Origin: an uncultured Chitinophaga sp. | GTDB lineage: Bacteria; Bacteroidota; Bacteroidia; Cytophagales; Cyclobacteriaceae | Direction of reading: 5' to 3' | DNA length: 64,000 nt | Assembly (NCBI GenBank): GCA_902168205.1 | Contig: CABHOK010000007.1 | Span: forward strand, 1-64,000 | Shown: positions 1-64,000 of the stretch, one piece after another | Layout of the letters: each line of letters opens with the position of its first letter | How positions within the stretch are numbered: the stretch's first letter is position 1 | Notes under the pieces: model-generated | Seen by the model: the letters and a program-made list of their open reading frames with translations, nothing else | The model's database searches: none | What the model was told of the DNA's origin: nothing | Program-made: the position numbers and the translations under genes

Positions 1-11
1 GAAGGTTTTTC

Positions 12-46
12 TAAAATCAGTACGACATCGAGTCGTACTGATTTTA
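12..46. terminator. perfect hairpin, probable terminator at left edge
   Basis: Two perfect 15-base inverted arms (12-26 and 32-46) flank a 5-base loop. The arms start and end with short A/T runs, so the hairpin could end transcription from either side. The gene to its left is outside the window, so the partner is unknown. Confidence 0.55.
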
Positions 47-133
47 CCCCGGAAACAGAACCCCAGGTTCATGTTTGTCCGATGGTTTGATTAGTAAAAA
101 ACGGTCAACCTTTTTTAGGGATCGACACATTTT

Positions 134-166
134 AACTCGAGGCTCACAAGCTGACAGCTCGAAGCT
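134..166. repeat. degenerate AGCT-phased intergenic repeat
   Basis: GCT/AGCT words recur every 7-9 bases just beyond the 3' end of the histidine kinase gene. The same kind of sequence occurs near 5862-5892 and, at length, at 29437-29769, so this looks like a member of a dispersed family. Confidence 0.4.
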
Positions 167-176
167 ATATATACTA

Positions 177-2108
177 TCAGCAGCGGTTCTTCGGTTCGCG
201 GGGGAGTGTTACCGTAAATATAGTTCCCCGGCCTTTGCTGCTGGTTACGTCAATGGAGCCTCCGTTGTTAACTACCATTTCCTTGCAGATCAGCAATCCG
301 ATGCCGGTGCCTTTTTCCTGGCGTGTACCTGGTCGGGTGAAGTATTCATCGCGGTGAAATAGCTTTCCTGTTTCTTCTTCGGTCATGCCGATGCCATTGT
401 CTTCAATCATCAGCTTTACGCCATCGCTGTGGACCGTTCCCGAAATTCTGATCATACCTCCCTCCTGCGTAAACTTGATCGCGTTACCGATCAAATTCCG
501 GATAACAATCTCAACCTGGTTTTTATCAGCCCAGGCTATAACGTCAGCTGTCAATTGATTTTCATATGCTATCTTTTTTATCTCGAGGTTTCGCTTCAAC
601 TGAGTTACTACGCGATCGGCTATATCTTTCAAAACAATTTTGCCGGGAGTAATCTTAATGTCACCGAGCTGCGTTCGGGCCCACTGCAACAAATTCTCCA
701 ACGCATTGCCAGATGCTTTGATCTGATCGTTCAGATCATCCAGTAACTTTCCGAATTGCTCCGCAGTAACACCTCCCATTCGATAGAGATCAACTACGGC
801 TTGCAGGTTTGCGATAGGACCGCGCAGATCGTGACTGATCACCGAGAACAACTGGTCTTTGATACGATTCAGTCTGCCGAGCTCTTCGTTGGAATGAGAC
901 AACTCTATATTCAGTTTCTTACGAACTTTGCTGGTATTAAACGCTATATAGGCCAGTATACTCATCAGTATAATAATGATGCAAAAAGCTATCTGCACAT
1001 ACCGGTGCTGACTGATGGTGGCAATATTGGCTTCGTTGATCTGCTGCAGTAGTTCCAGTTCGCTCTGTTTTTGCCGGAATGCCTGCGAAGCCTGCAGTTG
1101 TTTGAGATTGCGACTGTTGATAAGCCGTTGCTTTTCTTTACCGATCTGGTGCGATTTGCTCTGATGCTCAAATGCTTTTTTATAGTCACCGATATCACTA
1201 TATAAATTGGCGTACGATTCGTGGATATAGTCCATCGGGTTAAAAAAGTCATTGAACTTGATCTTACGTCCTTCAATGACAAACTGCGCGCTGTCCAGAT
1301 AACGAAAGGACATGCGGTAATTTTTCATTAACAGGTAAAGTCTGCCGAGGTGGGCATACGTTTCGATTATATTTTCTGTTTCCGTTGTATTCCTGATCAG
1401 TGCCAGGTTACGGTAATAATAATGCAGACTGCTGTCGTAATGCTGTTCACGCAAATGTATACTTCCGATGTTGCCGGCCAGTATCGCAATCCAGGCGGTA
1501 TCTTTTTTGTTGATAGCAATGTTGTAGGCCTTTCTGAAATCCGGCAGCGCCTGGTCATACATACCTTGTTCGCGAAGGATCAACGCGAGGCCGTTATAGC
1601 AATTGATAAGCGTTCGGTGATACAAGGAATCTTTACCTACCGCCAGCGTTTTGCTATAATATTCTTTTGCCTCTTCATAGTTTTCAGCTTTATGTTGTAT
1701 CAATGCAATCTCAAAATAGCTGAGTGATTCGCCAACCGGTTTGTGCTGTTTTCTAAACAGCATGGCGCTCTCCATGAAATAAACAATAGCGTCATTCATC
1801 CGTCCATTGCCAAACATGGTACCGGCCCAGCCGTATACACTGGGTAATATACTTTCAGAAAATGATTTGCTCCGGGCAATGTTTACGATGACCGTAACGT
1901 CATCATCTTTAAAAGGCATTTTACCAGCATGAAACAACGTCATCATCTCCCCGAAAATTTTTTCAAATTCCTGCGCGGTAGAAGCGTTTTCGAGTTTTGT
2001 TATATACTGTGGAATCGATTGTCCAATGGCCCTGCCTGAAATCAGGTTCACAATGATCACACTGGCAACCATCCATTGCTTCAATTCAGGTGCGGTAAAG
2101 TATCGCAT
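177..2108 (-). CDS. TPR-domain membrane sensor histidine kinase
   Basis: This 643-residue protein is a sensor kinase. An N-terminal signal/anchor (about 12-30) precedes a TPR-rich periplasmic region (about 90-320) and a coiled coil. A membrane span lies near 371-391. The HisKA H-box has the phospho-acceptor His426 in a SHDLRGP context. The HATPase domain shows an N-box near 531-546, G1 DNGIGM at 570-575 and G2 GTGIGL at 600-605. All catalytic boxes look intact. There is no receiver domain and no response regulator next to it, so its partner is unknown. It is transcribed away from the crp-like gene, and a perfect inverted repeat sits 14 bases upstream of its start. The input signal cannot be read from sequence; TPR sensors of this Bacteroidota type usually bind proteins. 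Confidence 0.9.
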   Translation of the reverse strand: MRYFTAPELKQWMVASVIIVNLISGRAIGQSIPQYITKLENASTAQEFEKIFGEMMTLFHAGKMPFKDDDVTVIVNIARSKSFSESILPSVYGWAGTMFGNGRMNDAIVYFMESAMLFRKQHKPVGESLSYFEIALIQHKAENYEEAKEYYSKTLAVGKDSLYHRTLINCYNGLALILREQGMYDQALPDFRKAYNIAINKKDTAWIAILAGNIGSIHLREQHYDSSLHYYYRNLALIRNTTETENIIETYAHLGRLYLLMKNYRMSFRYLDSAQFVIEGRKIKFNDFFNPMDYIHESYANLYSDIGDYKKAFEHQSKSHQIGKEKQRLINSRNLKQLQASQAFRQKQSELELLQQINEANIATISQHRYVQIAFCIIIILMSILAYIAFNTSKVRKKLNIELSHSNEELGRLNRIKDQLFSVISHDLRGPIANLQAVVDLYRMGGVTAEQFGKLLDDLNDQIKASGNALENLLQWARTQLGDIKITPGKIVLKDIADRVVTQLKRNLEIKKIAYENQLTADVIAWADKNQVEIVIRNLIGNAIKFTQEGGMIRISGTVHSDGVKLMIEDNGIGMTEEETGKLFHRDEYFTRPGTRQEKGTGIGLLICKEMVVNNGGSIDVTSSKGRGTIFTVTLPREPKNRC

Positions 2109-2121
2109 AACTTATTCCTAA

Positions 2122-2145
2122 GTTAATATACTGCGGGATATTAAC
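2122..2145. promoter_or_regulatory. inverted repeat in divergent promoter region
   Basis: GTTAATAT and ATATTAAC form perfect 8-base arms around an 8-base spacer, 14 bases upstream of the kinase start and about 130 bases upstream of the Crp/Fnr-like gene. The symmetry and spacing suit a dimeric regulator. The Crp/Fnr protein next door is one candidate, but this is inference. Confidence 0.4.
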
Positions 2146-2278
2146 ATACAAGATAGTATATTAAATGATATAATAAGCATGCGTTGCGCATCTGTCAGTT
2201 ATACCTACATGATAAGCGAACAGCGCTCGAAAAAAGCGTGACGATCTGTTGATGAATGTTTATATTCATGACAAAAAG

Positions 2279-2863
2279 ATGGACAAAACAGAACTGATTC
2301 TGTTTCTTACCGCTACCAATCACATCTCGCGTGAAAAGGCTGAAATTATAGCGGATCATTTCAAACCGAAGAGCATTGCCCGGAATCAATTCCTGCTTAC
2401 GGAAGGTCAGCTCAGCGATGAATACTTTTTTATGCGAAGCGGTTTCCTTCGCGCCTTTGCATATGATACAGATGGCAACGATGTTACCACGAACTTCTAT
2501 GCCGGCAACCAGGTGGTGTTTGAAGTGTCGTCTTTTTTTAACCGGACTATATCTAAAGAAAATATACAGGCGCTTACGGATTGCGAGGGCTGGTATATTA
2601 CGTACGCGCAACTCAATATGCTATTCCATTCACTGCAGGAGTTCCGCGAGTTCGGACGCTCGGTGTTGGTTAAAGGATTTGCTTCACTGAAAGTACGCAT
2701 GCTTTCCATGATCACCGAAACGGCTGAAGAACGTTACGCACACTTGCTGCAGACCAACCCGAAATTGTTTGAGCATGTACCGCTGAAATATATTGCATCG
2801 TACCTGGGTATAACCGATTCTTCCTTAAGTCGCATTCGAAAAGAACTTACCAAAAAACAATGA
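2279..2863 (+). CDS. Crp/Fnr-family transcriptional regulator
   Basis: An N-terminal cyclic-nucleotide-binding-like beta-barrel (about residues 20-120, with a LLTEGQ-type turn) is followed by a long dimerisation helix and a short C-terminal winged helix, where YIASYLGITDSSLSRIRKEL matches the recognition helix of this family. At about 195 residues the length is normal. There is no cysteine cluster for an FeS sensor, so it is not a classical Fnr. I chose the ATG at 2279 (MDKTEL) because it aligns with usual family starts; in-frame starts at 2249 (TTG) and 2252 (ATG) would add about 10 residues. The gene is followed by a membrane protein gene on the same strand, which may be a target. The effector is unknown. 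Confidence 0.85.
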   Translation: MDKTELILFLTATNHISREKAEIIADHFKPKSIARNQFLLTEGQLSDEYFFMRSGFLRAFAYDTDGNDVTTNFYAGNQVVFEVSSFFNRTISKENIQALTDCEGWYITYAQLNMLFHSLQEFREFGRSVLVKGFASLKVRMLSMITETAEERYAHLLQTNPKLFEHVPLKYIASYLGITDSSLSRIRKELTKKQ

Positions 2864-2935
2864 TCGTGATTTCTTGTCATTTGGCAAGATTAAAGTCCCG
2901 GGCGCGTGTTTCCTTTGTATCAAAATACACTACCC

Positions 2936-3640
2936 ATGGAAACACTACCTCTTTATATAGGTATACTCTTCGGAGTTACCACGCTGCTGACTATATATCT
3001 GTTTTATAAAGCCAGCCGAAACTCGAAGGTTTCTATAGTGCTTATTGCACTTTGGCTGATCTTTCAATCCATCGTATCGCTCACGGGATTTTATACCCAT
3101 ACCGATGCCTTCCCTCCCCGCTTTCCATTGCTGATATTACCACCGTTGCTGCTTATTATATTGCTGTTTGTTACCACTATCGGGAAACGCTATATCGACA
3201 GCCTCGATCCGAAAGCACTAACGTTGCTGCATGCGATACGTGTGCCGGTCGAGATCGTGCTATATTTACTCTGTCTGCACAAAACTATACCCGAGATCAT
3301 GACCTTTGAAGGGAGAAACCTCGACATACTTTCTGGTCTTACAGCTCCTGTCATCCATTACTTTGGCTTTGTAACGAAGCGCATCAACAAGCATATAATC
3401 CTTCTCTGGAATTTTATCTGCCTGGGCCTGCTGGCTAACATCGTTACAACGGCTATCCTATCCGCCCCGATGCCGTTTCAACAACTTGCGTTCGATCAGC
3501 CCAATATAGCCGTGCTATACTTTCCGTTTACCTGGTTGCCTTGCTGTGTGGTTCCGCTCGTGTTATTCGCACACCTTGTTACCATCCGAAAATTACTACT
3601 CGATGGAACTACGCGTGCGAGTCGCGTTGTTTCGGTGTAA
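2936..3640 (+). CDS. polytopic membrane protein of unknown function
   Basis: I do not recognise a named family. The 234-residue protein has about six or seven hydrophobic spans (roughly 5-25, 30-52, 62-85, 100-122, 150-172, 175-198 and 205-227 in the short form) with a conserved-looking loop rich in Pro and Phe after span 2. It has no signal peptide, catalytic motif or transporter signature that I can name. The ATG at 2936 (METLPL) is preferred; an upstream ATG at 2906 would add ten residues. It lies 72 bases after the Crp/Fnr-like gene and 25 bases before the AraC-like gene on the same strand, so it may be their regulatory target. Confidence 0.7.
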   Translation: METLPLYIGILFGVTTLLTIYLFYKASRNSKVSIVLIALWLIFQSIVSLTGFYTHTDAFPPRFPLLILPPLLLIILLFVTTIGKRYIDSLDPKALTLLHAIRVPVEIVLYLLCLHKTIPEIMTFEGRNLDILSGLTAPVIHYFGFVTKRINKHIILLWNFICLGLLANIVTTAILSAPMPFQQLAFDQPNIAVLYFPFTWLPCCVVPLVLFAHLVTIRKLLLDGTTRASRVVSV

Positions 3641-3659
3641 TGGAAATTCATTACATTTG
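3627..3659 (+). promoter_or_regulatory. Bacteroidota-type promoter for the AraC-like gene
   Basis: A TTG at 3627-3629 and TACATTTG at 3652-3659 match the Bacteroidota -33/-7 pattern (TTG, about 17-23 bases, TAnnTTTG). The expected start site falls at about 3665, next to the ATG at 3666, so the transcript could be nearly leaderless. The box overlaps the 3' end of the preceding gene. Confidence 0.4.
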
Positions 3660-3665
3660 GTAAGC

Positions 3666-4439
3666 ATGCGTATAGAAAATTATTCACCGCGTGATGAACT
3701 CAGGCCGTTCATCAAAACATTCACGATCATTGAAAGTGAATCGGGCATGGTGAATAAAATTTTACCGGAAGCATCACTGATCATGGCGTTCCGTTTCAAC
3801 GGCAGTATACGGTATACGCAGCAGGATGAAACGGGTATTCTGCCGCTCTCGGTAATTTCGGGTGTTCGCAAGTCGCCACGCATCATGGACTATGCAAAGA
3901 AGACTTCCATTCTGCTGGTGAAGTTTCATGCGGGAGGCGCAACGGCTTTCTTTCGCGAGCCCCTGCATGAATTGTTTGAGACCAGTATATCGCTGGATGA
4001 TCTGTTACCGCGTACTGAACTTATATATATTGAAGAGCAACTTGCTGAAGCACGAAACCATGCTGCACGCATCTCAACGATGGAACGCTTCCTGCTTTCG
4101 AAGTTAAGACCTGCTTTACCGGACAGCCTGATCAACCATGCCATTCAAACGATCAGGTCAGCCAACGGGATCATTCGTATACAGGAGCTACTCTCAGATT
4201 TACCCATCAGTCGCGATCCGTTTGAGAAAAAGTTCAGACGCATAGTAGGCACATCTCCTAAACAATTTGCAGCGTTACTGCGCATGCGCCATGTTATCGA
4301 TTCGCATGCCGCTCAGCAAAGTCTGACCGATACCGCGCATGCTGCCGGTTATTTTGATCAGGCACATTTTATAAAAGACTTCAAGTCATTTACAGGTGAA
4401 ACACCCAACGCTTTCTTCAAGTCTTCCAAGTTCTGGTAG
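3666..4439 (+). CDS. AraC-family transcriptional regulator
   Basis: The 257-residue protein has an N-terminal beta-rich sensing region (about 1-130, of the kind called DUF6597) and a C-terminal double helix-turn-helix (about 155-252). The C-terminal pattern with SPKQFAALLRM and GYFDQAHFIKDFKSFTGETP is the classic AraC signature, with F-Q-x-H-F-x-x-x-F spacing preserved. The ATG at 3666 is chosen because upstream in-frame sequence overlaps the previous gene and does not look like family sequence. It probably has its own promoter. The ligand and targets are unknown; the adjacent membrane protein is a candidate target. Confidence 0.88.
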   Translation: MRIENYSPRDELRPFIKTFTIIESESGMVNKILPEASLIMAFRFNGSIRYTQQDETGILPLSVISGVRKSPRIMDYAKKTSILLVKFHAGGATAFFREPLHELFETSISLDDLLPRTELIYIEEQLAEARNHAARISTMERFLLSKLRPALPDSLINHAIQTIRSANGIIRIQELLSDLPISRDPFEKKFRRIVGTSPKQFAALLRMRHVIDSHAAQQSLTDTAHAAGYFDQAHFIKDFKSFTGETPNAFFKSSKFW

Positions 4440-4538
4440 CTTCCCCTGTAAAAATATTTACTATACCGATAAACCTTTTCGGAATAGCAATCATCATAGC
4501 AAAGACGCCTGCGGTGTACATTAACTATTTTACTGTCT

Positions 4539-5078
4539 ATGATGAATCAGATCTTTTGCGTTTTGATGTTGATACCTGTTTCCCTACAGGCGCAGAACAA
4601 TCAGAAAATTGGTCACGCTGACTGGGAGTATATCTTCAGTCACTTGCCGGAATACAAACAAATTGAAGTTGACTTAAAAACGTACGAGGCTCAATTACAA
4701 AACCAGTTAAAACTAAAAACCCAGGAGTTCGAAGCAAAGTATAAATCGTATCAGTCTTTACCGGCTGATACACCCGAAGCTATACGCAAGGATAAGGAAT
4801 CGGAACTGGCATACCTGCAGGAGAACCTTGAGAATTTCAGACGTAATGCCCAGGCATCCATCGAGAAGAAACAGCATGAACTCATTACACCGGTGTTCAC
4901 GAAAGTAGGACAAGCTATAGAAGCGGTAGCCACTGAACACGGTTATTCCTATGTCATCAACCCGCAAATGCTTGGTGGTGGTGATGTGTTGTTGTTCAGC
5001 GATCAGAAGTATAACATCTCGAACCTCGTATTGAAAAAACTGGGCGTAGTACCACCTGCGTCTGAAAAACGGAATTAA
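4539..5078 (+). CDS. OmpH/Skp-family periplasmic chaperone-like protein
   Basis: A signal peptide (about 1-19, cut after QA-Q) leads into a 160-residue mature protein. A short beta strand (IGHADWEYIFSHLPEYKQIE) is followed by a long charged coiled coil (about 45-130) and a closing strand (YSYVINPQ). This is the order of the OmpH/Skp fold, which holds unfolded outer-membrane proteins in the periplasm. In Bacteroidota, skp paralogues usually sit beside bamA; here no bamA is near, so this is an orphan copy. It is convergent with the response regulator gene, only 8 bases apart at the 3' ends. A second ATG at 4542 is equally possible. Confidence 0.85.
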   Translation: MMNQIFCVLMLIPVSLQAQNNQKIGHADWEYIFSHLPEYKQIEVDLKTYEAQLQNQLKLKTQEFEAKYKSYQSLPADTPEAIRKDKESELAYLQENLENFRRNAQASIEKKQHELITPVFTKVGQAIEAVATEHGYSYVINPQMLGGGDVLLFSDQKYNISNLVLKKLGVVPPASEKRN

Positions 5079-5086
5079 TTATATAC

Positions 5087-5776
5087 TTACCGGTGATCCA
5101 GCCGGTAACGATTATCGCTGGTGCGATGAATGAGATTTATGCCTAACTTCTTCCGGAGGTTCTGGATATATACATCGATGGAGGTATCGAACAGGTATAT
5201 CTCCGAACCCCATATATTCTGAAGCAGGTTTTCGTGTGAAATTACTTTGCTGGGATTCTGCGCGAAGAAGAACAGCAACTCGAACTCAGGTTTGCTCAGG
5301 GTAATTTCGTCATCCCCGATCTGCACCGAATTGGACTTGCGATGAATGCGCAGGTTGCCGATCTTCAGTTCGGCTATACTTTTACGGATCACAAACTTAC
5401 GCTTCAGCACCGTGGCAACTTTATAGGTAAGCGCACGCAGGCCGATAACTTTCTCGATATAGTCATCACCGCCCGTATCGAGTGCCGCTTCGTGGTAATA
5501 ATTTTCTGACTTGGCCGTGAGAAAGAATATATAGGTATCGGCAAAGCGTTTCATGCTTCGCAGCTCGCGGCATATTTCGATGCCATTCGGGTGCGGCATC
5601 ATTATGTCCAGGATAATTAGATCGGGGGAAAAATCTTTTGCCACGGCTACTGCATCCTGGCTTTCATCAATGGTCTTTACCGTAAACCCTTCTTTCTCCA
5701 GGTTATACTCCAGTAACTCAAGAATATCCTTATCATCATCAACCACCAGTACCCGGAAATGTTTTTTCTCTCTCAT
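5087..5776 (-). CDS. OmpR/PhoB-type response regulator
   Basis: The N-terminal receiver domain (about 1-120) has the acidic pair in VVDDDKD, the phospho-acceptor aspartate in DLIILDIMMP and the conserved T-x-K at FLTAKS. The residue after the conserved lysine in DDYIEK is valine rather than the usual proline. The C-terminal winged helix (about 130-229) ends in the Trans_reg_C pattern with SIDVYIQNLRKKLG. The ATG at 5776 (MREKKH) is used, since an upstream ATG at 5803 adds nine atypical residues. No kinase gene is adjacent; the two sensor kinases in this window (177-2108 and 8315-11635) also lack adjacent regulators, so a pairing is possible but unproven. Confidence 0.92.
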   Translation of the reverse strand: MREKKHFRVLVVDDDKDILELLEYNLEKEGFTVKTIDESQDAVAVAKDFSPDLIILDIMMPHPNGIEICRELRSMKRFADTYIFFLTAKSENYYHEAALDTGGDDYIEKVIGLRALTYKVATVLKRKFVIRKSIAELKIGNLRIHRKSNSVQIGDDEITLSKPEFELLFFFAQNPSKVISHENLLQNIWGSEIYLFDTSIDVYIQNLRKKLGINLIHRTSDNRYRLDHR

Positions 5777-5861
5777 AACTTTTCTTCTCCAGGCAAAATA
5801 CAAGACAAACGTTACCGGATGTTTATATGGGGATTACGAAATGTTGAAATATAGCTGAAAA

Positions 5862-5892
5862 TAGCTTTGAGTTGTGAGCTGCGTGCTACAAG
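5862..5892. repeat. short AGCT-phased repeat segment
   Basis: GCT and AGCT words spaced by a few bases recur here upstream of the response regulator, resembling the repeats at 134-166 and 29437-29769. The match is short and degenerate. Confidence 0.3.
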
Positions 5893-5898
5893 TAAAAT

Positions 5899-5930
5899 CA
5901 CTGCGCAGATACTAATGTCTCTGCGCAGTG
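5899..5930. terminator. perfect hairpin between glycosyltransferase and response regulator genes
   Basis: Perfect 11-base arms (5899-5909 and 5920-5930) flank a 10-base loop. The element is downstream of the glycosyltransferase gene on the minus strand and upstream of the response regulator. It lacks a strong T run, so it may be a weak terminator or an mRNA-stabilising hairpin. Confidence 0.4.
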
Positions 5931-5947
5931 TATCTATAGAAAAGTAA

Positions 5948-5980
5948 TTTAACGGATAACCAATAACGAATACCGGACAA
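5948..5980. repeat. TAACGGATAAC-type degenerate repeat
   Basis: The stretch repeats AACGGATAAC/AATAACGAAT words just past the 3' end of the glycosyltransferase gene. Similar words recur near 7966-8000, 12343-12376, 31187-31201 and 33298-33412, which suggests a second dispersed intergenic family. Confidence 0.4.
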
Positions 5981-5994
5981 CGATATATAGTATA

Positions 5995-6984
5995 TCAGCT
6001 TCTACCCAGCTTCACCGCCCGTTCTACGGCTTCGGCAGTAACGTTATCATACTGTACCGTGACGCGCTTGTCGGTTTCAATCCACTCTACGATCTTCTCT
6101 ATGTTTCGCTTGCGCATTTTTTTCAGTACGGGTACACCGAGTTGTTTCAGGGATGCGGCATTGTAATGCTGTTCCAACTGCGATTTCATAGGCACCACCA
6201 TTAACTTCTTGCCCAGGTATAAAGCTTCGGCCGGTGTTTCAAAACCCGCACCGCACAGTACGCCTTTTGCAGATGTCATGCTCTCGGCAAATTCATCTTT
6301 ATTAACCGGGTATACAGAAAGTTTACCGATGTGATACGGCTTTTTTGCGTGCTTTGAGAAAATGTGCCACTTTATCTTCGGGATCTTCGCCAGTAACGGC
6401 ACCAGCTTCTTATCATCGTACGAAGGGAGATATACGGTATAATGTTCCTTTTCTACATTGTTACTCTCCCGCACAGCAGAGCGGATAACCGGTGTATATA
6501 TATTCTTGTCGTAGCGCTCAAAGTGGAACGATACATACTTTTCAACGGGCGCGTAGTTATGCAACACCCATTCTCCTACGGGATCTATCTTCTTCGGTGT
6601 TGGCACTTTCGATGAAAGCAATGCCGACTGATGGCTGAGTCCCACGCAGGGTATATCGCGCTTGCGACAAGCCCACGCACTGATTGGTTCAAAGTCGTTT
6701 ATGACCAGGTCGTATTTCTCCACCGGGAATTTCTTGATCTCTTTATATACCTCTTTGGAGCTGTTTTGCTTGAAGGTTCGCAGGAAATCTATACCCCCGC
6801 TCTTTCCGAAAAAGAAACTGAGACCTTTGGATTTATACTTTACCGGATAGGGTAATTTTATATCGGCCTGGGCACCACTGATGAACAGATCGAGGTCGCC
6901 ATACTGTTGCAGCACCGGGATGACATCTTCCGCGCGGGCCAGGTGACCGTTACCTGTACCTTGAATAGCAAATAGGATTTTCAC
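5995..6984 (-). CDS. GT-B glycosyltransferase of the TIGR00661/MJ1255 type
   Basis: The 329-residue protein opens with KILFAIQGTGNGHLARA, the nucleotide-sugar transferase start typical of the MJ1255/VC2487 family. A C-terminal segment GAGFETPAEALYLGKKLMVVP matches the donor-binding half of GT-B enzymes. It has no membrane span and is probably cytoplasmic or membrane-associated. It overlaps the upstream metallophosphoesterase gene by four bases (ATGA), so the two are translationally coupled and probably act in the same lipid- or envelope-glycan pathway. The acceptor and sugar donor cannot be told from the sequence. Confidence 0.85.
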   Translation of the reverse strand: MKILFAIQGTGNGHLARAEDVIPVLQQYGDLDLFISGAQADIKLPYPVKYKSKGLSFFFGKSGGIDFLRTFKQNSSKEVYKEIKKFPVEKYDLVINDFEPISAWACRKRDIPCVGLSHQSALLSSKVPTPKKIDPVGEWVLHNYAPVEKYVSFHFERYDKNIYTPVIRSAVRESNNVEKEHYTVYLPSYDDKKLVPLLAKIPKIKWHIFSKHAKKPYHIGKLSVYPVNKDEFAESMTSAKGVLCGAGFETPAEALYLGKKLMVVPMKSQLEQHYNAASLKQLGVPVLKKMRKRNIEKIVEWIETDKRVTVQYDNVTAEAVERAVKLGRS

Positions 6985-7838
6985 TTTTTAACCGTTAAAA
7001 ATTCGTTGACAAGGTCGCGAAAAATTTCATCGTTATCGAGCCTGTCACCTCGAAATCGTTTCGGTAATTTTATGGCCTGGGCAACTTTATCTTCGGCATA
7101 CCTATAAATGCTCCAGTTCGTACCATCATATTCCAGGCACGAAAGGTTTTCAATCCAGTCGCCTGAGTTCAGGTACATCACTTCACCTTTATCGGTGGCG
7201 ATTCTTTTCATTTCAGGGTGATGGATATGGCCGCACACAACATAGTCATAACCATTTTCAATGGCTATATCTCCGGCAGTTTTCTCAAAGTCGTTGATAA
7301 ACTTTACAGCAGACTTCACACTATCTTTCACGCGCTTGGAAAGCGATATCTTTTCCCTCCCTAATTTCAGCAAAAACCAGTTGACCATGGTGTTGATCAG
7401 GATGAGCGTATCATAACCAATGGCTCCCAACTTGGCAAGCCACTTGGAGTATTGCATGGTAACATCAAATACATCACCATGAAAAACCCAGGCACGTTTG
7501 CCGTTTAGTTTTAGTACAATTTTATTGTCGATAACAAATGAGCCTAGACGCAGGCCGGCAAACTTGCGCAGCATTTCATCGTGGTTACCGGTAAGATATA
7601 TTACTTTGGTATTTTTGGAGAGCAGGCCCATAATGTGCTTGATCACCTGCATGTGCGACTTGGGCCAGTAGCGTTTACTGAACTGCCACATGTCGATGAT
7701 GTCGCCATTGAGTATAACTTTCTTCGGCTTGATGGTTTTGAGATAACGCAACAACTCCTCCGCATGACAGCCGTAGGTGCCAAGGTGTATATCTGATAAA
7801 ATGACGAGTTCCAGCTCTCGTTTCTTTTTCTTGCCCAT
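6981..7838 (-). CDS. calcineurin-like metallophosphoesterase, LpxH-like
   Basis: The metallophosphoesterase motifs are all present in order: SDIHLG near residue 15, NGDIID near 45, GNHDE near 88, FHGDVFD near 120 and CGHIHHPE near 205. The overall pattern resembles UDP-2,3-diacylglucosamine pyrophosphatases (LpxH/LpxH2 group), which hydrolyse a lipid A precursor at the inner membrane, but related enzymes act on other substrates. At 285 residues it is longer than LpxH (about 240). It forms a two-gene operon with the overlapping glycosyltransferase. That context supports an envelope lipid role, though the exact substrate is inference. Confidence 0.82.
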   Translation of the reverse strand: MGKKKKRELELVILSDIHLGTYGCHAEELLRYLKTIKPKKVILNGDIIDMWQFSKRYWPKSHMQVIKHIMGLLSKNTKVIYLTGNHDEMLRKFAGLRLGSFVIDNKIVLKLNGKRAWVFHGDVFDVTMQYSKWLAKLGAIGYDTLILINTMVNWFLLKLGREKISLSKRVKDSVKSAVKFINDFEKTAGDIAIENGYDYVVCGHIHHPEMKRIATDKGEVMYLNSGDWIENLSCLEYDGTNWSIYRYAEDKVAQAIKLPKRFRGDRLDNDEIFRDLVNEFLTVKK

Positions 7839-8314
7839 TGGTTATAAATAATGATTCCCCAAGACACGAATGTCTCTCGGGGAATCCCCAAACCTATGAA
7901 GAAGTTCTTTGCTGCAAAGGTAAAGTGCCATTGTGAATTGAGATGATCTTGGTTGTTATGAAATTGTTAACGGATATTCGTTATTGATTATATCCACGGT
8001 TAATTTTATTACTTGTCAGTCACGTAATCTCCTGTTAAGAACTAACAAAATGTAAGCAAACATAATCCAATTTCGGCCTTAAAAAAATCTAAACATCAAA
8101 CGCTATCTTCTTTGCATTACGCTTCCTGGTTTTACACTATATATATATATACTATAATTTTGCGATCACTGTTATATAAAAATATCCGTAAAACCTGTAT
8201 TCGATAATCATCAACATCAGATCCGTGTCGGCAGACCTGGAGCCTGGAATAAAATTATAGGATTTCTTCGCTCGAAAATTTGTATATTCATCTGCTGTGT
8301 TTGCACGCACCAAT
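7839..8314. other. 476-bp divergent intergenic region
   Basis: No gene is visible. The region separates the metallophosphoesterase and the large sensor kinase, which diverge from here. It is AT-rich and holds a TAACGGATATTCGTTAT-type repeat near 7966-8000, an alternating TA tract at about 8138-8152 and a TAATTTTG sequence at 8155-8162 that fits a Bacteroidota -7 box for the kinase, although no -33 TTG is at the right distance. Confidence 0.5.
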
Positions 8315-11300
8315 ATGCTCAGGAACCACTTCCTACGTACGCTATTGCTTTGCTCTTTTTTGATGAACGAAGCTTTCTCCCAATCTCCGTTGGAAAAAGT
8401 TAAATTCTCGAGGATAGCGGCTGCTTTATCAAACCCGCATGTGTCAAGCATCCTGCAAGATTCACGTGGTTTTTTGTGGATCGGTACAGAAGACGGACTC
8501 AACCGGTTCGATGGTTATGAGATAACGGTGTATCGAAATATTCCGAATGATACAACGAGTCTGTCGAAAAATGTTATTCTTAAATTGTTTGAAGACAAAC
8601 GTGGTGTACTGTGGGTGAGCACAAGCAGTGGTGGTCTTCACATCTATAATCGTGAGCAGGATAATTTCAAACGACTGCCGCAATACTCGTTTGACTGCGA
8701 GGTAGCTGAATTCCACGAAGACGATACCAGTGTATGGATTGCAGGTTTACGTCATGACAAAGCTTTTGCTGAACAAATAAGTAAGCGAAACGGTCGTAAT
8801 CAATACTACGAACTTCTCAATTCACGTAACCCGGTACACGCCCTCATCCCGGCATCTGATCATGAGTTCTGGGTGGGAGTTCGTGGAGTCGGACTCTTTC
8901 GCTGGAATTTGAAAGAGAAATATATACGTCAGCAAGGCCCTCCGATAAGGCTTCAGCGGGCTGTAAAAGATGGCAATAACAATTTATGGGTTGCCGCACG
9001 CGGAGGAGTACAAAAATATGATATAGCGAGGAATAAATATATACTCTATAATTCAGGCACCACTCCTGCCCTGCCGATAGACGATGTATTGAATGTTTGC
9101 ATGGACAGAAATTACCTTTGGATCGGCACAGAAAATGGCGGCCTCTGCAGGCTGAATACCATTACCAATGAATTACTAACATTTCAAGCCAGCAAAAATG
9201 ATCCGGAATCGCTGCCGGATAATTCCATTCACGCACTCTATAAAGACCGCGAGGGACGCGTATGGGTAGGCACCTTTTCCAATGGTGTAGCAGTTATAGA
9301 CAGGATGCATGAAAAATTCATGGAGGTTGATATACCCATGGAAAACAACAACGTAAAAGCGATCATACTTGACTCGAAGAACCGCTTATGGGTTGGTACA
9401 GAAGGCGGATTAATCATGAAATCGGCGAGCGGTATAAAATACTATAAACATACAACTGCCAAAGAAAGTCTGCAGGCAAATCCTGTACTTGCTATATACG
9501 AGGATACACAACAACGTATCTGGATAGGTACCTGGGGAGGCGGCCTCAATCGCTATGATGAGGTACACGACAACTTCGTGCACTATATGCCGGATGAAAA
9601 ACGCAGAGGTTCTCTTTCCAATCCCAATGTATTTGCCATATCACAATCCAGTAAAACGCACGAGATACTGGTTGGCACGTATGATGGTCTGAATGTACTA
9701 TCCGATGAACGTGCAGGTACTTTCGAATATATCCGAGAAAGGCAATTTGAATTCAACAACTATATACATACTATATACGAAGACAAAAAAGGAAATATCT
9801 GGATAGGCACCATCGAAGAGCTATTACAATACGATCCTGCAAAAAAAAGTCTGACGCGGTTTGAGACAGCAACACACCCGGACTCGGTACAGGTAAGTGG
9901 TCTGTGTACCAGTATATTTGAAGACAGCCAGGGGCGGCTGTGGGTTGGTACCCGTAAAGGTCTGCATCTTCTCATCAATGGCACGTTCAAAAAGAGATAT
10001 ACTACGCGCGATGGATTACGTAACAATATGATACAGGCTATGCTCGAAGATGATCATGGTAACTTGTGGCTGAGCACCTCGGCCGGCATATCGCGGTTCA
10101 ATCCCGACACGGGTATATTTCGAAATTACGATGTTGCCGATGGTTTACCCAGCAACGACTATAAAGCCAACGCAAGCCTTCGGTATAGGAACAATCAATT
10201 CCTCTTTGGCGGTAAAGGCATTACTGTTTTCAATCCCGACAGCGTGCGCGACAATCTCTTTGCACCGGGAGTTTTCATAACTGAACTCGGCATTCTCAAT
10301 GAACCTGTCAGACCGGGTGATCTCGGAGGTATATTGCAACGGCAGATCAGCGAAACGAAAATACTGACACTTCCTCCCGAGTATAACTTCTTTTCGTTAA
10401 AATATGTAGCGCTCAATTTTACCGCTCCCGATAAAAATCAGTATGCCTATAAACTCGAGGGTTTTCATTCCGATTGGAATTATGTAGGCGACCAGCGATC
10501 GGTTATGTTTACCAACCTTGATCCGAATATATATACTTTCAGGGTAAAAGCCAGTAACAACGATGGCGTCTGGAATGAACAAGGTGCTACCCTGGTAATC
10601 CGTATACTGCCACCGTGGTGGGGCACATGGTGGGCAAAACTGACCGGTATATTTGTGCTCACAGCAGTTGCTGTCGCTATCTATAAATTGCGCGTTCGTA
10701 ACATCAAACGGCATAACAGGATGTTGGAGCTACAGGTACAGAAGCGAACCGAAGAACTGGAACAACAGAATGAAGAACTGATTCAGAGCCAGGAAGAAAT
10801 ATCGGCACAACGCGATATCGTATCAGCACAAAATGTGGAGTTGCAAAAAGCCCGTGAGACAATCGAGAAACAGAACGAAGAAATAACATTACGAAACGAA
10901 ACACTCGAGGCACAGGTTGAAGAACGAACGCGTGATTTGGTTGAATATAATCAGCAACTGGAACAGTTCGCTTTCATCTCGGCTCATAACTTGCGCGCAC
11001 CTGTAGCGAGGATACTGGGCCTCGGTCATATATTGGACATCTGTCACAACGATTTGAAAGAGGCCATGATGATTGTGGATAAGATTGTATTTACCACAGA
11101 AGAGCTCGATCGTGTTGTAAAAGATCTCAACACCGTGCTCGAAGCGCGGAGAAACTCGGCATCGGTAATTGCACCTGTGAACCTGGAAGAAGAGTTGCGC
11201 CTCATCAAGATAAACATGGAGAAAGAGATACAGGACACACAAACTATATTTGTCGAAGATTTCTCGAACGGTGCTACGGTCTGGACTGTGAAGGCTTACC

Positions 11301-11635
11301 TCGATAGTATATTACTGAACCTGATCGGCAATGCCATTAAATATAGGCACCCGGAAAGAAAGCCGGTCGTGAGCATTCGCTCGGAAGTAAAGGATAATTA
11401 CTTTCACGTAACGATACAAGACAATGGACTCGGTATGGACACGGCCTTATATAAGGACAAGATCTTTACACTATATCGCCGTTTTCATTTACATATTGAA
11501 GGAAAAGGCATGGGCCTATATTTGGTTAAAACGCAGATGACCGCGATGGGTGGCAAAGTTGATGTGGAAAGTAAACCTGATGAAGGCTCAACCTTTCATC
11601 TCTTTTTTAAACATACTCCCGGAGCGGGTGGGTAA
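8315..11635 (+). CDS. propeller-type (Reg_prop/Y_Y_Y) sensor histidine kinase
   Basis: This large protein (about 1106 residues) starts with a signal peptide and then has two seven-bladed propellers built from Reg_prop repeats with the recurrent LWIGT/VWVGT motif (about 40-640). A Y_Y_Y domain follows (about 685-760). A membrane span lies near 777-797 and a long coiled coil near 800-870. The dimerisation helix carries His891 in AHNLRAPVAR, and the HATPase N-box is NLIGNAIKY near residue 1002, with DNGLGM and GKGMGLYL after it. This is the sensor half of the Bacteroidota hybrid two-component systems, but the receiver and AraC output are missing, so it needs a separate regulator. No polysaccharide locus is adjacent. 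The ATG at 8315 is preferred over a GTG at 8297. Confidence 0.92.
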   Translation: MLRNHFLRTLLLCSFLMNEAFSQSPLEKVKFSRIAAALSNPHVSSILQDSRGFLWIGTEDGLNRFDGYEITVYRNIPNDTTSLSKNVILKLFEDKRGVLWVSTSSGGLHIYNREQDNFKRLPQYSFDCEVAEFHEDDTSVWIAGLRHDKAFAEQISKRNGRNQYYELLNSRNPVHALIPASDHEFWVGVRGVGLFRWNLKEKYIRQQGPPIRLQRAVKDGNNNLWVAARGGVQKYDIARNKYILYNSGTTPALPIDDVLNVCMDRNYLWIGTENGGLCRLNTITNELLTFQASKNDPESLPDNSIHALYKDREGRVWVGTFSNGVAVIDRMHEKFMEVDIPMENNNVKAIILDSKNRLWVGTEGGLIMKSASGIKYYKHTTAKESLQANPVLAIYEDTQQRIWIGTWGGGLNRYDEVHDNFVHYMPDEKRRGSLSNPNVFAISQSSKTHEILVGTYDGLNVLSDERAGTFEYIRERQFEFNNYIHTIYEDKKGNIWIGTIEELLQYDPAKKSLTRFETATHPDSVQVSGLCTSIFEDSQGRLWVGTRKGLHLLINGTFKKRYTTRDGLRNNMIQAMLEDDHGNLWLSTSAGISRFNPDTGIFRNYDVADGLPSNDYKANASLRYRNNQFLFGGKGITVFNPDSVRDNLFAPGVFITELGILNEPVRPGDLGGILQRQISETKILTLPPEYNFFSLKYVALNFTAPDKNQYAYKLEGFHSDWNYVGDQRSVMFTNLDPNIYTFRVKASNNDGVWNEQGATLVIRILPPWWGTWWAKLTGIFVLTAVAVAIYKLRVRNIKRHNRMLELQVQKRTEELEQQNEELIQSQEEISAQRDIVSAQNVELQKARETIEKQNEEITLRNETLEAQVEERTRDLVEYNQQLEQFAFISAHNLRAPVARILGLGHILDICHNDLKEAMMIVDKIVFTTEELDRVVKDLNTVLEARRNSASVIAPVNLEEELRLIKINMEKEIQDTQTIFVEDFSNGATVWTVKAYLDSILLNLIGNAIKYRHPERKPVVSIRSEVKDNYFHVTIQDNGLGMDTALYKDKIFTLYRRFHLHIEGKGMGLYLVKTQMTAMGGKVDVESKPDEGSTFHLFFKHTPGAGG

Positions 11636-11661
11636 TGCGCATGGGTGTTTATTAACAATGA

Positions 11662-12324
11662 TCACTTCCCCGCTTTCTCCACGAGTAATTTCTCGCATAC
11701 TACGTTACTCAAAACTTCGCGGTATTTTCTCAGGTATGTAATGGTCATGCTTCCATCATACTTTTCGATAGATTCGATTTTGATGACTACACCGAGATGT
11801 AGTTTCTTGCCGTTTAAGAATATCAGGAAGTCTTCGGATGAATGTGTTAGTGCCGATAGGCTTACTGTATCGCCAGGCTTGCAGTCTGAAAGTTTTTGAT
11901 ACGATTTCCAAACGATCTTTCCATTCTTATCGGGGATGGGAGATCCGTGCGGATCAATCGTAGGATTACCCAACAGTTCATCCATTCGATCAAAGAATGC
12001 TGGTGACTGAATGTGCTCAATCTGCTCAGCTATTTCATGCACTACCTCCCAGCCAAATCCCATTTTCTCAACCAGGAACATTTCGGTAAGTCTGTGCTTT
12101 CGTATTACCAGTGCAGCCTCACGTTTACCTTTAGCTGTAAGCGAAATGGGTTTATACTTTTCATAGTTTACAAGCCCTTGCTTGCAAAGGTTCCGAACCA
12201 TGCTGTTTACCGTAGGTGTACTTACCTCAAGTACATTGCTTAAGTCGGTTGCACTGATCTCCCCCTGCTCATTGGCCAGGTTAAATAAAGCTTTCAGGTA
12301 ATTCTCCTCTGTTTGCGAAGCCAT
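11662..12324 (-). CDS. DtxR/MntR-family metal-dependent repressor
   Basis: The 220-residue protein has an N-terminal winged helix (about 1-65, with the STPTVNSMVRNL recognition helix), a metal-binding dimerisation domain (about 66-140) with HRLTEMFL and the VVHEIAEQIEH histidine/glutamate pattern, and a C-terminal FeoA/SH3-like domain (about 155-215). Proteins of this family bind Fe(II) or Mn(II) and repress uptake genes. It is divergent from a TonB-dependent receptor gene, and a perfect palindrome lies between them, as expected for autoregulation of a metal-uptake unit. Which metal is sensed is not decidable here. The ATG at 12324 is chosen over a TTG at 12327. Confidence 0.92.
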   Translation of the reverse strand: MASQTEENYLKALFNLANEQGEISATDLSNVLEVSTPTVNSMVRNLCKQGLVNYEKYKPISLTAKGKREAALVIRKHRLTEMFLVEKMGFGWEVVHEIAEQIEHIQSPAFFDRMDELLGNPTIDPHGSPIPDKNGKIVWKSYQKLSDCKPGDTVSLSALTHSSEDFLIFLNGKKLHLGVVIKIESIEKYDGSMTITYLRKYREVLSNVVCEKLLVEKAGK

Positions 12325-12342
12325 CAACTCTTTCCGTAATTA

Positions 12343-12376
12343 TAGTTATCGGTTATACCGCTAATTGTTATCCGTT
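12343..12376. repeat. GTTATCCGTTAT-type degenerate repeat
   Basis: GTTATCGGTTATACCG and TTGTTATCCG words lie upstream of the DtxR gene. They resemble the stretches at 5948-5980, 7966-8000 and 33298-33412. Confidence 0.35.
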
Positions 12377-12425
12377 TTTCAGCTGTAATTGTCAAAGATA
12401 TAAATATTTCTCAGCGGAATAATTT

Positions 12426-12441
12426 GTTAGATAAATCTAAC
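12426..12441. promoter_or_regulatory. 16-bp palindrome, probable DtxR-family operator
   Basis: GTTAGAT and ATCTAAC are perfect 7-base arms around AA, 39 bases upstream of the TonB receptor start and 102 bases upstream of the dtxR-like start. The TTAG/CTAA ends match the general shape of DtxR and MntR operators. A TAATTTTA sequence just downstream could be the -7 element of the receptor promoter, so binding here would block the promoter. Confidence 0.6.
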
Positions 12442-12479
12442 TTTATAATTTTACTAATATAAATTTTAATTTAACAATA

Positions 12480-14762
12480 ATGAAAATAAATATTTTTACA
12501 ACTCTTATTATTATATACCACGTTCAGGCCTTTGGACAGGCCGGGACTATTTCCGGAAAAGTTACCGAACATGGGCAGCCCCTACCTTTTGTCAGTATTA
12601 TGGTGAAGGGCTCTTCACTCGCAGACGTTACAGATGAATCCGGCATATTTACCATTCGCAACATTCCGTTTGGACATTATACTGTGACAACTTCTGCTGT
12701 AGGATATGAACCGCAGAGCCGTGAGGTGTCTCTGTCTGAAAAGAATGAGACCATTACACTCGATTTTATATTGAAGGAATCGGTATCTGAATTGCAGGAA
12801 GTAGTGATATCCGGCACCATGAAAGAAGTGAGTCGTATGGACAGCCCGGTGCCGGTGGAAGTATATACTTCCTCTTTTTTCAGAGCTAACCCCACTCCTT
12901 CCCTGTTCGAATCTTTGCAAAATATAAATGGCGTCAGGCCGCAGCTTAACTGTAACGTCTGCAATACGGGCGATATTCATATCAATGGCCTGGAAGGTCC
13001 TTATACCATGATCCTTATTGACGGTATGCCTATCGTGAGCGGATTGTCCACGGTGTATGGTCTCACCGGTATACCGCAGGCATTGATTGAGCGTATGGAA
13101 ATTGTGAAAGGTCCTGCCTCTACACTCTATGGCTCGGAAGCTGTCGGTGGACTGATCAACGTTATTACAAAGAACCCCGCGCGCGCTCCTATACTATCCG
13201 TTGACGTAATGGGATCATCGTGGGCGGAAGTAAATACCGACCTCGGCATTAAATTTAACCACGGTGAAAAAGCGCAGAGTTTATTGGGCGTAAATTACTT
13301 CAACTATCAAAACCGCATCGATAACAATCACGATAACTTTACAGATGTTACGCTGCAAAACAGAATTTCCGTTTTCAACAAGTGGAAAATACAACGCAAG
13401 GATAACAAAACATTGTCAATAGCCGCGCGGTATAATTATGAAGACCGCTGGGGAGGCGATATGCGATGGACACCTGAATACCGGGGAAGTGATGAAATTT
13501 ATGGTGAAAGTATATATACAAGTCGCTGGGAAATGTTTGGCATTTACCAACTGCCAGTAGAAGAGAATATAAATTTTCAATTCAGTGCCAACGGACACAA
13601 CCAGAATTCATTCTATGGAACAACGTCTTACGATGCCGATCAATATATAGCGTTTGGACAACTAACCTGGAACAAGCAACTTGGACAGCGCCATGCTGTA
13701 TTACTGGGTACAGCCTACCGGTATACCTTCTATGACGACAACACGCCTGCCACGGTGGGGACAGACGGTAATAACCCTTCTGTTACATCTCTGCCAGGTG
13801 TTTTCGCGCAGGATCAAATCAAGCTGAGCGAATTCAACGACCTTTTGCTGGGTGTTCGCTACGATCACAACAGTGTTCATGGCGCTATCTTTTCACCTCG
13901 GCTAAACTATAAATGGACAACGCGCAACAAACAAACTGTTGTGAGACTTAGCGCAGGAAATGGTTACCGTGTAGCGAATGTCTTTACCGAAGACCATGCT
14001 GCACTGACAGGCGCCCGGCAAGTAATATTTACCGAATCGCTAAAGCCGGAAACATCGTGGAACACTAACCTGAACGTTGTGAAAAAGATATATACTGCAA
14101 CCGGCACTTTTATAGGCATCGATGCAAGCGCGTTCTATACATACTTTACCAACCGCATTATTCCGGACTATGAAACAGATCCCAACAAAATCATCTATAG
14201 CAACCTGGATGGCTCGGCTGTATCCAAAGGTGTGTCAATGAACGTTGATGTATCCTGGGCGAACGGTTTAAAAATACTGGCCGGGTTTACAGCGCAGGAC
14301 GTAGTGGTAACTGAAAACGGTGAAACCTATCAGCAGCTGCTAACTGAACGGTTCTCGGGTGTGTGGAATGCAGGATATACTTTCGGGAATTCTGGTTTTT
14401 CGATTGACTATACCGGCAATGTATATGGCCCGATGCGACTTCCTTTACTGGGAGAACTCGACAACCGCGCGGAGTATTCTCCATGGTGGAGTATACAGAA
14501 CATTCAGGTCACACGGAAATTTCAAAAAGGCTGGGAAGTATATGGAGGTATTAAAAACCTGTTAAACTATACGCCACCGGTCAATAGTATAGCACGTCCG
14601 TTTGATCCGTTTGATCGCTATGTACAGTTCGATGGCAATGGACAGGTGGTAGCAACGGCCGACAACCCGCATGCGCTTACGTTCGATCCCTCCTATGTAT
14701 TTGCACCCAACCAGGGTATACGCGGATTTATCGGGGCACGCTACACCTTAAATCAGCCGTGA
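12480..14762 (+). CDS. TonB-dependent outer-membrane receptor, probable metal or metal-chelate uptake
   Basis: A signal peptide (about 1-19) is followed by a CarboxypepD_reg-like domain (about 23-105), a plug domain (about 120-235) and a C-terminal beta-barrel to residue 760. The plug shows INGLEGPYTMILIDGMPI and the IVKGPASTLYGSEAVGGLINVITK-type end (only key parts given). It carries a Cys-x-x-Cys pair in NCNVCN, which is unusual for a plug. There is no SusD partner, so it is not a glycan SusC. Its divergent position from a DtxR repressor, with a shared palindrome, points to iron, manganese or chelate uptake repressed when metal is plentiful. The substrate is inference. Confidence 0.9.
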   Translation: MKINIFTTLIIIYHVQAFGQAGTISGKVTEHGQPLPFVSIMVKGSSLADVTDESGIFTIRNIPFGHYTVTTSAVGYEPQSREVSLSEKNETITLDFILKESVSELQEVVISGTMKEVSRMDSPVPVEVYTSSFFRANPTPSLFESLQNINGVRPQLNCNVCNTGDIHINGLEGPYTMILIDGMPIVSGLSTVYGLTGIPQALIERMEIVKGPASTLYGSEAVGGLINVITKNPARAPILSVDVMGSSWAEVNTDLGIKFNHGEKAQSLLGVNYFNYQNRIDNNHDNFTDVTLQNRISVFNKWKIQRKDNKTLSIAARYNYEDRWGGDMRWTPEYRGSDEIYGESIYTSRWEMFGIYQLPVEENINFQFSANGHNQNSFYGTTSYDADQYIAFGQLTWNKQLGQRHAVLLGTAYRYTFYDDNTPATVGTDGNNPSVTSLPGVFAQDQIKLSEFNDLLLGVRYDHNSVHGAIFSPRLNYKWTTRNKQTVVRLSAGNGYRVANVFTEDHAALTGARQVIFTESLKPETSWNTNLNVVKKIYTATGTFIGIDASAFYTYFTNRIIPDYETDPNKIIYSNLDGSAVSKGVSMNVDVSWANGLKILAGFTAQDVVVTENGETYQQLLTERFSGVWNAGYTFGNSGFSIDYTGNVYGPMRLPLLGELDNRAEYSPWWSIQNIQVTRKFQKGWEVYGGIKNLLNYTPPVNSIARPFDPFDRYVQFDGNGQVVATADNPHALTFDPSYVFAPNQGIRGFIGARYTLNQP

Positions 14763-14789
14763 CCAGCCTGCAGTCTTTGTATCTGGCGT

Positions 14790-15293
14790 CTAGCCAATCA
14801 GTTGCTTCTTTCGTTCACAACGCTTGATGGAGTCTGCAGCAGTTTCGATGCTCTTGGCATCGAACGAGTTTTGTATATGCAGGCGGAAGTAGTGAATGGC
14901 ATCGTCAAGTTTACCCTGCGCTTCGCGGAGCAATCCATATTCATTGTAGATAGTTGCATAGCTGATGCCGGATACTTTGATAGCGAGTTCGAGTACACGC
15001 TCGAGGTCGTCATACTTGCGAAGTGTAGAAAGACAATAGCAATAGTTGTAGTATGCTGCCGGGTATTCGGGCGAGAATTTTATGGCGAGCCGGTAATGTT
15101 CTTCGGCCTGCGCATAGTTTTTAAATTTAGTTTCGTAGAGCCAACCCAGGTGATTATGTGCTTTTCCGAAATCAGGTGCTTCCGCCAGTATCTCTTCCAA
15201 CAGGTGTGCTGCTTCACTTAATCGTCCTTCACTGATCATGCGGTCAGCACTCAGGAATTTTTCTTCGAGGTAAAAATTAGTCGTGTCGCTCAT
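14790..15293 (-). CDS. TPR-repeat protein
   Basis: The 167-residue protein is built of about four tetratricopeptide repeats (roughly 10-150), with typical pattern residues such as AHNHLGWLYE and ATIYNEYGLLREAQGKLDDAIHYF. It has no signal peptide and is probably a cytoplasmic scaffold. It is the last gene of a minus-strand run folC-trmB-TPR, 16 bases after trmB. No specific partner can be inferred. Confidence 0.8.
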   Translation of the reverse strand: MSDTTNFYLEEKFLSADRMISEGRLSEAAHLLEEILAEAPDFGKAHNHLGWLYETKFKNYAQAEEHYRLAIKFSPEYPAAYYNYCYCLSTLRKYDDLERVLELAIKVSGISYATIYNEYGLLREAQGKLDDAIHYFRLHIQNSFDAKSIETAADSIKRCERKKQLIG

Positions 15294-15309
15294 AACCGAA
15301 AGTTAAATA

Positions 15310-15963
15310 TTAAAAGTGAAAACGAAGATACTTTATAGTCTCTCCTTTGGCGGCAAACGCTTCTTCGTAACGTGTCTTGATATCAAAACATTCCGGACGA
15401 AGTTCGGAAGCATATACATCGTTTGTAAATTTCAGATCGCTGATGTCAGTCCGGTTCTGCGCTTCTTCCAATGTATACTCATACAGAATCGTGTTGTCTG
15501 TTTTCAAGCGCACATAGCCTCCGGGTTTCAACAAGCGTTTATACATCTCCATGAAACGCGGACTTGTCAAGCGTCTTTTTATATCACGCTTGGTCGGACG
15601 CGGATCGGGAAAGGTAAGCCACACTTCATCAATCTCACCGGGTTCAAAGAAATTCTCAATCAACAGTATATGCGTACGCAGAAAAGCCACGTTGGTCAGG
15701 TTCTCTTCTACTGCCACGGTGCTCCCCTTCCATATTCGTTCACCCTTTACATCTACACCTATAAAATTGCGTTCCGGGAAAAGTCGGCCGAGTCCTACGG
15801 AATATTCTCCACGACCACACGCCAATTCTACGGTTATCGGTTTATCATTTTTAAAATGTTCTTCCCGCCACTTTCCTTTAATTGTTTTATAGATCGGTTT
15901 GGTAGGTTCGATCACGTTAGTTCTTTCTTCGATGATCTTAAAACGTTCGAGTTTACGCTTCAC
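15310..15963 (-). CDS. trmB: tRNA (guanine-N7-)-methyltransferase
   Basis: TrmB uses S-adenosylmethionine to make m7G46 in tRNA variable loops. The 217-residue sequence has the SAM-binding ELACGRGEYSVGLG (motif I, about 48-61), FIGVDVKGERIWKG (motif II region), and the family hallmark EVWLTFPDPRPTKRDIKRRLT (key residues FPDP; about 120-140), and ends with the usual TKYEE-like segment (TRYEEAFAAKG). Length is normal. It sits 45 bases after folC on the same strand. The product call is secure. Confidence 0.95.
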   Translation of the reverse strand: MKRKLERFKIIEERTNVIEPTKPIYKTIKGKWREEHFKNDKPITVELACGRGEYSVGLGRLFPERNFIGVDVKGERIWKGSTVAVEENLTNVAFLRTHILLIENFFEPGEIDEVWLTFPDPRPTKRDIKRRLTSPRFMEMYKRLLKPGGYVRLKTDNTILYEYTLEEAQNRTDISDLKFTNDVYASELRPECFDIKTRYEEAFAAKGETIKYLRFHF

Positions 15964-16008
15964 AAAAATTTATATTCTGAGTTTTACTAATTCAAATACT
16001 ACTTCTAA

Positions 16009-17304
16009 CTATAGTCCTTCGATCTCGGCCACTACAAATGTACTTCCACCAATGAAGATCACATCTTCGGCAGAAGCTTTCGCGCGCGCCCGTTGAATGG
16101 CTTCATTTACATTGGCAATTACCTCGCCTTTCAATCCTGTACTGCGTGCTTTTTCAGCCAATATACCTGCCTCCAGTGCGCGCGGTATAGAAGCCTGGCA
16201 AAAGTAGTAGTTCGCTTCCTTCGGCAAAAGCTCCAGTACACCGGATATATCTTTATCTTTTACCATACCAATGACCATGAACAGTCTCTTGTATGAAAGC
16301 TGTTGAAGCTGTTTCACCACCTGCGTAACACCATCGAGGTTATGACCGGTATCACACACGATCAACGGGTTTGTTCCCAACTTTTGCCAGCGACCTTTCA
16401 AACCGGTTTGAGACATTACTTTCATGAGGCCATCCACCAGTTGCTCATCGGTGATTTTCCAGCCTTGCTGTCTCAAAACATCAATGGCGCAAAGAACACC
16501 CGCCAGGTTTTTCTGTTGATAGATACCTTGCAACGGTAGGGCTATGCCTGTATGAGCGGGTTTTCCGTTTTTCAATGCATCAAAAAGTATGGTGCCCTTC
16601 TCTTCGCGAAACTGAACGGTATATACATCGGATGCAAAGCGTAACGGTGCTGTCTCGGCTGCCGCCTTGCTCCTGAATACATCGGCAATGCCCGGCTGTT
16701 GTTCACTCACCACTACGGGTACATTCTTTTTAATGATTCCTGCTTTTTCAGCAGCGATCTTTTCGAGTGTATCACCTAAAAGATCGGTATGATCCCATCC
16801 TATATTTGTGATCAGCGAAAGCTCAGGTGTAATCACATTCGTGGAATCAAGTCTTCCGCCCAGTCCTACTTCAATCACGGCCACATCAACCTGCTCATGC
16901 ACAAAATAATCAAATGCCATCGCTACCGTAATCTCAAAAAAAGAAGGTTTCACACGTTCGATCACCGGTTGAATACGATTCACAAAATCCACCACGAATT
17001 GCTCCGATACTTCTTTACCATTCACGCGAATCCGTTCCGTAAATGACTTGAGATGAGGTGAAGTATATAACCCGGTTTTGTACCCGGCTGATTGCAACAC
17101 AGACGCCAGCATGTGCGAGGTACTTCCCTTACCGTTAGTGCCTGCAATGTGAATGGACTTGAACTTTCGCTGCGGATTATCAAGTGCTTCACACAGTGCT
17201 ATGGTATTAGACAGATCACTCTTGAATGCAACCGACCCGACCCGCTGAAACATGGGAAGATTCGCGTACAGATACTGGAGAACATCTTCGTATTGCGTGA
17301 ACAT
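16009..17304 (-). CDS. folC: folylpolyglutamate/dihydrofolate synthase
   Basis: FolC joins glutamate to dihydropteroate or folates using ATP. The Mur-ligase ATP motif GTNGKGSTSHML is at about residues 57-68, followed by YTSPHLKSFTERIRVNG and the central VIEVGLGGRLDSTN and NIGWDHTDLLGDT motifs; the C-terminal domain has the DTGHNLDG motif. At 431 residues it has family length. The ATG at 17304 (MFTQYED) is preferred; an ATG at 17340 would add 12 residues without family similarity. It leads the operon with trmB and the TPR gene. Confidence 0.95.
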   Translation of the reverse strand: MFTQYEDVLQYLYANLPMFQRVGSVAFKSDLSNTIALCEALDNPQRKFKSIHIAGTNGKGSTSHMLASVLQSAGYKTGLYTSPHLKSFTERIRVNGKEVSEQFVVDFVNRIQPVIERVKPSFFEITVAMAFDYFVHEQVDVAVIEVGLGGRLDSTNVITPELSLITNIGWDHTDLLGDTLEKIAAEKAGIIKKNVPVVVSEQQPGIADVFRSKAAAETAPLRFASDVYTVQFREEKGTILFDALKNGKPAHTGIALPLQGIYQQKNLAGVLCAIDVLRQQGWKITDEQLVDGLMKVMSQTGLKGRWQKLGTNPLIVCDTGHNLDGVTQVVKQLQQLSYKRLFMVIGMVKDKDISGVLELLPKEANYYFCQASIPRALEAGILAEKARSTGLKGEVIANVNEAIQRARAKASAEDVIFIGGSTFVVAEIEGL

Positions 17305-17559
17305 GGGCGCGAAAATAATTCCTTCACACGCATTGTCCATGATTCGTGCGGATAACTTTCCGACAACTGTCTGCGGAGAAAACGGGTAGCGGATTTTTAA
17401 AAGATTTTCAAAAAACTACTCCAATTTTAATCAAGCAGGGTAAAACGTAAACCACCTAAAACGTTTTCGGTCATTTTTTATGCAAACGAAAGTCAGAATT
17501 TAACCATATCTTAAAAAAAATGGCGATTTTTGAAGTACAACCAGAACTTTTAAACGCCT
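17305..17559. other. divergent folC-amtB intergenic region
   Basis: No gene is visible. The stretch is AT-rich with several A and T runs. I looked for sigma-54 (TGGC-N8-TTGC) and TAnnTTTG boxes before amtB and found no convincing match. Confidence 0.35.
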
Positions 17560-18888
17560 ATGAAGAAATCATTAATCTTTTTGCTGTTGCTCATCGGCTT
17601 CAGCGTGCTGGCAGTCTTCATGCCGGCAACCCCGAAGCAAATTGTGACGGAGGGGATGAACGGAGGTGATATCGCCTGGATGCTCACAGCATCTGCCCTT
17701 GTACTATTGATGACACCCGGTCTCGCCTTCTTTTACGGAGGTATGATCGACATGAAGAACATTATCTATACGATGTTCCAGAGCTTTATCGCGATGGGTG
17801 TTGTTGGTGTATTGTGGATCGTGGTGGGATTCAGCCTTGCGTTCGGAGATTCTATCGGTGGACTCATCGGTGATCCAAGATCTTTCTTTATGTTCCATAA
17901 TGTACTGGACGGCAAACCATGGTCGCTTGCTCCAACCATACCGTTGGTGTTGTTTGCTTTCTTCCAGTTGAAATTCGCCATCATCACACCTGCCCTGATC
18001 ACGGGTACATTTGCTGAACGCGTGCGCTTCAAGTCGTACATTATATTCCTTGTATTGTTCTCGCTGTTTATATACTCACCGCTTGCACACTGGACATGGC
18101 ATCCGGAAGGATTCCTTTTCAAGATGGGTGTGCTTGACTTTGCCGGTGGTACTGTTGTACACATGTCTGCTGGTATAGCAGCATTGGTAGCTTCTATCTT
18201 TTTGAGAAGCAACGAAGAGAAGAAACACATTGCTCCTGCTAACATTCCATACGTATTGCTGGGCACAGGTTTACTGTGGTTCGGATGGTTCGGCTTTAAT
18301 GCCGGAAGTGCGTTGAGCGCTGGTACGTTGGCTGCTTCTGCGTTTGCAACTACCAACACTGCTTCTGCTGCGGCTGGTCTTGCGTGGATCCTCTTTGATT
18401 CTGTGCGTGGTAAAAAACCTTCAGCTCTTGGGTTCTGTATCGGTGCCGTTGTAGGACTTGTAGCAATTACACCTGCTGCCGGTTTCGTGACTATACCTTC
18501 GAGCTTGTTCATCGGTACATTTGCCAGCTTGATCAGTAACGTGATGGTTCATTGGAAAACTACCAAAACTTCGCTGGAAGATACACTTGATGTATTCCCT
18601 TGCCACGGTGTAGGTGGAGCGGTTGGTATGATCATGACTGCTTTGCTGGCGAACACAGCCGTGAACGGAGCAAACACTACGGGTAACGGTCTCTTCTTCG
18701 GTGAGACAGCATTGTTCATTGTACACATGAAAGCTTTGGTGATTGTAGTGGCCTATACATTTGTTGGTACCGGTATACTGTTGAAAGTTACCGACCTGAT
18801 TGCGCCATTAACCATAGCCCAGTCACAAAGAACCGTTGAACCTGCTTATGAAGAAAACCTGGTAGGTGATTTAAGTTCTGCCAAATAA
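17560..18888 (+). CDS. amtB: ammonium transporter
   Basis: AmtB/Amt proteins are trimeric inner-membrane channels for ammonia/ammonium. The 442-residue sequence begins with a cleavable-looking signal (MKKSLIFLLLLIGFSVLA) and then shows ALVLLMTPGLAFFYGG near residue 47, the phenylalanine-gated pore segments, the conserved DFAGGTVVHMSAGIAALVA (twin-histidine region, key residues D-F-A-G-G...H) and a second pore histidine in DVFPCHGVGGAVG. About eleven spans follow. No glnB/glnK gene lies next to it, unlike many amtB loci. A strong terminator follows. Confidence 0.95.
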   Translation: MKKSLIFLLLLIGFSVLAVFMPATPKQIVTEGMNGGDIAWMLTASALVLLMTPGLAFFYGGMIDMKNIIYTMFQSFIAMGVVGVLWIVVGFSLAFGDSIGGLIGDPRSFFMFHNVLDGKPWSLAPTIPLVLFAFFQLKFAIITPALITGTFAERVRFKSYIIFLVLFSLFIYSPLAHWTWHPEGFLFKMGVLDFAGGTVVHMSAGIAALVASIFLRSNEEKKHIAPANIPYVLLGTGLLWFGWFGFNAGSALSAGTLAASAFATTNTASAAAGLAWILFDSVRGKKPSALGFCIGAVVGLVAITPAAGFVTIPSSLFIGTFASLISNVMVHWKTTKTSLEDTLDVFPCHGVGGAVGMIMTALLANTAVNGANTTGNGLFFGETALFIVHMKALVIVVAYTFVGTGILLKVTDLIAPLTIAQSQRTVEPAYEENLVGDLSSAK

Positions 18889-18911
18889 CAAATTTGATTT
18901 CTATAAAAATC

Positions 18912-18938
18912 AAGCCCCGTGAACAGCGGGGCTTTTTT
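18912..18938 (+). terminator. rho-independent terminator after amtB
   Basis: Arms AAGCCCCG and CGGGGCTT surround a 7-base loop and are followed by a T run, 24 bases past the amtB stop. Confidence 0.85.
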
Positions 18939-19015
18939 ATTGCTATCGACTTTAAACCCTTTGCGCGGATGCCTGATAAGGTTTACATTCGCTTATACCA
19001 AGACCTTTCCATACC

Positions 19016-19381
19016 ATGATCATTCACAATTCCTACCCTGACTTTGTTGTGTTCCTATATGTGCATTTGTCGCAGGCCGACAGCAGTTACGATCCGTCTG
19101 AGCTCGCTGCTATCAAAAGTAAAATGAAAGCGCTATACCCTGCTGACACAGACATTGAGAAGAAACTATATACAGCTATACGGGAGTATAATTCATTTGA
19201 TAAATCAAAACTGAACGACCTCTTCCTGCAAACCGCGAAGCACTTCGGACAAAAGTCTGATCTGCCAAAAGGCAATGTACTCGAAGCGATGCAGGACATT
19301 GTACGTGCCGATGGAAAAGTAGACCAATCGGAAACCAAAGCATTGGAAACATTGAAACAACTTATGGATATAACCGTGTAA
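19016..19381 (+). CDS. TerB-like small protein
   Basis: The 121-residue acidic, all-helical protein resembles the TerB/DUF533 fold. It has a repeated D-x-x-x-x-E pattern (VHLSQADSSYDPSELAAI and IVRADGKVDQSETKALETL), as in metal-binding TerB repeats. It has no signal peptide. Tellurite resistance should not be inferred, since TerB-like domains are widespread. A lipoprotein gene follows after 7 bases, probably in one transcript. A TTTG and TACATTCG pair upstream (about 18960-18991) is a near-match to a promoter. Confidence 0.75.
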   Translation: MIIHNSYPDFVVFLYVHLSQADSSYDPSELAAIKSKMKALYPADTDIEKKLYTAIREYNSFDKSKLNDLFLQTAKHFGQKSDLPKGNVLEAMQDIVRADGKVDQSETKALETLKQLMDITV

Positions 19382-19388
19382 TGAGCTT

Positions 19389-19904
19389 ATGAAAGGTTTC
19401 GTCATCGTTATTCCGCTGTTACTGCTTTTTACATTTGCCTGCAAAAAGCCGGCAGCATCTATTCATGATGATGCTTTCGCAGATATACCTCCGCTCATTC
19501 TTCGTACTTCGTTAAAAGATACGCTCACCAGGAATGTATTGACCACGCTTCAACTGAACGATGCTGAAGGTGTAAAGATCAAGTATCAGAACGGCAACTA
19601 CGCCAGTTATTTCGCTTATGAAGCCGATCACGATGCGTTGCTACAGGCTATCGGTTCGTTACCATTTCCCCGCTATGCTATAAAAGCAGACACCGTATGT
19701 TACCCGATCTCTTTTCGTGATATAGCATTGTTGAAACAGAAAGTTACCGGAGCAGAATACGAAGCCTCTTCTTTTTTCTGGGATGTCGATGAAACGAAAT
19801 ATGATGTATACGAATGTCTGAAGCCACCGATGCGACACACGCTGCTCGTAAGCAAGAGCTCGAAACAGGTATTACACCGTGCTGAATATATAGCACAACT
19901 ATAA
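19389..19904 (+). CDS. predicted lipoprotein of unknown function
   Basis: A lipoprotein signal is clear (hydrophobic core LLLLFTF then AC at residue 18). The mature part, about 150 residues, is mixed alpha/beta with no motif that I recognise. It would be anchored in a membrane by its N-terminal cysteine. It follows the TerB-like gene by 7 bases and ends 19 bases before a bidirectional terminator. Confidence 0.7.
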   Translation: MKGFVIVIPLLLLFTFACKKPAASIHDDAFADIPPLILRTSLKDTLTRNVLTTLQLNDAEGVKIKYQNGNYASYFAYEADHDALLQAIGSLPFPRYAIKADTVCYPISFRDIALLKQKVTGAEYEASSFFWDVDETKYDVYECLKPPMRHTLLVSKSSKQVLHRAEYIAQL

Positions 19905-19923
19905 AACAGTAAAGAACATAAAC

Positions 19924-19957
19924 AAAAGAGGATGCCTTGAACAGACATCCTCTTTTT
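19924..19957. terminator. bidirectional terminator
   Basis: Arms AAAAGAGGATG (19924-19934) and CATCCTCTTTT (19946-19956) flank an 11-base loop, with A and T runs on both sides. It serves the lipoprotein gene on the plus strand and the OPT transporter gene on the minus strand. Confidence 0.8.
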
Positions 19958-19997
19958 GCTTATACTATATCAGACTTCGCCTGCGTATTTCTTTATG

Positions 19998-22046
19998 TTA
20001 TTTCCGTATAGCAAGGCGATACAGCATAACCATCATCGCGATGAAGAAGCCTGTACCCAATACATAATAGAGACTGGTTCCTAAATATTCGGTAACGCCA
20101 TGTTCTACGTTCAACGGCTCTATAATGCTGGGCCAACGTACTGCTAAAATTGCCACGAATACACCGGTAAGCGCACCGCCAGCGATCAAACCAGTTGCAA
20201 AAAGACTACCTCGGCCAAGTTCATCATCCTGTACTTTTTCACCTTTGCGTTCAGCACGCCAGTCAACATAACCTTTTACGGCACCGCCCGCGAAAATGGG
20301 AAGTGTAGTGGACAATGGTAAATATAGTCCGATGGCAAACGCTAGTGCTTTAATACCGCATAACTCCATGGTTATCGCTATAAATACACCTACAATCACA
20401 AATTGCCAGTCGAGACTATACGAAAGTATACCGCGATCGAGCGTTGCCATGAGCGTTGCCTGTGGCGCTGGATACTTGTCACTACCGATAGCATGTGTTA
20501 TACCTTGAGCGAGCATTTCGGGGGTTGGCGTATCAAGTATACGGACAATGACACCAATAGCTATCGATGAGACAATTGCACCAATGAATAATGCCAGTTG
20601 TTGATAGCGAGGTGTTGCACCCACTATAAAACCTGTTTTAAGGTCTTGTGAGGTACCACCTGCGTTCGAGGCAGCTATACAAATCATACCACCTACAACA
20701 AGTGCTAACGGTTCGTAAAATTTACCGGACCAGCCTATACTGGTAAAGATGAGGCATGTACCCATGAGTGTCGCAATGGTCATTCCCGATATCGGATTAT
20801 TACTCGTTCCTACCAAACCGACAATACGGCTGGATACAGTAACAAAGAAGAACCCGAAGACAACGATCAATAAACCAATGAATAGTTTTTGAAACATACT
20901 ATCGCCTGGTATGATGCTACTCGGAAGCAAAGCTGTTACCAATACCAATACTATACTACCTATAATTACAAATCTGAATGACAGATCATCTTCCGTGCGC
21001 AATGCACTGGCCTGTTCTTTTTCCTTTAATGACCCCACACTTTCGCGAAATGAACTTATAATGGTGGGAATAGTTTTAATGAGCGTAATAAATCCACCAG
21101 CCGCTACAGCCCCGGCTCCAATCTGACGGATATAAGCGCGATATAGTGCATCGGCAAAATTTCCAAAGGTGTGTGTCTCCGGGTTCCAGCTACCACTGCT
21201 AGAACCACCTGGTGTATTGAGATTTGACAAGTTGCCCAGTTTTACGAGTTGAATAGCAACAGTATTAGGGTCTATTAACGTAGCGAGTAATGGAATGATA
21301 GCCCACCATGCAAGTACTGAACCTGCTACAAGTACACCTGATATACGAGGTCCAATAATATACCCCACCCCTAAGTATTCCGGAGTAATTTCTCCACGAG
21401 TAGCAGCCGATGGCCAGTATTTATTGGCCTGACTCGTAACATAGGAAGGTACTTCAGCGATAACGTGAAATACTTTTTGCATCAGTGCATACGCCATCGC
21501 TATCCCCATACCGGCAAAAGCAGTCTGTGCAAATACACCACCCTTTTCACCGGCTTGTAATACAGAAGCACACGCGGTTCCTTCCGGGTATGGAAGCGTT
21601 CCGTGTTCTTTTACTATAAGCGATCTTCGTAACGGAATCATCATCAATGTACCCAGCATACCACCGAAGGCCGCGAGTATCAAAATGGTGAGGTAATCGA
21701 AATATGCTTCTCCTATACTTACTCCATCTTGTCCCGGAGAGAGGAAGAGAAATCCCGGCAGAGTAAATGCTACACCAGCTGCAATAGACTCACCTGCGGA
21801 GCCTGTAGTTTGTATAATGTTGTTTTCAAGTATAGTGGTCCTGAGAATTTTGCGACCGAGAGTTATAGCAATTACTGCTATAGGTATAGATGCCGTAACG
21901 GTAAGACCAGCTTTCAATCCAAGGTATACCGTTGAAGCTCCGAACAGAATTCCGAAGAGCGAACCAAACAATACAGACTTGACTGTGAACTCCGGAATTC
22001 GCTGTTCCGGTGAGACATACGGTTTAAAAAATTTATTTCCTTCCAT
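19998..22046 (-). CDS. OPT-family oligopeptide transporter
   Basis: The 682-residue protein has about 14-16 membrane spans, and its N-terminal GLKAGLTVTASIPIAVIAI and YPEGTACASVLQAGEKGG segments are hallmarks of the prokaryotic OPT group. OPT carriers import small peptides or metal chelates by proton symport; the exact substrate is unknown. It lies 27 bases downstream of a POT-family gene on the same strand, so the two form a peptide-uptake operon. A terminator is shared with the convergent lipoprotein gene. Confidence 0.9.
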   Translation of the reverse strand: MEGNKFFKPYVSPEQRIPEFTVKSVLFGSLFGILFGASTVYLGLKAGLTVTASIPIAVIAITLGRKILRTTILENNIIQTTGSAGESIAAGVAFTLPGFLFLSPGQDGVSIGEAYFDYLTILILAAFGGMLGTLMMIPLRRSLIVKEHGTLPYPEGTACASVLQAGEKGGVFAQTAFAGMGIAMAYALMQKVFHVIAEVPSYVTSQANKYWPSAATRGEITPEYLGVGYIIGPRISGVLVAGSVLAWWAIIPLLATLIDPNTVAIQLVKLGNLSNLNTPGGSSSGSWNPETHTFGNFADALYRAYIRQIGAGAVAAGGFITLIKTIPTIISSFRESVGSLKEKEQASALRTEDDLSFRFVIIGSIVLVLVTALLPSSIIPGDSMFQKLFIGLLIVVFGFFFVTVSSRIVGLVGTSNNPISGMTIATLMGTCLIFTSIGWSGKFYEPLALVVGGMICIAASNAGGTSQDLKTGFIVGATPRYQQLALFIGAIVSSIAIGVIVRILDTPTPEMLAQGITHAIGSDKYPAPQATLMATLDRGILSYSLDWQFVIVGVFIAITMELCGIKALAFAIGLYLPLSTTLPIFAGGAVKGYVDWRAERKGEKVQDDELGRGSLFATGLIAGGALTGVFVAILAVRWPSIIEPLNVEHGVTEYLGTSLYYVLGTGFFIAMMVMLYRLAIRK

Positions 22047-22073
22047 GATGGTTAATGAGTTCGTGTTGAGTTT

Positions 22074-23573
22074 TTACTGGATGTTGCCCATGAGTTTGCG
22101 AATTGGTTTACTGAACACCAGCACAATAGCACCGGCTATAAACATGATCTTTACAATGAAGCCGAACAGTTCGGTTAACAATGTAGGATTGGCGGTGATC
22201 GCTTCGTCACTGAATTCACCGGCATATAAACCGGCAAATAAGTTACCGAGTGCCAGCGCCATAAAGAATACCCCCATCATTTGTCCTACCAGTCTCTTCG
22301 GTGAAAGTTTGGTTACACCGCTGAGTCCAATCGGGTATAAACATATCTCTCCGAATGTATGGAACATATAGGTAACAATGAGCCAGGTTGGTAAAGGTTT
22401 ACCGCCTGCTATCACTATATCCGAAGCTCCGATCATCACAAGATAGCCCAGTCCCATAAAGATCAAACCGAGCGCCATCTTTACCGGTGTAATGGGATTG
22501 AGTTTTCGTTTCGCCAACGTAAACCACAGCCAGGTAAATACAGGAACAAACAGAATTACAAAAAATGGCGGAGCCGACTGAAGCCAGCTTGCCGGCATGA
22601 TGAACGATCCTAAACTGCGATCGGAATATCGATCGGCAAAAAGATTAAGCGATGATCCTTGTCCTTCATACCCCGTATAGAACATCGTTGTGATGAGGAA
22701 CATCAGGAAAATGGCAAACACTTTTTTCTTCTCGTCACCATCAAGCTTCTCGAACAGGAATACATATATAAAGTATATCAACACGGATATACCGATAACA
22801 ACACCGGAAGCGCTTGCAAATACAACCGGGTTAATGGTGATGGTGCGTGTTAACAGCAGCGCTACAAATGCGATAAGCAGTATACTTACGATCCACAGAC
22901 CCGTGCGAATAGAAGTCTCGCGTTTTTTCTGCTGCGTTGCATCGGGTAAACGTGCCGGTTCAAGACCTGCGTTGCCTAAATATTTCTCCGTGAGTTTGAA
23001 TTGTATCAATCCGAAGATCATACCCACTCCGGCAGCGGCAAATCCATAGTGCCAGTTTATATTCTCGCCCAGGTACCCTACAATAATCGGTGATATGAGT
23101 GCGCCTGAATTTATACCCATGAAGAATATAGAGAAGCCTGCATCGCGTCTAACCTGTTCATCCGGCGGGTATATCTCTCCCACCATACTGCTGATGTTCG
23201 GCTTGAGTAGACCGGTACCAAGCGTGATGAGTAATAAACCGATAAAGAATGTTTCTGTAGTAGGAAGTGCAAGACAGATGTGACCGAGTGCAATGATGCA
23301 GCCGCCATAAAATATAGACTTGCGCAGGCCAAAGAACTTGTCGGCAAGCCAGCCACCGGGCAGCGCAAGCAGGTATACAAACATGGTATAGAGTCCGTAC
23401 ACAGCGCCACCGGTTTTATCGTCCAGGCCCATGCCACCTCTTTCCACAGAAGCTACCATATACAATAACAGAAGCGCCCGCATACCATAGTAGCTGAAGC
23501 GCTCCCACATCTCGGTAAAGAATAAAGTAGCCAGTCCGCGCGGATGGCCAAAAAATGTTTTTTCTTGACTCAT
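22074..23573 (-). CDS. POT/PTR2-family proton-dependent di/tripeptide transporter
   Basis: The 499-residue MFS protein contains the POT signature ExxERFxYYG (EMWERFSYYG at about 21-30), which couples proton movement to peptide binding, and the GGWLADKFFG motif A near residue 76. A GFSIFFMGINSGALISP segment (about 145-160) fits the PTR2 second signature. About 12-14 spans are visible. It is the first gene of an operon with the OPT transporter, giving two mechanistically different peptide carriers under one control. Confidence 0.92.
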   Translation of the reverse strand: MSQEKTFFGHPRGLATLFFTEMWERFSYYGMRALLLLYMVASVERGGMGLDDKTGGAVYGLYTMFVYLLALPGGWLADKFFGLRKSIFYGGCIIALGHICLALPTTETFFIGLLLITLGTGLLKPNISSMVGEIYPPDEQVRRDAGFSIFFMGINSGALISPIIVGYLGENINWHYGFAAAGVGMIFGLIQFKLTEKYLGNAGLEPARLPDATQQKKRETSIRTGLWIVSILLIAFVALLLTRTITINPVVFASASGVVIGISVLIYFIYVFLFEKLDGDEKKKVFAIFLMFLITTMFYTGYEGQGSSLNLFADRYSDRSLGSFIMPASWLQSAPPFFVILFVPVFTWLWFTLAKRKLNPITPVKMALGLIFMGLGYLVMIGASDIVIAGGKPLPTWLIVTYMFHTFGEICLYPIGLSGVTKLSPKRLVGQMMGVFFMALALGNLFAGLYAGEFSDEAITANPTLLTELFGFIVKIMFIAGAIVLVFSKPIRKLMGNIQ

Positions 23574-23768
23574 TTAAACAAAAAGGTCAGGTAGGTAAAA
23601 TAAAATATTGCTTGCGGTTCTTCAAACCGGCTTGAAAGTAGGCCGATAAATCCATTTTCGCAAATAGTGTTTGTTAACCGCAACCAGAAACAAAATATAA
23701 TTGCAAACGATTGAAACCATTTTTAATTGCCCATACCTTTACGCATAACTCATTAACCCAAATTGATC

Positions 23769-25385
23769 ATGCTGGAATTCGGAATCAGATCCCGATTAGT
23801 CGGGATCGAACACCTCGGTATTTCCGATGGAAAAGCCTACTGGAACCTCGCTCCCGAACAACTTACCATGATGGCACTTGATAATGGTGATGCCAAGATC
23901 ACCAGCAGCGGTGCAGTGGCCATTCATACGGGAGAGTTTACGGGTAGGTCACCCAAAGACAAATTCACGGTTAAAGACAGTGTCACCGAAAAGACTGTCT
24001 GGTGGAACAACTTTAATATACCGTTCGATGCTGCGCGATTTGAGAAGCTCTATATAAAGATGCTTCACTATTTCAAAGGCAAAGATTTCTTTGTACGCGA
24101 TGTATATGCCTGCGCAGATCCGCGTTATCGCATGAACATTCGCGTGATCAATGAATACGCGTGGTCCAATCTCTTCGTGTATAACATGTTTATCAGACCA
24201 AACGAAGATGAACTGAAGAACTTCGAACCGGAGTGGCTGGTGTTGAATGCACCGGGTTTTCATGCTGTACCGGAGGAAGATGGAACCCGTCAGCATAACT
24301 TTTCAATCATTGATTTTACGCGCAAAATTATTTTAATAGGCGGTAGCGGATATACCGGTGAAATCAAGAAAGGAATATTCTCAGCACTGAATTTCATTTT
24401 ACCACATCAGAAAAATGTTTTGTCGATGCACTGTTCTGCCAACACCGGCAAGCAAGGTGACACCGCTATATTTTTCGGATTGTCAGGAACCGGAAAGACA
24501 ACACTCTCTGCTGACCCGAACCGGAAACTGATCGGAGATGATGAGCATGGCTGGACAGATGACAATGTGATCTTCAACTTCGAAGGTGGTTGTTATGCAA
24601 AGACCATCGATCTTTCAGAAGAAAAAGAACCGGATATATTTAACGCCATCCGCACAGGCGCACTGCTCGAGAATGTTGGCTTCAGAAAAGGCTCTAACGA
24701 AGTAGATTATGCTGATGGTAAACTTACCGAGAACACACGGGTAAGCTATCCGATCGAGTTCATTCAAAATATAGCGCAGCCATCGATGGGTAAAAATCCG
24801 AAGAATATATTCTTCCTCACCTGCGATGCGTATGGCGTTCTCCCTCCTATTGCTAAACTTACACCGGGCCAGGCTGCGTTCCATTTTATATCCGGCTATA
24901 CTGCAAAAGTTGCCGGCACAGAAGCTGACATTCTAGAACCTACCATGACGTTCAGCGCATGCTTTGGTGCTCCGTTTATGCCGTTGCATCCTACGGTATA
25001 TGCAGAGATGCTGAGCAAGAAAATGAAAGAAGCCAACGTAAATGTATGGCTGGTAAATACAGGCTGGTCAGGTGGCGCATATGGTGTTGGTGACCGTATG
25101 AGTCTGAAGCATACCCGTGCGCTCATCACGGCCGCACTTAATGGAGAACTTGATAAAGTGTCGTATAAAAATCACGAAGTGTTTGGTGTTGCCATGCCAT
25201 CATCATGTCCGAATGTGCCCTCTGAAATACTCGACCCGCGCAATACATGGAGTGATAAAGATGCGTATGATCACAAGACACAGTTTTTAGCAGAGGCCTT
25301 TCTGAAAAATTTCGAGAAATTCTCTGAAAACGCCAATGCCGAAATATTGGCAGGTGCACCTCATGTCAAGATGCACGCACAATAA
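23769..25385 (+). CDS. pckA: phosphoenolpyruvate carboxykinase (ATP)
   Basis: PckA converts oxaloacetate and ATP to phosphoenolpyruvate for gluconeogenesis. The 538-residue sequence has the substrate motif TGEFTGRSPKDKF near residue 55, the P-loop GLSGTGKTTL near 235-245, the metal-binding LIGDDEHGWTDDNVIFNFEGGCYAK region and the adenine-site INTGWSGG-like LVNTGWSGGAYG. The ATG at 23769 is preferred to an upstream TTG. The first 20 codons include a perfect 8+8 inverted repeat, so the N-terminal leader is partly repeat-derived. It is monocistronic with its own terminator. Confidence 0.95.
   Translation: MLEFGIRSRLVGIEHLGISDGKAYWNLAPEQLTMMALDNGDAKITSSGAVAIHTGEFTGRSPKDKFTVKDSVTEKTVWWNNFNIPFDAARFEKLYIKMLHYFKGKDFFVRDVYACADPRYRMNIRVINEYAWSNLFVYNMFIRPNEDELKNFEPEWLVLNAPGFHAVPEEDGTRQHNFSIIDFTRKIILIGGSGYTGEIKKGIFSALNFILPHQKNVLSMHCSANTGKQGDTAIFFGLSGTGKTTLSADPNRKLIGDDEHGWTDDNVIFNFEGGCYAKTIDLSEEKEPDIFNAIRTGALLENVGFRKGSNEVDYADGKLTENTRVSYPIEFIQNIAQPSMGKNPKNIFFLTCDAYGVLPPIAKLTPGQAAFHFISGYTAKVAGTEADILEPTMTFSACFGAPFMPLHPTVYAEMLSKKMKEANVNVWLVNTGWSGGAYGVGDRMSLKHTRALITAALNGELDKVSYKNHEVFGVAMPSSCPNVPSEILDPRNTWSDKDAYDHKTQFLAEAFLKNFEKFSENANAEILAGAPHVKMHAQ
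23788..23807. repeat. inverted repeat inside the 5' end of pckA
   Basis: GATCCCGA and TCGGGATC form perfect 8-base arms around TTAG, within codons 7-13 of pckA. It resembles the CCCGAT...ATCGGG core of the palindrome at 40948-40967, which suggests a dispersed palindromic element. Confidence 0.5.
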
Positions 25386-25421
25386 CCAGTTGTTGGCTTG
25401 ATCAGGCAGGGATTGATTGAG

Positions 25422-25457
25422 AAGCCGCCCCGAACGTTTATCGGGGGCGGCTTTTTC
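25422..25457 (+). terminator. rho-independent terminator after pckA
   Basis: Arms AAGCCGCCCC and GGGGCGGCTT, a 12-base loop and a T-rich tail lie 37 bases past the pckA stop. Confidence 0.85.
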
Positions 25458-25590
25458 ATTTTGTCGGAAGCATGCTCCATTTGTATAAATTATCGCCCGT
25501 TCATAGCAAACGAAACGCAGTTCAAACATTTGGTTTATTATACTGCGGACAGTATTAAATAAAGTTTTACCTAAAAAAAGCCAAATTTGT

Positions 25591-26061
25591 ATGAAGTTGA
25601 AGTTTTTTAGCCTGGTGTGTTTCATGGCGCTTTTTTCTGCTAAGTTGTTCGCACAAGATGCAGCAACAGTTACGGATGAGGAGTTGAAAAAGTATGCGAT
25701 TGCCATGGATTCTGTGAATGAGATGCAAGCGGTTCTGTCGGGACAGATTAAAGAGATGGTGACTACAAGTCAGACTATATCTGCACAACGTTATAATGAG
25801 CTTTTCAAAGTCATCAATGATGAAGGTAAACTACTGGAAGCAAATGCATCTCCGGAAGAGATTGCCTTCGTAAAAGAAGTTATTGCGAAGAAGGATGCAG
25901 GCACAGCCAAGATTAAGGAAACGTACCAGTTGCTGGCGAAAGACTTTGTAGGTGCAGCAGCATTTAACAAAGTAAGAAAAGCCATCAGCAGTGACGAAGG
26001 TCTTAAAACCAAATATCAGTCACTGATGGATGAGCTCGCCAAAGACAATGCGGTGAACTGA
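25591..26061 (+). CDS. small secreted protein, DUF4168-like
   Basis: A signal peptide (about 1-22, cut after LFAQ) precedes a 134-residue charged helical protein. The TDEELKKYAIAMDSVNEMQ start resembles the DUF4168 family, which begins with a similar helix, but I cannot be sure of that assignment. There is no catalytic motif. The gene stands alone between two terminators. Confidence 0.65.
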   Translation: MKLKFFSLVCFMALFSAKLFAQDAATVTDEELKKYAIAMDSVNEMQAVLSGQIKEMVTTSQTISAQRYNELFKVINDEGKLLEANASPEEIAFVKEVIAKKDAGTAKIKETYQLLAKDFVGAAAFNKVRKAISSDEGLKTKYQSLMDELAKDNAVN

Positions 26062-26089
26062 TTCACACATAAGATATACTTTCGCAAGC

Positions 26090-26121
26090 AAGAGGCTGCC
26101 CAACAGGTAGCCTCTTCTTTT
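26090..26121 (+). terminator. rho-independent terminator
   Basis: Arms AAGAGGCTGCC and GGTAGCCTCTT (one wobble pair) around CAACA are followed by a T-rich stretch, 29 bases past the secreted protein gene. Confidence 0.8.
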
Positions 26122-26224
26122 TTATAGCCAGCCTCTTGCAGAGTATATATAGCCGGCTATCGTTTGAAATATGAAAGCACTACGGATGTAAGTTTTTCAC
26201 ATCAAGCTTAATGTTCTGGTAAAG

Positions 26225-26252
26225 TTGTAATACCTTTAATGTCATATATTTG
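26225..26252 (+). promoter_or_regulatory. Bacteroidota-type promoter of the M15/GH1 operon
   Basis: TTG at 26225-26227 and TATATTTG at 26245-26252 are 17 bases apart, a good match to the Bacteroidota TTG-N17-23-TAnnTTTG promoter. The predicted start is near 26259, 17 bases before the ATG. Confidence 0.55.
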
Positions 26253-26275
26253 CATACCAAAACCAAGTTGCAAAA

Positions 26276-27055
26276 ATGCGTGATGTTCTGAAGCCCTTCT
26301 TACTCTCCTCCTTAATGATGCTCACGGCTGTCGTTGCTCATGCTCAACTCGATGGGTTATTCGCCCCTTTTGATTGCCGCGAACATGCTGAATTCTTTTA
26401 CAATGAACCTGTAGTCGAGCCAGTTGAACAACCCGCTGCTGAAGTTACAGTCGCAGCAGAAGAGCCCACCATTACCATGGACACCGTATCGGGCTGGAAA
26501 CAATGGAGTATGGTAGAGAACTTTGCATTTGGAAAAGATCGCGGAACCATGTCGATGATCACCGATCTGGAAGCTTTGCATCCTTACTTTCGCGATCGTA
26601 TCAAAACATTAATCGTGAATTGCCGCGCCAAGGGAATTGAACTTGCTGTAGTAGAATCGTATCGCACACATGCCAAGCAGAATGAATATAAAGTGATGGG
26701 GAGTAAATATACCAGCTCGGGAGCCGGACGTTCCAAACATCAATACGGACTCGCGGTTGACGTGGTACCTATTGTTGATTCGGTTGCTGTATGGGACAAT
26801 AAAGCTTTGTGGCTGAAGATCGGTGTTGAAGGTGAAAAGCTCGGCTTACGCTGGGGCGGACGCTGGAGAAAACCCTATGATCCCGGTCACTTCGAATGGA
26901 CAGGCGGACTTACTTCTGTACACCTCTCGCATGGCGAACTGCCCCCTATACCGAAATGTGATGAACTATATCCGTGCATACATGAGGATATCAAACTTCT
27001 GCGTAAATACTGGAGAGCGGTAGAAGATGCACAGGGCGCCATGACGCGTAAATAA
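26276..27055 (+). CDS. M15-family peptidase (peptidoglycan endopeptidase/carboxypeptidase-like)
   Basis: A signal peptide (about 1-23) leads to a low-complexity Glu/Pro/Val linker and then an M15 peptidase domain (about 80-225). The zinc ligands are seen in SKHQYGLAVDVVP (SxHxxGxxxD) and DPGHFEW. Such enzymes cleave peptide crosslinks of peptidoglycan (L-Ala-D-Glu or D-Ala-D-Ala type) in the periplasm. The arrangement is closest to the endolysin-like M15_4 subgroup. It ends 2 bases before a GH1 glycosidase gene, so they are cotranscribed. No phage genes surround it, so a cell-wall recycling or remodelling role is more likely than lysis. Confidence 0.82.
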   Translation: MRDVLKPFLLSSLMMLTAVVAHAQLDGLFAPFDCREHAEFFYNEPVVEPVEQPAAEVTVAAEEPTITMDTVSGWKQWSMVENFAFGKDRGTMSMITDLEALHPYFRDRIKTLIVNCRAKGIELAVVESYRTHAKQNEYKVMGSKYTSSGAGRSKHQYGLAVDVVPIVDSVAVWDNKALWLKIGVEGEKLGLRWGGRWRKPYDPGHFEWTGGLTSVHLSHGELPPIPKCDELYPCIHEDIKLLRKYWRAVEDAQGAMTRK

Positions 27056-27057
27056 CT

Positions 27058-28260
27058 ATGAGACTTACTTTTCCGGAACACTTTTTCTTTGGAACAAGTA
27101 CAGCCGCGACACAAATAGAAACAGCTTTCGAACACGACTGGCAAGGCATCTCATCACGGGATGGATACCTGTTCGACCGCACAACCGACCACGAGTTGAG
27201 AGTGGAAGAGGATGTAACTATCATTGCATCACTCGCGCCTAACTACCGCATGAGTTTGATGTGGAGCAAACTTCAGCGCGAGCCATTCGGCAACTTCGAT
27301 CCGGAAACCCGACAACACTACCATTCATTATTACAGCAATTAAAATCGCGTGGTGTAAACATCATGATGGTGCTTCACCATTTTACCAATCCGTTGTGGT
27401 TTGCCAAACGCAGTGGATGGGAACGCGAAGAGAACATCGCGCTCTGGGTTGACTTCTGCAAAAAAGTTGTTGATGAATATGGTGAGTATATTTCGTACTG
27501 GAATACATTCAACGAACCAAATGTATATGCGAGCTATGGATGGATCACCGGCTTCTTCCCTCCTTTCAAGATCAACCCGCTTACCGCCGGCAAAGTTGTG
27601 ATCAACATGGGCAAGGCACACGATATAGTTTACGACTATATCAAAGCAAAATTCCCGAATCAGCCGATCGGTATATCGCATAATGCAACAGTGTTTTCTG
27701 CTGAAAATATACTCGGATGGTTTCCCGCACGCCTCAGCGACTGGTGGTTTATGGACTATGTGCCAAGTCACTTTGAGAAAGTTGATTTCTTCGGCATGAG
27801 TTACTACGGTCGCATTCCGCACGATCCGCTACCGATTACGTATCTGGAAACACCTCACAAAATAAAAGAACTGGGCCGCAAGCATGATGACATCTGGGAG
27901 TATTATCCCGAAGGACTACGCGCGTGCCTGGACCGTTACTGGAACAAGTATAAAAAGCCCATCATCATTACCGAGAACGGTGTTTGTGATGAAAGTGATT
28001 TTCTGCGTCTGCAGGCTATACAGGACTATGCCGAGATTATTCACAAAGCGATCAAAGATGGTATCGATATTCAGGGCTACTATTTCTGGAGTACGTGGGA
28101 CAACTTTGAATGGCACCTTGGTCCCAGCATGCGCTTCGGATTATATGAATGCGATCTGAAAACCAAGAACCGGATGATGAAACCCAGTGGTGCGCTGTAT
28201 GCATCGCTCGCCCATTCAAAAAAAATCAGCATACAGAAACATAAAGAAGTTTCTGTTTAA
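27058..28260 (+). CDS. glycoside hydrolase family 1 enzyme (beta-glucosidase-like)
   Basis: GH1 enzymes hydrolyse beta-glucosides with retention. The catalytic acid/base Glu153 is in TFNEPN and the nucleophile Glu306 is in ITENG. At 400 residues it is shorter than most family members (about 450), mainly in loops, but the ends of the barrel are present (FFFGTSTAATQIE at the start, WSTWDNFEWHLG near the end). It has no signal peptide, so it acts in the cytoplasm, for example on disaccharides released by the secreted GH12/GH5 enzymes in this window. Its pairing with an M15 peptidase is unusual; a role with cell-wall glycosides is possible. Confidence 0.88.
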   Translation: MRLTFPEHFFFGTSTAATQIETAFEHDWQGISSRDGYLFDRTTDHELRVEEDVTIIASLAPNYRMSLMWSKLQREPFGNFDPETRQHYHSLLQQLKSRGVNIMMVLHHFTNPLWFAKRSGWEREENIALWVDFCKKVVDEYGEYISYWNTFNEPNVYASYGWITGFFPPFKINPLTAGKVVINMGKAHDIVYDYIKAKFPNQPIGISHNATVFSAENILGWFPARLSDWWFMDYVPSHFEKVDFFGMSYYGRIPHDPLPITYLETPHKIKELGRKHDDIWEYYPEGLRACLDRYWNKYKKPIIITENGVCDESDFLRLQAIQDYAEIIHKAIKDGIDIQGYYFWSTWDNFEWHLGPSMRFGLYECDLKTKNRMMKPSGALYASLAHSKKISIQKHKEVSV

Positions 28261-28309
28261 GAAATTTTGCGTGTACCTTCAATCTATATAGTTACCATAC
28301 CTACTTTCT

Positions 28310-29455
28310 ATGATGCGAAAATTACTGGGCGTATTGTTTCTAACCCTCTCTGTATTTTCATCTCTTGCACAGAGTAAAAAAGAATATTTATATGTAGGCA
28401 CGTTCAGTGTTCGCGGCAGCGAAGGTATCTATATCTATACCTTTAACCGCGCAAAGAAGTCGTTTACATTAGTCCAAACGGTTACGGGGCTTGAGAGTCC
28501 TTCGTATCTTGGCATTCATCCTACCAGCAAATTTTTATACTCGGTAAATCGAGGTAAAGCAAGCGAGAATGAAACCGGCGGTTCTGTAACAGCTTATACT
28601 ATTGATGCAAAAACCGGTAAGCTCAGCGCATTGAATACACGCTCATCGTTCGGAGCCGATCCCTGTCACATTAGCTTTGATAAAACCGGCCAGTATGCTT
28701 TTGTATCAAATTATAACGAAGGTAATCTTGTAGTGCTTCCGTTGTTTGAAGACGGACTCGTAGGAAATCCATCTGACTCCAAGAAATATACCGGAAACAG
28801 TATAAATCCGGATCGTCAGCAGAGTTCGCATTTGCACTCGGCATTGATTTCACCGGATAACCGTTTTCTCTATGCAGCTGATCTGGGCACAGACAAAATA
28901 TATATCTACAATTTCAACCTGAAGAAAGGCACGCTGGACGATTCCAAACAAAAAGAAGTATCGGTAAAAGCCGGCACCGGTCCGCGACACTTCGCATTCC
29001 ATCCTTCCGGTAATTATATGTATGTAGCAGAAGAGTTAACCTCAACCGTAGCTACATTCAAAGTTGATAAAAAGACTGGTGATCTTACGATATTGCAGGA
29101 TTCAGTGCTATCACTACCCAAAACATTTGCCGGCAAAAATACCAGTGCCGATATTCATGTAGATCCAAAAGGTAAATTTCTATACATGTCGAACCGTGGC
29201 TATAACGGACTGAGTATATATAGCATTGGTGCCGATGGAAAAATCAAACTTGTCGGGCAACAAACTACAGGTGGCAGCACACCACGCAACTTCATGATCG
29301 ACCCGAAGGGCGAATATATATTTGTAGCCCACCAGGACACCGACACCATCGCCACCTTCCGCATCAACCCTAAAACAGGCAAACTCACTCCCGTTGGCAA
29401 GCCGCTGAAAGTTCCCGCACCCGTGTGTTTGAAGCTTCTAGCTGCCAGTTACTAG
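28310..29455 (+). CDS. lactonase-fold beta-propeller protein, exported
   Basis: A signal peptide (about 1-21) is followed by a seven-bladed propeller of the lactonase family (YbhE/6-phosphogluconolactonase-like; about 24-375), with recurring LGIHPTSKFLYSVN- and HVDPKGKFLYMSN-like blades. In E. coli the homologue hydrolyses 6-phosphogluconolactone, but an exported copy cannot do that in the cytoplasm, so I do not assign pgl. The last eight residues (LKLLAASY) are read from the AGCT-type repeat that begins at 29437, so the C-terminus has been set by a repeat. An alternative ATG at 28313 is possible. Confidence 0.82.
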   Translation: MMRKLLGVLFLTLSVFSSLAQSKKEYLYVGTFSVRGSEGIYIYTFNRAKKSFTLVQTVTGLESPSYLGIHPTSKFLYSVNRGKASENETGGSVTAYTIDAKTGKLSALNTRSSFGADPCHISFDKTGQYAFVSNYNEGNLVVLPLFEDGLVGNPSDSKKYTGNSINPDRQQSSHLHSALISPDNRFLYAADLGTDKIYIYNFNLKKGTLDDSKQKEVSVKAGTGPRHFAFHPSGNYMYVAEELTSTVATFKVDKKTGDLTILQDSVLSLPKTFAGKNTSADIHVDPKGKFLYMSNRGYNGLSIYSIGADGKIKLVGQQTTGGSTPRNFMIDPKGEYIFVAHQDTDTIATFRINPKTGKLTPVGKPLKVPAPVCLKLLAASY

Positions 29456-29769
29456 CTGCAAGATGTCGATTTTGCCAGGCTATATAATTAGCGTTACTTG
29501 GTTGCAAGAGCGGTGATAGAGCTGCCAGCCACAAGCTACGAGCTACTGGTAAATTTTCTTAAACTATATGATTTTCTTTGCTTGGCTTTGAGGAAGTCAG
29601 TATAGCTGCCAGCTTCTGAGCACGGTCATTAAGACGAATAAAATATATACCTATAATCTTTTATCAATGTCTTAGCAGTCCCGTAATCAAAAACCAGCAG
29701 CTCTCAAGATTCATAGCTCGTAGCTCAAGGCTCGCAGCTTCTTCTGGCAGCTTGCAGCCAGGAGCTCTA
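29437..29769. repeat. AGCT-phased repeat island with inverted copies
   Basis: This 333-base island holds AGCTGCCAG-type units on one strand (29437-29462, 29519-29546, 29604-29616) and their inverted form at 29697-29768, where the minus strand reads AGCTGCCAG/AGCTACGAG. The inverted blocks could fold back on each other. The stop codons of the two convergent genes lie within the end units. No ORF, integrase or terminal repeat is seen. Confidence 0.6.
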
Positions 29770-30525
29770 GTTAAACGATACCGAATATGAGTTTGTAACG
29801 TAGTTCAGTCCTCCGCTTGAAGAGGTGATTTCGTAGCCGAATTGCACATCGCCTACAGTTATGTCGCCAAACCATCCGCGGGCTTTTACCCATTCTGCAA
29901 TGGCCTTTACATCTACTGTAGCGTTGTTGGTTTTTGTAGTTCTCAGGAAAGAGTATACATAGTTATTTCCGTTGTGTCCGCGGAATACGTTCCAGGTATG
30001 GCCACCTACTGATACATTGGTATGAGTAGCAACCGGGTATCCCTGAGCATTCCAGTTATAAGATATAGGTTTAATGTTACCACTTCCGTTCGCGTTGCTG
30101 GTATAGTTCATCCACAACATGATTTCGTGTTGCTTCGCGCTGTCCCATATATCAAAGGTGGAAGCCCATGCACCACCGGCTGGTGTTGTAGCGCTAACTT
30201 TACTGGAGCAGGAAACCAACGCACTTAATTTGCGGCCCACATAACGTGTTGAGTTGGGATATGATTTTATACCGCCTGTGTTTGGATGGTTAGCCCATAC
30301 ACCCCAGTTGCTATACGAGTTGGCCCATATAGATTGCGGCCCCGGTCCGTTCTTCTGTCCCCATATATTATTATATATAGTATATCCGCCGTTGGACCAC
30401 TGGGCCCATGGTTCACTGGAACCCCATGCCGCGAGGACTTCGGCATCATTGGTTGGGGTAATTTCTTCTTGCTGACATGCGAGTGTCATGCTCGCAAGGA
30501 TGAGAAATGCTAAAACTTTTTTCAT
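29767..30525 (-). CDS. secreted GH12 endoglucanase/xyloglucanase (lipoprotein)
   Basis: A lipoprotein signal ends at Cys17 (ASMTLAC). The mature protein matches glycoside hydrolase family 12: YNNIWG near 51-56, GGIKSYPN near 84-91, STFDIWDSAKQHEIMLWMNY (nucleophile Glu134) and VQFGYEI (acid/base Glu232). GH12 enzymes cut internal beta-1,4 bonds of cellulose, xyloglucan or mixed-linkage glucan with retention. At 252 residues it is normal length with no carbohydrate-binding module. It is anchored by lipid, probably on the outer membrane surface. It is convergent with the lactonase gene, and its TAG stop is at the end of the repeat island. Confidence 0.88.
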   Translation of the reverse strand: MKKVLAFLILASMTLACQQEEITPTNDAEVLAAWGSSEPWAQWSNGGYTIYNNIWGQKNGPGPQSIWANSYSNWGVWANHPNTGGIKSYPNSTRYVGRKLSALVSCSSKVSATTPAGGAWASTFDIWDSAKQHEIMLWMNYTSNANGSGNIKPISYNWNAQGYPVATHTNVSVGGHTWNVFRGHNGNNYVYSFLRTTKTNNATVDVKAIAEWVKARGWFGDITVGDVQFGYEITSSSGGLNYVTNSYSVSFN

Positions 30526-30687
30526 TTGGTTGTTTGTTTAAATCGTTTGCATAAAAGTAGCAGCAGGTCACAGCACGATTTGTTAACAATTAGGGATGAA
30601 ACTCGTGAGGAAGGGTATAATTTCTCTTAAAGAAGGGTACAATTCCGGTATTTCAATCGAAACTTCAAACGATTTCGATGGATGTTA
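30526..30687. other. GH12 upstream / CAP downstream gap
   Basis: No gene is seen. The GH12 promoter should lie here on the minus strand, but I see no clear TAnnTTTG box. Confidence 0.3.
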
Positions 30688-31176
30688 TCACTTCGGTCGG
30701 CCTAAATCGAGCGCCCAGTAACCAGCAACTTTGGAGGCTCCTATCTCCGTATAGGTGGTGTCCATCATGTTCTTGCAGTGGCTTTCACTTTCCTCCCATC
30801 CTTTCATAACATCCGTTACATTGAAATAGCCACGTGCTATATTCTCGCCTACATATATACCGCTATATCCGGCTTGTTGTGTGCGGATAATGGGAGGCGT
30901 TCCGTCACGCGACAAGTGACTGAGATAATTATAGGTATACATGTCGATGGCATGATGCTGCGCGGTTTGCGCTAGCGTATCATTCCAGGTAACGGGTTCT
31001 ACGGGAGGCATTATATCATTGCCGCACTGGCAGCCGGTAACACGCAACGTATTTATAGCGTTGAGTAATTCAATCTGTATATCTTCCGGTTTTGCAGGTT
31101 CGTCATCGTCTGAACAACTAACCATACTAACTACTATAGATACTATTAACACTATTCGAGGTATCTCAAATCTCAT
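30688..31176 (-). CDS. CAP/SCP-domain lipoprotein
   Basis: A lipoprotein signal (VSIVVSMVSC) leads to a CAP domain (about 35-155). It has the family pattern: TLAQTAQHHAIDMYTYNYLSHLSRDGTPP, YVGENIARG, and the C-terminal HCKNMMDTTYTEIGASKVAGYWALDLG region with key His/Glu pairs. Two cysteines in GCQC could form a disulfide. CAP proteins are exported and have varied roles (sterol/lipid binding, proteolysis or adhesion), so no activity is assigned. It lies upstream of the GH12 gene on the same strand, 162 bases away. Confidence 0.78.
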   Translation of the reverse strand: MRFEIPRIVLIVSIVVSMVSCSDDDEPAKPEDIQIELLNAINTLRVTGCQCGNDIMPPVEPVTWNDTLAQTAQHHAIDMYTYNYLSHLSRDGTPPIIRTQQAGYSGIYVGENIARGYFNVTDVMKGWEESESHCKNMMDTTYTEIGASKVAGYWALDLGRPK

Positions 31177-31575
31177 TTCATTAATTTGTTATCCGTTATA
31201 GATAGTCATTGTACCGGTATAGTCAGACTATTGCATTAACCAAATATAGGCATAGTGACTAAAAACAATCCAACAATTTCAACTGCTTCAAAACGCCGTT
31301 TACTTGGTAAAGTATAAATCCGAGTCATGGCAATGCAAACTTTCTCTTATTATGTATAGAGTACAACTTTCCACACGCTGCTTCAGTCATCTGCATACAT
31401 TCCGGAGAAAAATGTCAATACTTGGTTTTTCGCATTGTTATTTGCTTTTGGAAACATTCTGCTACCTATATAGAAAGATTTGAGCCCGTGGGATTTTGAA
31501 ATTTCCAGTTGTTTTGCAAACGAATGAACAATTCCCAAAACGGTAACTAACCCAATCATTCCGCGAGGAGCAAGC
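31177..31575. other. 399-bp divergent regulatory region CAP/GH5
   Basis: No credible gene is visible. It holds a TTATCCGTTAT unit (31187-31201) and a 6+6 inverted repeat ATAGTC-A-GACTAT (31219-31231). It also contains a GAGGAG at 31565-31570, five bases before the GH5 ATG, an unusual Shine-Dalgarno-like element in this genome. Confidence 0.4.
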
Positions 31576-33312
31576 ATGAAAAAACTCAATTACATCGGCT
31601 ACATTCTGATCATTCTTTCGGTTGCCATCGCATCGTGCAGTAAAGACGAACTAAACACACTTACACTAAGTCAGCAAAAAGTAAACATCGCTGCCAACGG
31701 AGGAACTGCCAGCTTTACGGTTGAAACCGATGCTGATGCGTGGAGTATGAGTAATTCTGCTTCGGATTGGTTGAGTGCTTCAGCCACTACCGGAGCAAGC
31801 GGCAAGACAACGGTAACACTAACTGTAAATACGCGCACACTGCAAACCCGCACCGCTACACTTGTATTTACAGCAGGCAGTGCAAAGTCGGTTGAAGTGC
31901 TGGTTACGCAAGGCTCATCAACCTATCTATATAGTACTACAACAGATCCATCCACCATTACTTACAGTAAAGCCGGTGGTACAATGTCGCTCAAGGTTAC
32001 AACAGATGCATCCCAGTGGAGCGTGAGCGAGAATGCAGACTGGTTGGAATTTACACAAGGCACCGGTAACACAGGCGCTACAACCATTACTGTCACTGCA
32101 TCGGCAAATACCGGAGCTGCGCGCACTGCAACGGTACGGATAAGCGCAGAAGGTGCTGCTGACGTTCAGATCACTGTGGCACAAAAAGGTTCTCTCTATC
32201 CGAATTACAACACTTCTCCTATCGCTCCGGATGCTACCGGTATGAACAGCAACGCTGTAACACTGGCCACCAAAATAAAACTGGGCTGGAATATAGGTAA
32301 CACACTGGAAGCTATTGGAGGTGAAACCGCGTGGGGAAATCCGAAAGTGACGAAGGCACTGATTGACCTGGTAAAGCAAAATGGATTTAATGCGATTCGT
32401 ATTCCATGCTCATGGGATCAGTATATGTCCAACAGTTCAACAGCACAACTCAAGACTGACTGGCTGAACAGAGTAAAGGAAGTGGTACAATACTGTGTTG
32501 ATAATGATATGTATGTACTTCTGAATATACATTGGGATGGCGGATGGTTGGAAAACAACTGTACTACCGATAAACAAGATGCCAACAACGCAAAGCAACA
32601 AGCTTTCTGGGAACAGATCGCAACACATTTACGTGACTTCGATGAACATTTACTTTTCGCGAGTGCGAACGAACCTAATGTTGAGAATGCAACGCAGATG
32701 GCCGTGCTGAGTTCGTATCACCAGACATTCGTGGATGCTGTGCGCTCTACAGGAGGGAAAAACAGCTATCGGGTTTTAATTGTTCAGGGGCCTTCAACAG
32801 ATATAGAGAAGACTAACAACCTGATGACATCATTACCAACGGATGAAATTGCAGATCGTTTGATGGCAGAGGTACACTTCTATACTCCTTTTCAATTCTG
32901 TCTGCTTACAAAAGATGAGAGCTGGGGAAAGATGTTCTATTACTGGGGCAGCAACTACCATTCTACAACGGACCTTACCCGCAATGCTACATGGGGTGAA
33001 GAAAGTACCGTTGATTCTCAATTTAAAATGATGAAGACTAAATTTGTAGATAAAGGTATACCGGTAATTATGGGTGAATATGGAGCGATACGCAGATCAA
33101 CGCTAACGGGTGATGCTCTAACATTACACCTGGCATCGCGCGCATACTTCTTAAAGTATGTAACCAAACAAGCCAAGGCGAACGGAATTATACCTTTCTA
33201 TTGGGACGCCGGTGCTATTGGTGATAATACTACTACGCTCTTCAATCGAAGCTCAAATACAGTATACGATCAGGAAGCTCTGGATGCTGTCATTGCTGGA
33301 ATAACCGAATAA
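31576..33312 (+). CDS. GH5 endoglucanase with two BACON domains (lipoprotein)
   Basis: A lipoprotein signal ends at Cys21. Two BACON domains follow (about 30-112 and 120-205), each with the INAANGGTASFTVETDADAW-type Ig-like pattern and a terminal VTQ/VAQ strand; they are thought to bind glycans or act as stalks. The GH5 barrel (about 225-575) has GWNIGNTLEA at its start, acid/base Glu366 in SANEPN and nucleophile Glu501 in MGEYGA, most like subfamily GH5_4 (endo-beta-1,4-glucanase/xyloglucanase). Length (578) fits. It is preceded by a GAGGAG, and its stop codon sits inside a repeat. Confidence 0.92.
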   Translation: MKKLNYIGYILIILSVAIASCSKDELNTLTLSQQKVNIAANGGTASFTVETDADAWSMSNSASDWLSASATTGASGKTTVTLTVNTRTLQTRTATLVFTAGSAKSVEVLVTQGSSTYLYSTTTDPSTITYSKAGGTMSLKVTTDASQWSVSENADWLEFTQGTGNTGATTITVTASANTGAARTATVRISAEGAADVQITVAQKGSLYPNYNTSPIAPDATGMNSNAVTLATKIKLGWNIGNTLEAIGGETAWGNPKVTKALIDLVKQNGFNAIRIPCSWDQYMSNSSTAQLKTDWLNRVKEVVQYCVDNDMYVLLNIHWDGGWLENNCTTDKQDANNAKQQAFWEQIATHLRDFDEHLLFASANEPNVENATQMAVLSSYHQTFVDAVRSTGGKNSYRVLIVQGPSTDIEKTNNLMTSLPTDEIADRLMAEVHFYTPFQFCLLTKDESWGKMFYYWGSNYHSTTDLTRNATWGEESTVDSQFKMMKTKFVDKGIPVIMGEYGAIRRSTLTGDALTLHLASRAYFLKYVTKQAKANGIIPFYWDAGAIGDNTTTLFNRSSNTVYDQEALDAVIAGITE

Positions 33313-33412
33313 TTATCGGTTATCCGATACACATTAATCGTTATCCGTGGATTTTTTGCCATATCATCCTAATAACGATTAACGAATAACTGTTAACGAT
33401 TAACGGACACCA
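33298..33412. repeat. TTATCCGTTAT/TAACGATTAACG repeat island
   Basis: Degenerate units of ATAACCGAAT, TATCGGTTATCCG, TAATCGTTATCCG, TAACGATTAACG and TGTTAACGATTAACGG fill this gap, in both orientations. The stop codons of GH5 (33310-33312) and of the convergent reductase (33393-33395) are within it. The same words occur at 5948-5980 and 7966-8000. Confidence 0.55.
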
Positions 33413-34421
33413 GTATCTCGTCCCAAACTTTTCGCGATACAGGTATACCCGACTCTATATTCTTCTCACGGATTTGTCTGATGTACTCGCCCGGGTAACG
33501 TATTGATTTACCGGGCTCGGCCGGTTGTGAGGTGTGATAGTCCTGTATGATTTGCTCCAGCGAGTTTGCTATAGCCGGAAAATGACCAAGCTTCTTTATG
33601 TCAATCGCTATATATACTTGTGAAAGAGCATGCTCGGCTTCTTTTTTAGAAATCTCATGGGTTGACAATCCACCGGAGAGTATAGTGGCGAGTATATCCA
33701 ATAGTAACGACAGCCCCGCTCCTTTCCAATAACCAATCGGCAATACTCTGCGTGATCCGAGTATCTTACTGGCATCTTTGGTAAGATTACCGGCTTCATC
33801 GTAACCACCGGGTACAGGAAGGAGCTCGCCTTTCGAATGATACTGATCCAACGCTCCATACGAGTATTGGGACATGGCTGTGTCCAGCACGATCGCTTCA
33901 TCCTGGTAAGGCACTGCTATTACCAATGGATTATTCCCGACTTTACTATCAACAGCACCCCATGCGGGCATATTGGCGAGTGTATTTGTCCAGCCTATAA
34001 ATACAAATCCCTTGCGTGCTGTATGCCATCCATAGTATCCACCGCGCATCCAGTGGTTGGTGTTTGATAAAGCTATACATCCTATACCATGTGAAGAAGC
34101 TAATGCCATGGCATGATCTGATGCATCTATAGCATTGAGCGGCCCCGGGCCGAGATTACCATTCCATTGTTCGATGGCACCGAAACCACCGATACGCGAT
34201 GGTGCCTGATCTGCTTTTATATACCCGCTGCGGATATAGGATATAAATCGCGGGAACCGGTTAACACCATGGGTATATATACCTTCTGCACTGTTGATCG
34301 CAAAGATCGATGCACATTGCGCTGCTTTCTCCGGAATGAATCCATGGTTCAGCAGCGCCTGAAGAAATGTATCGTACATCTGCTGATAGGGCACCTGAAT
34401 AAAGTCTGCCTTGTTATCCAT
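33393..34421 (-). CDS. dlgD: Ldh_2-family oxidoreductase, 2,3-diketo-L-gulonate reductase-like
   Basis: The 342-residue protein belongs to the malate/lactate dehydrogenase 2 family (NAD(P)H-dependent, non-Rossmann). It matches E. coli YiaK/DlgD strongly in NTNHWMRGGYYGW, GAVDSKVGNNPLVIAVP and GYWKGAGLSLLLDILATILSGG (only key parts shown), which carry the cofactor site and catalytic histidine. The E. coli enzyme reduces 2,3-diketo-L-gulonate, but substrate specificity is not proven here. Its N-terminus aligns with YiaK at residue 8, so the ATG at 34421 is supported. That start lies directly after a terminator of the upstream gene. The last residues VNR come from a repeat. Confidence 0.85.
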   Translation of the reverse strand: MDNKADFIQVPYQQMYDTFLQALLNHGFIPEKAAQCASIFAINSAEGIYTHGVNRFPRFISYIRSGYIKADQAPSRIGGFGAIEQWNGNLGPGPLNAIDASDHAMALASSHGIGCIALSNTNHWMRGGYYGWHTARKGFVFIGWTNTLANMPAWGAVDSKVGNNPLVIAVPYQDEAIVLDTAMSQYSYGALDQYHSKGELLPVPGGYDEAGNLTKDASKILGSRRVLPIGYWKGAGLSLLLDILATILSGGLSTHEISKKEAEHALSQVYIAIDIKKLGHFPAIANSLEQIIQDYHTSQPAEPGKSIRYPGEYIRQIREKNIESGIPVSRKVWDEILVSVNR

Positions 34422-34459
34422 AAAAAAAGCGCCAACGTGTTTAGCACGTTGACGCTTTT
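34422..34459 (-). terminator. terminator abutting the dlgD start codon
   Basis: Read on the minus strand, a 15-pair stem with one mismatch (arms 34445-34459 and 34425-34439) ends in a run of Ts that touches the dlgD ATG at 34421. It should terminate the OmpA-like gene transcript, and if transcription reads through it becomes the leader of dlgD. Confidence 0.75.
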
Positions 34460-34480
34460 AAGATAAGAAATGGTTTCGAC

Positions 34481-35149
34481 TTAATCTTTTAATATCCGCA
34501 TCTCCACACGTCTGTTCTTGGCACGTGCTTCCGGGGTCATTTCGTTTGCAAGAGGTTGTGAGCCGCCAAACGCTTTTGTCTGGATTCTTCCCTTGGCTAT
34601 ACCTTTCTCAACCAGGTATTTCTTCACAGCATCTACACGACTCTGTGATAATTCCAGGTTTGCTTTCGGACTGCCTACGTTATCGGTATGGCCTTCCAGT
34701 TGTATCTCGATGCGCGTGTTCTCTTTCATCATCTGTACCACTTCGTCCAGTTCGGGATATGACTTCGGATCGATCACCGACTTACCTTGCGAGAAGATAA
34801 GGTGATTCAGAATGATCGTCTGTCCTTTAGACGTGAGCATGATATCACGAATAACTTTTTTATTGGCATCTATATCTTTCGGATCAACAATAACTGTACG
34901 CGGATTATAGCCCTCTGCGGCAGCCGTAATCTGGTATTTGGCTGTGCCGAAGATTGAAAAGGAAAATGTGCTGTCGTTGAAGCGGCCGAAGATGCTTCCG
35001 GTAGGAATACTGCTATAGCGGATATTAGCCTTTATACCTTTACCGGTGCGGGCATCTGTTATTTTACCTTCGGCTGTAATAGCATCGTTCTGAGCATAAA
35101 GTACATGAGCTCCGAAGATGATCAAAATGAGAGCGGTTAGTTTTTTCAT
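34481..35149 (-). CDS. OmpA-family outer-membrane protein
   Basis: A signal peptide (MKKLTALILIIFGAHVLYAQ) is followed by a small beta-rich N-terminal domain of the CarboxypepD_reg/Ig-like type (about 22-110) and a C-terminal OmpA domain (about 115-222). The latter carries EIQLEGHTDNVGSPKANLELSQSRVDAVKKYL, with the peptidoglycan-binding D and R residues, and the AKNRRVEMRI end. Such proteins tie the outer membrane to the cell wall. The ATG at 35149 is chosen over an upstream one at 35185. A TTTG and TACTTTTA pair upstream is a near-match promoter. Confidence 0.9.
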   Translation of the reverse strand: MKKLTALILIIFGAHVLYAQNDAITAEGKITDARTGKGIKANIRYSSIPTGSIFGRFNDSTFSFSIFGTAKYQITAAAEGYNPRTVIVDPKDIDANKKVIRDIMLTSKGQTIILNHLIFSQGKSVIDPKSYPELDEVVQMMKENTRIEIQLEGHTDNVGSPKANLELSQSRVDAVKKYLVEKGIAKGRIQTKAFGGSQPLANEMTPEARAKNRRVEMRILKD

Positions 35150-35252
35150 AATGTTAAAAGTAGAAAAGCTTAACCACCTGAACAAAACTTATGCCGTGGA
35201 TAATGTCTGAACATCGTTCTTATGATCTATACACAGACGGATGGATTCTGAT

Positions 35253-36128
35253 TCACGCTGCTCTGCGTTTCTCGGTCGCATTATCTTTCTCAATCCAGCG
35301 AATGGCTTCACGCCACAAAACGGCTTCCATATCCTTGCGGAAGAATCCGAAATGTCCGACTTTCTTTTTCAATACATCTTCAGGTGTTAAATGCCAGTGT
35401 TCTACTTTCAGATTCTTGTAAAAATGCTGCAGATCGTGAACCGCATCGAGTGGCGCAAGTGTATCATCTGAAAAGCTGATCATCAACGTACGTTGATGCA
35501 ATGCTTCGAATGATTTTTGCCCGGCCGGTAATTCATCAAATATATAGTTCTTGTTGCGTCCCCAGCGCGACCATTGTTTTGCTACCTCGGCAGGAAGATC
35601 TTCAAACATGCGTAATCGCGAGGCAGGAAAATAACCGAATAACTTTGTCAACACCGGTATAGCCATATACCAGAACCAGAGCAGCTTTAACTTCATACGC
35701 CACCCGGTATAATTTTTCCAGTACGGAGTTTGTGAACCGATCATGATGAAAGCTTCCGCTTGCCTGGAAAGGTTTGACATACCGATGAGTTGCCCGCCAA
35801 TACTATGTCCTACAATGATCAGCTGCGATAACGGGTGAGCTTTGTTAATGTGACTGATCATGGCATCTATATCTACCGACCAGTCGTGCATATCATACAA
35901 AGCATCGCTCAGATCTTCAGGACGGGAATTACCTATACCTCGATAATCGAAAGTATATACCTGGAAACCTTCGGAAGCCAGCCACTTGGCAAAATCACTG
36001 TAATACTGTTGTCGTACACCGGTTGCTGAGTTGATCAGCGCTACCTTTTCATGTGGGTTCTTCGCTGCATACCATGTGGCCGAGAGGTGCACACCATCAC
36101 GCGCTACCACATTCAATACTTCTTTCAT
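35253..36128 (-). CDS. alpha/beta hydrolase
   Basis: The 291-residue protein has the alpha/beta-hydrolase fold with the nucleophile serine in GHSIGG (about residues 108-113), an oxyanion-type segment near residue 34 (LINSATGVRQQYY), and later acid and histidine candidates in SDDTLAPLDA and KKKVGHFGFF. It resembles serine aminopeptidase S33/monoglyceride lipase-like proteins, but the substrate is unknown. There is no signal peptide. It is 103 bases from the OmpA-like gene on the same strand. Confidence 0.82.
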   Translation of the reverse strand: MKEVLNVVARDGVHLSATWYAAKNPHEKVALINSATGVRQQYYSDFAKWLASEGFQVYTFDYRGIGNSRPEDLSDALYDMHDWSVDIDAMISHINKAHPLSQLIIVGHSIGGQLIGMSNLSRQAEAFIMIGSQTPYWKNYTGWRMKLKLLWFWYMAIPVLTKLFGYFPASRLRMFEDLPAEVAKQWSRWGRNKNYIFDELPAGQKSFEALHQRTLMISFSDDTLAPLDAVHDLQHFYKNLKVEHWHLTPEDVLKKKVGHFGFFRKDMEAVLWREAIRWIEKDNATEKRRAA

Positions 36129-36225
36129 AACGTCTTTAAAGGGGTCTTTTAAAGACTCTTAGAACTTGAATATGCACGTTAAGGTTGCGTTTGTCTCGCA
36201 AATGTTGACATCACATGAACATGTG

Positions 36226-36633
36226 TTAATCCCAGCGCCCTTTGCCTTTTGAAAAGCTATAGCGACCTGCTCCGGTAAAGACGAGAGCAAGGGCGGTGAG
36301 AAGAAAAAGCATATTGGTTTCAATCATCCAGCCACCATAGTCATTTACTTTGAAAGCTATATCGCGGTGAGCAACCCATATAGTCATGAGCATATTTATT
36401 ACGATAACAATAGCCGCCAACCTTGTTTTATACCCCACAATAACCAACGCAGGTGCGATCGCTTCGCCAATGATACTGCCATAAGCAGTAACTGCCGGAA
36501 GACCGGCAGCTACAACTATATTTTTTACATGTTCTATATCGGTGAATATTTTAAATATACCATGAAAGATCAGTATACCTCCACAAGTCAATCGCAGTAT
36601 AAGTCTGGCCAGATCATCGTTGTGGAGTAGCAT
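36226..36633 (-). CDS. DoxX-family membrane protein
   Basis: The 135-residue protein has four hydrophobic spans and the family pattern LARLILRLTCGGILIFHGIFKI at its start, with GLPAVTAYGSIIGEAIAPALVIVGYKTRLAA in the middle (key residues only). DoxX proteins in bacteria have varied or unknown roles, often in redox or thiosulfate stress. It is 8 bases downstream of the large conserved gene, so they are likely cotranscribed. Confidence 0.85.
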   Translation of the reverse strand: MLLHNDDLARLILRLTCGGILIFHGIFKIFTDIEHVKNIVVAAGLPAVTAYGSIIGEAIAPALVIVGYKTRLAAIVIVINMLMTIWVAHRDIAFKVNDYGGWMIETNMLFLLTALALVFTGAGRYSFSKGKGRWD

Positions 36634-36641
36634 GGTATATA

Positions 36642-38090
36642 TCAGTTAGCGATGGGAATGGATTTTACTTCTTCACTTGTATCCGGTATAGGATAATCGA
36701 ACAAACCAAATTCCTTAATGGCTTCTTCCACTTTGTGTGGTACAAATTTTTCCCAGCCATTTTCTCCTTTGCGGATCATGGATAGTACATTATCGGAAAT
36801 GATGTGCAGCTTGCGTGTATCGGCATCGTTCACGTCTTCCAGCTTATTGTTGTCCATCAAATAACGGAAGAGGTTTTGCAGGTTTGGCGGCAACTCCTGC
36901 TCAAAATCTTTCAGCGTGAACAACTCCTGCGAGCCAACGCGAAGAGCCGGGTATATATATAGTTTTACGTTCGATCCGAAGAGCGAAGCGAAACACTCCA
37001 ATATACCTCCACGCGTGTTCTCGTATGTCTTCTCGTCAAAAACTTTCTGCAACGCATATATACCCATGATGATACCTATCTTCTTCCCTTTCGTGATCTT
37101 GGAGAGATAGTCTACCAGGCGGTAATATTCGAAATAATTCGAGATGAGTACGTTCTGGCCGAGTGAACAAAGTATATCGGCTCGGTGCAGGAAGTCGCGT
37201 TCATCGATCTTTCCATCCGGGCTCAGGTCATTCAGCGTAAGTTCGGATAGCAATACAATTTTGGAACGGTCTACATCCTGCTCCTGCTTGAAATGCCTGC
37301 GCGATGTGAGCAGCATATCTACGTTAACATGCGTAGGTGGTCTGAAGCGGCCGCGCAGCACGAGTACATTCTTTTTATAGAGTTCATCCGTAGGCTGCAT
37401 TACGTTTCCATCCGGACCAAACATGGCCGCTTTCGTCAAACCATTCTTCACCATCTTGAGCGCCATCAAACGGTTGTCAACATGCTTGAAGTCTGGCCCC
37501 GACAGACGGAACATATCAATTTCGATTCTGCGTTGTGTCAGTCCATCCAGCAGCGACATGAGTATATCTTCCGGATTGCTCATGAAGTTACAGGCGTATA
37601 ACAAATTAACCCCCACTATACCAAGCGCAAGTTGCTGTTGCAGCTGATCGGTGTCGTGCATCTTTACATGAATCACACAATCATTCGGTTCACTTTTGGG
37701 TGTAAGTTGAAACCGGAGTCCGATCCAGCCGTGTCCCTGGTTGGTGCGCTCGTAGTTGAGAATCTCAACGGTATCAGCAAACGCGAAGAACCGTGTGTTA
37801 TCGATGCGATGTGGTAATCGTTCCGGCAACAGTACATACTCGTGATCGAGCATGCGAAGAAGTCGATCTTCACAAACGTAGCGATCGCCCACGCCATAGA
37901 TCGCGTCACTGAACTTCATGTCGTAAGCCGACATGGTCTTAGCAACTGTTCCGGAAGCCCCCCCTACTTTAAAAAAATTTGCAGCTACCTCCTGTCCCGC
38001 TCCTATTTCAGCAAACGATCCGTAAATTGATTTACTTAAATTGATCCGCAGGGCTTTCTCCTGCGTGGTAAGTTTTCTGAATTCTTCCAT
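36642..38090 (-). CDS. conserved protein of unknown function (482 aa)
   Basis: I recognise this as a sequence type that recurs in Bacteroidota, but I know no function for it. It has no signal peptide or membrane span. The N-terminal half has RTNQGHGWIGLRFQLTPKSEPND with many charged residues; the second half has GLTKAAMFGPDGNVMQP and VLVLRGRFRPPTHVNVDMLL. One stretch, NVLISNYFEYYRLVDYL and GKKIGIIMGIYAL, resembles a Rossmann-like strand-helix pair, but no catalytic motif is certain. Annotations of such proteins as nucleotide adenylyltransferases or TonB receptors are probably unsupported. It is cotranscribed with the DoxX gene. A family-wide conserved-residue alignment would be the useful test. 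Confidence 0.75.
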   Translation of the reverse strand: MEEFRKLTTQEKALRINLSKSIYGSFAEIGAGQEVAANFFKVGGASGTVAKTMSAYDMKFSDAIYGVGDRYVCEDRLLRMLDHEYVLLPERLPHRIDNTRFFAFADTVEILNYERTNQGHGWIGLRFQLTPKSEPNDCVIHVKMHDTDQLQQQLALGIVGVNLLYACNFMSNPEDILMSLLDGLTQRRIEIDMFRLSGPDFKHVDNRLMALKMVKNGLTKAAMFGPDGNVMQPTDELYKKNVLVLRGRFRPPTHVNVDMLLTSRRHFKQEQDVDRSKIVLLSELTLNDLSPDGKIDERDFLHRADILCSLGQNVLISNYFEYYRLVDYLSKITKGKKIGIIMGIYALQKVFDEKTYENTRGGILECFASLFGSNVKLYIYPALRVGSQELFTLKDFEQELPPNLQNLFRYLMDNNKLEDVNDADTRKLHIISDNVLSMIRKGENGWEKFVPHKVEEAIKEFGLFDYPIPDTSEEVKSIPIAN

Positions 38091-38222
38091 AAGCTGTCTC
38101 CTGCTTTCGCGCCTAATTTACCGTTAATGCCAAACGGTTAAAAGTTAAATGTATATAAAGTTTATACGCATAACTCGCCATTTGTATGTAAAGTTTTGAC
38201 ATGTAGGAATTTGCGTGCATCT

Positions 38223-38255
38223 AAAAAAAATGAGGGCAGCTGTTATGCTGCCCTC
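38223..38255 (-). terminator. rho-independent terminator after the TerB-like gene
   Basis: Perfect 9-base arms (38232-38240 and 38247-38255) with a 6-base loop, followed on the minus strand by eight Ts, end the transcript of the TerB-like gene at 38265. Confidence 0.9.
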
Positions 38256-38264
38256 CTGATGTTA

Positions 38265-38699
38265 TTATTTAGTCGCAAATTTTGCCTGTGCTTCGCGTTT
38301 GATCTCTTCCCATTCGTCAACCGGTGGCGGAGTACCTTTGTGAAACTCCTCGAGCAACCACGTTACCAGTTCACGTCTCATGCCAAACTGCTCCACGGCA
38401 TCTTCGCAGAAACTTACCTCGTGCTGATCCACTACATCATCGGCATATACCATGAGTATAAGATCGTATAGCAGGTTCATGCGGTCGTTATGATTATCGG
38501 GCACGTTGATCTGATATTTTTCATCGCTGTCTACCAGTTCTTTTACCTGGCGATCTTTTAGTCCGTAACGTTTACCGATCTTATATAGCAATGCTTCTTC
38601 AGCTTCGTGCATGTGACCATCGACCTTGGCCAGGGCAAGAAGATTCTTAATGTGATTTTTTTTGTACGACAGATACTGGTGCTCGAAAAAGCCAATCAT
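38265..38699 (-). CDS. TerB-like protein
   Basis: The 144-residue acidic helical protein starts with IKNLLALAKVDGHMHEAEEALLYKIG, which matches the TerB core, where DGH and EAE acids bind metal. A second pattern, LILMVYADDVVDQHEVSFCEDAVEQFG, repeats it. It has no signal peptide. Its role is unknown. It lies well upstream of its terminator and is separate from fadD. Confidence 0.75.
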   Translation of the reverse strand: MIGFFEHQYLSYKKNHIKNLLALAKVDGHMHEAEEALLYKIGKRYGLKDRQVKELVDSDEKYQINVPDNHNDRMNLLYDLILMVYADDVVDQHEVSFCEDAVEQFGMRRELVTWLLEEFHKGTPPPVDEWEEIKREAQAKFATK

Positions 38700-38860
38700 A
38701 GTTTATAGGTTTATAGGAAGTTACAATGCTTATAATCGATAGTCAACTATTGATAGCGTTATTTCTCCCCGGCAGCAAGCTGCCCCTACTTCGTTACATC
38801 TTCCCCTATATATCTGCACCACCGAGAGAGTTTTTGTTTCAAACTTAGTTGTTCTTATAC

Positions 38861-40537
38861 CTAAGCGGCTGCGGCTGCCTCCTGCTCTTTAAGCGCACGC
38901 CTTAAAATTTTACCCACATTGGTCTTCGGAAGTTCAGTTCTGAATTCAATGTGCTTCGGTACTTTATAGTTCGTGAGGTTTTCATGGAAGAAAGTTTTCA
39001 GTTCATCTTCGGTGAGACTCTGATCCTTCTTCACGATGAAGACTTTTATTACTTCGCCTGATTTTGCATCGGGTACTCCGATCGCGGCTACTTCCAATAC
39101 TTTTGGATGTGCAGCCACTACATTTTCAATTTCATTCGGAAAAACATTGAAGCCGGATACCTTGATCATGTCTTTCTTGCGATCAACGATCTTGAAATAT
39201 CCATCCGTATCCATCTTCCCTATATCTCCGGTGCGGAACCATTCATTATGAAAGAACACACCGTCATTATCTTTCTCCCAATAACCCGACATTACCTGCG
39301 GACCGCGTGCACAGATCTCGCCTGTTTCTCCCTGTGGCAATTGATTTCCGTTGTCATCAAATATAGCTACCTCTGTACTTGGCATGGGTAAACCGATTGT
39401 ACCTAAACGATGCTGTCCGTCAAGCGGATTGCAACATAATACAGGAGATGTCTCACTCAATCCGTAACCTTCCACCAAAGGTTTGCCGGTAACTTCTTCC
39501 CAGCGCTTGGCCACTATATCTTGCACAGCCATACCACCGCCAACAGCACCTTTCAACACAGAGAAGTCAAGATCTTTGAAACCCGGTGTATTCAGCAAAC
39601 CATTAAAGAGAGTATTGACACCTGTGATAATGGTGAATCTATGTTTCTGCAATTCTTTTACAAAGCCCTTCATGTCGCGCGGGTTGGTGATCATCACGCT
39701 CTTCACACCGGTGCTGAACATCAGGAATCCATTTACCGTCAACGCGAAAATGTGATACATCGGTATAGCTGTAATAATAAGATCATTACCGTCTTTCGAC
39801 ATATAGGGCTTGAACCACTCGGTGATCATCGAGTTGTGTGCAATGATATTACCGTGCGAAAGTTTGGCACCTTTTGATACACCTGTGGTACCACCGGTAT
39901 ATTGCAGCACGGCTATATCTTTTACCGAAAGTTCAGGCTTGCTGTAGGACAGTGATGCACCTTTCTTCATAGCCTCTTTAAAAGGAATGATGTTCGGTAA
40001 AGTATAGTCGGGCACCATTTTCTTGATATACTTCACCACAAAGTTCACGAGCGATCCTTTCAATCCACCGAGCATGTCACCGAGTTGCGTAACGATGATG
40101 TGTTTAATGGATGTGTTTGCAAGTATCTTCTCCAGGTGGCTGGCAAAGTTTGCTACAATAACAATAGCTGTAACACCAGCGTCCTTGAACTGATGTTCCA
40201 TTTCGCGCGGAGTATATAGCGGGTTGGTATTTACTACCGTAAGTCCGGCACGCAGCGCACCAAAGAAAGCAATCGGAAATTGCAGCAGGTTGGGCATTTG
40301 TATAGCGATGCGATCGCCCTTCTTCAACCCGAGACTTTGCAGATATGCCGCGAAGTCTCTTGACAGTTTATCGATCTCGGCAAAAGTCATCTCCTTTCCC
40401 ATATTCACAAAAGCCACCTTATCGCGATACTTCGCACAGCTTTTTTCAAAGAGATCGACCAGAGAAGAATAGTCATACAAGTTAATTTCGTGAGGGGTGC
40501 CTTTTGGGTAATGCTTAAACCACGGGAAATCCTTCAT
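38861..40537 (-). CDS. fadD: long-chain fatty acid-CoA ligase
   Basis: The enzyme activates fatty acids with ATP to acyl-AMP and then CoA thioesters. The AMP-binding motif YTGGTTGVSKGAKLSHGN is at about residues 213-230, then GYGLSETSP near 358-366 and the hinge DRKKDMIKVSGFNVFPNEIE near 450, all typical of FadD/AMP-binding ligases. The P-loop, ATP and linker motifs look intact. The alanine-rich end is a short, low-complexity tail. At 558 residues it is normal. It appears monocistronic. Confidence 0.93.
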   Translation of the reverse strand: MKDFPWFKHYPKGTPHEINLYDYSSLVDLFEKSCAKYRDKVAFVNMGKEMTFAEIDKLSRDFAAYLQSLGLKKGDRIAIQMPNLLQFPIAFFGALRAGLTVVNTNPLYTPREMEHQFKDAGVTAIVIVANFASHLEKILANTSIKHIIVTQLGDMLGGLKGSLVNFVVKYIKKMVPDYTLPNIIPFKEAMKKGASLSYSKPELSVKDIAVLQYTGGTTGVSKGAKLSHGNIIAHNSMITEWFKPYMSKDGNDLIITAIPMYHIFALTVNGFLMFSTGVKSVMITNPRDMKGFVKELQKHRFTIITGVNTLFNGLLNTPGFKDLDFSVLKGAVGGGMAVQDIVAKRWEEVTGKPLVEGYGLSETSPVLCCNPLDGQHRLGTIGLPMPSTEVAIFDDNGNQLPQGETGEICARGPQVMSGYWEKDNDGVFFHNEWFRTGDIGKMDTDGYFKIVDRKKDMIKVSGFNVFPNEIENVVAAHPKVLEVAAIGVPDAKSGEVIKVFIVKKDQSLTEDELKTFFHENLTNYKVPKHIEFRTELPKTNVGKILRRALKEQEAAAAA

Positions 40538-40696
40538 AACATCTACGCTTTCTTAAAAAATAATCCTTCAAATTTACAGATTTCCAAAGCAAACGATTGT
40601 TTATCAGCAAATCAAATTAGATCGCAAAGATTTATCACGTTTGGGAGATGAAAACAATGTTTAGATGAAGAAATAACAGAAAAGTAGCGGCATCGT

Positions 40697-40733
40697 TAAA
40701 AAAATAAAACCCGCCTCTCCTGGAGAAGCGGGT
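40697..40733 (-). terminator. rho-independent terminator of the tRNA-like RNA unit
   Basis: On the minus strand, ACCCGC/GCGGGT arms (40728-40733 and 40709-40714), an inner TCT/AGA stem and a T-rich tail with a TTTTATTTTTTT-like run lie 35 bases beyond the first tRNA-like copy. This is a canonical terminator in a place with no protein gene, which indicates an RNA transcript from this region. Confidence 0.8.
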
Positions 40734-40768
40734 AGCTCTGAATAACTCATTAACCTAAACTGAGCTGC

Positions 40769-40915
40769 TGTAGGAGAAGGATTCGAACCTCCACGAAGCG
40801 GTTAGGCGCTGACCTGATCTTGTCCGATTTGAACGGGATCAGGGTGCATTGCTTTGTTCCGTTTACCTCCACCCCCGAGACCGGAGGGCATGTCTGCCAA
40901 TTTCAACACCCTACA
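40769..40915 (-). tRNA. class II tRNA-like RNA, copy 1 (atypical, 147 nt)
   Basis: Minus-strand sequence folds as a tRNA at both ends. A 7-bp acceptor stem (40909-40915 with 40769-40775, one wobble) is contiguous with a 5-bp T stem (40776-40780 with 40788-40792) and a canonical TTCGAAT loop. The D-arm has a Leu-type AAATTGGCAGAC with G18G19. The discriminator base is G, as in serine tRNAs. A 5-bp stem (40884-40888 with 40872-40876) closes a 7-base loop CGGTCTC (40877-40883) that lacks U33. The variable region is about 70 bases long and contains a 7-bp hairpin. No CCA is encoded. A normal decoding function is doubtful; see findings. Confidence 0.6.
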
Positions 40916-40947
40916 ATATATTTGTGTGGTTGGTTGTGTGTGTGATG

Positions 40948-40967
40948 CTCCCGATAGCTATCGGGAG
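40948..40967. repeat. 20-bp perfect palindrome between the tRNA-like copies
   Basis: CTCCCGATAG and CTATCGGGAG form a perfect palindrome, just downstream of copy 2 on the minus strand. It shares the CCCGAT/ATCGGG core with the repeat in pckA and could form a cruciform or RNA processing hairpin. Confidence 0.6.
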
Positions 40968-40974
40968 ACTTTGC

Positions 40975-41091
40975 TGTAGAGGGAGGGCTCGAACCTCCAC
41001 GGAGCAGTTAGGTCGCCAAAGGCTGGACTTTATCCCGTTACCTCCACCCTCGAGACCGGAGGGCATGTCTGCCAAATTCCAACACCCTACA
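40975..41091 (-). tRNA. class II tRNA-like RNA, copy 2 (atypical, 117 nt)
   Basis: This is a second copy of the tRNA-like RNA, 59 bases upstream of copy 1 on the minus strand. The acceptor stem (41085-41091 with 40975-40981), T stem (40982-40986 with 40994-40998, all Watson-Crick) and GCTCGAA-side T loop are intact. The D-arm is GAATTTGGCAGAC. Its central stem CCCTC/GAGGG (41059-41063 with 41047-41051) has a Watson-Crick pair where copy 1 has a wobble. The loop is again CGGTCTC. An alternative register would expose CTCGAGG with a U33 and a CGA triplet, but the stem would have mismatches. The variable region is about 40 bases. G discriminator, no CCA. Confidence 0.6.
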
Positions 41092-41225
41092 ATGGGTTTG
41101 TGTGGGCTTTGAGTGTGTGTGTGATCAGTGCGTCTCGTTGTAAATTATGTAACAAAGTAACACCAAAACTGCTGCTCGAATCAATAAACATTAATAATAT
41201 TTATATACTTTTCAATTTTATTTCA

Positions 41226-41233
41226 TATTTTTG
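41226..41233 (+). promoter_or_regulatory. -7 box for the Lrp/AsnC gene
   Basis: TATTTTTG matches TAnnTTTG and lies 27 bases before the ATG at 41260. No -33 TTG is evident at the usual distance, so the call rests on one element. Confidence 0.4.
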
Positions 41234-41259
41234 AATTAAAACTAAAACCAGTTTTATAT

Positions 41260-41724
41260 ATGGCCGAAAATTATAAAGTTGACAATGTGGATCTGAAGAT
41301 TCTGGAGATTCTGATGCAGGATGCCAAGAAACCCTATACCGAAGTGGCCAAAAAAGCTTTTGTTTCGGGTGGTACAGTCCACGTTCGCATGAATAAAATG
41401 GAAGAAGCCGGCATTGTTGAGAAGACTACGCTAAAGGTAAACTACGCCAAGCTTGGTTATGACATCACGGCTTTTATCGGGATATTCCTGCAGAAGAGCG
41501 CACTCTACGATCAGGTAATGGCAAAACTCAAAGCGATTCCCGAGATCACCAGCATTCATTATACAACGGGTAACTATAGTATGTTTACCAAAATACATTG
41601 CAAAGACACCAATCACCTGAAGCAAGTACTTCATGATAAAATACAACAGGTGGAAGGCATTGAGCGTACTGAAACGATGATCTCATTGGAAGAAAGTCTC
41701 GATCGCAGTTTGAATCTCACCTAG
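41260..41724 (+). CDS. Lrp/AsnC-family transcriptional regulator
   Basis: The 154-residue protein has an N-terminal helix-turn-helix (about 8-55: VDLKILEILMQDAKKPYTEVAKK with GGTVHVRMNKMEEAGIV as recognition region) and a C-terminal RAM/ACT-like domain (about 65-150: AFIGIFLQKSALYDQVMAKLKAIPEI, HYTTGNYSMFTKIHCKD). Effectors of this family are amino acids or related metabolites, and oligomers bind many promoters. No neighbour gene indicates its target. It has its own promoter and terminator. Confidence 0.92.
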   Translation: MAENYKVDNVDLKILEILMQDAKKPYTEVAKKAFVSGGTVHVRMNKMEEAGIVEKTTLKVNYAKLGYDITAFIGIFLQKSALYDQVMAKLKAIPEITSIHYTTGNYSMFTKIHCKDTNHLKQVLHDKIQQVEGIERTETMISLEESLDRSLNLT

Positions 41725-41772
41725 TACTTACATCGATATTCAACCAACTTACAACCTCACGACAACGCATTG

Positions 41773-41802
41773 AAATCCCGAACCTCGCTTCGGGATTTTT
41801 TA
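41773..41802 (+). terminator. rho-independent terminator after the Lrp-like gene
   Basis: Perfect 10-base arms (41773-41782 and 41789-41798) with a 6-base loop precede a T run, 49 bases past the stop. Confidence 0.85.
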
Positions 41803-41851
41803 TGTGATTGATTTTGAAAGAGTTGTCGTAAATACGTACATGTGTTTGCAA

Positions 41852-41871
41852 TTTCTATTAGGCAATAGAAA
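41852..41871. promoter_or_regulatory. inverted repeat upstream of the suf operon
   Basis: TTTCTATT and AATAGAAA are perfect 8-base arms with a 4-base spacer, about 55 bases upstream of the candidate -7 box and 95 bases upstream of sufB. It is a fair operator candidate for an Fe-S or iron-responsive regulator. No such regulator gene is adjacent. Confidence 0.45.
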
Positions 41872-41924
41872 ACTTCTATGGGGAAATAAACGGGCCTAAG
41901 AACCTAAAAATTTCATTTTTGTTA

Positions 41925-41932
41925 TAGCTTTG
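41925..41932 (+). promoter_or_regulatory. -7 box of the suf operon
   Basis: TAGCTTTG is an exact TAnnTTTG match, giving a predicted start near 41939 and a 27-base leader to sufB. No -33 TTG is visible at the expected distance. Confidence 0.45.
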
Positions 41933-41965
41933 TAGGTTTATAATCAGTCTAAATAGACGAACTGA

Positions 41966-43411
41966 ATGAGTAAAGATAATCAGGTATTAGAGGAGCTGAC
42001 CTCCAAGGAATACGAGCACGGCTGGACCACCAACTTCGAGACCGATTCTGCTCCCAAAGGGTTGAACGAGGACATCATCCGGTTTATCTCTTCCAAGAAA
42101 AACGAACCCGAGTGGTTGCTCGAGTGGCGCCTTTCCGCTTATCGCCAGTGGACAAAAATGAAAGAACCCACCTGGCCGAACGTTACCTACCCTCCTATTA
42201 ATTATCAGGACGTTATTTATTACTCTGCCCCCAAGCAAAAAGCAACTCCTAAAAACCTGGAGGACGTTGATCCTGAGCTGATCAAGACTTTCGAAAAGCT
42301 GGGTATATCTTTAACAGAACAGAAAAGACTAACCGGTGTAGCCGTGGATGCTGTTATCGATAGCGTTTCGGTTGCTACTACGTTTAAAGAAACACTGGGC
42401 GAACTGGGGATCATCTTCTGCTCGTTCAGCGAAGCCGTACAAAAACACCCTGACCTTGTGAAGAAGTATATGGGTTCGGTTGTGCCGGTAAACGATAATT
42501 ACTTTGCAGCGCTTAACTCCGCTGTGTTTACAGACGGATCGTTCTGCTATATTCCCAAAGGTGTTCGTTGCCCGATGGAACTCTCTACATACTTCAGAAT
42601 TAACGCAGCGAATACGGGCCAGTTTGAGAGAACATTGATCGTAGCCGATGAAGGTTCTTACGTCAGTTACCTCGAAGGCTGTACCGCTCCTATGCGCGAT
42701 GAGAATCAATTACACGCAGCGGTAGTTGAAATCTACGCGATGAAAGATGCACAGGTAAAATACTCAACCGTACAAAACTGGTACCCGGGTGATAAAGAAG
42801 GTAAAGGCGGTATCTATAACTTTGTAACGAAGCGCGGCCTTTGCTTTGGCGATGGTTCTAAAATTTCATGGACACAGGTTGAAACCGGATCGGCTATAAC
42901 CTGGAAATATCCTTCGTGTATATTGAAAGGTGATAACTCCATGGGTGAGTTTTACTCCGTAGCCGTTACCAACAACTATCAGCAGGCTGATACCGGTACG
43001 AAGATGATTCACATCGGTAAGAACACCAAGTCGCGCATCGTATCGAAAGGTATATCTGCAGGACACTCGCAGAATAGCTACCGTGGACAAGTTCACATCA
43101 TGAAACGCGCAGAAGGTGCACGCAACTTCTCACAGTGTGACTCATTGTTGATGGGTGACAAATGCGGAGCGCACACCTTCCCATATATAGATGTTGAAAA
43201 TAACTCAGCCAAGATCGAGCACGAAGCTACAACATCCAAGATTGGTGAAGACCAGATCTTCTACTGCCTGCAACGCGGTATCGATGAAGAATCTGCTGTA
43301 GCACTGATCGTGAATGGTTATGCCAAAGAAGTACTCAACCAACTCCCGATGGAGTTTGCTGTGGAAGCACAAAAACTACTGGCATTGACCCTGGAGGGAA
43401 GTGTAGGATAA
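41966..43411 (+). CDS. sufB: Fe-S cluster assembly protein SufB
   Basis: SufB forms the SufBC2D scaffold on which new Fe-S clusters are built. The 481-residue sequence has the usual N-terminal WRLSAYRQW segment, [31 protein letters not shown] and the beta-helix core [11 protein letters not shown]...[11 protein letters not shown], with the C-terminal [28 protein letters not shown]. Length is normal. It leads the operon sufB-C-D-S-E-T. The family Cys and Glu residues for cluster assembly are present. Confidence 0.96.
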
Positions 43412-43479
43412 TTTACGTGTGAAGCATAAATCCTTCATACACCAAAACATATAGTATATAAAGCAAAGAAGATATAGCG

Positions 43480-44235
<756 letters not shown>

Positions 44236-44245
44236 TGCAAGAACG

Positions 44246-45553
44246 ATGAGTGTTGCTGTATCTGAAAAAAATATCACGTCCGAGATTGCTGCAGGCATTG
44301 AGAAGAGTCTGAAGACTGCATCTTCGGAAACTGCTCTTCGCAAGGAAGCGCTGGAGAATTTCCGTACGCTTGGACTTCCTGCTAACAAAGCAGAAGAGTA
44401 TAAATTCACACCGATAACCCGATCACTGGAGAAGAACTTCAATTTCGCTCTGCAGAATCCGGTTTCCAAAATCAATAACGTTTCTGACTATACCATTGCC
44501 GGAGTTGAAGCTGATGTACTGGTATTTGTAAACGGGGTGTTTTCGAAGGAAACATCTTCGATCAAATCAACCGGGCTTACCGTTCTTACTTTACAGGAAG
44601 CACTGTCTACCAAGACTGATCTTGTATTGAAGCACCTGGGTAAATATGCGGATGCAAAGACTGATGCATTTATAGCCTGGAACACGGCCGCATTTCAGGA
44701 TGGTGTATTTATATACGTTCCTGACAACACAGTAGTGGAGAAGCCTGTTGTACTTCACCATATACACGATGCTGCACAAGGTCAGGTGATATCGGTTAAC
44801 CGTAACCTGATTGTTGTAGGCAAGAGCAGCGAGCTGACTGTATTGGAGAAATTCGATTCAACCGGTTCAGCAAACTTCTCGAATACGGTAACAGAAGCCG
44901 TTGTGGCCGAGAATGCAGCTCTCAATCTATACTCCATTCAAAACGATAACGGACCTCGCTATCAGTTCGGTCTTACACAGATATACCAGTCTAACTTCAG
45001 CCGTGTTAATACCTATACCTTTACCCTGAGTGGTAAACTGGTACGAAACAACCTGCAGTTTGTGCTGGATGGTGAAGGAATTGAATCGCACATGTACGGA
45101 CTATATTTGCTGACGAACGATACACTGGCGGATAACCATACCGTTGTTGATCACCGGAAGCCTAATTCATTCAGCAATGAAATGTATAAAGGTATTATGG
45201 ATGGCAGCTCTAAAGGTGTGTTCAACGGTAAGATCTACGTGCGTCCTAATGCTCAGAAAACAAATGCCTTCCAGGCAAACCGGAATATACTGCTCACCGA
45301 TAAAGCTACGGTAAACACCAAACCACAGCTTGAGATCTGGGCAGATGATGTAAAATGTTCGCACGGTTGTACTACGGGTCAGTTGGATGAAGAAGCTCTC
45401 TTCTATCTGCAGGCACGCGGTATCAGTAAAGAAACAGCACAGGCTATGATGCTCTACGCGTTCGCGGGCGAAGTACTGGACAATGTGAAGCACCCTGTGA
45501 TCAAAGAATATCTCGACAACGTAATCAGCGAAAGGTTACATAAAAACTTTTAG
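44246..45553 (+). CDS. sufD: Fe-S cluster assembly protein SufD
   Basis: SufD pairs with SufB in the scaffold. The 435-residue protein has the typical beta-helix core with VVDHRKPNSFSNEMYKGIMDGSSKGVFNGKIYVRPNAQKTNAFQ (key residues H, N and K-G-V-F-N-G) and WADDVKCSHGCTTGQLDEEALFYLQARGI near the end. The conserved cysteine-histidine pair CSHGCTTG is intact. It is 10 bases after sufC and 2 before sufS. Confidence 0.95.
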   Translation: MSVAVSEKNITSEIAAGIEKSLKTASSETALRKEALENFRTLGLPANKAEEYKFTPITRSLEKNFNFALQNPVSKINNVSDYTIAGVEADVLVFVNGVFSKETSSIKSTGLTVLTLQEALSTKTDLVLKHLGKYADAKTDAFIAWNTAAFQDGVFIYVPDNTVVEKPVVLHHIHDAAQGQVISVNRNLIVVGKSSELTVLEKFDSTGSANFSNTVTEAVVAENAALNLYSIQNDNGPRYQFGLTQIYQSNFSRVNTYTFTLSGKLVRNNLQFVLDGEGIESHMYGLYLLTNDTLADNHTVVDHRKPNSFSNEMYKGIMDGSSKGVFNGKIYVRPNAQKTNAFQANRNILLTDKATVNTKPQLEIWADDVKCSHGCTTGQLDEEALFYLQARGISKETAQAMMLYAFAGEVLDNVKHPVIKEYLDNVISERLHKNF

Positions 45554-45555
45554 GT

Positions 45556-46803
45556 ATGGTTTCCTCCTCTCCTGCTATAGCCGGTAAACTTGATATTGAA
45601 GCGATCCGAAAACAATTTCCGATCCTTCATCAACAGGTTAACGGGCGCGATTTAGTATATCTTGATAACGCTGCTACTTCGCAGAAGCCGCTGGTTGTGA
45701 TCGATGCCTTGATCGATTATTATAAAAGCTACAATGCCAATATACACCGCGGTATACACACACTGGCGGAGAAAGCAACGAAAGCCTACGAAGAGACGCG
45801 CCATACAGCACAGCGTTTTATCAACGCGAAGTCTGAACAGGAGATCATCTTTACGAGAGGCGTAACCGAAGGTATAAACCTGGTGGCATCATCGTATGGA
45901 AGGGCTTTTTTAAAAGAAGGTGACGAGATTATTATATCGGGCCTGGAGCATCACTCGAACATTGTACCGTGGCAACTGGTATGTGAAGAGAAGAAAGCAA
46001 AACTGCAGGTGATCCCGGTATCTCCGGAAGGTGAACTTGATCTGGATACTTTCAAAAAGATACTCTCCGGTAAAACAAAGATTGTAGCCATCAACCATGC
46101 TTCCAACAGCCTGGGAACGATTAACCCTGTGAAGGAAGTAATCAAACTGGCGCATGAAGTTGGCGCTGTTGTTTTGATTGATGGTGCACAAGCAGGTGCT
46201 CACTTAGAGATTGACGTGCAGGACATGGATTGTGATTTCTACTGCCTGTCTGCTCACAAAATGTACGGTCCTACCGGCACTGGTATACTCTACGGTAAAA
46301 AAGAACTTCTTGAAAAGATGCCTCCGTACCATGGTGGCGGTGAAATGATCAAGGAAGTTACGTTCGAGAAAACTACATACAACGACCTCCCCTATAAATT
46401 CGAAGCGGGCACTCCGAACATTGCCGATGTAGTAGCCTATAAATATGCTTTCGATTTTATCAATGAACTGGGTCGTGAAAATATAGCGGCACATGAACAT
46501 GAGCTGTTAACCTACGCAACAGAACGCGTTTCGAAACTGAAATCGGTGAAGCTTGTGGGTACTGCCAAAAACAAAGTGGGCGTTTTAGCTTTCACGGTGG
46601 AAGGCATTCACCACTTCGATATTGGCCAGATGCTGGATGCGCGCGGTATCGCGGTTCGCACCGGGCATCATTGCACACAACCTCTCATGACTTGCTATGG
46701 CATTGAAGGAACTGTAAGGGCTTCGTTCGCGGTTTATAATACTAAGAAAGAGGTTGATCAGCTCGTAGAGGGTTTGGAGCGGGTCATTAACTTCATGAAG
46801 TAA
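45556..46803 (+). CDS. sufS: cysteine desulfurase SufS
   Basis: SufS is a PLP enzyme that draws sulfur from cysteine as a persulfide. The 415-residue sequence shows LDNAATSQKP near residue 32, HSNIVPWQ near 122-130, and the PLP-lysine motif LSAHKMYGPTGTG near 229. The active-site cysteine is in the RTGHHCTQPLMTCYGI region (about 363-380). It is the fourth gene of the suf operon and its stop is three bases before sufE. Confidence 0.95.
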   Translation: MVSSSPAIAGKLDIEAIRKQFPILHQQVNGRDLVYLDNAATSQKPLVVIDALIDYYKSYNANIHRGIHTLAEKATKAYEETRHTAQRFINAKSEQEIIFTRGVTEGINLVASSYGRAFLKEGDEIIISGLEHHSNIVPWQLVCEEKKAKLQVIPVSPEGELDLDTFKKILSGKTKIVAINHASNSLGTINPVKEVIKLAHEVGAVVLIDGAQAGAHLEIDVQDMDCDFYCLSAHKMYGPTGTGILYGKKELLEKMPPYHGGGEMIKEVTFEKTTYNDLPYKFEAGTPNIADVVAYKYAFDFINELGRENIAAHEHELLTYATERVSKLKSVKLVGTAKNKVGVLAFTVEGIHHFDIGQMLDARGIAVRTGHHCTQPLMTCYGIEGTVRASFAVYNTKKEVDQLVEGLERVINFMK

Positions 46804-46806
46804 ACA

Positions 46807-47241
46807 ATGACGATCAATCAGATACAAGACGAGATCATAAGTGAGTTTTCGCTGCTGGATGGTGATATGGAAATGACGGTCTTCTACATTATGGAGCTGG
46901 GCCAGAAATTACCTGTAATGCCTGAAGTTGATAAAACAGAAGATAACGTTGTAAAAGGATGCCAGTCGAAAGTATGGTTAACCAGCAAACTGGAAGACAA
47001 CAAGCTATACTTCACAGCCGATAGCAACACTGCGATAACAAAAGGATTGGTAAGTCTGCTGGTGCGCATTTTCAATGGCCAGACGCCTGATGTGATCCTG
47101 AATGCTGATCTTTACTTCATGAACAAGATTGGTATGGAACGATTCATCGGCACACAGCGTTCGAATGGTTTTGCAGCCATGATCAAACAAATGAAATTGT
47201 ATGCGCTTGCCTTTAAAACCAAAATGGAAGTTAAGTCATGA
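46807..47241 (+). CDS. sufE: cysteine desulfuration accessory protein SufE
   Basis: SufE accepts the persulfide from SufS. The 144-residue protein has the family cysteine in VKGCQSKVWL near residue 52 and the helical KLPVMPEVDKTEDNVVKGC start, plus the RSNGFAAMIKQMK end. It overlaps the next gene by four bases (ATGA). Confidence 0.94.
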   Translation: MTINQIQDEIISEFSLLDGDMEMTVFYIMELGQKLPVMPEVDKTEDNVVKGCQSKVWLTSKLEDNKLYFTADSNTAITKGLVSLLVRIFNGQTPDVILNADLYFMNKIGMERFIGTQRSNGFAAMIKQMKLYALAFKTKMEVKS

Positions 47242-47585
47242 GTGAGCAGGTTGAAAATCTGAATGTATCGCAAACCACAATTCCTGAGCTTCGGGATAAA
47301 GTGATACAAGCCATTAAAACGGTTTATGATCCTGAAATTCCGGTAGATGTATACGAGTTAGGCCTTATTTACGAAATCAACATCTACCCGGTAAACAATG
47401 TATATATTCAGATGACGCTTACTTCGCCTTCGTGCCCTTCGGCCGAAGTGATTCCCGGAGAAGTGGAACAAAAAATAAAAGCTATTGAAGGCATCAACGA
47501 TGTGAAAGTCGAGATTACCTTTGATCCTCCCTACTCGCAGGACATGATGAGCGAGGCTGCCAAACTTGAACTAGGATTTCTATAA
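47238..47585 (+). CDS. sufT: SUF-associated DUF59/MIP18-family protein (SufT-like)
   Basis: The 115-residue protein is the small DUF59 domain with KTVYDPEIPVDVYELGLIYEI near 29-49 and the MTLTSPSCPSAEVIPGEVEQKI core, where the SPSCPSA motif is the family hallmark. It is the last gene of the suf cluster and overlaps sufE by four bases. SufT in other bacteria helps Fe-S maturation in cells with high Fe-S demand. The role is inferred from the context. Confidence 0.88.
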   Translation: MSEQVENLNVSQTTIPELRDKVIQAIKTVYDPEIPVDVYELGLIYEINIYPVNNVYIQMTLTSPSCPSAEVIPGEVEQKIKAIEGINDVKVEITFDPPYSQDMMSEAAKLELGFL

Positions 47586-47621
47586 TTTGTTATACTATCA
47601 GATTTAACTGTCAATAAAACT

Positions 47622-48038
47622 ATGTATCCCGAACAATTAGTAGCACCCATGCGCACCGACCTGACGAGCGCTGGATTTGCTGAACTAAAAACTTCTGACG
47701 AAGTAGATAGCTACCTTCAAAACAAGAAAGGAACGATCCTGCTGGTGATCAACTCAGTTTGTGGTTGTGCTGCTGGTGCTGCAAGACCAGGCGTTAAGTG
47801 GGCGTTGCAGTCATCTCCTAAGAAACCGGATAACCTGGCTACTGTTTTTGCCGGTGTTGATAAAGAAGCGGTTTCAAAGGCAAGAGAATATACACTGCCT
47901 TATCCGCCATCTTCTCCGGCCATAGCATTGTTTAAAGATGGTGAGCTGGTGCACTTCGTAGAGCGCCACCACATCGAAGGCAGAAATGCCCAGATGATCG
48001 GCCAGCACCTGGTAGAAGTATTCGATGAATATTGCTAA
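47622..48038 (+). CDS. bacilliredoxin-family thiol protein (BrxA/BrxB)
   Basis: The 138-residue protein matches BrxA/BrxB (DUF1094, YphP), which remove bacillithiol or other low-molecular-weight thiols from proteins. The redox motif is the CGC in VCGCAAGAARPGV near residue 47-49. The C-terminal PYPPSSPAIALFKDGELVHFVERHHIEGR is typical. It is 36 bases past the suf operon, so it may share regulation through thiol or oxidative stress. Bacillithiol use in this organism is inferred only. Confidence 0.88.
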   Translation: MYPEQLVAPMRTDLTSAGFAELKTSDEVDSYLQNKKGTILLVINSVCGCAAGAARPGVKWALQSSPKKPDNLATVFAGVDKEAVSKAREYTLPYPPSSPAIALFKDGELVHFVERHHIEGRNAQMIGQHLVEVFDEYC

Positions 48039-48044
48039 TAAAAC

Positions 48045-48073
48045 AAAAGCGGGTTTAGAGCCCGCTTTTTATT
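48045..48073. terminator. bidirectional terminator between brx and the M16 gene
   Basis: Arms AAAAGCGGG and CCCGCTTTT surround a 7-base loop, with A and T runs on each side. It separates the convergent genes. Confidence 0.85.
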
Positions 48074-48093
48074 TAAAGTATATACGGGAGTGA

Positions 48094-50934
48094 TCAGTTG
48101 ATCACTCCTTTTTTGTTGCCGTTTATATCAAGCTCGATGATCTCGTAACCTAAACGTTTAAGCCCGGGAAGTATCGTAGTCTTATCGCCTACCAGCAGTA
48201 TATTCATTTTGGAAGTATCGATCCACTGCTTAGCGAGTTTGTTCAACTCATCTTTTGAAATCGTGCTTACAATCTTGCTTTGCTGTTCTACAAAGTTACC
48301 CGGTAAATTATAGCGGAGAATGTTCGCGATGAACGCTGTTTTCTGAAAGCCTGTTTCATAGCGCAATGCATCGCGCTGACCGATAGCACTTCGCATAAAC
48401 AGAAGCTCACTATCTTGTATACCGCTCTTCGCATAGGTGTTTAGCTCGTTCAGCACTTCTACCAAAGCGCTGTCCGTAGCAGCAGCTTTTATACCGGCAC
48501 TGAATACAAACTCGCCGCTATATTTATCACCGCTAAAGCCAGAGCGTGCTCCGTAGGTCCAGCCTTTGTCTTCGCGCAGGTTCAGATTTATGCGACTGTT
48601 AAAAGCTCCACCCAGTGCATAGTTCATCAAACCTGTTTTATAGTACTCACCGGTAGCATCATATTTCAAGCCGGTAACATAGCCTACACGAAACTCGGTC
48701 TGTGCTGCTTTTGGTACATCTACTATATAAATACGAGTCTTGTCGATGGCAGGAGCTTTTGCTGGTGTAGCCAGTTTTACATCTTTAGCAGGAAGCTTCT
48801 TCAGGAAATCGAGCTTGCCAAGAATGGTTGCCTGCTTTACATCGCCCACTACCACTACATCCACATCGGTTGATGTGATATAGTTGCTGTAGTAATCCTC
48901 AACATCCTTAAGTGTTAAATTCTTAACGGTATACTCTGATCCGACATCATTCAATCCTAAGATATTATCGCCACCATAATTAAGCTTGGTATATAATTCA
49001 CTGGCAATGATGGCTGGCTGTGACTTGCGTTGCTTGAAACCTTCTATAGTTTGCTTCTGAATTCGCGCGAAAGCCTCCGGAGTAAATTTAGGACGCAGCA
49101 TGCGCTCTTCCAGCAATGCTATAGTCTTATCAAAATTTTTGGTAAGGGCCTGAACGTTGAATGTTATTCCATCCAGACTGCTGGTAACATTGATAGAGCT
49201 CCCCAGTTTCTGCAGTTCTGCCTGAAGCTGTTCAGCAGTATATGTTTTAGTATCTTCGTTCATCATCGAAGCGAAGATTCTCGGCAAACCTGTCTTCGAA
49301 GTATCTTTCGCCATCAATAAATGTCCACCGGGAACAGTTACCGACAATGTAACGATCGGTAATTCTTTACTTTCCGTTCCGATAACACGTATACCTTTAT
49401 CAATATCTTTTCGCCAGAAGCCCGGTACTTTTACAACCGGATTCGGACCGTTGCCTGGTAATTTTGTGCGATCGAAGTTATCCGTTGGCTTGGTATACTT
49501 TAAACCGTTATAGCCATAGTCGGGTGCTTTGTAACCATCCTTATTTACCGTATAGTTTTCAGGGGCAACGATATTGCTTTCGTTTCCTTTCGTAACAACA
49601 CTGAGTATAACGGACGACTTTCCTTTTACATAGGTATTGTATACCCGCATCACATCGGCTTTTGTAACCTTGTTATAAGCTTCGAGCTCTTTACCGATTC
49701 TGTTCGGATTACCGGTAAACGTTTGGTAAGCGGCCAGTTGTGATACTTTGCCGGATACACTTTGCAGGCTATAGATCAACTGAGCCTGAACACTTCCTTT
49801 AAACTTCTCGATGTCTTCATCGGTAACACCGCGCGCTTCAAAAGCCTTTATAGCATTGTCGATAAGTTTCTTCGATTCAGCAAGCGATACATTCGGAGCC
49901 GGTGTTAGGTTGAGTCTGAACTCACCTGCCAGTTCGGTTGTGCTGTTGAACGCAACAGCATTCAAAGCCTTTTGATCTTTTACGATTTGCTGGTAGAATA
50001 TAGAGTTCTTGCCTTGTCCTAAAATTTCTGCGAGGCAATCCAGTGCCGGTTCATCCGGATGGTAACTTGGTACGGTTGGGTATGTAATAACAAGTTGTGG
50101 CAGGCGCGCATAATTATCAACCAATGTTGCATAGCGATCGCTTGAAACTACTGGTGCCGGCAGTTTCATGTTCTGCACTTCCGGACCTTTCGGTATAGAA
50201 CCAAAGTATTTCTCAACAAGCTTTACAACATCAGCAGCTTTTACATCACCGCCTACCGTTACCGTTGCGTTGTTCGGTCCATACCAGCGCAGAAAGAAAT
50301 TCTTGAGGTCATTTACGTTAACACGATTCAGGTCTTCAATATACCCGATCGTTAACCAGGAGTATGGATGACCATACGGGTATAGATTGCGGGCAATGGT
50401 CTCACCTACCAATCCATACGGACGGTTATCATAGTTTTGTCCACGCTCGTTCTTTACAGTAGCACGCTGTATCTCAAATTTTTTCTGCGTTACAGCATCG
50501 AGTAAAAAGCCCATGCGATCCGCTTCGAGCCACAACATTTTCTCCAACTGGTTACTCGGAACGGTTTCAAAATAATTAGTACGATCACGATTCGTTGTTC
50601 CGTTCAGCGTTCCTCCGGATTCGGTTACGATCTTAAAGTGTTGTTCATCACCAACGTTATCACTTCCCTGGAACATCATGTGTTCGAAGAAGTGTGCGAA
50701 GCCCGACTTACCAATTTCTTCACGGGCAGATCCCACGTGATACGTTACATCAACATGTACAATCGGATCGCTGTGATCTTCATGCACAATTACCGTAAGC
50801 CCATTGGGCAATACATACTTTTCATAGGGAATAACAACCTGGTCTCCCTTCTGCTCAACTTTTTCAACGAGCTTCACCTGCGCCATCATCAATTGTGGTG
50901 CAAGTGCCAATGCCAGGACTAGCAGTTTCTTCAT
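48094..50934 (-). CDS. M16-family zinc metalloprotease, two-lobed
   Basis: A signal peptide (about 1-19) precedes a 946-residue protein made of two M16 halves. The inverted zinc motif HxxEH is in GFAHFFEHMMF (His81, Glu84, His85), and a downstream Glu-rich helix (KNERGQNYDNRPYG) completes the metal site. The second half (about 520-940) is the inactive partner domain, with a GVTDEDIEKFKG and RTNYFETVPSNQLE-type spacing in the first half. Such pitrilysin/insulinase-like enzymes digest short peptides in the periplasm. Length is typical of the Bacteroidota two-domain form. It is convergent with the bacilliredoxin gene. Confidence 0.92.
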   Translation of the reverse strand: MKKLLVLALALAPQLMMAQVKLVEKVEQKGDQVVIPYEKYVLPNGLTVIVHEDHSDPIVHVDVTYHVGSAREEIGKSGFAHFFEHMMFQGSDNVGDEQHFKIVTESGGTLNGTTNRDRTNYFETVPSNQLEKMLWLEADRMGFLLDAVTQKKFEIQRATVKNERGQNYDNRPYGLVGETIARNLYPYGHPYSWLTIGYIEDLNRVNVNDLKNFFLRWYGPNNATVTVGGDVKAADVVKLVEKYFGSIPKGPEVQNMKLPAPVVSSDRYATLVDNYARLPQLVITYPTVPSYHPDEPALDCLAEILGQGKNSIFYQQIVKDQKALNAVAFNSTTELAGEFRLNLTPAPNVSLAESKKLIDNAIKAFEARGVTDEDIEKFKGSVQAQLIYSLQSVSGKVSQLAAYQTFTGNPNRIGKELEAYNKVTKADVMRVYNTYVKGKSSVILSVVTKGNESNIVAPENYTVNKDGYKAPDYGYNGLKYTKPTDNFDRTKLPGNGPNPVVKVPGFWRKDIDKGIRVIGTESKELPIVTLSVTVPGGHLLMAKDTSKTGLPRIFASMMNEDTKTYTAEQLQAELQKLGSSINVTSSLDGITFNVQALTKNFDKTIALLEERMLRPKFTPEAFARIQKQTIEGFKQRKSQPAIIASELYTKLNYGGDNILGLNDVGSEYTVKNLTLKDVEDYYSNYITSTDVDVVVVGDVKQATILGKLDFLKKLPAKDVKLATPAKAPAIDKTRIYIVDVPKAAQTEFRVGYVTGLKYDATGEYYKTGLMNYALGGAFNSRINLNLREDKGWTYGARSGFSGDKYSGEFVFSAGIKAAATDSALVEVLNELNTYAKSGIQDSELLFMRSAIGQRDALRYETGFQKTAFIANILRYNLPGNFVEQQSKIVSTISKDELNKLAKQWIDTSKMNILLVGDKTTILPGLKRLGYEIIELDINGNKKGVIN

Positions 50935-51063
50935 AAATACCTTTTCAGATTGGGGTTAGTTTACTATATATGAGTTATTTACAGTGTTGCAAATACACTA
51001 AAATCCAACCCTGAAAAGAATTGATTTCTGACGAGCGCTATATAGAAGAAGGCAATGGTATAA

Positions 51064-52650
51064 TTAGGTGAGGCTCCGCTCCAGCATGAGTCGGGTTTCT
51101 TCGAGATCAAGTTCATACTCGATTCTTCGAAGTACTTCATCACTGATGGCACCTTCTCTGCGCATGCGAATCAGGTCCGCGCGCTCTTTATGTAACAGCT
51201 CCTGCTGGAGCCGGTGGAATTCGTGGATCTGCTCATCGTTGAGGCGTTGCTCGGTCTGATCTTTCCGCAATCGCTGAATACGAATTTCATACTTTGTTTT
51301 GATTTGGTTCAATACCTCATCGCTCAACGTCAGTGCATAATTTTCTTCGATGTGTTCGATGACAGATGAAGCCAGCACCAATCTTGCACGCTGTTCGTCC
51401 TGGTGATCTTTTCCATCCGATTGAATTCCTAACCAGTTAATTAACGGGCGAAGTGTTAATCCCTGAAGCACAAGTGTTGAGAAGATCACACAAAAGGTAA
51501 GGAATATAATAAGGTTCCGTTGTGGAAATGGAGTTGATCCATTGATGGTGATCGGTAAAGCCAACGCAGCCGCCAGTGACACAACGCCTCGCATACCCGA
51601 CCATGCCACAATGGTAGTAATTTTAATGTTGGTATCAGGCTCTTGTTCGCAAACACGTTTGCTGAGCCAGCGTGGGATATAGGTTCCGGGATATACCCAT
51701 ATAATTCTACCGATGATTACCGCTATACTGATGATGACTGCATACTTCCATGCCCAAAAAGAATTAGCACCGATGTTACCCACTATCTCGGGAAGTTGTA
51801 AACCGATGAGAATAAAAATGACTCCATTCAAAATAAAGAGTACCGTGTTCCATGAGCCATACGCTTGCAGGCGCGTTTGTTGTGAAAAGACTTCACTGGA
51901 ATTCCAGCTCACATATAAACCAGCAACCACTACGGCCAACACTCCGGAAATATGAATGGACTCGGCCCCTAAATATGCAACAAAGGGTGCCAGAAATGTA
52001 AGTGTAGTATCGGTTGTAGGATTATCAGGTGTAAACTTATGGATCCATTTAAAGATCACACCTACTGCCAATCCTAAAGCTATACCTCCGGTAGCCACTA
52101 CAACGAACTGGATACCCGCATTCCACAAATTAAATGCTCCCGTAGCAACAGCCGCTACCGCATACCGATAGGCGATCAGACCCGTTGCATCATTCACAAG
52201 GCTCTCACCTTCCAGGATGGTGATAACACGTTTCGGTAAACTTAAACCTTTGGTTGCTGCCGTAGCGGCTACAGCATCGGGTGGCGAAATGATAGCACCG
52301 AGTACAAATGATTCGGCCCAGTTAAAACCAGGAATTACCAGGTGTGCCACCCACGCTACGGCACAGGTAGTAAAGATTACACACCCTATAGCCAATAAAG
52401 TTATAGGACGTTTCGCAGCTCTGAAATCCGGCCACGATGTATTCCATGCCGCAGAGTATAAAACGGGTGGCAGAAAGATGAGGAAAACAACTTCCGGGTC
52501 AAGGGAAACAGAAGGCATACCTGGAATCATGCCAATGGCGATCCCGGCTATAACCAGGAGAATAGGATATGGTACTCTGATCTTATCCGTTACCTCTGCC
52601 AACGCAGTGACTACGGCAAGCAGAATTATAACAGTAGCTATATTTTGCAT
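51064..52650 (-). CDS. CPA1-family Na+/H+ antiporter
   Basis: The 528-residue protein has about 12 membrane spans in its first 400 residues and a 110-residue helical cytoplasmic tail. Hallmarks are FLPPVLYSAAWNTSW (about 57-72), ISPPDAVAATAATKGL near 125-140 and the family motif LEGESLVNDATGLI (ND of the ion-binding site). It belongs to the NhaP/YjcE-like group that exchanges Na+ for H+. The tail is rich in charged coiled-coil residues and might sense pH or contact partners. The gene stands alone in a run of minus-strand genes. Confidence 0.9.
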   Translation of the reverse strand: MQNIATVIILLAVVTALAEVTDKIRVPYPILLVIAGIAIGMIPGMPSVSLDPEVVFLIFLPPVLYSAAWNTSWPDFRAAKRPITLLAIGCVIFTTCAVAWVAHLVIPGFNWAESFVLGAIISPPDAVAATAATKGLSLPKRVITILEGESLVNDATGLIAYRYAVAAVATGAFNLWNAGIQFVVVATGGIALGLAVGVIFKWIHKFTPDNPTTDTTLTFLAPFVAYLGAESIHISGVLAVVVAGLYVSWNSSEVFSQQTRLQAYGSWNTVLFILNGVIFILIGLQLPEIVGNIGANSFWAWKYAVIISIAVIIGRIIWVYPGTYIPRWLSKRVCEQEPDTNIKITTIVAWSGMRGVVSLAAALALPITINGSTPFPQRNLIIFLTFCVIFSTLVLQGLTLRPLINWLGIQSDGKDHQDEQRARLVLASSVIEHIEENYALTLSDEVLNQIKTKYEIRIQRLRKDQTEQRLNDEQIHEFHRLQQELLHKERADLIRMRREGAISDEVLRRIEYELDLEETRLMLERSLT

Positions 52651-52683
52651 GCAGTGGGGTTAGTAAAAAACAGATGGCTGAAC

Positions 52684-53604
52684 TCAGTAGCTGAATTTCG
52701 TGAGGAACTCCTCCAGTTCTTCCTTCAACGGTCTGTTATTTGCAACCCCCAATATATCATTTACCTGCTGATTTACCTTAACGTTCAGCTCGTGTAAACG
52801 AAGATGCTGGTTGATAAAAATAAATTCCAGCGGAGGGATCAGTTCTTTCAGCACATCGAGTATATCAATTACTTTCAGATTGCGCTCCACCAGGTTGTAG
52901 GTGCCGTTGGCAAGCTGTGCCGTTAACAAGTTGCCAAGCGCATTCGCCAGCATGTCAACATGAATGAATGTACGTGATTGTTTGCCATCGCCCTGTATGG
53001 TGATGAGCTTCATGAAGTTTGCTTCGAAGGCGAACTTGTTGATAACAGCATCAAAGCGCATGCTACGACTATATCCATATACATTTCCACAGCGCATGAT
53101 ATAAGTATCAATCTTTTCTGAAAGTCTGCGCACGTGTTCTTCGCCACGCAGTTTGGAGATCGCATAAAGTGTTTGCGGATCCGGAGCCGTTAACTCATCA
53201 GCCGCTTCTTTCGATGAGCCATAAACACCTGTGCTGCTGGTATATATAAATCGTTTAACGTTGCTCTCCTCTACCGCATATACAAGTTCGGCAGTGCCCC
53301 AATGGTTAACCTGTTCGTACGAGTGCGCATCGGCATTGGCAAATGGTGTCGTTACTTTTGCGGCCAGGTGGTATACTACATCAACACCTTTCAGAACTTT
53401 ACGGAGTGCCCGTGAATCCAGCAGCTCGCCCTTTACAAAAGTTATCTTCATGTGCTTCTGCAGACGCAGCCCGAGAAACATGTTGTAATTCGGACGACTC
53501 AGGTTATCGTATACAATGACTTGATCTACTTCTGGTTTTGCTATCAGCGCACTGATCAACTCAGTGCCTATATATCCGGCACCTCCGGTAACTAATACTT
53601 TCAT
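52684..53604 (-). CDS. NAD-dependent epimerase/dehydratase (SDR)
   Basis: The 306-residue protein starts with the Rossmann motif VTGGAGYIGTELISAL. YAISKLRGEEH with a preceding TSSTGVYGSS carries the catalytic Ser-Tyr-Lys (Y-x-x-x-K). It belongs to the extended SDR group and probably works on a nucleotide-sugar or similar substrate; the exact reaction is not shown. It lies 16 bases upstream of cysH's 3' end, on the same strand and downstream of cysH, so they probably share a transcript. Confidence 0.88.
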   Translation of the reverse strand: MKVLVTGGAGYIGTELISALIAKPEVDQVIVYDNLSRPNYNMFLGLRLQKHMKITFVKGELLDSRALRKVLKGVDVVYHLAAKVTTPFANADAHSYEQVNHWGTAELVYAVEESNVKRFIYTSSTGVYGSSKEAADELTAPDPQTLYAISKLRGEEHVRRLSEKIDTYIMRCGNVYGYSRSMRFDAVINKFAFEANFMKLITIQGDGKQSRTFIHVDMLANALGNLLTAQLANGTYNLVERNLKVIDILDVLKELIPPLEFIFINQHLRLHELNVKVNQQVNDILGVANNRPLKEELEEFLTKFSY

Positions 53605-53619
53605 GATGGGGTTGAAATA

Positions 53620-54276
53620 CTACTTGTTGATTAAATCTGTATGCAGACCGCATTCTACTTTGTTCATACCGAACCAGCGTGCTTCACGCTCCTGCATTTC
53701 GGGGTCTAATTTACGGGTGCAAGGTTCACATCCTATACTGATGTATCCTTTTTCTTCCAGCGGATGCTTGGGTAAATTATACTCTTTCTGATACTGCCAG
53801 ATCATCTTGGCGTTCCAGTCGAGCATCGGGTGAAAGCGTATACATCCGTGCTTGGCAGGTTGTTCTACTTTCATAGCAGCGCGCACAGCACTTTGGTCGG
53901 CACGCACTCCGTTTATCCATACATCGTGCGAAAGCAGTATGGCATCCGTTGGTTGAGTTTTATTCAGGTAGCAGCAGTGATCTGGATCGGATGTAAAGAG
54001 TAATCGTCCTTCAGCATCACGCTGCATAAACTTGGGCACGTCTGATTTAAGATCAACTATATTCAGACCAAACGCATTACCGATATAGTCTCTGAACTGC
54101 ACCGTCTCCGGGAAGTGAAACCCCGTGTTGATGAAATATACCGGTATAGATTTATCAATACGACTCAGTATATGCAGCAATACCAGGCTGTGCGACTGGA
54201 ACGATGAAGTCGTGAACAGCTTCTTGTCTTCGGCTTTGTAAGCTTCAAGCTTGGCCTTTATTTCTTCGAATTTCAC
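53620..54276 (-). CDS. cysH: phosphoadenylyl/adenylyl-sulfate reductase
   Basis: CysH reduces (phospho)adenylyl sulfate to sulfite. Fold motifs are TTSSFQSHSLVLLH (nucleotide site) near 22-35 and the C-terminal ECGLH near residue 208. The cysteine pairs Cys101-Cys102 and Cys183/Cys186 (IGCEPC) bind a [4Fe-4S] cluster, so it is the Fe-S type, which usually uses APS. Other assimilation genes (cysD/cysN) are not seen in this window. It is 16 bases from the epimerase gene. Confidence 0.93.
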   Translation of the reverse strand: MKFEEIKAKLEAYKAEDKKLFTTSSFQSHSLVLLHILSRIDKSIPVYFINTGFHFPETVQFRDYIGNAFGLNIVDLKSDVPKFMQRDAEGRLLFTSDPDHCCYLNKTQPTDAILLSHDVWINGVRADQSAVRAAMKVEQPAKHGCIRFHPMLDWNAKMIWQYQKEYNLPKHPLEEKGYISIGCEPCTRKLDPEMQEREARWFGMNKVECGLHTDLINK

Positions 54277-54398
54277 TGTAATTCAACCATTAAGTAAACC
54301 ACTCTAACTAGCTAATAATCAAAATAAAGACAAAGTTTTGTTGCATTATTACTTTATCGTTGTATATTAGCATTGTTCAATCCTAAACTTCATTAAAA
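54277..54398. promoter_or_regulatory. divergent promoter region cysH/small secreted peptide
   Basis: On the plus strand TTTG at 54337-54340 and TATATTAG at 54363-54370, 22 bases apart, match a promoter with one mismatch, leading to the small gene at 54399. Promoters for cysH on the minus strand are not evident. Confidence 0.35.
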
Positions 54399-54596
54399 TT
54401 GAATCCGAAATATCGCATACTTTTAGCAGTATTACTCACGATACTTGCATTTTGCGGTCAGACTGTATTGGGGCAAACCCAAAATGATCGGCAAATAGTT
54501 CATGTTAATCATGAATCTGTTCATGTTTCATCCGACTTCAATGTACCGAATGGTTGTAAGGATGATACAGGGCCCGTATACAGTTTCAATCCTTAG
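54399..54596 (+). CDS. small secreted peptide, unknown
   Basis: A 65-residue ORF starts with a TTG codon and reads a strong signal peptide (NPKYRILLAVLLTILAFCG, cut after GQTVLGQ). The mature part has about 40 residues, with a few Val/His/Asp residues and one cysteine. A promoter-like pair lies upstream, which supports it. There is no ATG or Shine-Dalgarno sequence. It resembles no family known to me, and could be a chance ORF. Confidence 0.45.
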   Translation: MNPKYRILLAVLLTILAFCGQTVLGQTQNDRQIVHVNHESVHVSSDFNVPNGCKDDTGPVYSFNP

Positions 54597-54866
54597 ATAT
54601 ACCTCACGGTATACTTTCTTAGCCGCAGATCTATATACTTGCCAGGTATATATCAGCACCTTATTGCAAACTACTTAAACGTGAAGGATCAGTAGCGGAG
54701 CTATACCTTTACGATTAATCGTATTGTCTTACTCCTTGATTCTTACTCCTGACTTCTTAATCTTCTTACTCAACACCACAAGAAGCCAGCCTTCCTCTCT
54801 TTCCCTGCCCTGGATAAAAAAATTCAGTCTGAACCTTTTAATGGCAATCCTGTTTACCTTTATGAC
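54597..54866. other. gap with low-complexity repeat (54729-54771)
   Basis: No gene is visible between the small peptide and queD. The stretch 54729-54771 repeats TTACTCC/GACTTC-like words about every 13 bases, a third kind of degenerate intergenic repeat. Confidence 0.4.
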
Positions 54867-55277
54867 ATGAAGATAAAGGTATCGCGCAAGGAACATTTTA
54901 ATGCTGCCCATAGACTTTTTAATCCGGAGTGGTCGCCCGAAAAGAATCAGGAAGTATTCGGAAAGTGCAGCAATCCTAATTTTCATGGCCATAACTACGA
55001 AGTAATTGTCAGTGTGACTGGAGAACCAGACCCTGCCACAGGCTATGTGTATGATATGAAAGTGCTGAGCGATCTGGTAAAGCAACATGTGTTGAACAAG
55101 TTTGATCACCGTAACCTGAATCTAGACTTAGAATATTTTAAAGAACTAAACCCAACTGCTGAAAATATTGCCATTATAATCTGGAGAATACTACGGCAGC
55201 ATATAGACTCTAAATTTGAATTGAAAATTACTTTGTATGAGACAGAAAGGAATTTCGTTGAATATCCAGCCAACTGA
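54867..55277 (+). CDS. queD: 6-carboxytetrahydropterin synthase
   Basis: QueD makes 6-carboxy-5,6,7,8-tetrahydropterin in queuosine synthesis. The 136-residue protein has FNAAHRL near residue 11, the zinc and substrate motif CSNPNFHGHNYEVIVSV near 34-50 (C, H, H), and DHRNLN with PTAENIAIIIWR and ETERNFVEY near the end. Other queuosine genes are not in the window. It overlaps folE by 41 bases in another frame. The pteridine product of folE (GTP cyclohydrolase I) is the substrate of QueD. Confidence 0.93.
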   Translation: MKIKVSRKEHFNAAHRLFNPEWSPEKNQEVFGKCSNPNFHGHNYEVIVSVTGEPDPATGYVYDMKVLSDLVKQHVLNKFDHRNLNLDLEYFKELNPTAENIAIIIWRILRQHIDSKFELKITLYETERNFVEYPAN

Positions 55278-55920
55278 TGCTGAAGATCTTTCGGAGGATC
55301 ACGTTGGTACATCGGCCGAGACTCCGATGCGTGCCGATGCATTCGACCTGGATGATGAAGAGAAGATCGAGCAGATTGAAAAACACTTTCGCGAAATCAT
55401 GACGATCCTCGGTCTTGATCTGACAGACGACAGTCTCAACGGAACTCCGCGCAGAGTAGCCAAGATGTATGTGAAGGAAGTGTTCAGCGGATTGAATCCC
55501 AAGAACCGTCCGCATCCACGACTCTTCGAGAACAAGTATAATTATGATCAGATGCTGGTGGAGAAAGACATCACGTTCTATTCACACTGCGAACATCACT
55601 TTGTGCCTATATATGGCAAGGCACATGTAGCATACTTCTCGAGTGGTAAAGTAATTGGCTTATCAAAGATCAATCGCATCGTACAATACTTCTCCAAACG
55701 TCCGCAGGTACAAGAGCGTTTAACAGTACAGATCGGAAAAGAAATGCAGCGCGTATTACAGACAGAAGATATCGGTGTGGTGATAGATGCCAACCACATG
55801 TGTGTCGCTTCACGCGGAGTTGGTGATACAAACAGCAAAACTGGTACAGCTTATTTCTCAGGAAAATTCAATGATGAAAATATTAAACGCGAGTTCTTAA
55901 ACTACATTAATAGCAAATAA
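55237..55920 (+). CDS. folE: GTP cyclohydrolase I
   Basis: FolE converts GTP to dihydroneopterin triphosphate. The family motifs are NGTPRRVAKMYVKEVFSGL near residue 68, SHCEHHFVPIYGKAHVAY (zinc Cys and His) near 113-130, and GVVIDANHMCVASRGVGD near 183-200. The protein is 227 residues, with an acidic 50-residue N-terminal extension. I use the ATG at 55237, which overlaps queD by 41 bases; an internal ATG at 55327 would give a 197-residue form without the overlap. The two genes make an unusual coupled pair. Confidence 0.93.
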   Translation: MRQKGISLNIQPTDAEDLSEDHVGTSAETPMRADAFDLDDEEKIEQIEKHFREIMTILGLDLTDDSLNGTPRRVAKMYVKEVFSGLNPKNRPHPRLFENKYNYDQMLVEKDITFYSHCEHHFVPIYGKAHVAYFSSGKVIGLSKINRIVQYFSKRPQVQERLTVQIGKEMQRVLQTEDIGVVIDANHMCVASRGVGDTNSKTGTAYFSGKFNDENIKREFLNYINSK

Positions 55921-55941
55921 AGGCCCGAAAGGGCCTTTTTA
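55919..55941 (+). terminator. rho-independent terminator with GNRA loop after folE
   Basis: Arms AAAGGCCC and GGGCCTTT with a GAAA loop and a T run overlap the folE stop. The tetraloop makes the hairpin very stable. Confidence 0.9.
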
Positions 55942-56064
55942 GTTGTGTGTTGGGAGATACGTGTTGTACCGGATTATTAAGGTATTCTGTCTAACGAATA
56001 GCATTAATGGTTAATTTGGTTGTACATAAAAAATAAGTTGTTAAACCCCAGACCCCCCATTACT

Positions 56065-56574
56065 ATGTCATTTGAACAAGACATCCAACAGGAGGACTTT
56101 CAGAACGAGTATCAGAAAGCCTTATTGAACATGCTCTTCACCAATTACTACATGGTGGACAAGATGAATGGTGTTTTCAAAAAACACGACATTACACGTC
56201 AGCAGTACAACGTAATGAGAATCCTGAGAGGCCAGTTACCGGGTCACGCATCTATCAACCTTATCAAAGATCGTATGCTTGATAAGATGTCTGATGCATC
56301 ACGGATTGTTGAACGCCTGCGTGTTAAAGGTTTTGTTACGCGCGAGTTCTGCGAGAAGGACAAGCGAAGCGTTGAAGTCAGAATCACCCAGACAGGCCTT
56401 GCAGTTCTTGACAAGATGCAAACTGAGGTGAATGCCTTCGAGGACATTTTACATAATCTCACAGAAGATGAAACCCACACTTTAAACCACTTGTTAGACA
56501 AAGTCAGAGGCTCTGATAAAGTAAAGCAAACGAGTACGAAGCAAACGCTCGAGGCGGAAACTTCTTCGCGATAA
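56065..56574 (+). CDS. MarR-family transcriptional regulator
   Basis: The 169-residue protein has the MarR winged helix (about 25-140), with YNVMRILRGQ, INLIKDRMLDKMSDASRIVERLRVKGFV and the wing FCEKDKRSVEVRITQTGLAVL. The ATG at 56065 (MSFEQD) is chosen over an in-frame start at 56020. MarR proteins respond to small phenolics, oxidants or metabolites. It sits 41 bases before the aconitase gene, but the next gene is unlikely to be its obvious target. Confidence 0.9.
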   Translation: MSFEQDIQQEDFQNEYQKALLNMLFTNYYMVDKMNGVFKKHDITRQQYNVMRILRGQLPGHASINLIKDRMLDKMSDASRIVERLRVKGFVTREFCEKDKRSVEVRITQTGLAVLDKMQTEVNAFEDILHNLTEDETHTLNHLLDKVRGSDKVKQTSTKQTLEAETSSR

Positions 56575-56615
56575 AAAAGTTTACTACTTTAGCATCGCTT
56601 TAAATTTAAACTCTT

Positions 56616-59258
56616 ATGGTATTCGATTTAGAAATGATCAAGGCTTTGTATGCTAAGATGCCCGCACGCATAGCCAAAGCCCGAAAAGTTGTTAACCGTC
56701 CTCTTACGTTGTCAGAAAAAATATTGTACGCTCACCTCCATGAAGATCAAAAGCTGGAGAACTTTGGCCGTGGAAAGTCTTATGTAGATTTCGCTCCTGA
56801 CCGTGTAGCCATGCAGGATGCCACCGCACAGATGGCATTGTTACAGTTCATGTCTGCAGGCAGACCGAAAGTAGCGGTGCCATCGACCGTACATTGTGAC
56901 CACTTGATCGTTGCTAAAACAGGTGCTCAGGAAGATTTAGTAAACGCGAATGCAGAAAGTAAAGAGGTATATGATTTTCTTGCCTCTGTATCCAATAAGT
57001 ATGGTATCGGCTTCTGGAAGCCAGGAGCCGGTATCATTCACCAGGTTGTGTTAGAGAACTACGCATTCCCCGGTGGTATGATGATCGGTACTGACTCGCA
57101 CACGGTAAATGCCGGTGGTCTTGGTATGATTGCTATAGGTGTCGGTGGTGCTGATGCTGTTGATGTTATGTCAGGCATGGCATGGGAGTTGAAATTCCCT
57201 AAACTTATCGGTGTAAAACTTACCGGTAAATTAAATGGATGGGCTTCTGCTAAAGATGTTATTCTGAAAGTAGCAGGTATACTCACCGTTAAAGGAGGAA
57301 CCGGTGCTATTGTTGAATACTTCGGTGAAGGTGCAGAGTCATTAAGCTGTACCGGTAAAGGTACCATCTGTAACATGGGTGCTGAAGTAGGTGCTACTAC
57401 TTCTACCTTCGGTTATGATGAGTCAATGGAACGTTACCTTGAATCTACCGGCCGCTCAGAAGTTGCAAAACTTGCCAACGCTGTTAAAGAACATCTTAAT
57501 GCTGACCCTGAAGTATATGCAGATCCTGACAAATACTTCGATCAGGTTGTTGAGATCAACCTCTCTGAACTTGAGCCACACCTGAATGGTCCGTTCACAC
57601 CAGACCTGGCTACTCCTATATCTAAAATCAAAGAAGAAGCTGCCAAGAATGGCTGGCCTACTACTGTTGAAGTAGGATTGATCGGTTCATGTACAAACTC
57701 TTCTTACGAAGATATATCCCGCGCAGCCAGTCTTGCTAAACAGGTTGCTGAAAAAGGATTAAAGACGAAGGCAGAATTTACCATCACGCCAGGTTCAGAG
57801 CTTGTGCGCTATACCATTGAGCGCGATGGCTTTATTGATACATTCGATCAGATCGGTGCAAAAGTATTTGCGAATGCCTGCGGACCTTGTATCGGTATGT
57901 GGAGCCGCGTGGGTGCTGAGAAGAAAGAGAAGAACACCATCGTTCACTCCTTCAACCGTAACTTCCAGTCACGTAACGATGGCAACCCGAATACTTATGC
58001 ATTCGTGGCTTCGCCTGAACTGGTAACAGCACTTGCTATAGCCGGTGATCTTACTTTCAACCCAACCACTGATTACCTCACCAACGAACGTGGTGAACAA
58101 GTGAAGCTTGACCCTCCTACCGGAGATGAGCTTCCTACAAAAGGTTTCGATGTTGAAGATCCTGGATTCCAGGCACCTGCTAAAGATGGCAGCAAAGTAT
58201 CGGTAAAAGTAAATCCGGTATCAGATCGTTTGCAGTTACTCGATCCATTCAAACCTTGGGAAGGTAAAGATCTGAAAGGTCTTCGCTTGCTCCTGAAAGC
58301 GAAAGGTAAATGTACTACTGACCACATCTCGATGGCGGGTAAATGGTTAAAATACCGCGGTCACCTCGATAACATTTCCAACAACTTGTTGATCGGTGCT
58401 ACCAACGCTTTCAATGAAAAGATCAACAGCGTAAAGAATGGTCTTACTGCTGAGTACGATGAAGTACCAAAAGTACAACGCGCTTACAAAGCAGAAGGTA
58501 TAGGATCAATCGTGGTTGGTGATGAGAACTACGGAGAAGGTTCATCACGCGAACACGCAGCGATGGAGCCACGCCACCTGGGTGTACGCGCTATACTTGT
58601 AAAATCATTTGCACGTATTCACGAAACGAACCTGAAGAAGCAAGGTATGCTTGCCCTTACGTTCGCTAACAAGGAAGACTATACCAAAATACAGGAAGAC
58701 GATACATTTGATATCATCGGATTAACATCGTTCGCACCTGAAAAACCTCTTACGCTGGCAATTCACCATGCTGATGGATCTGAAGATAGCATCGTGGTAA
58801 ATCATACGTACAATGCTAACCAGATCGAGTGGTTCAAAGCAGGTTCAGCATTGAACCTGATGGCGAAGAAATTTGCTGACGAGAAGAAAGCTGTAAAAGC
58901 AGCTCCCGCTAAACCTGCAGCTTCAGCTCCGACAAAGTCTAAACCTGCCGCTAAAAAGAAGAGCGCACCAGCGAAGAAGGCAGCTCCTGCTAAACCTGCT
59001 ACCAAAGCAGCTTCGAAGAGTGCTCCTAAAAAGGCAGCCAAGAAAACTACAGCGAAGAAAGCAGCTCCTAAAAAAGCAGCGAAGAAAACTGTAGCGAAAA
59101 AGGCAGCTCCTAAAAAGGTAACAAAGAAACCGGTGAAGAAAGTAGTTGCTAAAAAGGCAGCGAAGAAGCCGGTGAAGAAAGTAACGGGTACCGCTAAGAA
59201 GGCCGCGAAAAAATTACCGAAGAAGGCTGTTAAGAAAGTAGCTAAAAAGAAAAAATAG
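56616..59258 (+). CDS. acn: aconitate hydratase with C-terminal histone H1-like tail
   Basis: Aconitase isomerises citrate to isocitrate with a [4Fe-4S] cluster. Residues 1 to about 755 form a normal mitochondrial-type aconitase: cluster Cys motifs [14 protein letters not shown] near 357 and CGPCIGMW near 425, [17 protein letters not shown] near 645. The gene then continues in frame for about 125 residues of Lys/Ala/Pro repeats ([26 protein letters not shown]), ending KKVAKKKK. This tail resembles the carboxy-terminal domain of linker histone H1. The tail is encoded without frameshift or stop and a terminator follows it directly. Nucleic-acid binding is inferred. The cluster is presumably made by the suf proteins in this window. 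Confidence 0.95.
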
Positions 59259-59264
59259 AAAAGT

Positions 59265-59292
59265 AAAAGCCCCGCTCCTGCGGGGCTTTTCA
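59265..59292 (+). terminator. rho-independent terminator after aconitase
   Basis: Arms AAAAGCCCCG and CGGGGCTTTT around CTCCTG lie seven bases past the stop. Confidence 0.88.
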
Positions 59293-59369
59293 TTTACACG
59301 CACTTGGTATATTTATAGTCTGCAGTATCAGATTTAATCGTTAGCTTCGGGCAAAAATTATATCATCCT

Positions 59370-60566
59370 GTGCAGTACGATGTTATTGTAATCGGAGGCG
59401 GAGCAGTCGGGCTCGCCACAGCCTTACAGCTAGTCAACCGGAATCCTCAATTAAAAGTAGTACTTCTTGAAAAAGAGAACGCTGTTGCCAATCACCAGAC
59501 CGGCAATAACAGCAACGTGATACATTCCGGTATATACTATAAACCGGGAAGTCTCAAAGCCAAGAATTGCATTCACGGCTACAACCTGCTGCTCGATTTC
59601 TGCAAACAATATGATGTACCGCACAACATCTGCGGTAAAGTGATAGTCGCCACAGCCGACAACGAACTGCCGCTGTTGAAGAATATATTTGATCGCGGTC
59701 AGCAAAATGGATTGCAAAACCTGAAGATGCTCAATGCATCAGAACTTAAGGAATATGAACCTCACGTTGCCGGTATAGCTGGTATACATGTTCCGCAAAC
59801 CGGTATTGTTGACTACCGCGTAGTAGCAGAAAAGTATGCCGAAGTACTTCTGCAAAAAGGCGGAGAAATAAAACTCGGTGAGAAAGTGATTGACATACGC
59901 TTCAGTACCAATAACGTAGAAGTAATAACACCGAAAGCAACCTATAGCAGCAAGCTTGTAGTAAACTGTGCCGGACTATATTCTGACAAGATCGCGCGAT
60001 TAACATCGCAGAATGTCAACGTAAAGATTATACCGTTCCGCGGTGAATATTATAAATTGAAGAAAGAGAAAGAGTATCTAGTAAAAACGCTGATATACCC
60101 GGTACCCGATCCGAATTTTCCGTTCCTGGGTGTACACTTTACTACGATGGTCGGTGGCGGTGTTGAGTGTGGACCTAATGCAGTGCTCGCCTTCAAGCGC
60201 GAAGGGTATAAAAAATCAGATATAAATCTGGCAGAGCTTGGCGAGACACTCGCATGGCCTGGCTTCCGTAAAATTGTATCGAAATACTGGCGCACTGGTT
60301 TTGGTGAGATGTACCGCTCCTATTCGAAGAAAGCATTTACCGAAGCACTTCAGAAATTATTGCCCGAGATAAAAGAAGAAGACCTGATTGAAGGCGGTGC
60401 CGGTGTACGTGCACAAGCCTGCGACCGAACCGGTGGCCTGCTGGACGACTTCATGATCCTCGAAGAAAAGCTGGCCATCAACGTATGCAACGCACCATCG
60501 CCTGCGGCCACGTCTTCGCTATCTATAGGCGAAACTGTAGCGGAGCTTGTGCAGAAGAGACTCTGA
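59370..60566 (+). CDS. lhgO: L-2-hydroxyglutarate oxidase
   Basis: The 398-residue FAD enzyme starts VIVIGGGAVGLATALQL (Rossmann dinucleotide motif). It has HQTGNNSNVIHSGIYYKPGS near 43-62, which is typical of the YgaF/LhgO group, and the C-terminal GGAGVRAQACDRTGG and NAPSPAATSSLSIGETVAELV, which hold the FAD and substrate. It oxidises L-2-hydroxyglutarate to 2-oxoglutarate, probably passing electrons to the quinone pool at the membrane. The gene uses a GTG start at 59370, which family alignment supports. No hydroxyglutarate synthase gene is adjacent. Confidence 0.92.
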   Translation: MQYDVIVIGGGAVGLATALQLVNRNPQLKVVLLEKENAVANHQTGNNSNVIHSGIYYKPGSLKAKNCIHGYNLLLDFCKQYDVPHNICGKVIVATADNELPLLKNIFDRGQQNGLQNLKMLNASELKEYEPHVAGIAGIHVPQTGIVDYRVVAEKYAEVLLQKGGEIKLGEKVIDIRFSTNNVEVITPKATYSSKLVVNCAGLYSDKIARLTSQNVNVKIIPFRGEYYKLKKEKEYLVKTLIYPVPDPNFPFLGVHFTTMVGGGVECGPNAVLAFKREGYKKSDINLAELGETLAWPGFRKIVSKYWRTGFGEMYRSYSKKAFTEALQKLLPEIKEEDLIEGGAGVRAQACDRTGGLLDDFMILEEKLAINVCNAPSPAATSSLSIGETVAELVQKRL

Positions 60567-60574
60567 TTTCTTTC

Positions 60575-60749
60575 TTTCCCGCAGAGGGAAGCAGATTTAC
60601 GCAGATAAGTTTTTAATGACGAATCGACATTCTCATCGATTCACTATTCCTTGTCCCTATATATTTACTTTCATTTCAAAAAGTACACAAGGCTTTACTA
60701 TTAGTATTCAGTGCATTTGACCTGCGTAAATCAGGCCTTCTGCGGGAAA
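60575..60749. repeat. 175-bp element with inverted GCAGATTTACGCAG-type ends
   Basis: Left arm 60575-60604 and right arm 60722-60749 are inverted imperfect copies (CCCGCAGA...GATTTACGCAG on the left, its complement on the right). The 117-base interior has no ORF. It resembles a small non-autonomous element, but no target-site duplication was identified. Confidence 0.5.
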
Positions 60750-60793
60750 CAAAAAAAGCGAAGAGACAAATCCCTTCACTTCTTAATTCCTTA

Positions 60794-60975
60794 TCAGTCT
60801 TTCAGTCCTGCATCTTTAAAATCGACATCAATGTACCAGTCGGTATATCTTTGCTATGGATCGGTACTATAATGATTTTGGAGCCAGCTTTTACGATATA
60901 TAGCATGACTCCCCGATTGCCGAACGAAAATAAAACGTCTTTTTCAAGAAGCTTCACTAACTCCTTAGGCTTCAT
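60794..60975 (-). pseudogene. hicA: hicA toxin pseudogene with three single-base indels
   Basis: The reading frame from the ATG at 60975 begins MKPKELVKLLEKD like HicA, then turns to an unrelated-looking run before returning to the HicA frame at KAGSKIIIVPIHSKDIPTG. If one base is added near 60936, one removed in the T run at 60889-60892 (A run on the minus strand) and one added near 60815, the sequence becomes a textbook HicA, including GFIFVRQSGSHAIYRK with the active histidine and the ILKDAGLKD end. In the actual frame the catalytic GSHAIY block is lost and the end becomes KMQD-stop. The start overlaps hicB by 11 bases. Real decay or homopolymer sequencing error are the two explanations. 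Confidence 0.7.
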
Positions 60976-61172
60976 CCAACATCTCGGTTGTCAGTCGTGC
61001 TATCTCTTCCTCCATGATCGCGTCAAGGTAGAGTTGAATAGCATCTTTAAGATTTTCCAGTGCGAAGGAAGGAGTTTTGCCATGTGTATGACACCCTGGT
61101 AACTCAGGACACCACGCATGAAACTGTTCTCCATCTTTCTCGATCTTAAAATGTAAACGGAAGATTTCTCAT
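60965..61172 (-). pseudogene. hicB: hicB antitoxin gene with a frameshift near its start
   Basis: An open frame reads FRLHFKIEKDGEQFHAW, then PELPGCHTHGKTPS and DAIQLYLDAIMEEEIARL, ending EMLDEA-stop at 60965. This matches HicB antitoxins (HicB-type RNase H-like fold) of the short Bacteroidota form. The frame has no start codon: the ATG at 61170-61172 is in another frame and meets a stop after eight codons. Deleting one A after ATGAGA restores MRIFRLHF. Its end overlaps the start of hicA by 11 bases, the usual coupled arrangement. Confidence 0.7.
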
Positions 61173-61269
61173 AGAAGCAATTTACAAAATACTCAAACAT
61201 CAAACTCAATCGTATCACCTGCACTGAAATTGCCAGAAGACTTTCCGTCTTCCGGACTTCCTGACTTAT

Positions 61270-64000
61270 TTATTTCTTCCCTTTTCCCTTGCTCTTCTTC
61301 GGAGCTTTTGCCGCCTTCTTGGCTGGCGCTTTCTTGGCCACCTTTTTCACCGAAGAGGGCTTGCTGCTCGACTTGGATTTTTTTGGTGGGCTCACTTTTT
61401 TGCTGGTGGCTTGGGGCTTGTCCTTTGACTTCGCCTTGACCGGTGCCTGCTTTTTGGGGCTCGCCGAAGAGACTGACTTGTCCGTCTTCTTCGACTTCGG
61501 GTTCAGTTTCGAACTCAATTTTTTTTTTGACGACTGATCCGCGTCAGTAGTCTCCGTTAATACAGTCTCATCATCACCTTCTTCAAGACCAGTTTCTTCT
61601 TCCTGAACCAGTTTCACTTTCGATACTTTGTACTGAGAAAGTTTGTTACCGACAGCTTTCCAACCTTTCACATCTACAACTTCTTCCAGGTTTATAACTT
61701 CGGTTACTTTCGGTTTATCTTTTGCCTTCACTACTTCGGCTTCGATCTCCGGTGTTTCAGAAGTTGTTACGGCCACAAGTCGTGAACCGATACCTTCGGA
61801 TATAAATCCAAACTCTTTATCCAGTGTTGTAGTCTCGATCACGAAACGCTTCGCCATATACTGCTTGCTCTCGCCATCGACATATACTGCGGAGATTACT
61901 TTTTCAACGTTGAACTTCTCAACGTGCAAAGTCTTCTCCGGATCAAAACGATTCGTTAGTTCGTAATTCGTGATCTTGTACGAACCGTTGCGATAGAACG
62001 TGATGATCTTGTCGTCCACATCGAACTTGCCGATATAGCGACCGCGCTTGTCTTTGTTAAGACGACCGGCATCGCCATCAAACCACAGATCAAGTTTACT
62101 CAGTGTAGAGCCACCCGCTTTGAGGAAGTCAACTTTACGAACCGGATACGGTGTAAGTATATTTCCTTTTGAGCTTCTGCCTTTTACTTCGAGTTCGGAA
62201 AAGTCGTATGTGAATACCTTCTTGCGTGCGGTACTGGATTGTGAAAGCTTTACTTCAACCTGTTCAGCTTCACCATTCGGGTTTCCGCTCACATAGAGTA
62301 TACGCGAATTCGGATTGCCTTGTGTGATATCATACTCCTTATCACGGGTTACGCCTGGCAGACTGAAACGTTTAGAAAAACTCTTCCCTCCTTTTCCATC
62401 GGCATAGATCACGTTGTATACCATGCGATCGTCACCTTTCTTCCAGATGCCTACATATAGTATATCCTTACCCATGAACACTTTCTCCTGGATACGTGAC
62501 ACCCTTACTTTACCATCCTTGCGGACTACAATAACATCGTCCAGGTCCGAGCAATCGCAGATATACTCATCCTTCTTCAAGCTGTAGCCCACAAAACCAT
62601 CAGCACGGTTTACATACAGCTTCTGGTTGTTGGCAATAACTTCAACAGCCGTAACAGACTGGAAGCTCTTGATTTCAGTTTTGCGCTCGCGACCTTTACC
62701 ATATTTCTCCAGCAGTTTCTGGAAATACGATATAGCATACTCAACAAGGTTCTTTAAGTGATGCTCGGTCTCTTTCAGCTCTTTCTGAAGATCACGCAGC
62801 ATCTCGTCAGCCTTGAACGAGTCAAACTTAGAAATACGTTTGATGCGGATCTCCGTCAATCGAACTATATCGTCCGTTGTGATCTCCCGATAGAATTTTT
62901 TCTTGTGCGGCTTGAGTCCTTTATCGATTGTCTCAATTACTTCTTCCCAGCTTTCCGCTTCTTCAATGTCGCGGTAGATACGGTTCTCAATGAAGATCTT
63001 TTCCAGTGATGAGAACAGAATCTTCTCCATTAACTCCTGACGCCTGATCTCCAGTTCCTGCTTCAGCAACTGAACGGTCTGATCCGTATTGTGCTTCAGG
63101 ATCTGGTTAACCGGCATGAACTTCGGCTTGTCATCTACGATCACGCACGCATTCGGCGAGATCGATATTTCGCAATCCGTAAATGCATACAACGCATCAA
63201 TGGCTACTTCCGGAGATTGCCCCGGCTGCAACTGAAGTTGTATCTCTATATTTTGAGCGGTGTTATCAATTACCTGCTTTACCTTGATCTGTCCCTTCTC
63301 ACTCGCTTTCACGATCGACTCCATAAGAGAAGTTGTCGTAGTCGAGAACGGTATATCACGGATAACCAGCGTCTTTTTATCAAGCACTTCAATGCGGGCT
63401 CTTACTTTGATCTTTCCACCGCGCAATCCCTGGTTATAGTCTGTGAAGTCTGCTATACCACCAGTCGGGAAGTCAGGATATATTTTAGGATTCTTTCCTT
63501 TCAGGATATCGATCGAAGCCTTGATGAGCTCAACGAAATTGTGCGGAAGAATTTTTGTTGAAAGACCTACCGCGATACCCTCCACACCCTGCGACAACAG
63601 CAACGGGAATTTTACCGGAAGTGTTACCGGCTCCTTTTTACGACCGTCATAAGAAAGTTGCCACTCTGTAGTCTGCGGATTATATACTACATCGAGCGCG
63701 AACTTGGAGAGACGCGCTTCTATATAACGTGGCGCTGCGGCACCATCACCCGTGCGCACATCACCCCAGTTACCCTGCGTTTCAATGAGCAGATCTTTCT
63801 GCCCTATATTTACTATGGCTTCACCAATGGACGCATCACCGTGCGGGTGATACTGCATGGTGTTACCAATCACGTTTGCTACTTTGTTAAAGCGGCCATC
63901 GTCCATTTCCTTAAGCGAATGCATGATCCTGCGCTGCACGGGTTTGAACCCATCTTCGAGGCGCGGAACTGCGCGCTCAAGAATTACATAGGATGCATAG
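61270..64000 (-). CDS. parC: DNA topoisomerase IV subunit A (partial, extends past the window)
   Basis: The gene runs off the right edge; 63939-64000 still reads in frame as type IIA subunit A sequence (YASYVILERAVPRLEDGFKPV). The winged-helix and tyrosine motif APRYIEARLSK with the catalytic Tyr is present, and the beta-pinwheel C-terminal domain shows NADGFVGYSLKKDE-like and KDILYVGIWKKGDD blades. There is no GyrA box (Q-R-R-G-G-K-G), which favours ParC over GyrA. ParC decatenates sister chromosomes. The last 100 residues or so are Lys/Ala/Pro/Ser-rich (KKAPAKKAAKAPKKSKGKGKK end), similar in kind to the aconitase tail. The hicBA remnants are downstream. Confidence 0.92.
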   Translation of the reverse strand, partial: YASYVILERAVPRLEDGFKPVQRRIMHSLKEMDDGRFNKVANVIGNTMQYHPHGDASIGEAIVNIGQKDLLIETQGNWGDVRTGDGAAAPRYIEARLSKFALDVVYNPQTTEWQLSYDGRKKEPVTLPVKFPLLLSQGVEGIAVGLSTKILPHNFVELIKASIDILKGKNPKIYPDFPTGGIADFTDYNQGLRGGKIKVRARIEVLDKKTLVIRDIPFSTTTTSLMESIVKASEKGQIKVKQVIDNTAQNIEIQLQLQPGQSPEVAIDALYAFTDCEISISPNACVIVDDKPKFMPVNQILKHNTDQTVQLLKQELEIRRQELMEKILFSSLEKIFIENRIYRDIEEAESWEEVIETIDKGLKPHKKKFYREITTDDIVRLTEIRIKRISKFDSFKADEMLRDLQKELKETEHHLKNLVEYAISYFQKLLEKYGKGRERKTEIKSFQSVTAVEVIANNQKLYVNRADGFVGYSLKKDEYICDCSDLDDVIVVRKDGKVRVSRIQEKVFMGKDILYVGIWKKGDDRMVYNVIYADGKGGKSFSKRFSLPGVTRDKEYDITQGNPNSRILYVSGNPNGEAEQVEVKLSQSSTARKKVFTYDFSELEVKGRSSKGNILTPYPVRKVDFLKAGGSTLSKLDLWFDGDAGRLNKDKRGRYIGKFDVDDKIITFYRNGSYKITNYELTNRFDPEKTLHVEKFNVEKVISAVYVDGESKQYMAKRFVIETTTLDKEFGFISEGIGSRLVAVTTSETPEIEAEVVKAKDKPKVTEVINLEEVVDVKGWKAVGNKLSQYKVSKVKLVQEEETGLEEGDDETVLTETTDADQSSKKKLSSKLNPKSKKTDKSVSSASPKKQAPVKAKSKDKPQATSKKVSPPKKSKSSSKPSSVKKVAKKAPAKKAAKAPKKSKGKGKK

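Follow-up and report, generated by a model that had tools for sequence, protein, structure and literature searches.

A family of tRNA-shaped RNAs in Bacteroidota that combines an aspartate anticodon set with an amidation signature: a proposed carrier for asparagine synthesis

Introduction

Some RNAs with the shape of a tRNA act outside decoding, among them the staphylococcal cell-wall tRNAGly and the tRNA-Other of Bacillus cereus. At the AsnC-asnA locus of Escherichia coli, an AsnC-type regulator is encoded divergently from a gene for asparagine supply.

Asparagine can also be synthesized on a tRNA. In the pathway described for Deinococcus, Thermus and Bdellovibrio, a non-discriminating AspRS and GatCAB form Asn on tRNAAsn, and the same route has already been proposed for some genera of Bacteroidetes with AsnRS, GlnRS and GatCAB and no asparagine synthetase (PMC4206432). 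The determinants of bacterial Asp identity are given as G73, G10, G34, U35, C36 and C38, with G2-C71 as a minor element, and those of Ser identity as G73, C72, G2-C71, R4-Y69, C11-G24 and the large arm; U1-A72 permits amidation of Asp-tRNAAsn, while G1-C72 together with U20a forbids it in tRNAAsp (PMC9976931).

The RNA described here is present in two tandem copies in the window, by which we mean the whole 64,000-nucleotide stretch of uncultured Chitinophaga sp. DNA that was analysed. In our reading, as in the tRNAAsn pathway outlined in PMC4206432, AspRS would act first and GatCAB second, on a carrier with U1-A72, in cells that have AsnRS and lack a canonical asparagine synthetase. In that pathway, however, Asn is formed on tRNAAsn itself, which decodes, and this requires a relaxed AspRS, whereas a separate RNA with the anticodon GUC would suit a discriminating AspRS. 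The present reading keeps the proposed pathway and shifts it to a dedicated RNA. With bacterial tRNAAsp the RNA shares G34, U35, C36, C38, G73 and G2-C71, but it has a class II body with a long variable arm, carries U1-A72 instead of G1-C72, lacks U20a, and does not keep U33 and purine 37. It resembles tRNALeu and other class II tRNAs in the layout of the D arm and the base of the variable arm, and differs from them in G73, in its anticodon and in a much longer arm. It is distinct from the cell-wall tRNAGly and tRNA-Other in identity, body, taxa and pathway. The divergent layout of the E. coli AsnC-asnA locus recurs here, with the RNA as the supplied gene. No such RNA was found by title or abstract start among the open-access papers listed in our literature search.

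Two tandem units in the window

The features of the locus are as follows.

41260..41724, plus strand: gene for an AsnC/Lrp-family regulator, divergent from the RNA (NCBIfam AsnC NF008384, 172.5 bits, E 5.3e-51; Pfam AsnC_trans_reg)
41153..41160, minus strand: TTACTTTG, an imperfect match to the Bacteroidota -7 promoter element TAnnTTTG, upstream of copy 1 (from the sequence)
40972..41092, minus strand: RNA copy 1, with the shorter variable arm (covariance model R1, 128.2 bits; U1 at 41091, G73 at 40974)
41052..41058, minus strand: anticodon loop of copy 1, CGGTCTC (G34 U35 C36 U37 C38; without U33; from sequence and alignment)
40948..40967, minus strand: palindromic hairpin CTCCCGATAGCTATCGGGAG in the spacer between the copies (hairpin found on the plus strand)
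40766..40916, minus strand: RNA copy 2, with the longer variable arm (covariance model R1, 120.8 bits; U1 at 40915, G73 at 40768)
40877..40883, minus strand: anticodon loop of copy 2, CGGTCTC (from sequence and alignment)
40734..40765, minus strand: trailer with AGGTTAATG (by eye)
40709..40733, minus strand: intrinsic terminator after copy 2

A preliminary description of this DNA had reported two tandem minus-strand units with a 7-bp acceptor stem, a 5-bp T stem with a TTCGA loop, a Leu-like D arm with GG and no encoded CCA, all of which are present in the sequence. Its lengths of 147 and 117 nt hold if G73 is left out; from U1 to G73, copy 1 comprises 118 nt and copy 2 comprises 148 nt. Each unit consists of (i) the acceptor stem, (ii) the D arm, (iii) a 5-bp anticodon-like stem with a 7-nt loop, (iv) a long variable arm and (v) the T arm. 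The variable region had been called oversized, with its own hairpin. It is indeed long, but it is ordered rather than loosely expanded, being built of a GGAG/CUCC stem, a short helix, an NAUAAA/CUAA internal loop and a variable hairpin. The loop CGGTCTC, with G33 and U37, does lack U33 in both copies, as had been stated. It had also been said to hold no clear anticodon, which is not the case: G34-U35-C36 is the Asp anticodon. The discriminator is G73, as described; its reading as Ser-like fails, since G73 is equally the Asp discriminator and the Ser set is missing in the 74 bacterial units analysed below.

No tRNA was reported by ARAGORN over the whole window, no family of Rfam 15 reached its gathering score there, and RF00005 gave no match at E<=10 over positions 40600-41300. 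An ordinary tRNA, a tmRNA or an Rfam family was thus rejected for the window. The window copies are therefore not turned into ordinary tRNAs by these curated models, yet sixteen short phage forms of the RNA are called tRNA-Asp by ARAGORN. An 8-bp acceptor stem, with a pyrimidine at -1 pairing with G73, was rejected because -1 is A in 13 of the 75 rows of alignment A3 and 9 of the 36 rows of A4. Two further candidates were discarded, namely a mini-ORF over GGGGUUGACCAC in the long arm, whose frame is not kept, and an 11-nt tetraloop receptor or K-turn in NAUAAA/CUAA, for which no fit was seen by eye.

The promoter-like element upstream of copy 1 departs from the consensus of the Bacteroidota -7 element, TAnnTTTG. 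Of 60 other loci, 49 have an exact TAnnTTTG within 100 nt upstream of the RNA; mononucleotide shuffles give 5.4 on average and 14 at most. Hairpins with T-runs were seen by eye 3' of the RNA in most of the loci printed. A GGTTWAT element, also noted by eye, lies between the last RNA copy and the terminator in the window (40734-40765) and in L103, L106, L112, L115-L117 and L119-L123. In some copies (L009, L011, L016, L024, L057) the D loop or the variable arm is interrupted by a palindromic element of the CCCGATAGCTATCGGG type, and the same palindrome sits between the two window copies.

Covariation and distribution of the RNA

A blastn search with the pair of window units covered 196 genomes of the same family, sampled evenly from a larger group; 167 of them matched, in 75 of 84 genera. 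From these matches 50 units were extracted and 46 were used (four were left out) in alignment A2. In the 46 units, 96.7% of the cells are paired, compared to 91.4 in shuffles, and 90 cells are changed on both sides, compared to 26.8 in shuffles, a value reached in none of 500. Ten pairs show changes on both sides (6.5 in shuffles; 2 of 500 as high). In a broader alignment of 119 matches (116 distinct), which is biased towards the covariance model because it was fitted to it, both-sided changes occur in 23 of 30 pairs and in 435 cells, against 109 cells in shuffles (0 of 500 as high).

Covariance model R1, built from the 46-unit alignment, was run with stricter filters on 395 genomes of the phylum. 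The scores fell into two groups: 40 genomes reached at least 88 bits, one genome (G266) scored 68.6, and the other listed matches, mostly of 85-89 nt, had 61.1 bits or less. The 40 positive genomes belong to seven families, six of the window's class and one (f48) of another class. The six next-best model matches in the window's own genome are tRNA-Leu, -Tyr and -Ser, at 52.8 bits or less. A letter pattern was also scanned over the genomes of 84,980 species, and at least 120 stretches matched it. Among the matches listed, the titles name Bacteroidota, Ignavibacteria or Kapaibacterium, and the genera and groups include Chitinophaga, Pedobacter, Hymenobacter, Spirosoma, Dyadobacter, Cyclobacterium, Flammeovirga and Saprospiraceae. 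Copy 2 had no match in the plasmid collection. In Phaeodactylibacter xiamenensis (L187:311-1054) five copies lie in tandem. In 67 of 204 distinct units, e.g. L013:1398-1547, L077:5959-6122 and L277:4805-4954, the long variable hairpin contains a conserved GG..GACCAC motif.

The two window units are members of a widespread RNA family without an Rfam match, and they are not decayed tRNAs. The view that their stems are under selection, and not those of a drifting pseudogene, is borne out by conservation and covariation across the family. Neither of the findings that would have spoken against it was made: the unit is not confined to one strain (167/196 genomes of the family, 40/395 of the phylum), and compensatory changes far exceed those of shuffles. 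The proposal that these are decayed tRNA genes or a mobile repeat draws on the tandem arrangement and on the palindromic inserts that interrupt some copies, but it is refuted by conservation over families and classes and by covariation, with the AsnC synteny also against it, and can be dismissed.

Identity determinants

Conserved letters were counted in 74 bacterial units (alignment A3), located by the model in 60 stretches that had been picked from blastn and model matches, not by letter pattern; one 23-bit match was left out. Counts for positions 34-38 were taken from these units because the pattern behind a second table, of 204 distinct units, fixes position 34 (as G or C) to position 38 in the units that it selected.

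U35, C36, C38, G73, G2-C71 and U1-A72 are each present in 74/74 units, and position 34 is G in 72 and C in two. Of the elements of Asp identity, G73, G34, U35, C36 and C38 are therefore present, while G10 occurs in only six units and G1-C72 in none. The two features of a GatCAB substrate, U1-A72 and the absence of U20a, are also found: CA follows GG in 204/204 distinct units, which places A at 20a. The tRNA-Asp of the window's genome is normal, with G1-C72 and U20a, and unlike the RNA; its tRNA-Asn1 has U1-A72.

Decoding tRNAs as a rule have U33 and a purine at 37. In the 74 units, position 33 is U in 41, G in 15, C in 11 and A in seven, so that the lack of U33, which the preliminary description took from the window, does not extend to the whole family. 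Position 37 is U in 69 units, C in three and G in two, i.e. a purine in 2/74. With these letters, and with curated models missing the window copies, the RNA does not conform to an elongator tRNA. Substrates of SerRS and LeuRS were rejected in the same 74 units: C72 is absent (0/74) and C11-G24 is found in 14/74, which disagrees with tRNASer, and all units have G73, while LeuRS needs A73.

The RNA is thus not a member of tRNAAsp, tRNASer or tRNALeu. As judged from its conserved letters, it joins the Asp anticodon set with a predicted signature for amidation by GatCAB.

Units with C34 (loop CTCTCTC), and hence with a Glu-type anticodon, make up 8/204 distinct units, including those of the four Hymenobacter, one Pontibacter and one Ekhidna stretches examined. 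They were noted in L140, L146, L181 and L186 (Hymenobacter), L180 (Pontibacter), L162 (Ekhidna), L069 and L070.

Co-occurrence with GatB and absence of canonical AsnB

GatB was searched in the same 395 genomes. A set of 80 genomes, 40 with the RNA and 40 without it (the latter picked by us), was searched for AsnB, AsnRS, GlnRS and AsnA; it includes every GatB-containing genome of the class, and leaves out G500, G542 and further genomes of the class without the RNA. Canonical AsnB was defined by a match with E below 1e-90 to a query protein from a genome without the RNA (two of the 31 matches are at 52 and 40% identity).

GatB was present in 40/40 genomes with the RNA and in 4/40 without it, and canonical AsnB in 0/40 and 31/40, respectively; the best match to canonical AsnB in any genome with the RNA had an E value of 8.5e-45. 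The Fisher values (2.5e-18 and 3.8e-14) ignore relatedness and our choice of the genomes without the RNA, and so overstate independence. Within families f4 and f5, GatB is likewise missing from those sampled genera that do not have the RNA (G197, G314, G546; G212, G307). AsnA was found in three of the 40 genomes with the RNA (G078, G353, G357) and in nine of the 40 without it. AsnRS was present in 80/80 genomes and GlnRS exceeded the cut-off in 72/80; most genomes with the RNA therefore do not depend on GatCAB for the charging of tRNAAsn or tRNAGln. Among the genomes with GlnRS, GatB accompanied the RNA in 34/34, compared to 2/38 genomes without it.

Several observations do not follow this pattern. 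AsnB-like paralogues occur in many genomes with the RNA and might make Asn; in the window's genome, two AsnB-like genes lie among genes that look, by eye, like those of glycosyltransferases. Outside the window's class, 290 genomes have a GatB match and only three (f48) have the RNA. Three genomes without the RNA (G212, G240, G307) also lack GatB, AsnA and canonical AsnB. GatB without the RNA was found in G236 (without GlnRS), G266 (with AsnA, without GlnRS), G345 and G391. A diverged RNA was sought in G345 and G391, where nothing scored above 55.3 bits and the six matches inspected were tRNA-Leu. G266 carries a 79-nt form (L319:3337-3415) with the anticodon loop CUAUCUC (A34), which ARAGORN reports as tRNA-Asp(atc); no AsnC homologue lies near it in a 7-kb stretch. 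In G391 (family f7), which has neither the RNA nor canonical AsnB, gatA is followed by a gene for a 1116-aa GatB-AspRS fusion (L388:1929-6676) with the domains GatB_N, GatB_Yqey, tRNA_anti-codon, tRNA-synt_2 and GAD and with 'RDHG' in the anticodon-binding domain. The fusion looks like a one-protein Asn transamidosome, a separate route that would join AspRS and GatCAB.

The AspRS residue at the site of E. coli L30, which we take to govern discrimination, is K, F or L in 11 genomes with the RNA and in eight of nine rows without it (six of these from genomes without GatB); the ninth row, with H, is the fused second AspRS of G391. This likeness between genomes with and most genomes without the RNA is at most suggestive of a discriminating AspRS, a weak pointer drawn from aligned residues.

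AsnC-type regulator and other neighbours

The window regulator scored 172.5 bits with NF008384, below the curated cut-off of 227, and 46.5 bits with the Lrp model NF008370. Of the 60 stretches fetched, 29 have an AsnC homologue next to the RNA, three of these stretches belonging to another class, and the homologue is divergent from the RNA in 29/29; in a set of 80 named 8-kb stretches, 55 contain one. The 31 fetched stretches without an AsnC homologue comprise nine of family f8, L079 and 21 of family f1. Several of the latter hold second copies, and the AsnC-linked copy of the same genome was also fetched. No neighbour gene, including any for a protein partner, is common to more than four of these 31 stretches.

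Three f8 stretches (L090, L091, L094) have two genes upstream of the RNA in common, one of them pantothenate synthetase-like by eye. In the window, the AsnC gene is followed by a SufBCDS-type cluster (41966-46803), and this AsnC-Suf order was seen again in seven of the family's fetched stretches. A 482-aa ORF at 36642-38090 of the window has no Pfam match.

Copies in viral contigs

The same letter pattern matched 35 viral contigs, in which the covariance model recognized 34 whole units (78-111 bits; 23 distinct) and one cut by the contig end. All 34 whole units have G2-C71 and G73, 33 have U33, and the first pair is U1-A72 in 25 and A1-U72 in nine. The forms called tRNA-Asp(GTC) by ARAGORN are sixteen short ones of 93-98 nt, in which the class II arm is plain. 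Other tRNAs or a tmRNA were reported by ARAGORN near the RNA in 30/35 viral stretches, the RNA being the sole tRNA-like gene in five, and a separate ordinary tRNA-Asp is present in 5/35 (L256, L277, L280, L281, L283). An extra hairpin was noted in the D loop, just before GG, in L281, L262, L273, L264 and L251.

Of ten proteins, taken from three contigs and compared with phage families, four matched, three of them from L257 (portal protein, exonuclease and replication initiator). Among 13 phage records matching L253, a 636-kb record carries the RNA (99 bits); the rest are one tRNA-Leu and 11 Streptococcus phage records matching 24 letters only. Queries from L257, L277 and L280 had no match in the phage collection.

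Discussion

We propose that the RNA is probably a tRNA-shaped, non-decoding carrier which is charged by AspRS, amidated by GatCAB and supplies asparagine. AspRS would load Asp onto it through G34, U35, C36, C38, G73 and G2-C71, a step for which a discriminating AspRS would be enough, given the Asp anticodon of the RNA. GatCAB would then read U1-A72 and the missing U20a and turn Asp-RNA into Asn-RNA; for both steps we rely on the determinants and on co-occurrence. The misacylated RNA may be kept from the ribosome by the frequent loss of U33, by position 37, which is a pyrimidine in almost every unit, and by its oversized arm of class II type. Asn would presumably be freed and then used by AsnRS, replacing the Asn made elsewhere by AsnA or AsnB; we know of no enzyme for this release. 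Asn may be made on both carriers, the RNA and tRNAAsn. The adjacent AsnC-type regulator probably controls the RNA according to the level of asparagine.

This reading counts in its favour the structure, the conserved determinants, the co-occurrence with GatB, the absence of canonical AsnB and the AsnC neighbourhood. Counted against it are (i) G10 and G1-C72, which are not kept, (ii) the C34 units, (iii) A1-U72 in 9/34 viral units, (iv) the AsnB-like paralogues, (v) U1-A72 on tRNA-Asn1, (vi) AsnA in 3/40 genomes with the RNA, (vii) the 290 GatB-containing genomes outside the class with three carrying the RNA, and (viii) the three genomes that lack the RNA, GatB, AsnA and canonical AsnB. Of the three guesses in the preliminary description, an aminoacylated non-decoding RNA fits best, and a decayed tRNA is excluded by conservation and covariation; the observation that it made is confirmed and its interpretation partly supported.

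The RNA might instead be charged, and perhaps amidated, while acting as a sensor of Asp or Asn supply or as a donor of the amino acid to a cell-wall, lipid or peptide enzyme, and not chiefly as a maker of free Asn. The same determinants, GatB link and AsnC neighbour would be expected, and copies scattered over the genome with promoter-like elements and, by eye, terminators agree with such a role. We nevertheless think it unlikely: the absence of canonical AsnB in 40/40 genomes points to metabolic replacement, and the 31 AsnC-less stretches offer no neighbour gene common to more than four of them.

Ordinary tRNAAsn could also be the carrier on which a non-discriminating AspRS and GatCAB make Asn, which would leave the RNA as an unrelated or regulatory tRNA mimic. 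The U1-A72 pair on tRNA-Asn1 of the window's genome is in line with this, as are the 18 genera, including Bacteroidetes, that PMC4206432 lists with AsnRS, GlnRS and GatCAB, without a synthetase and all with U1-A72 on tRNAAsn. It would not account for the AspRS and GatCAB signatures being joined in the RNA, nor for the GatB link (40/40 against 4/40), and the K, F or L at the AspRS L30 site in 11 genomes with the RNA, likewise found in 8/9 rows without it, also tells against it. We regard this explanation as quite improbable.

That the RNA is an extra decoding tRNA-Asp isoacceptor with an unusual body is very improbable. The anticodon GUC, U33 in 41/74 bacterial and 33/34 whole viral units, the sixteen short phage forms called tRNA-Asp and the position of phage copies near tRNA genes would fit a decoding role; against it stand the absence of U33 from 33/74 units and both window copies, the pyrimidine at 37 in 72/74, the long three-part variable arm, and the presence of a normal tRNA-Asp in the window's genome and in 5/35 viral stretches.

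Returning to the carrier reading, a stronger form of it would make the RNA solely a biosynthesis cofactor, controlled by AsnC, encoded by dedicated genes in one to several copies, and designed to stay away from the ribosome; phages would carry it as an auxiliary metabolic RNA to maintain the supply of asparagine in the infected cell. To this form we give somewhat less than an even chance.

If the carrier reading is true, it would explain why GatCAB is retained, and a canonical asparagine synthetase is missing, in many Bacteroidota that have both AsnRS and GlnRS. It would add a dedicated carrier RNA to metabolism and define a large RNA family whose bacterial members escape ARAGORN and Rfam. The family would also provide a clean test of how the tRNA shape can be used for charging and yet be kept from decoding.
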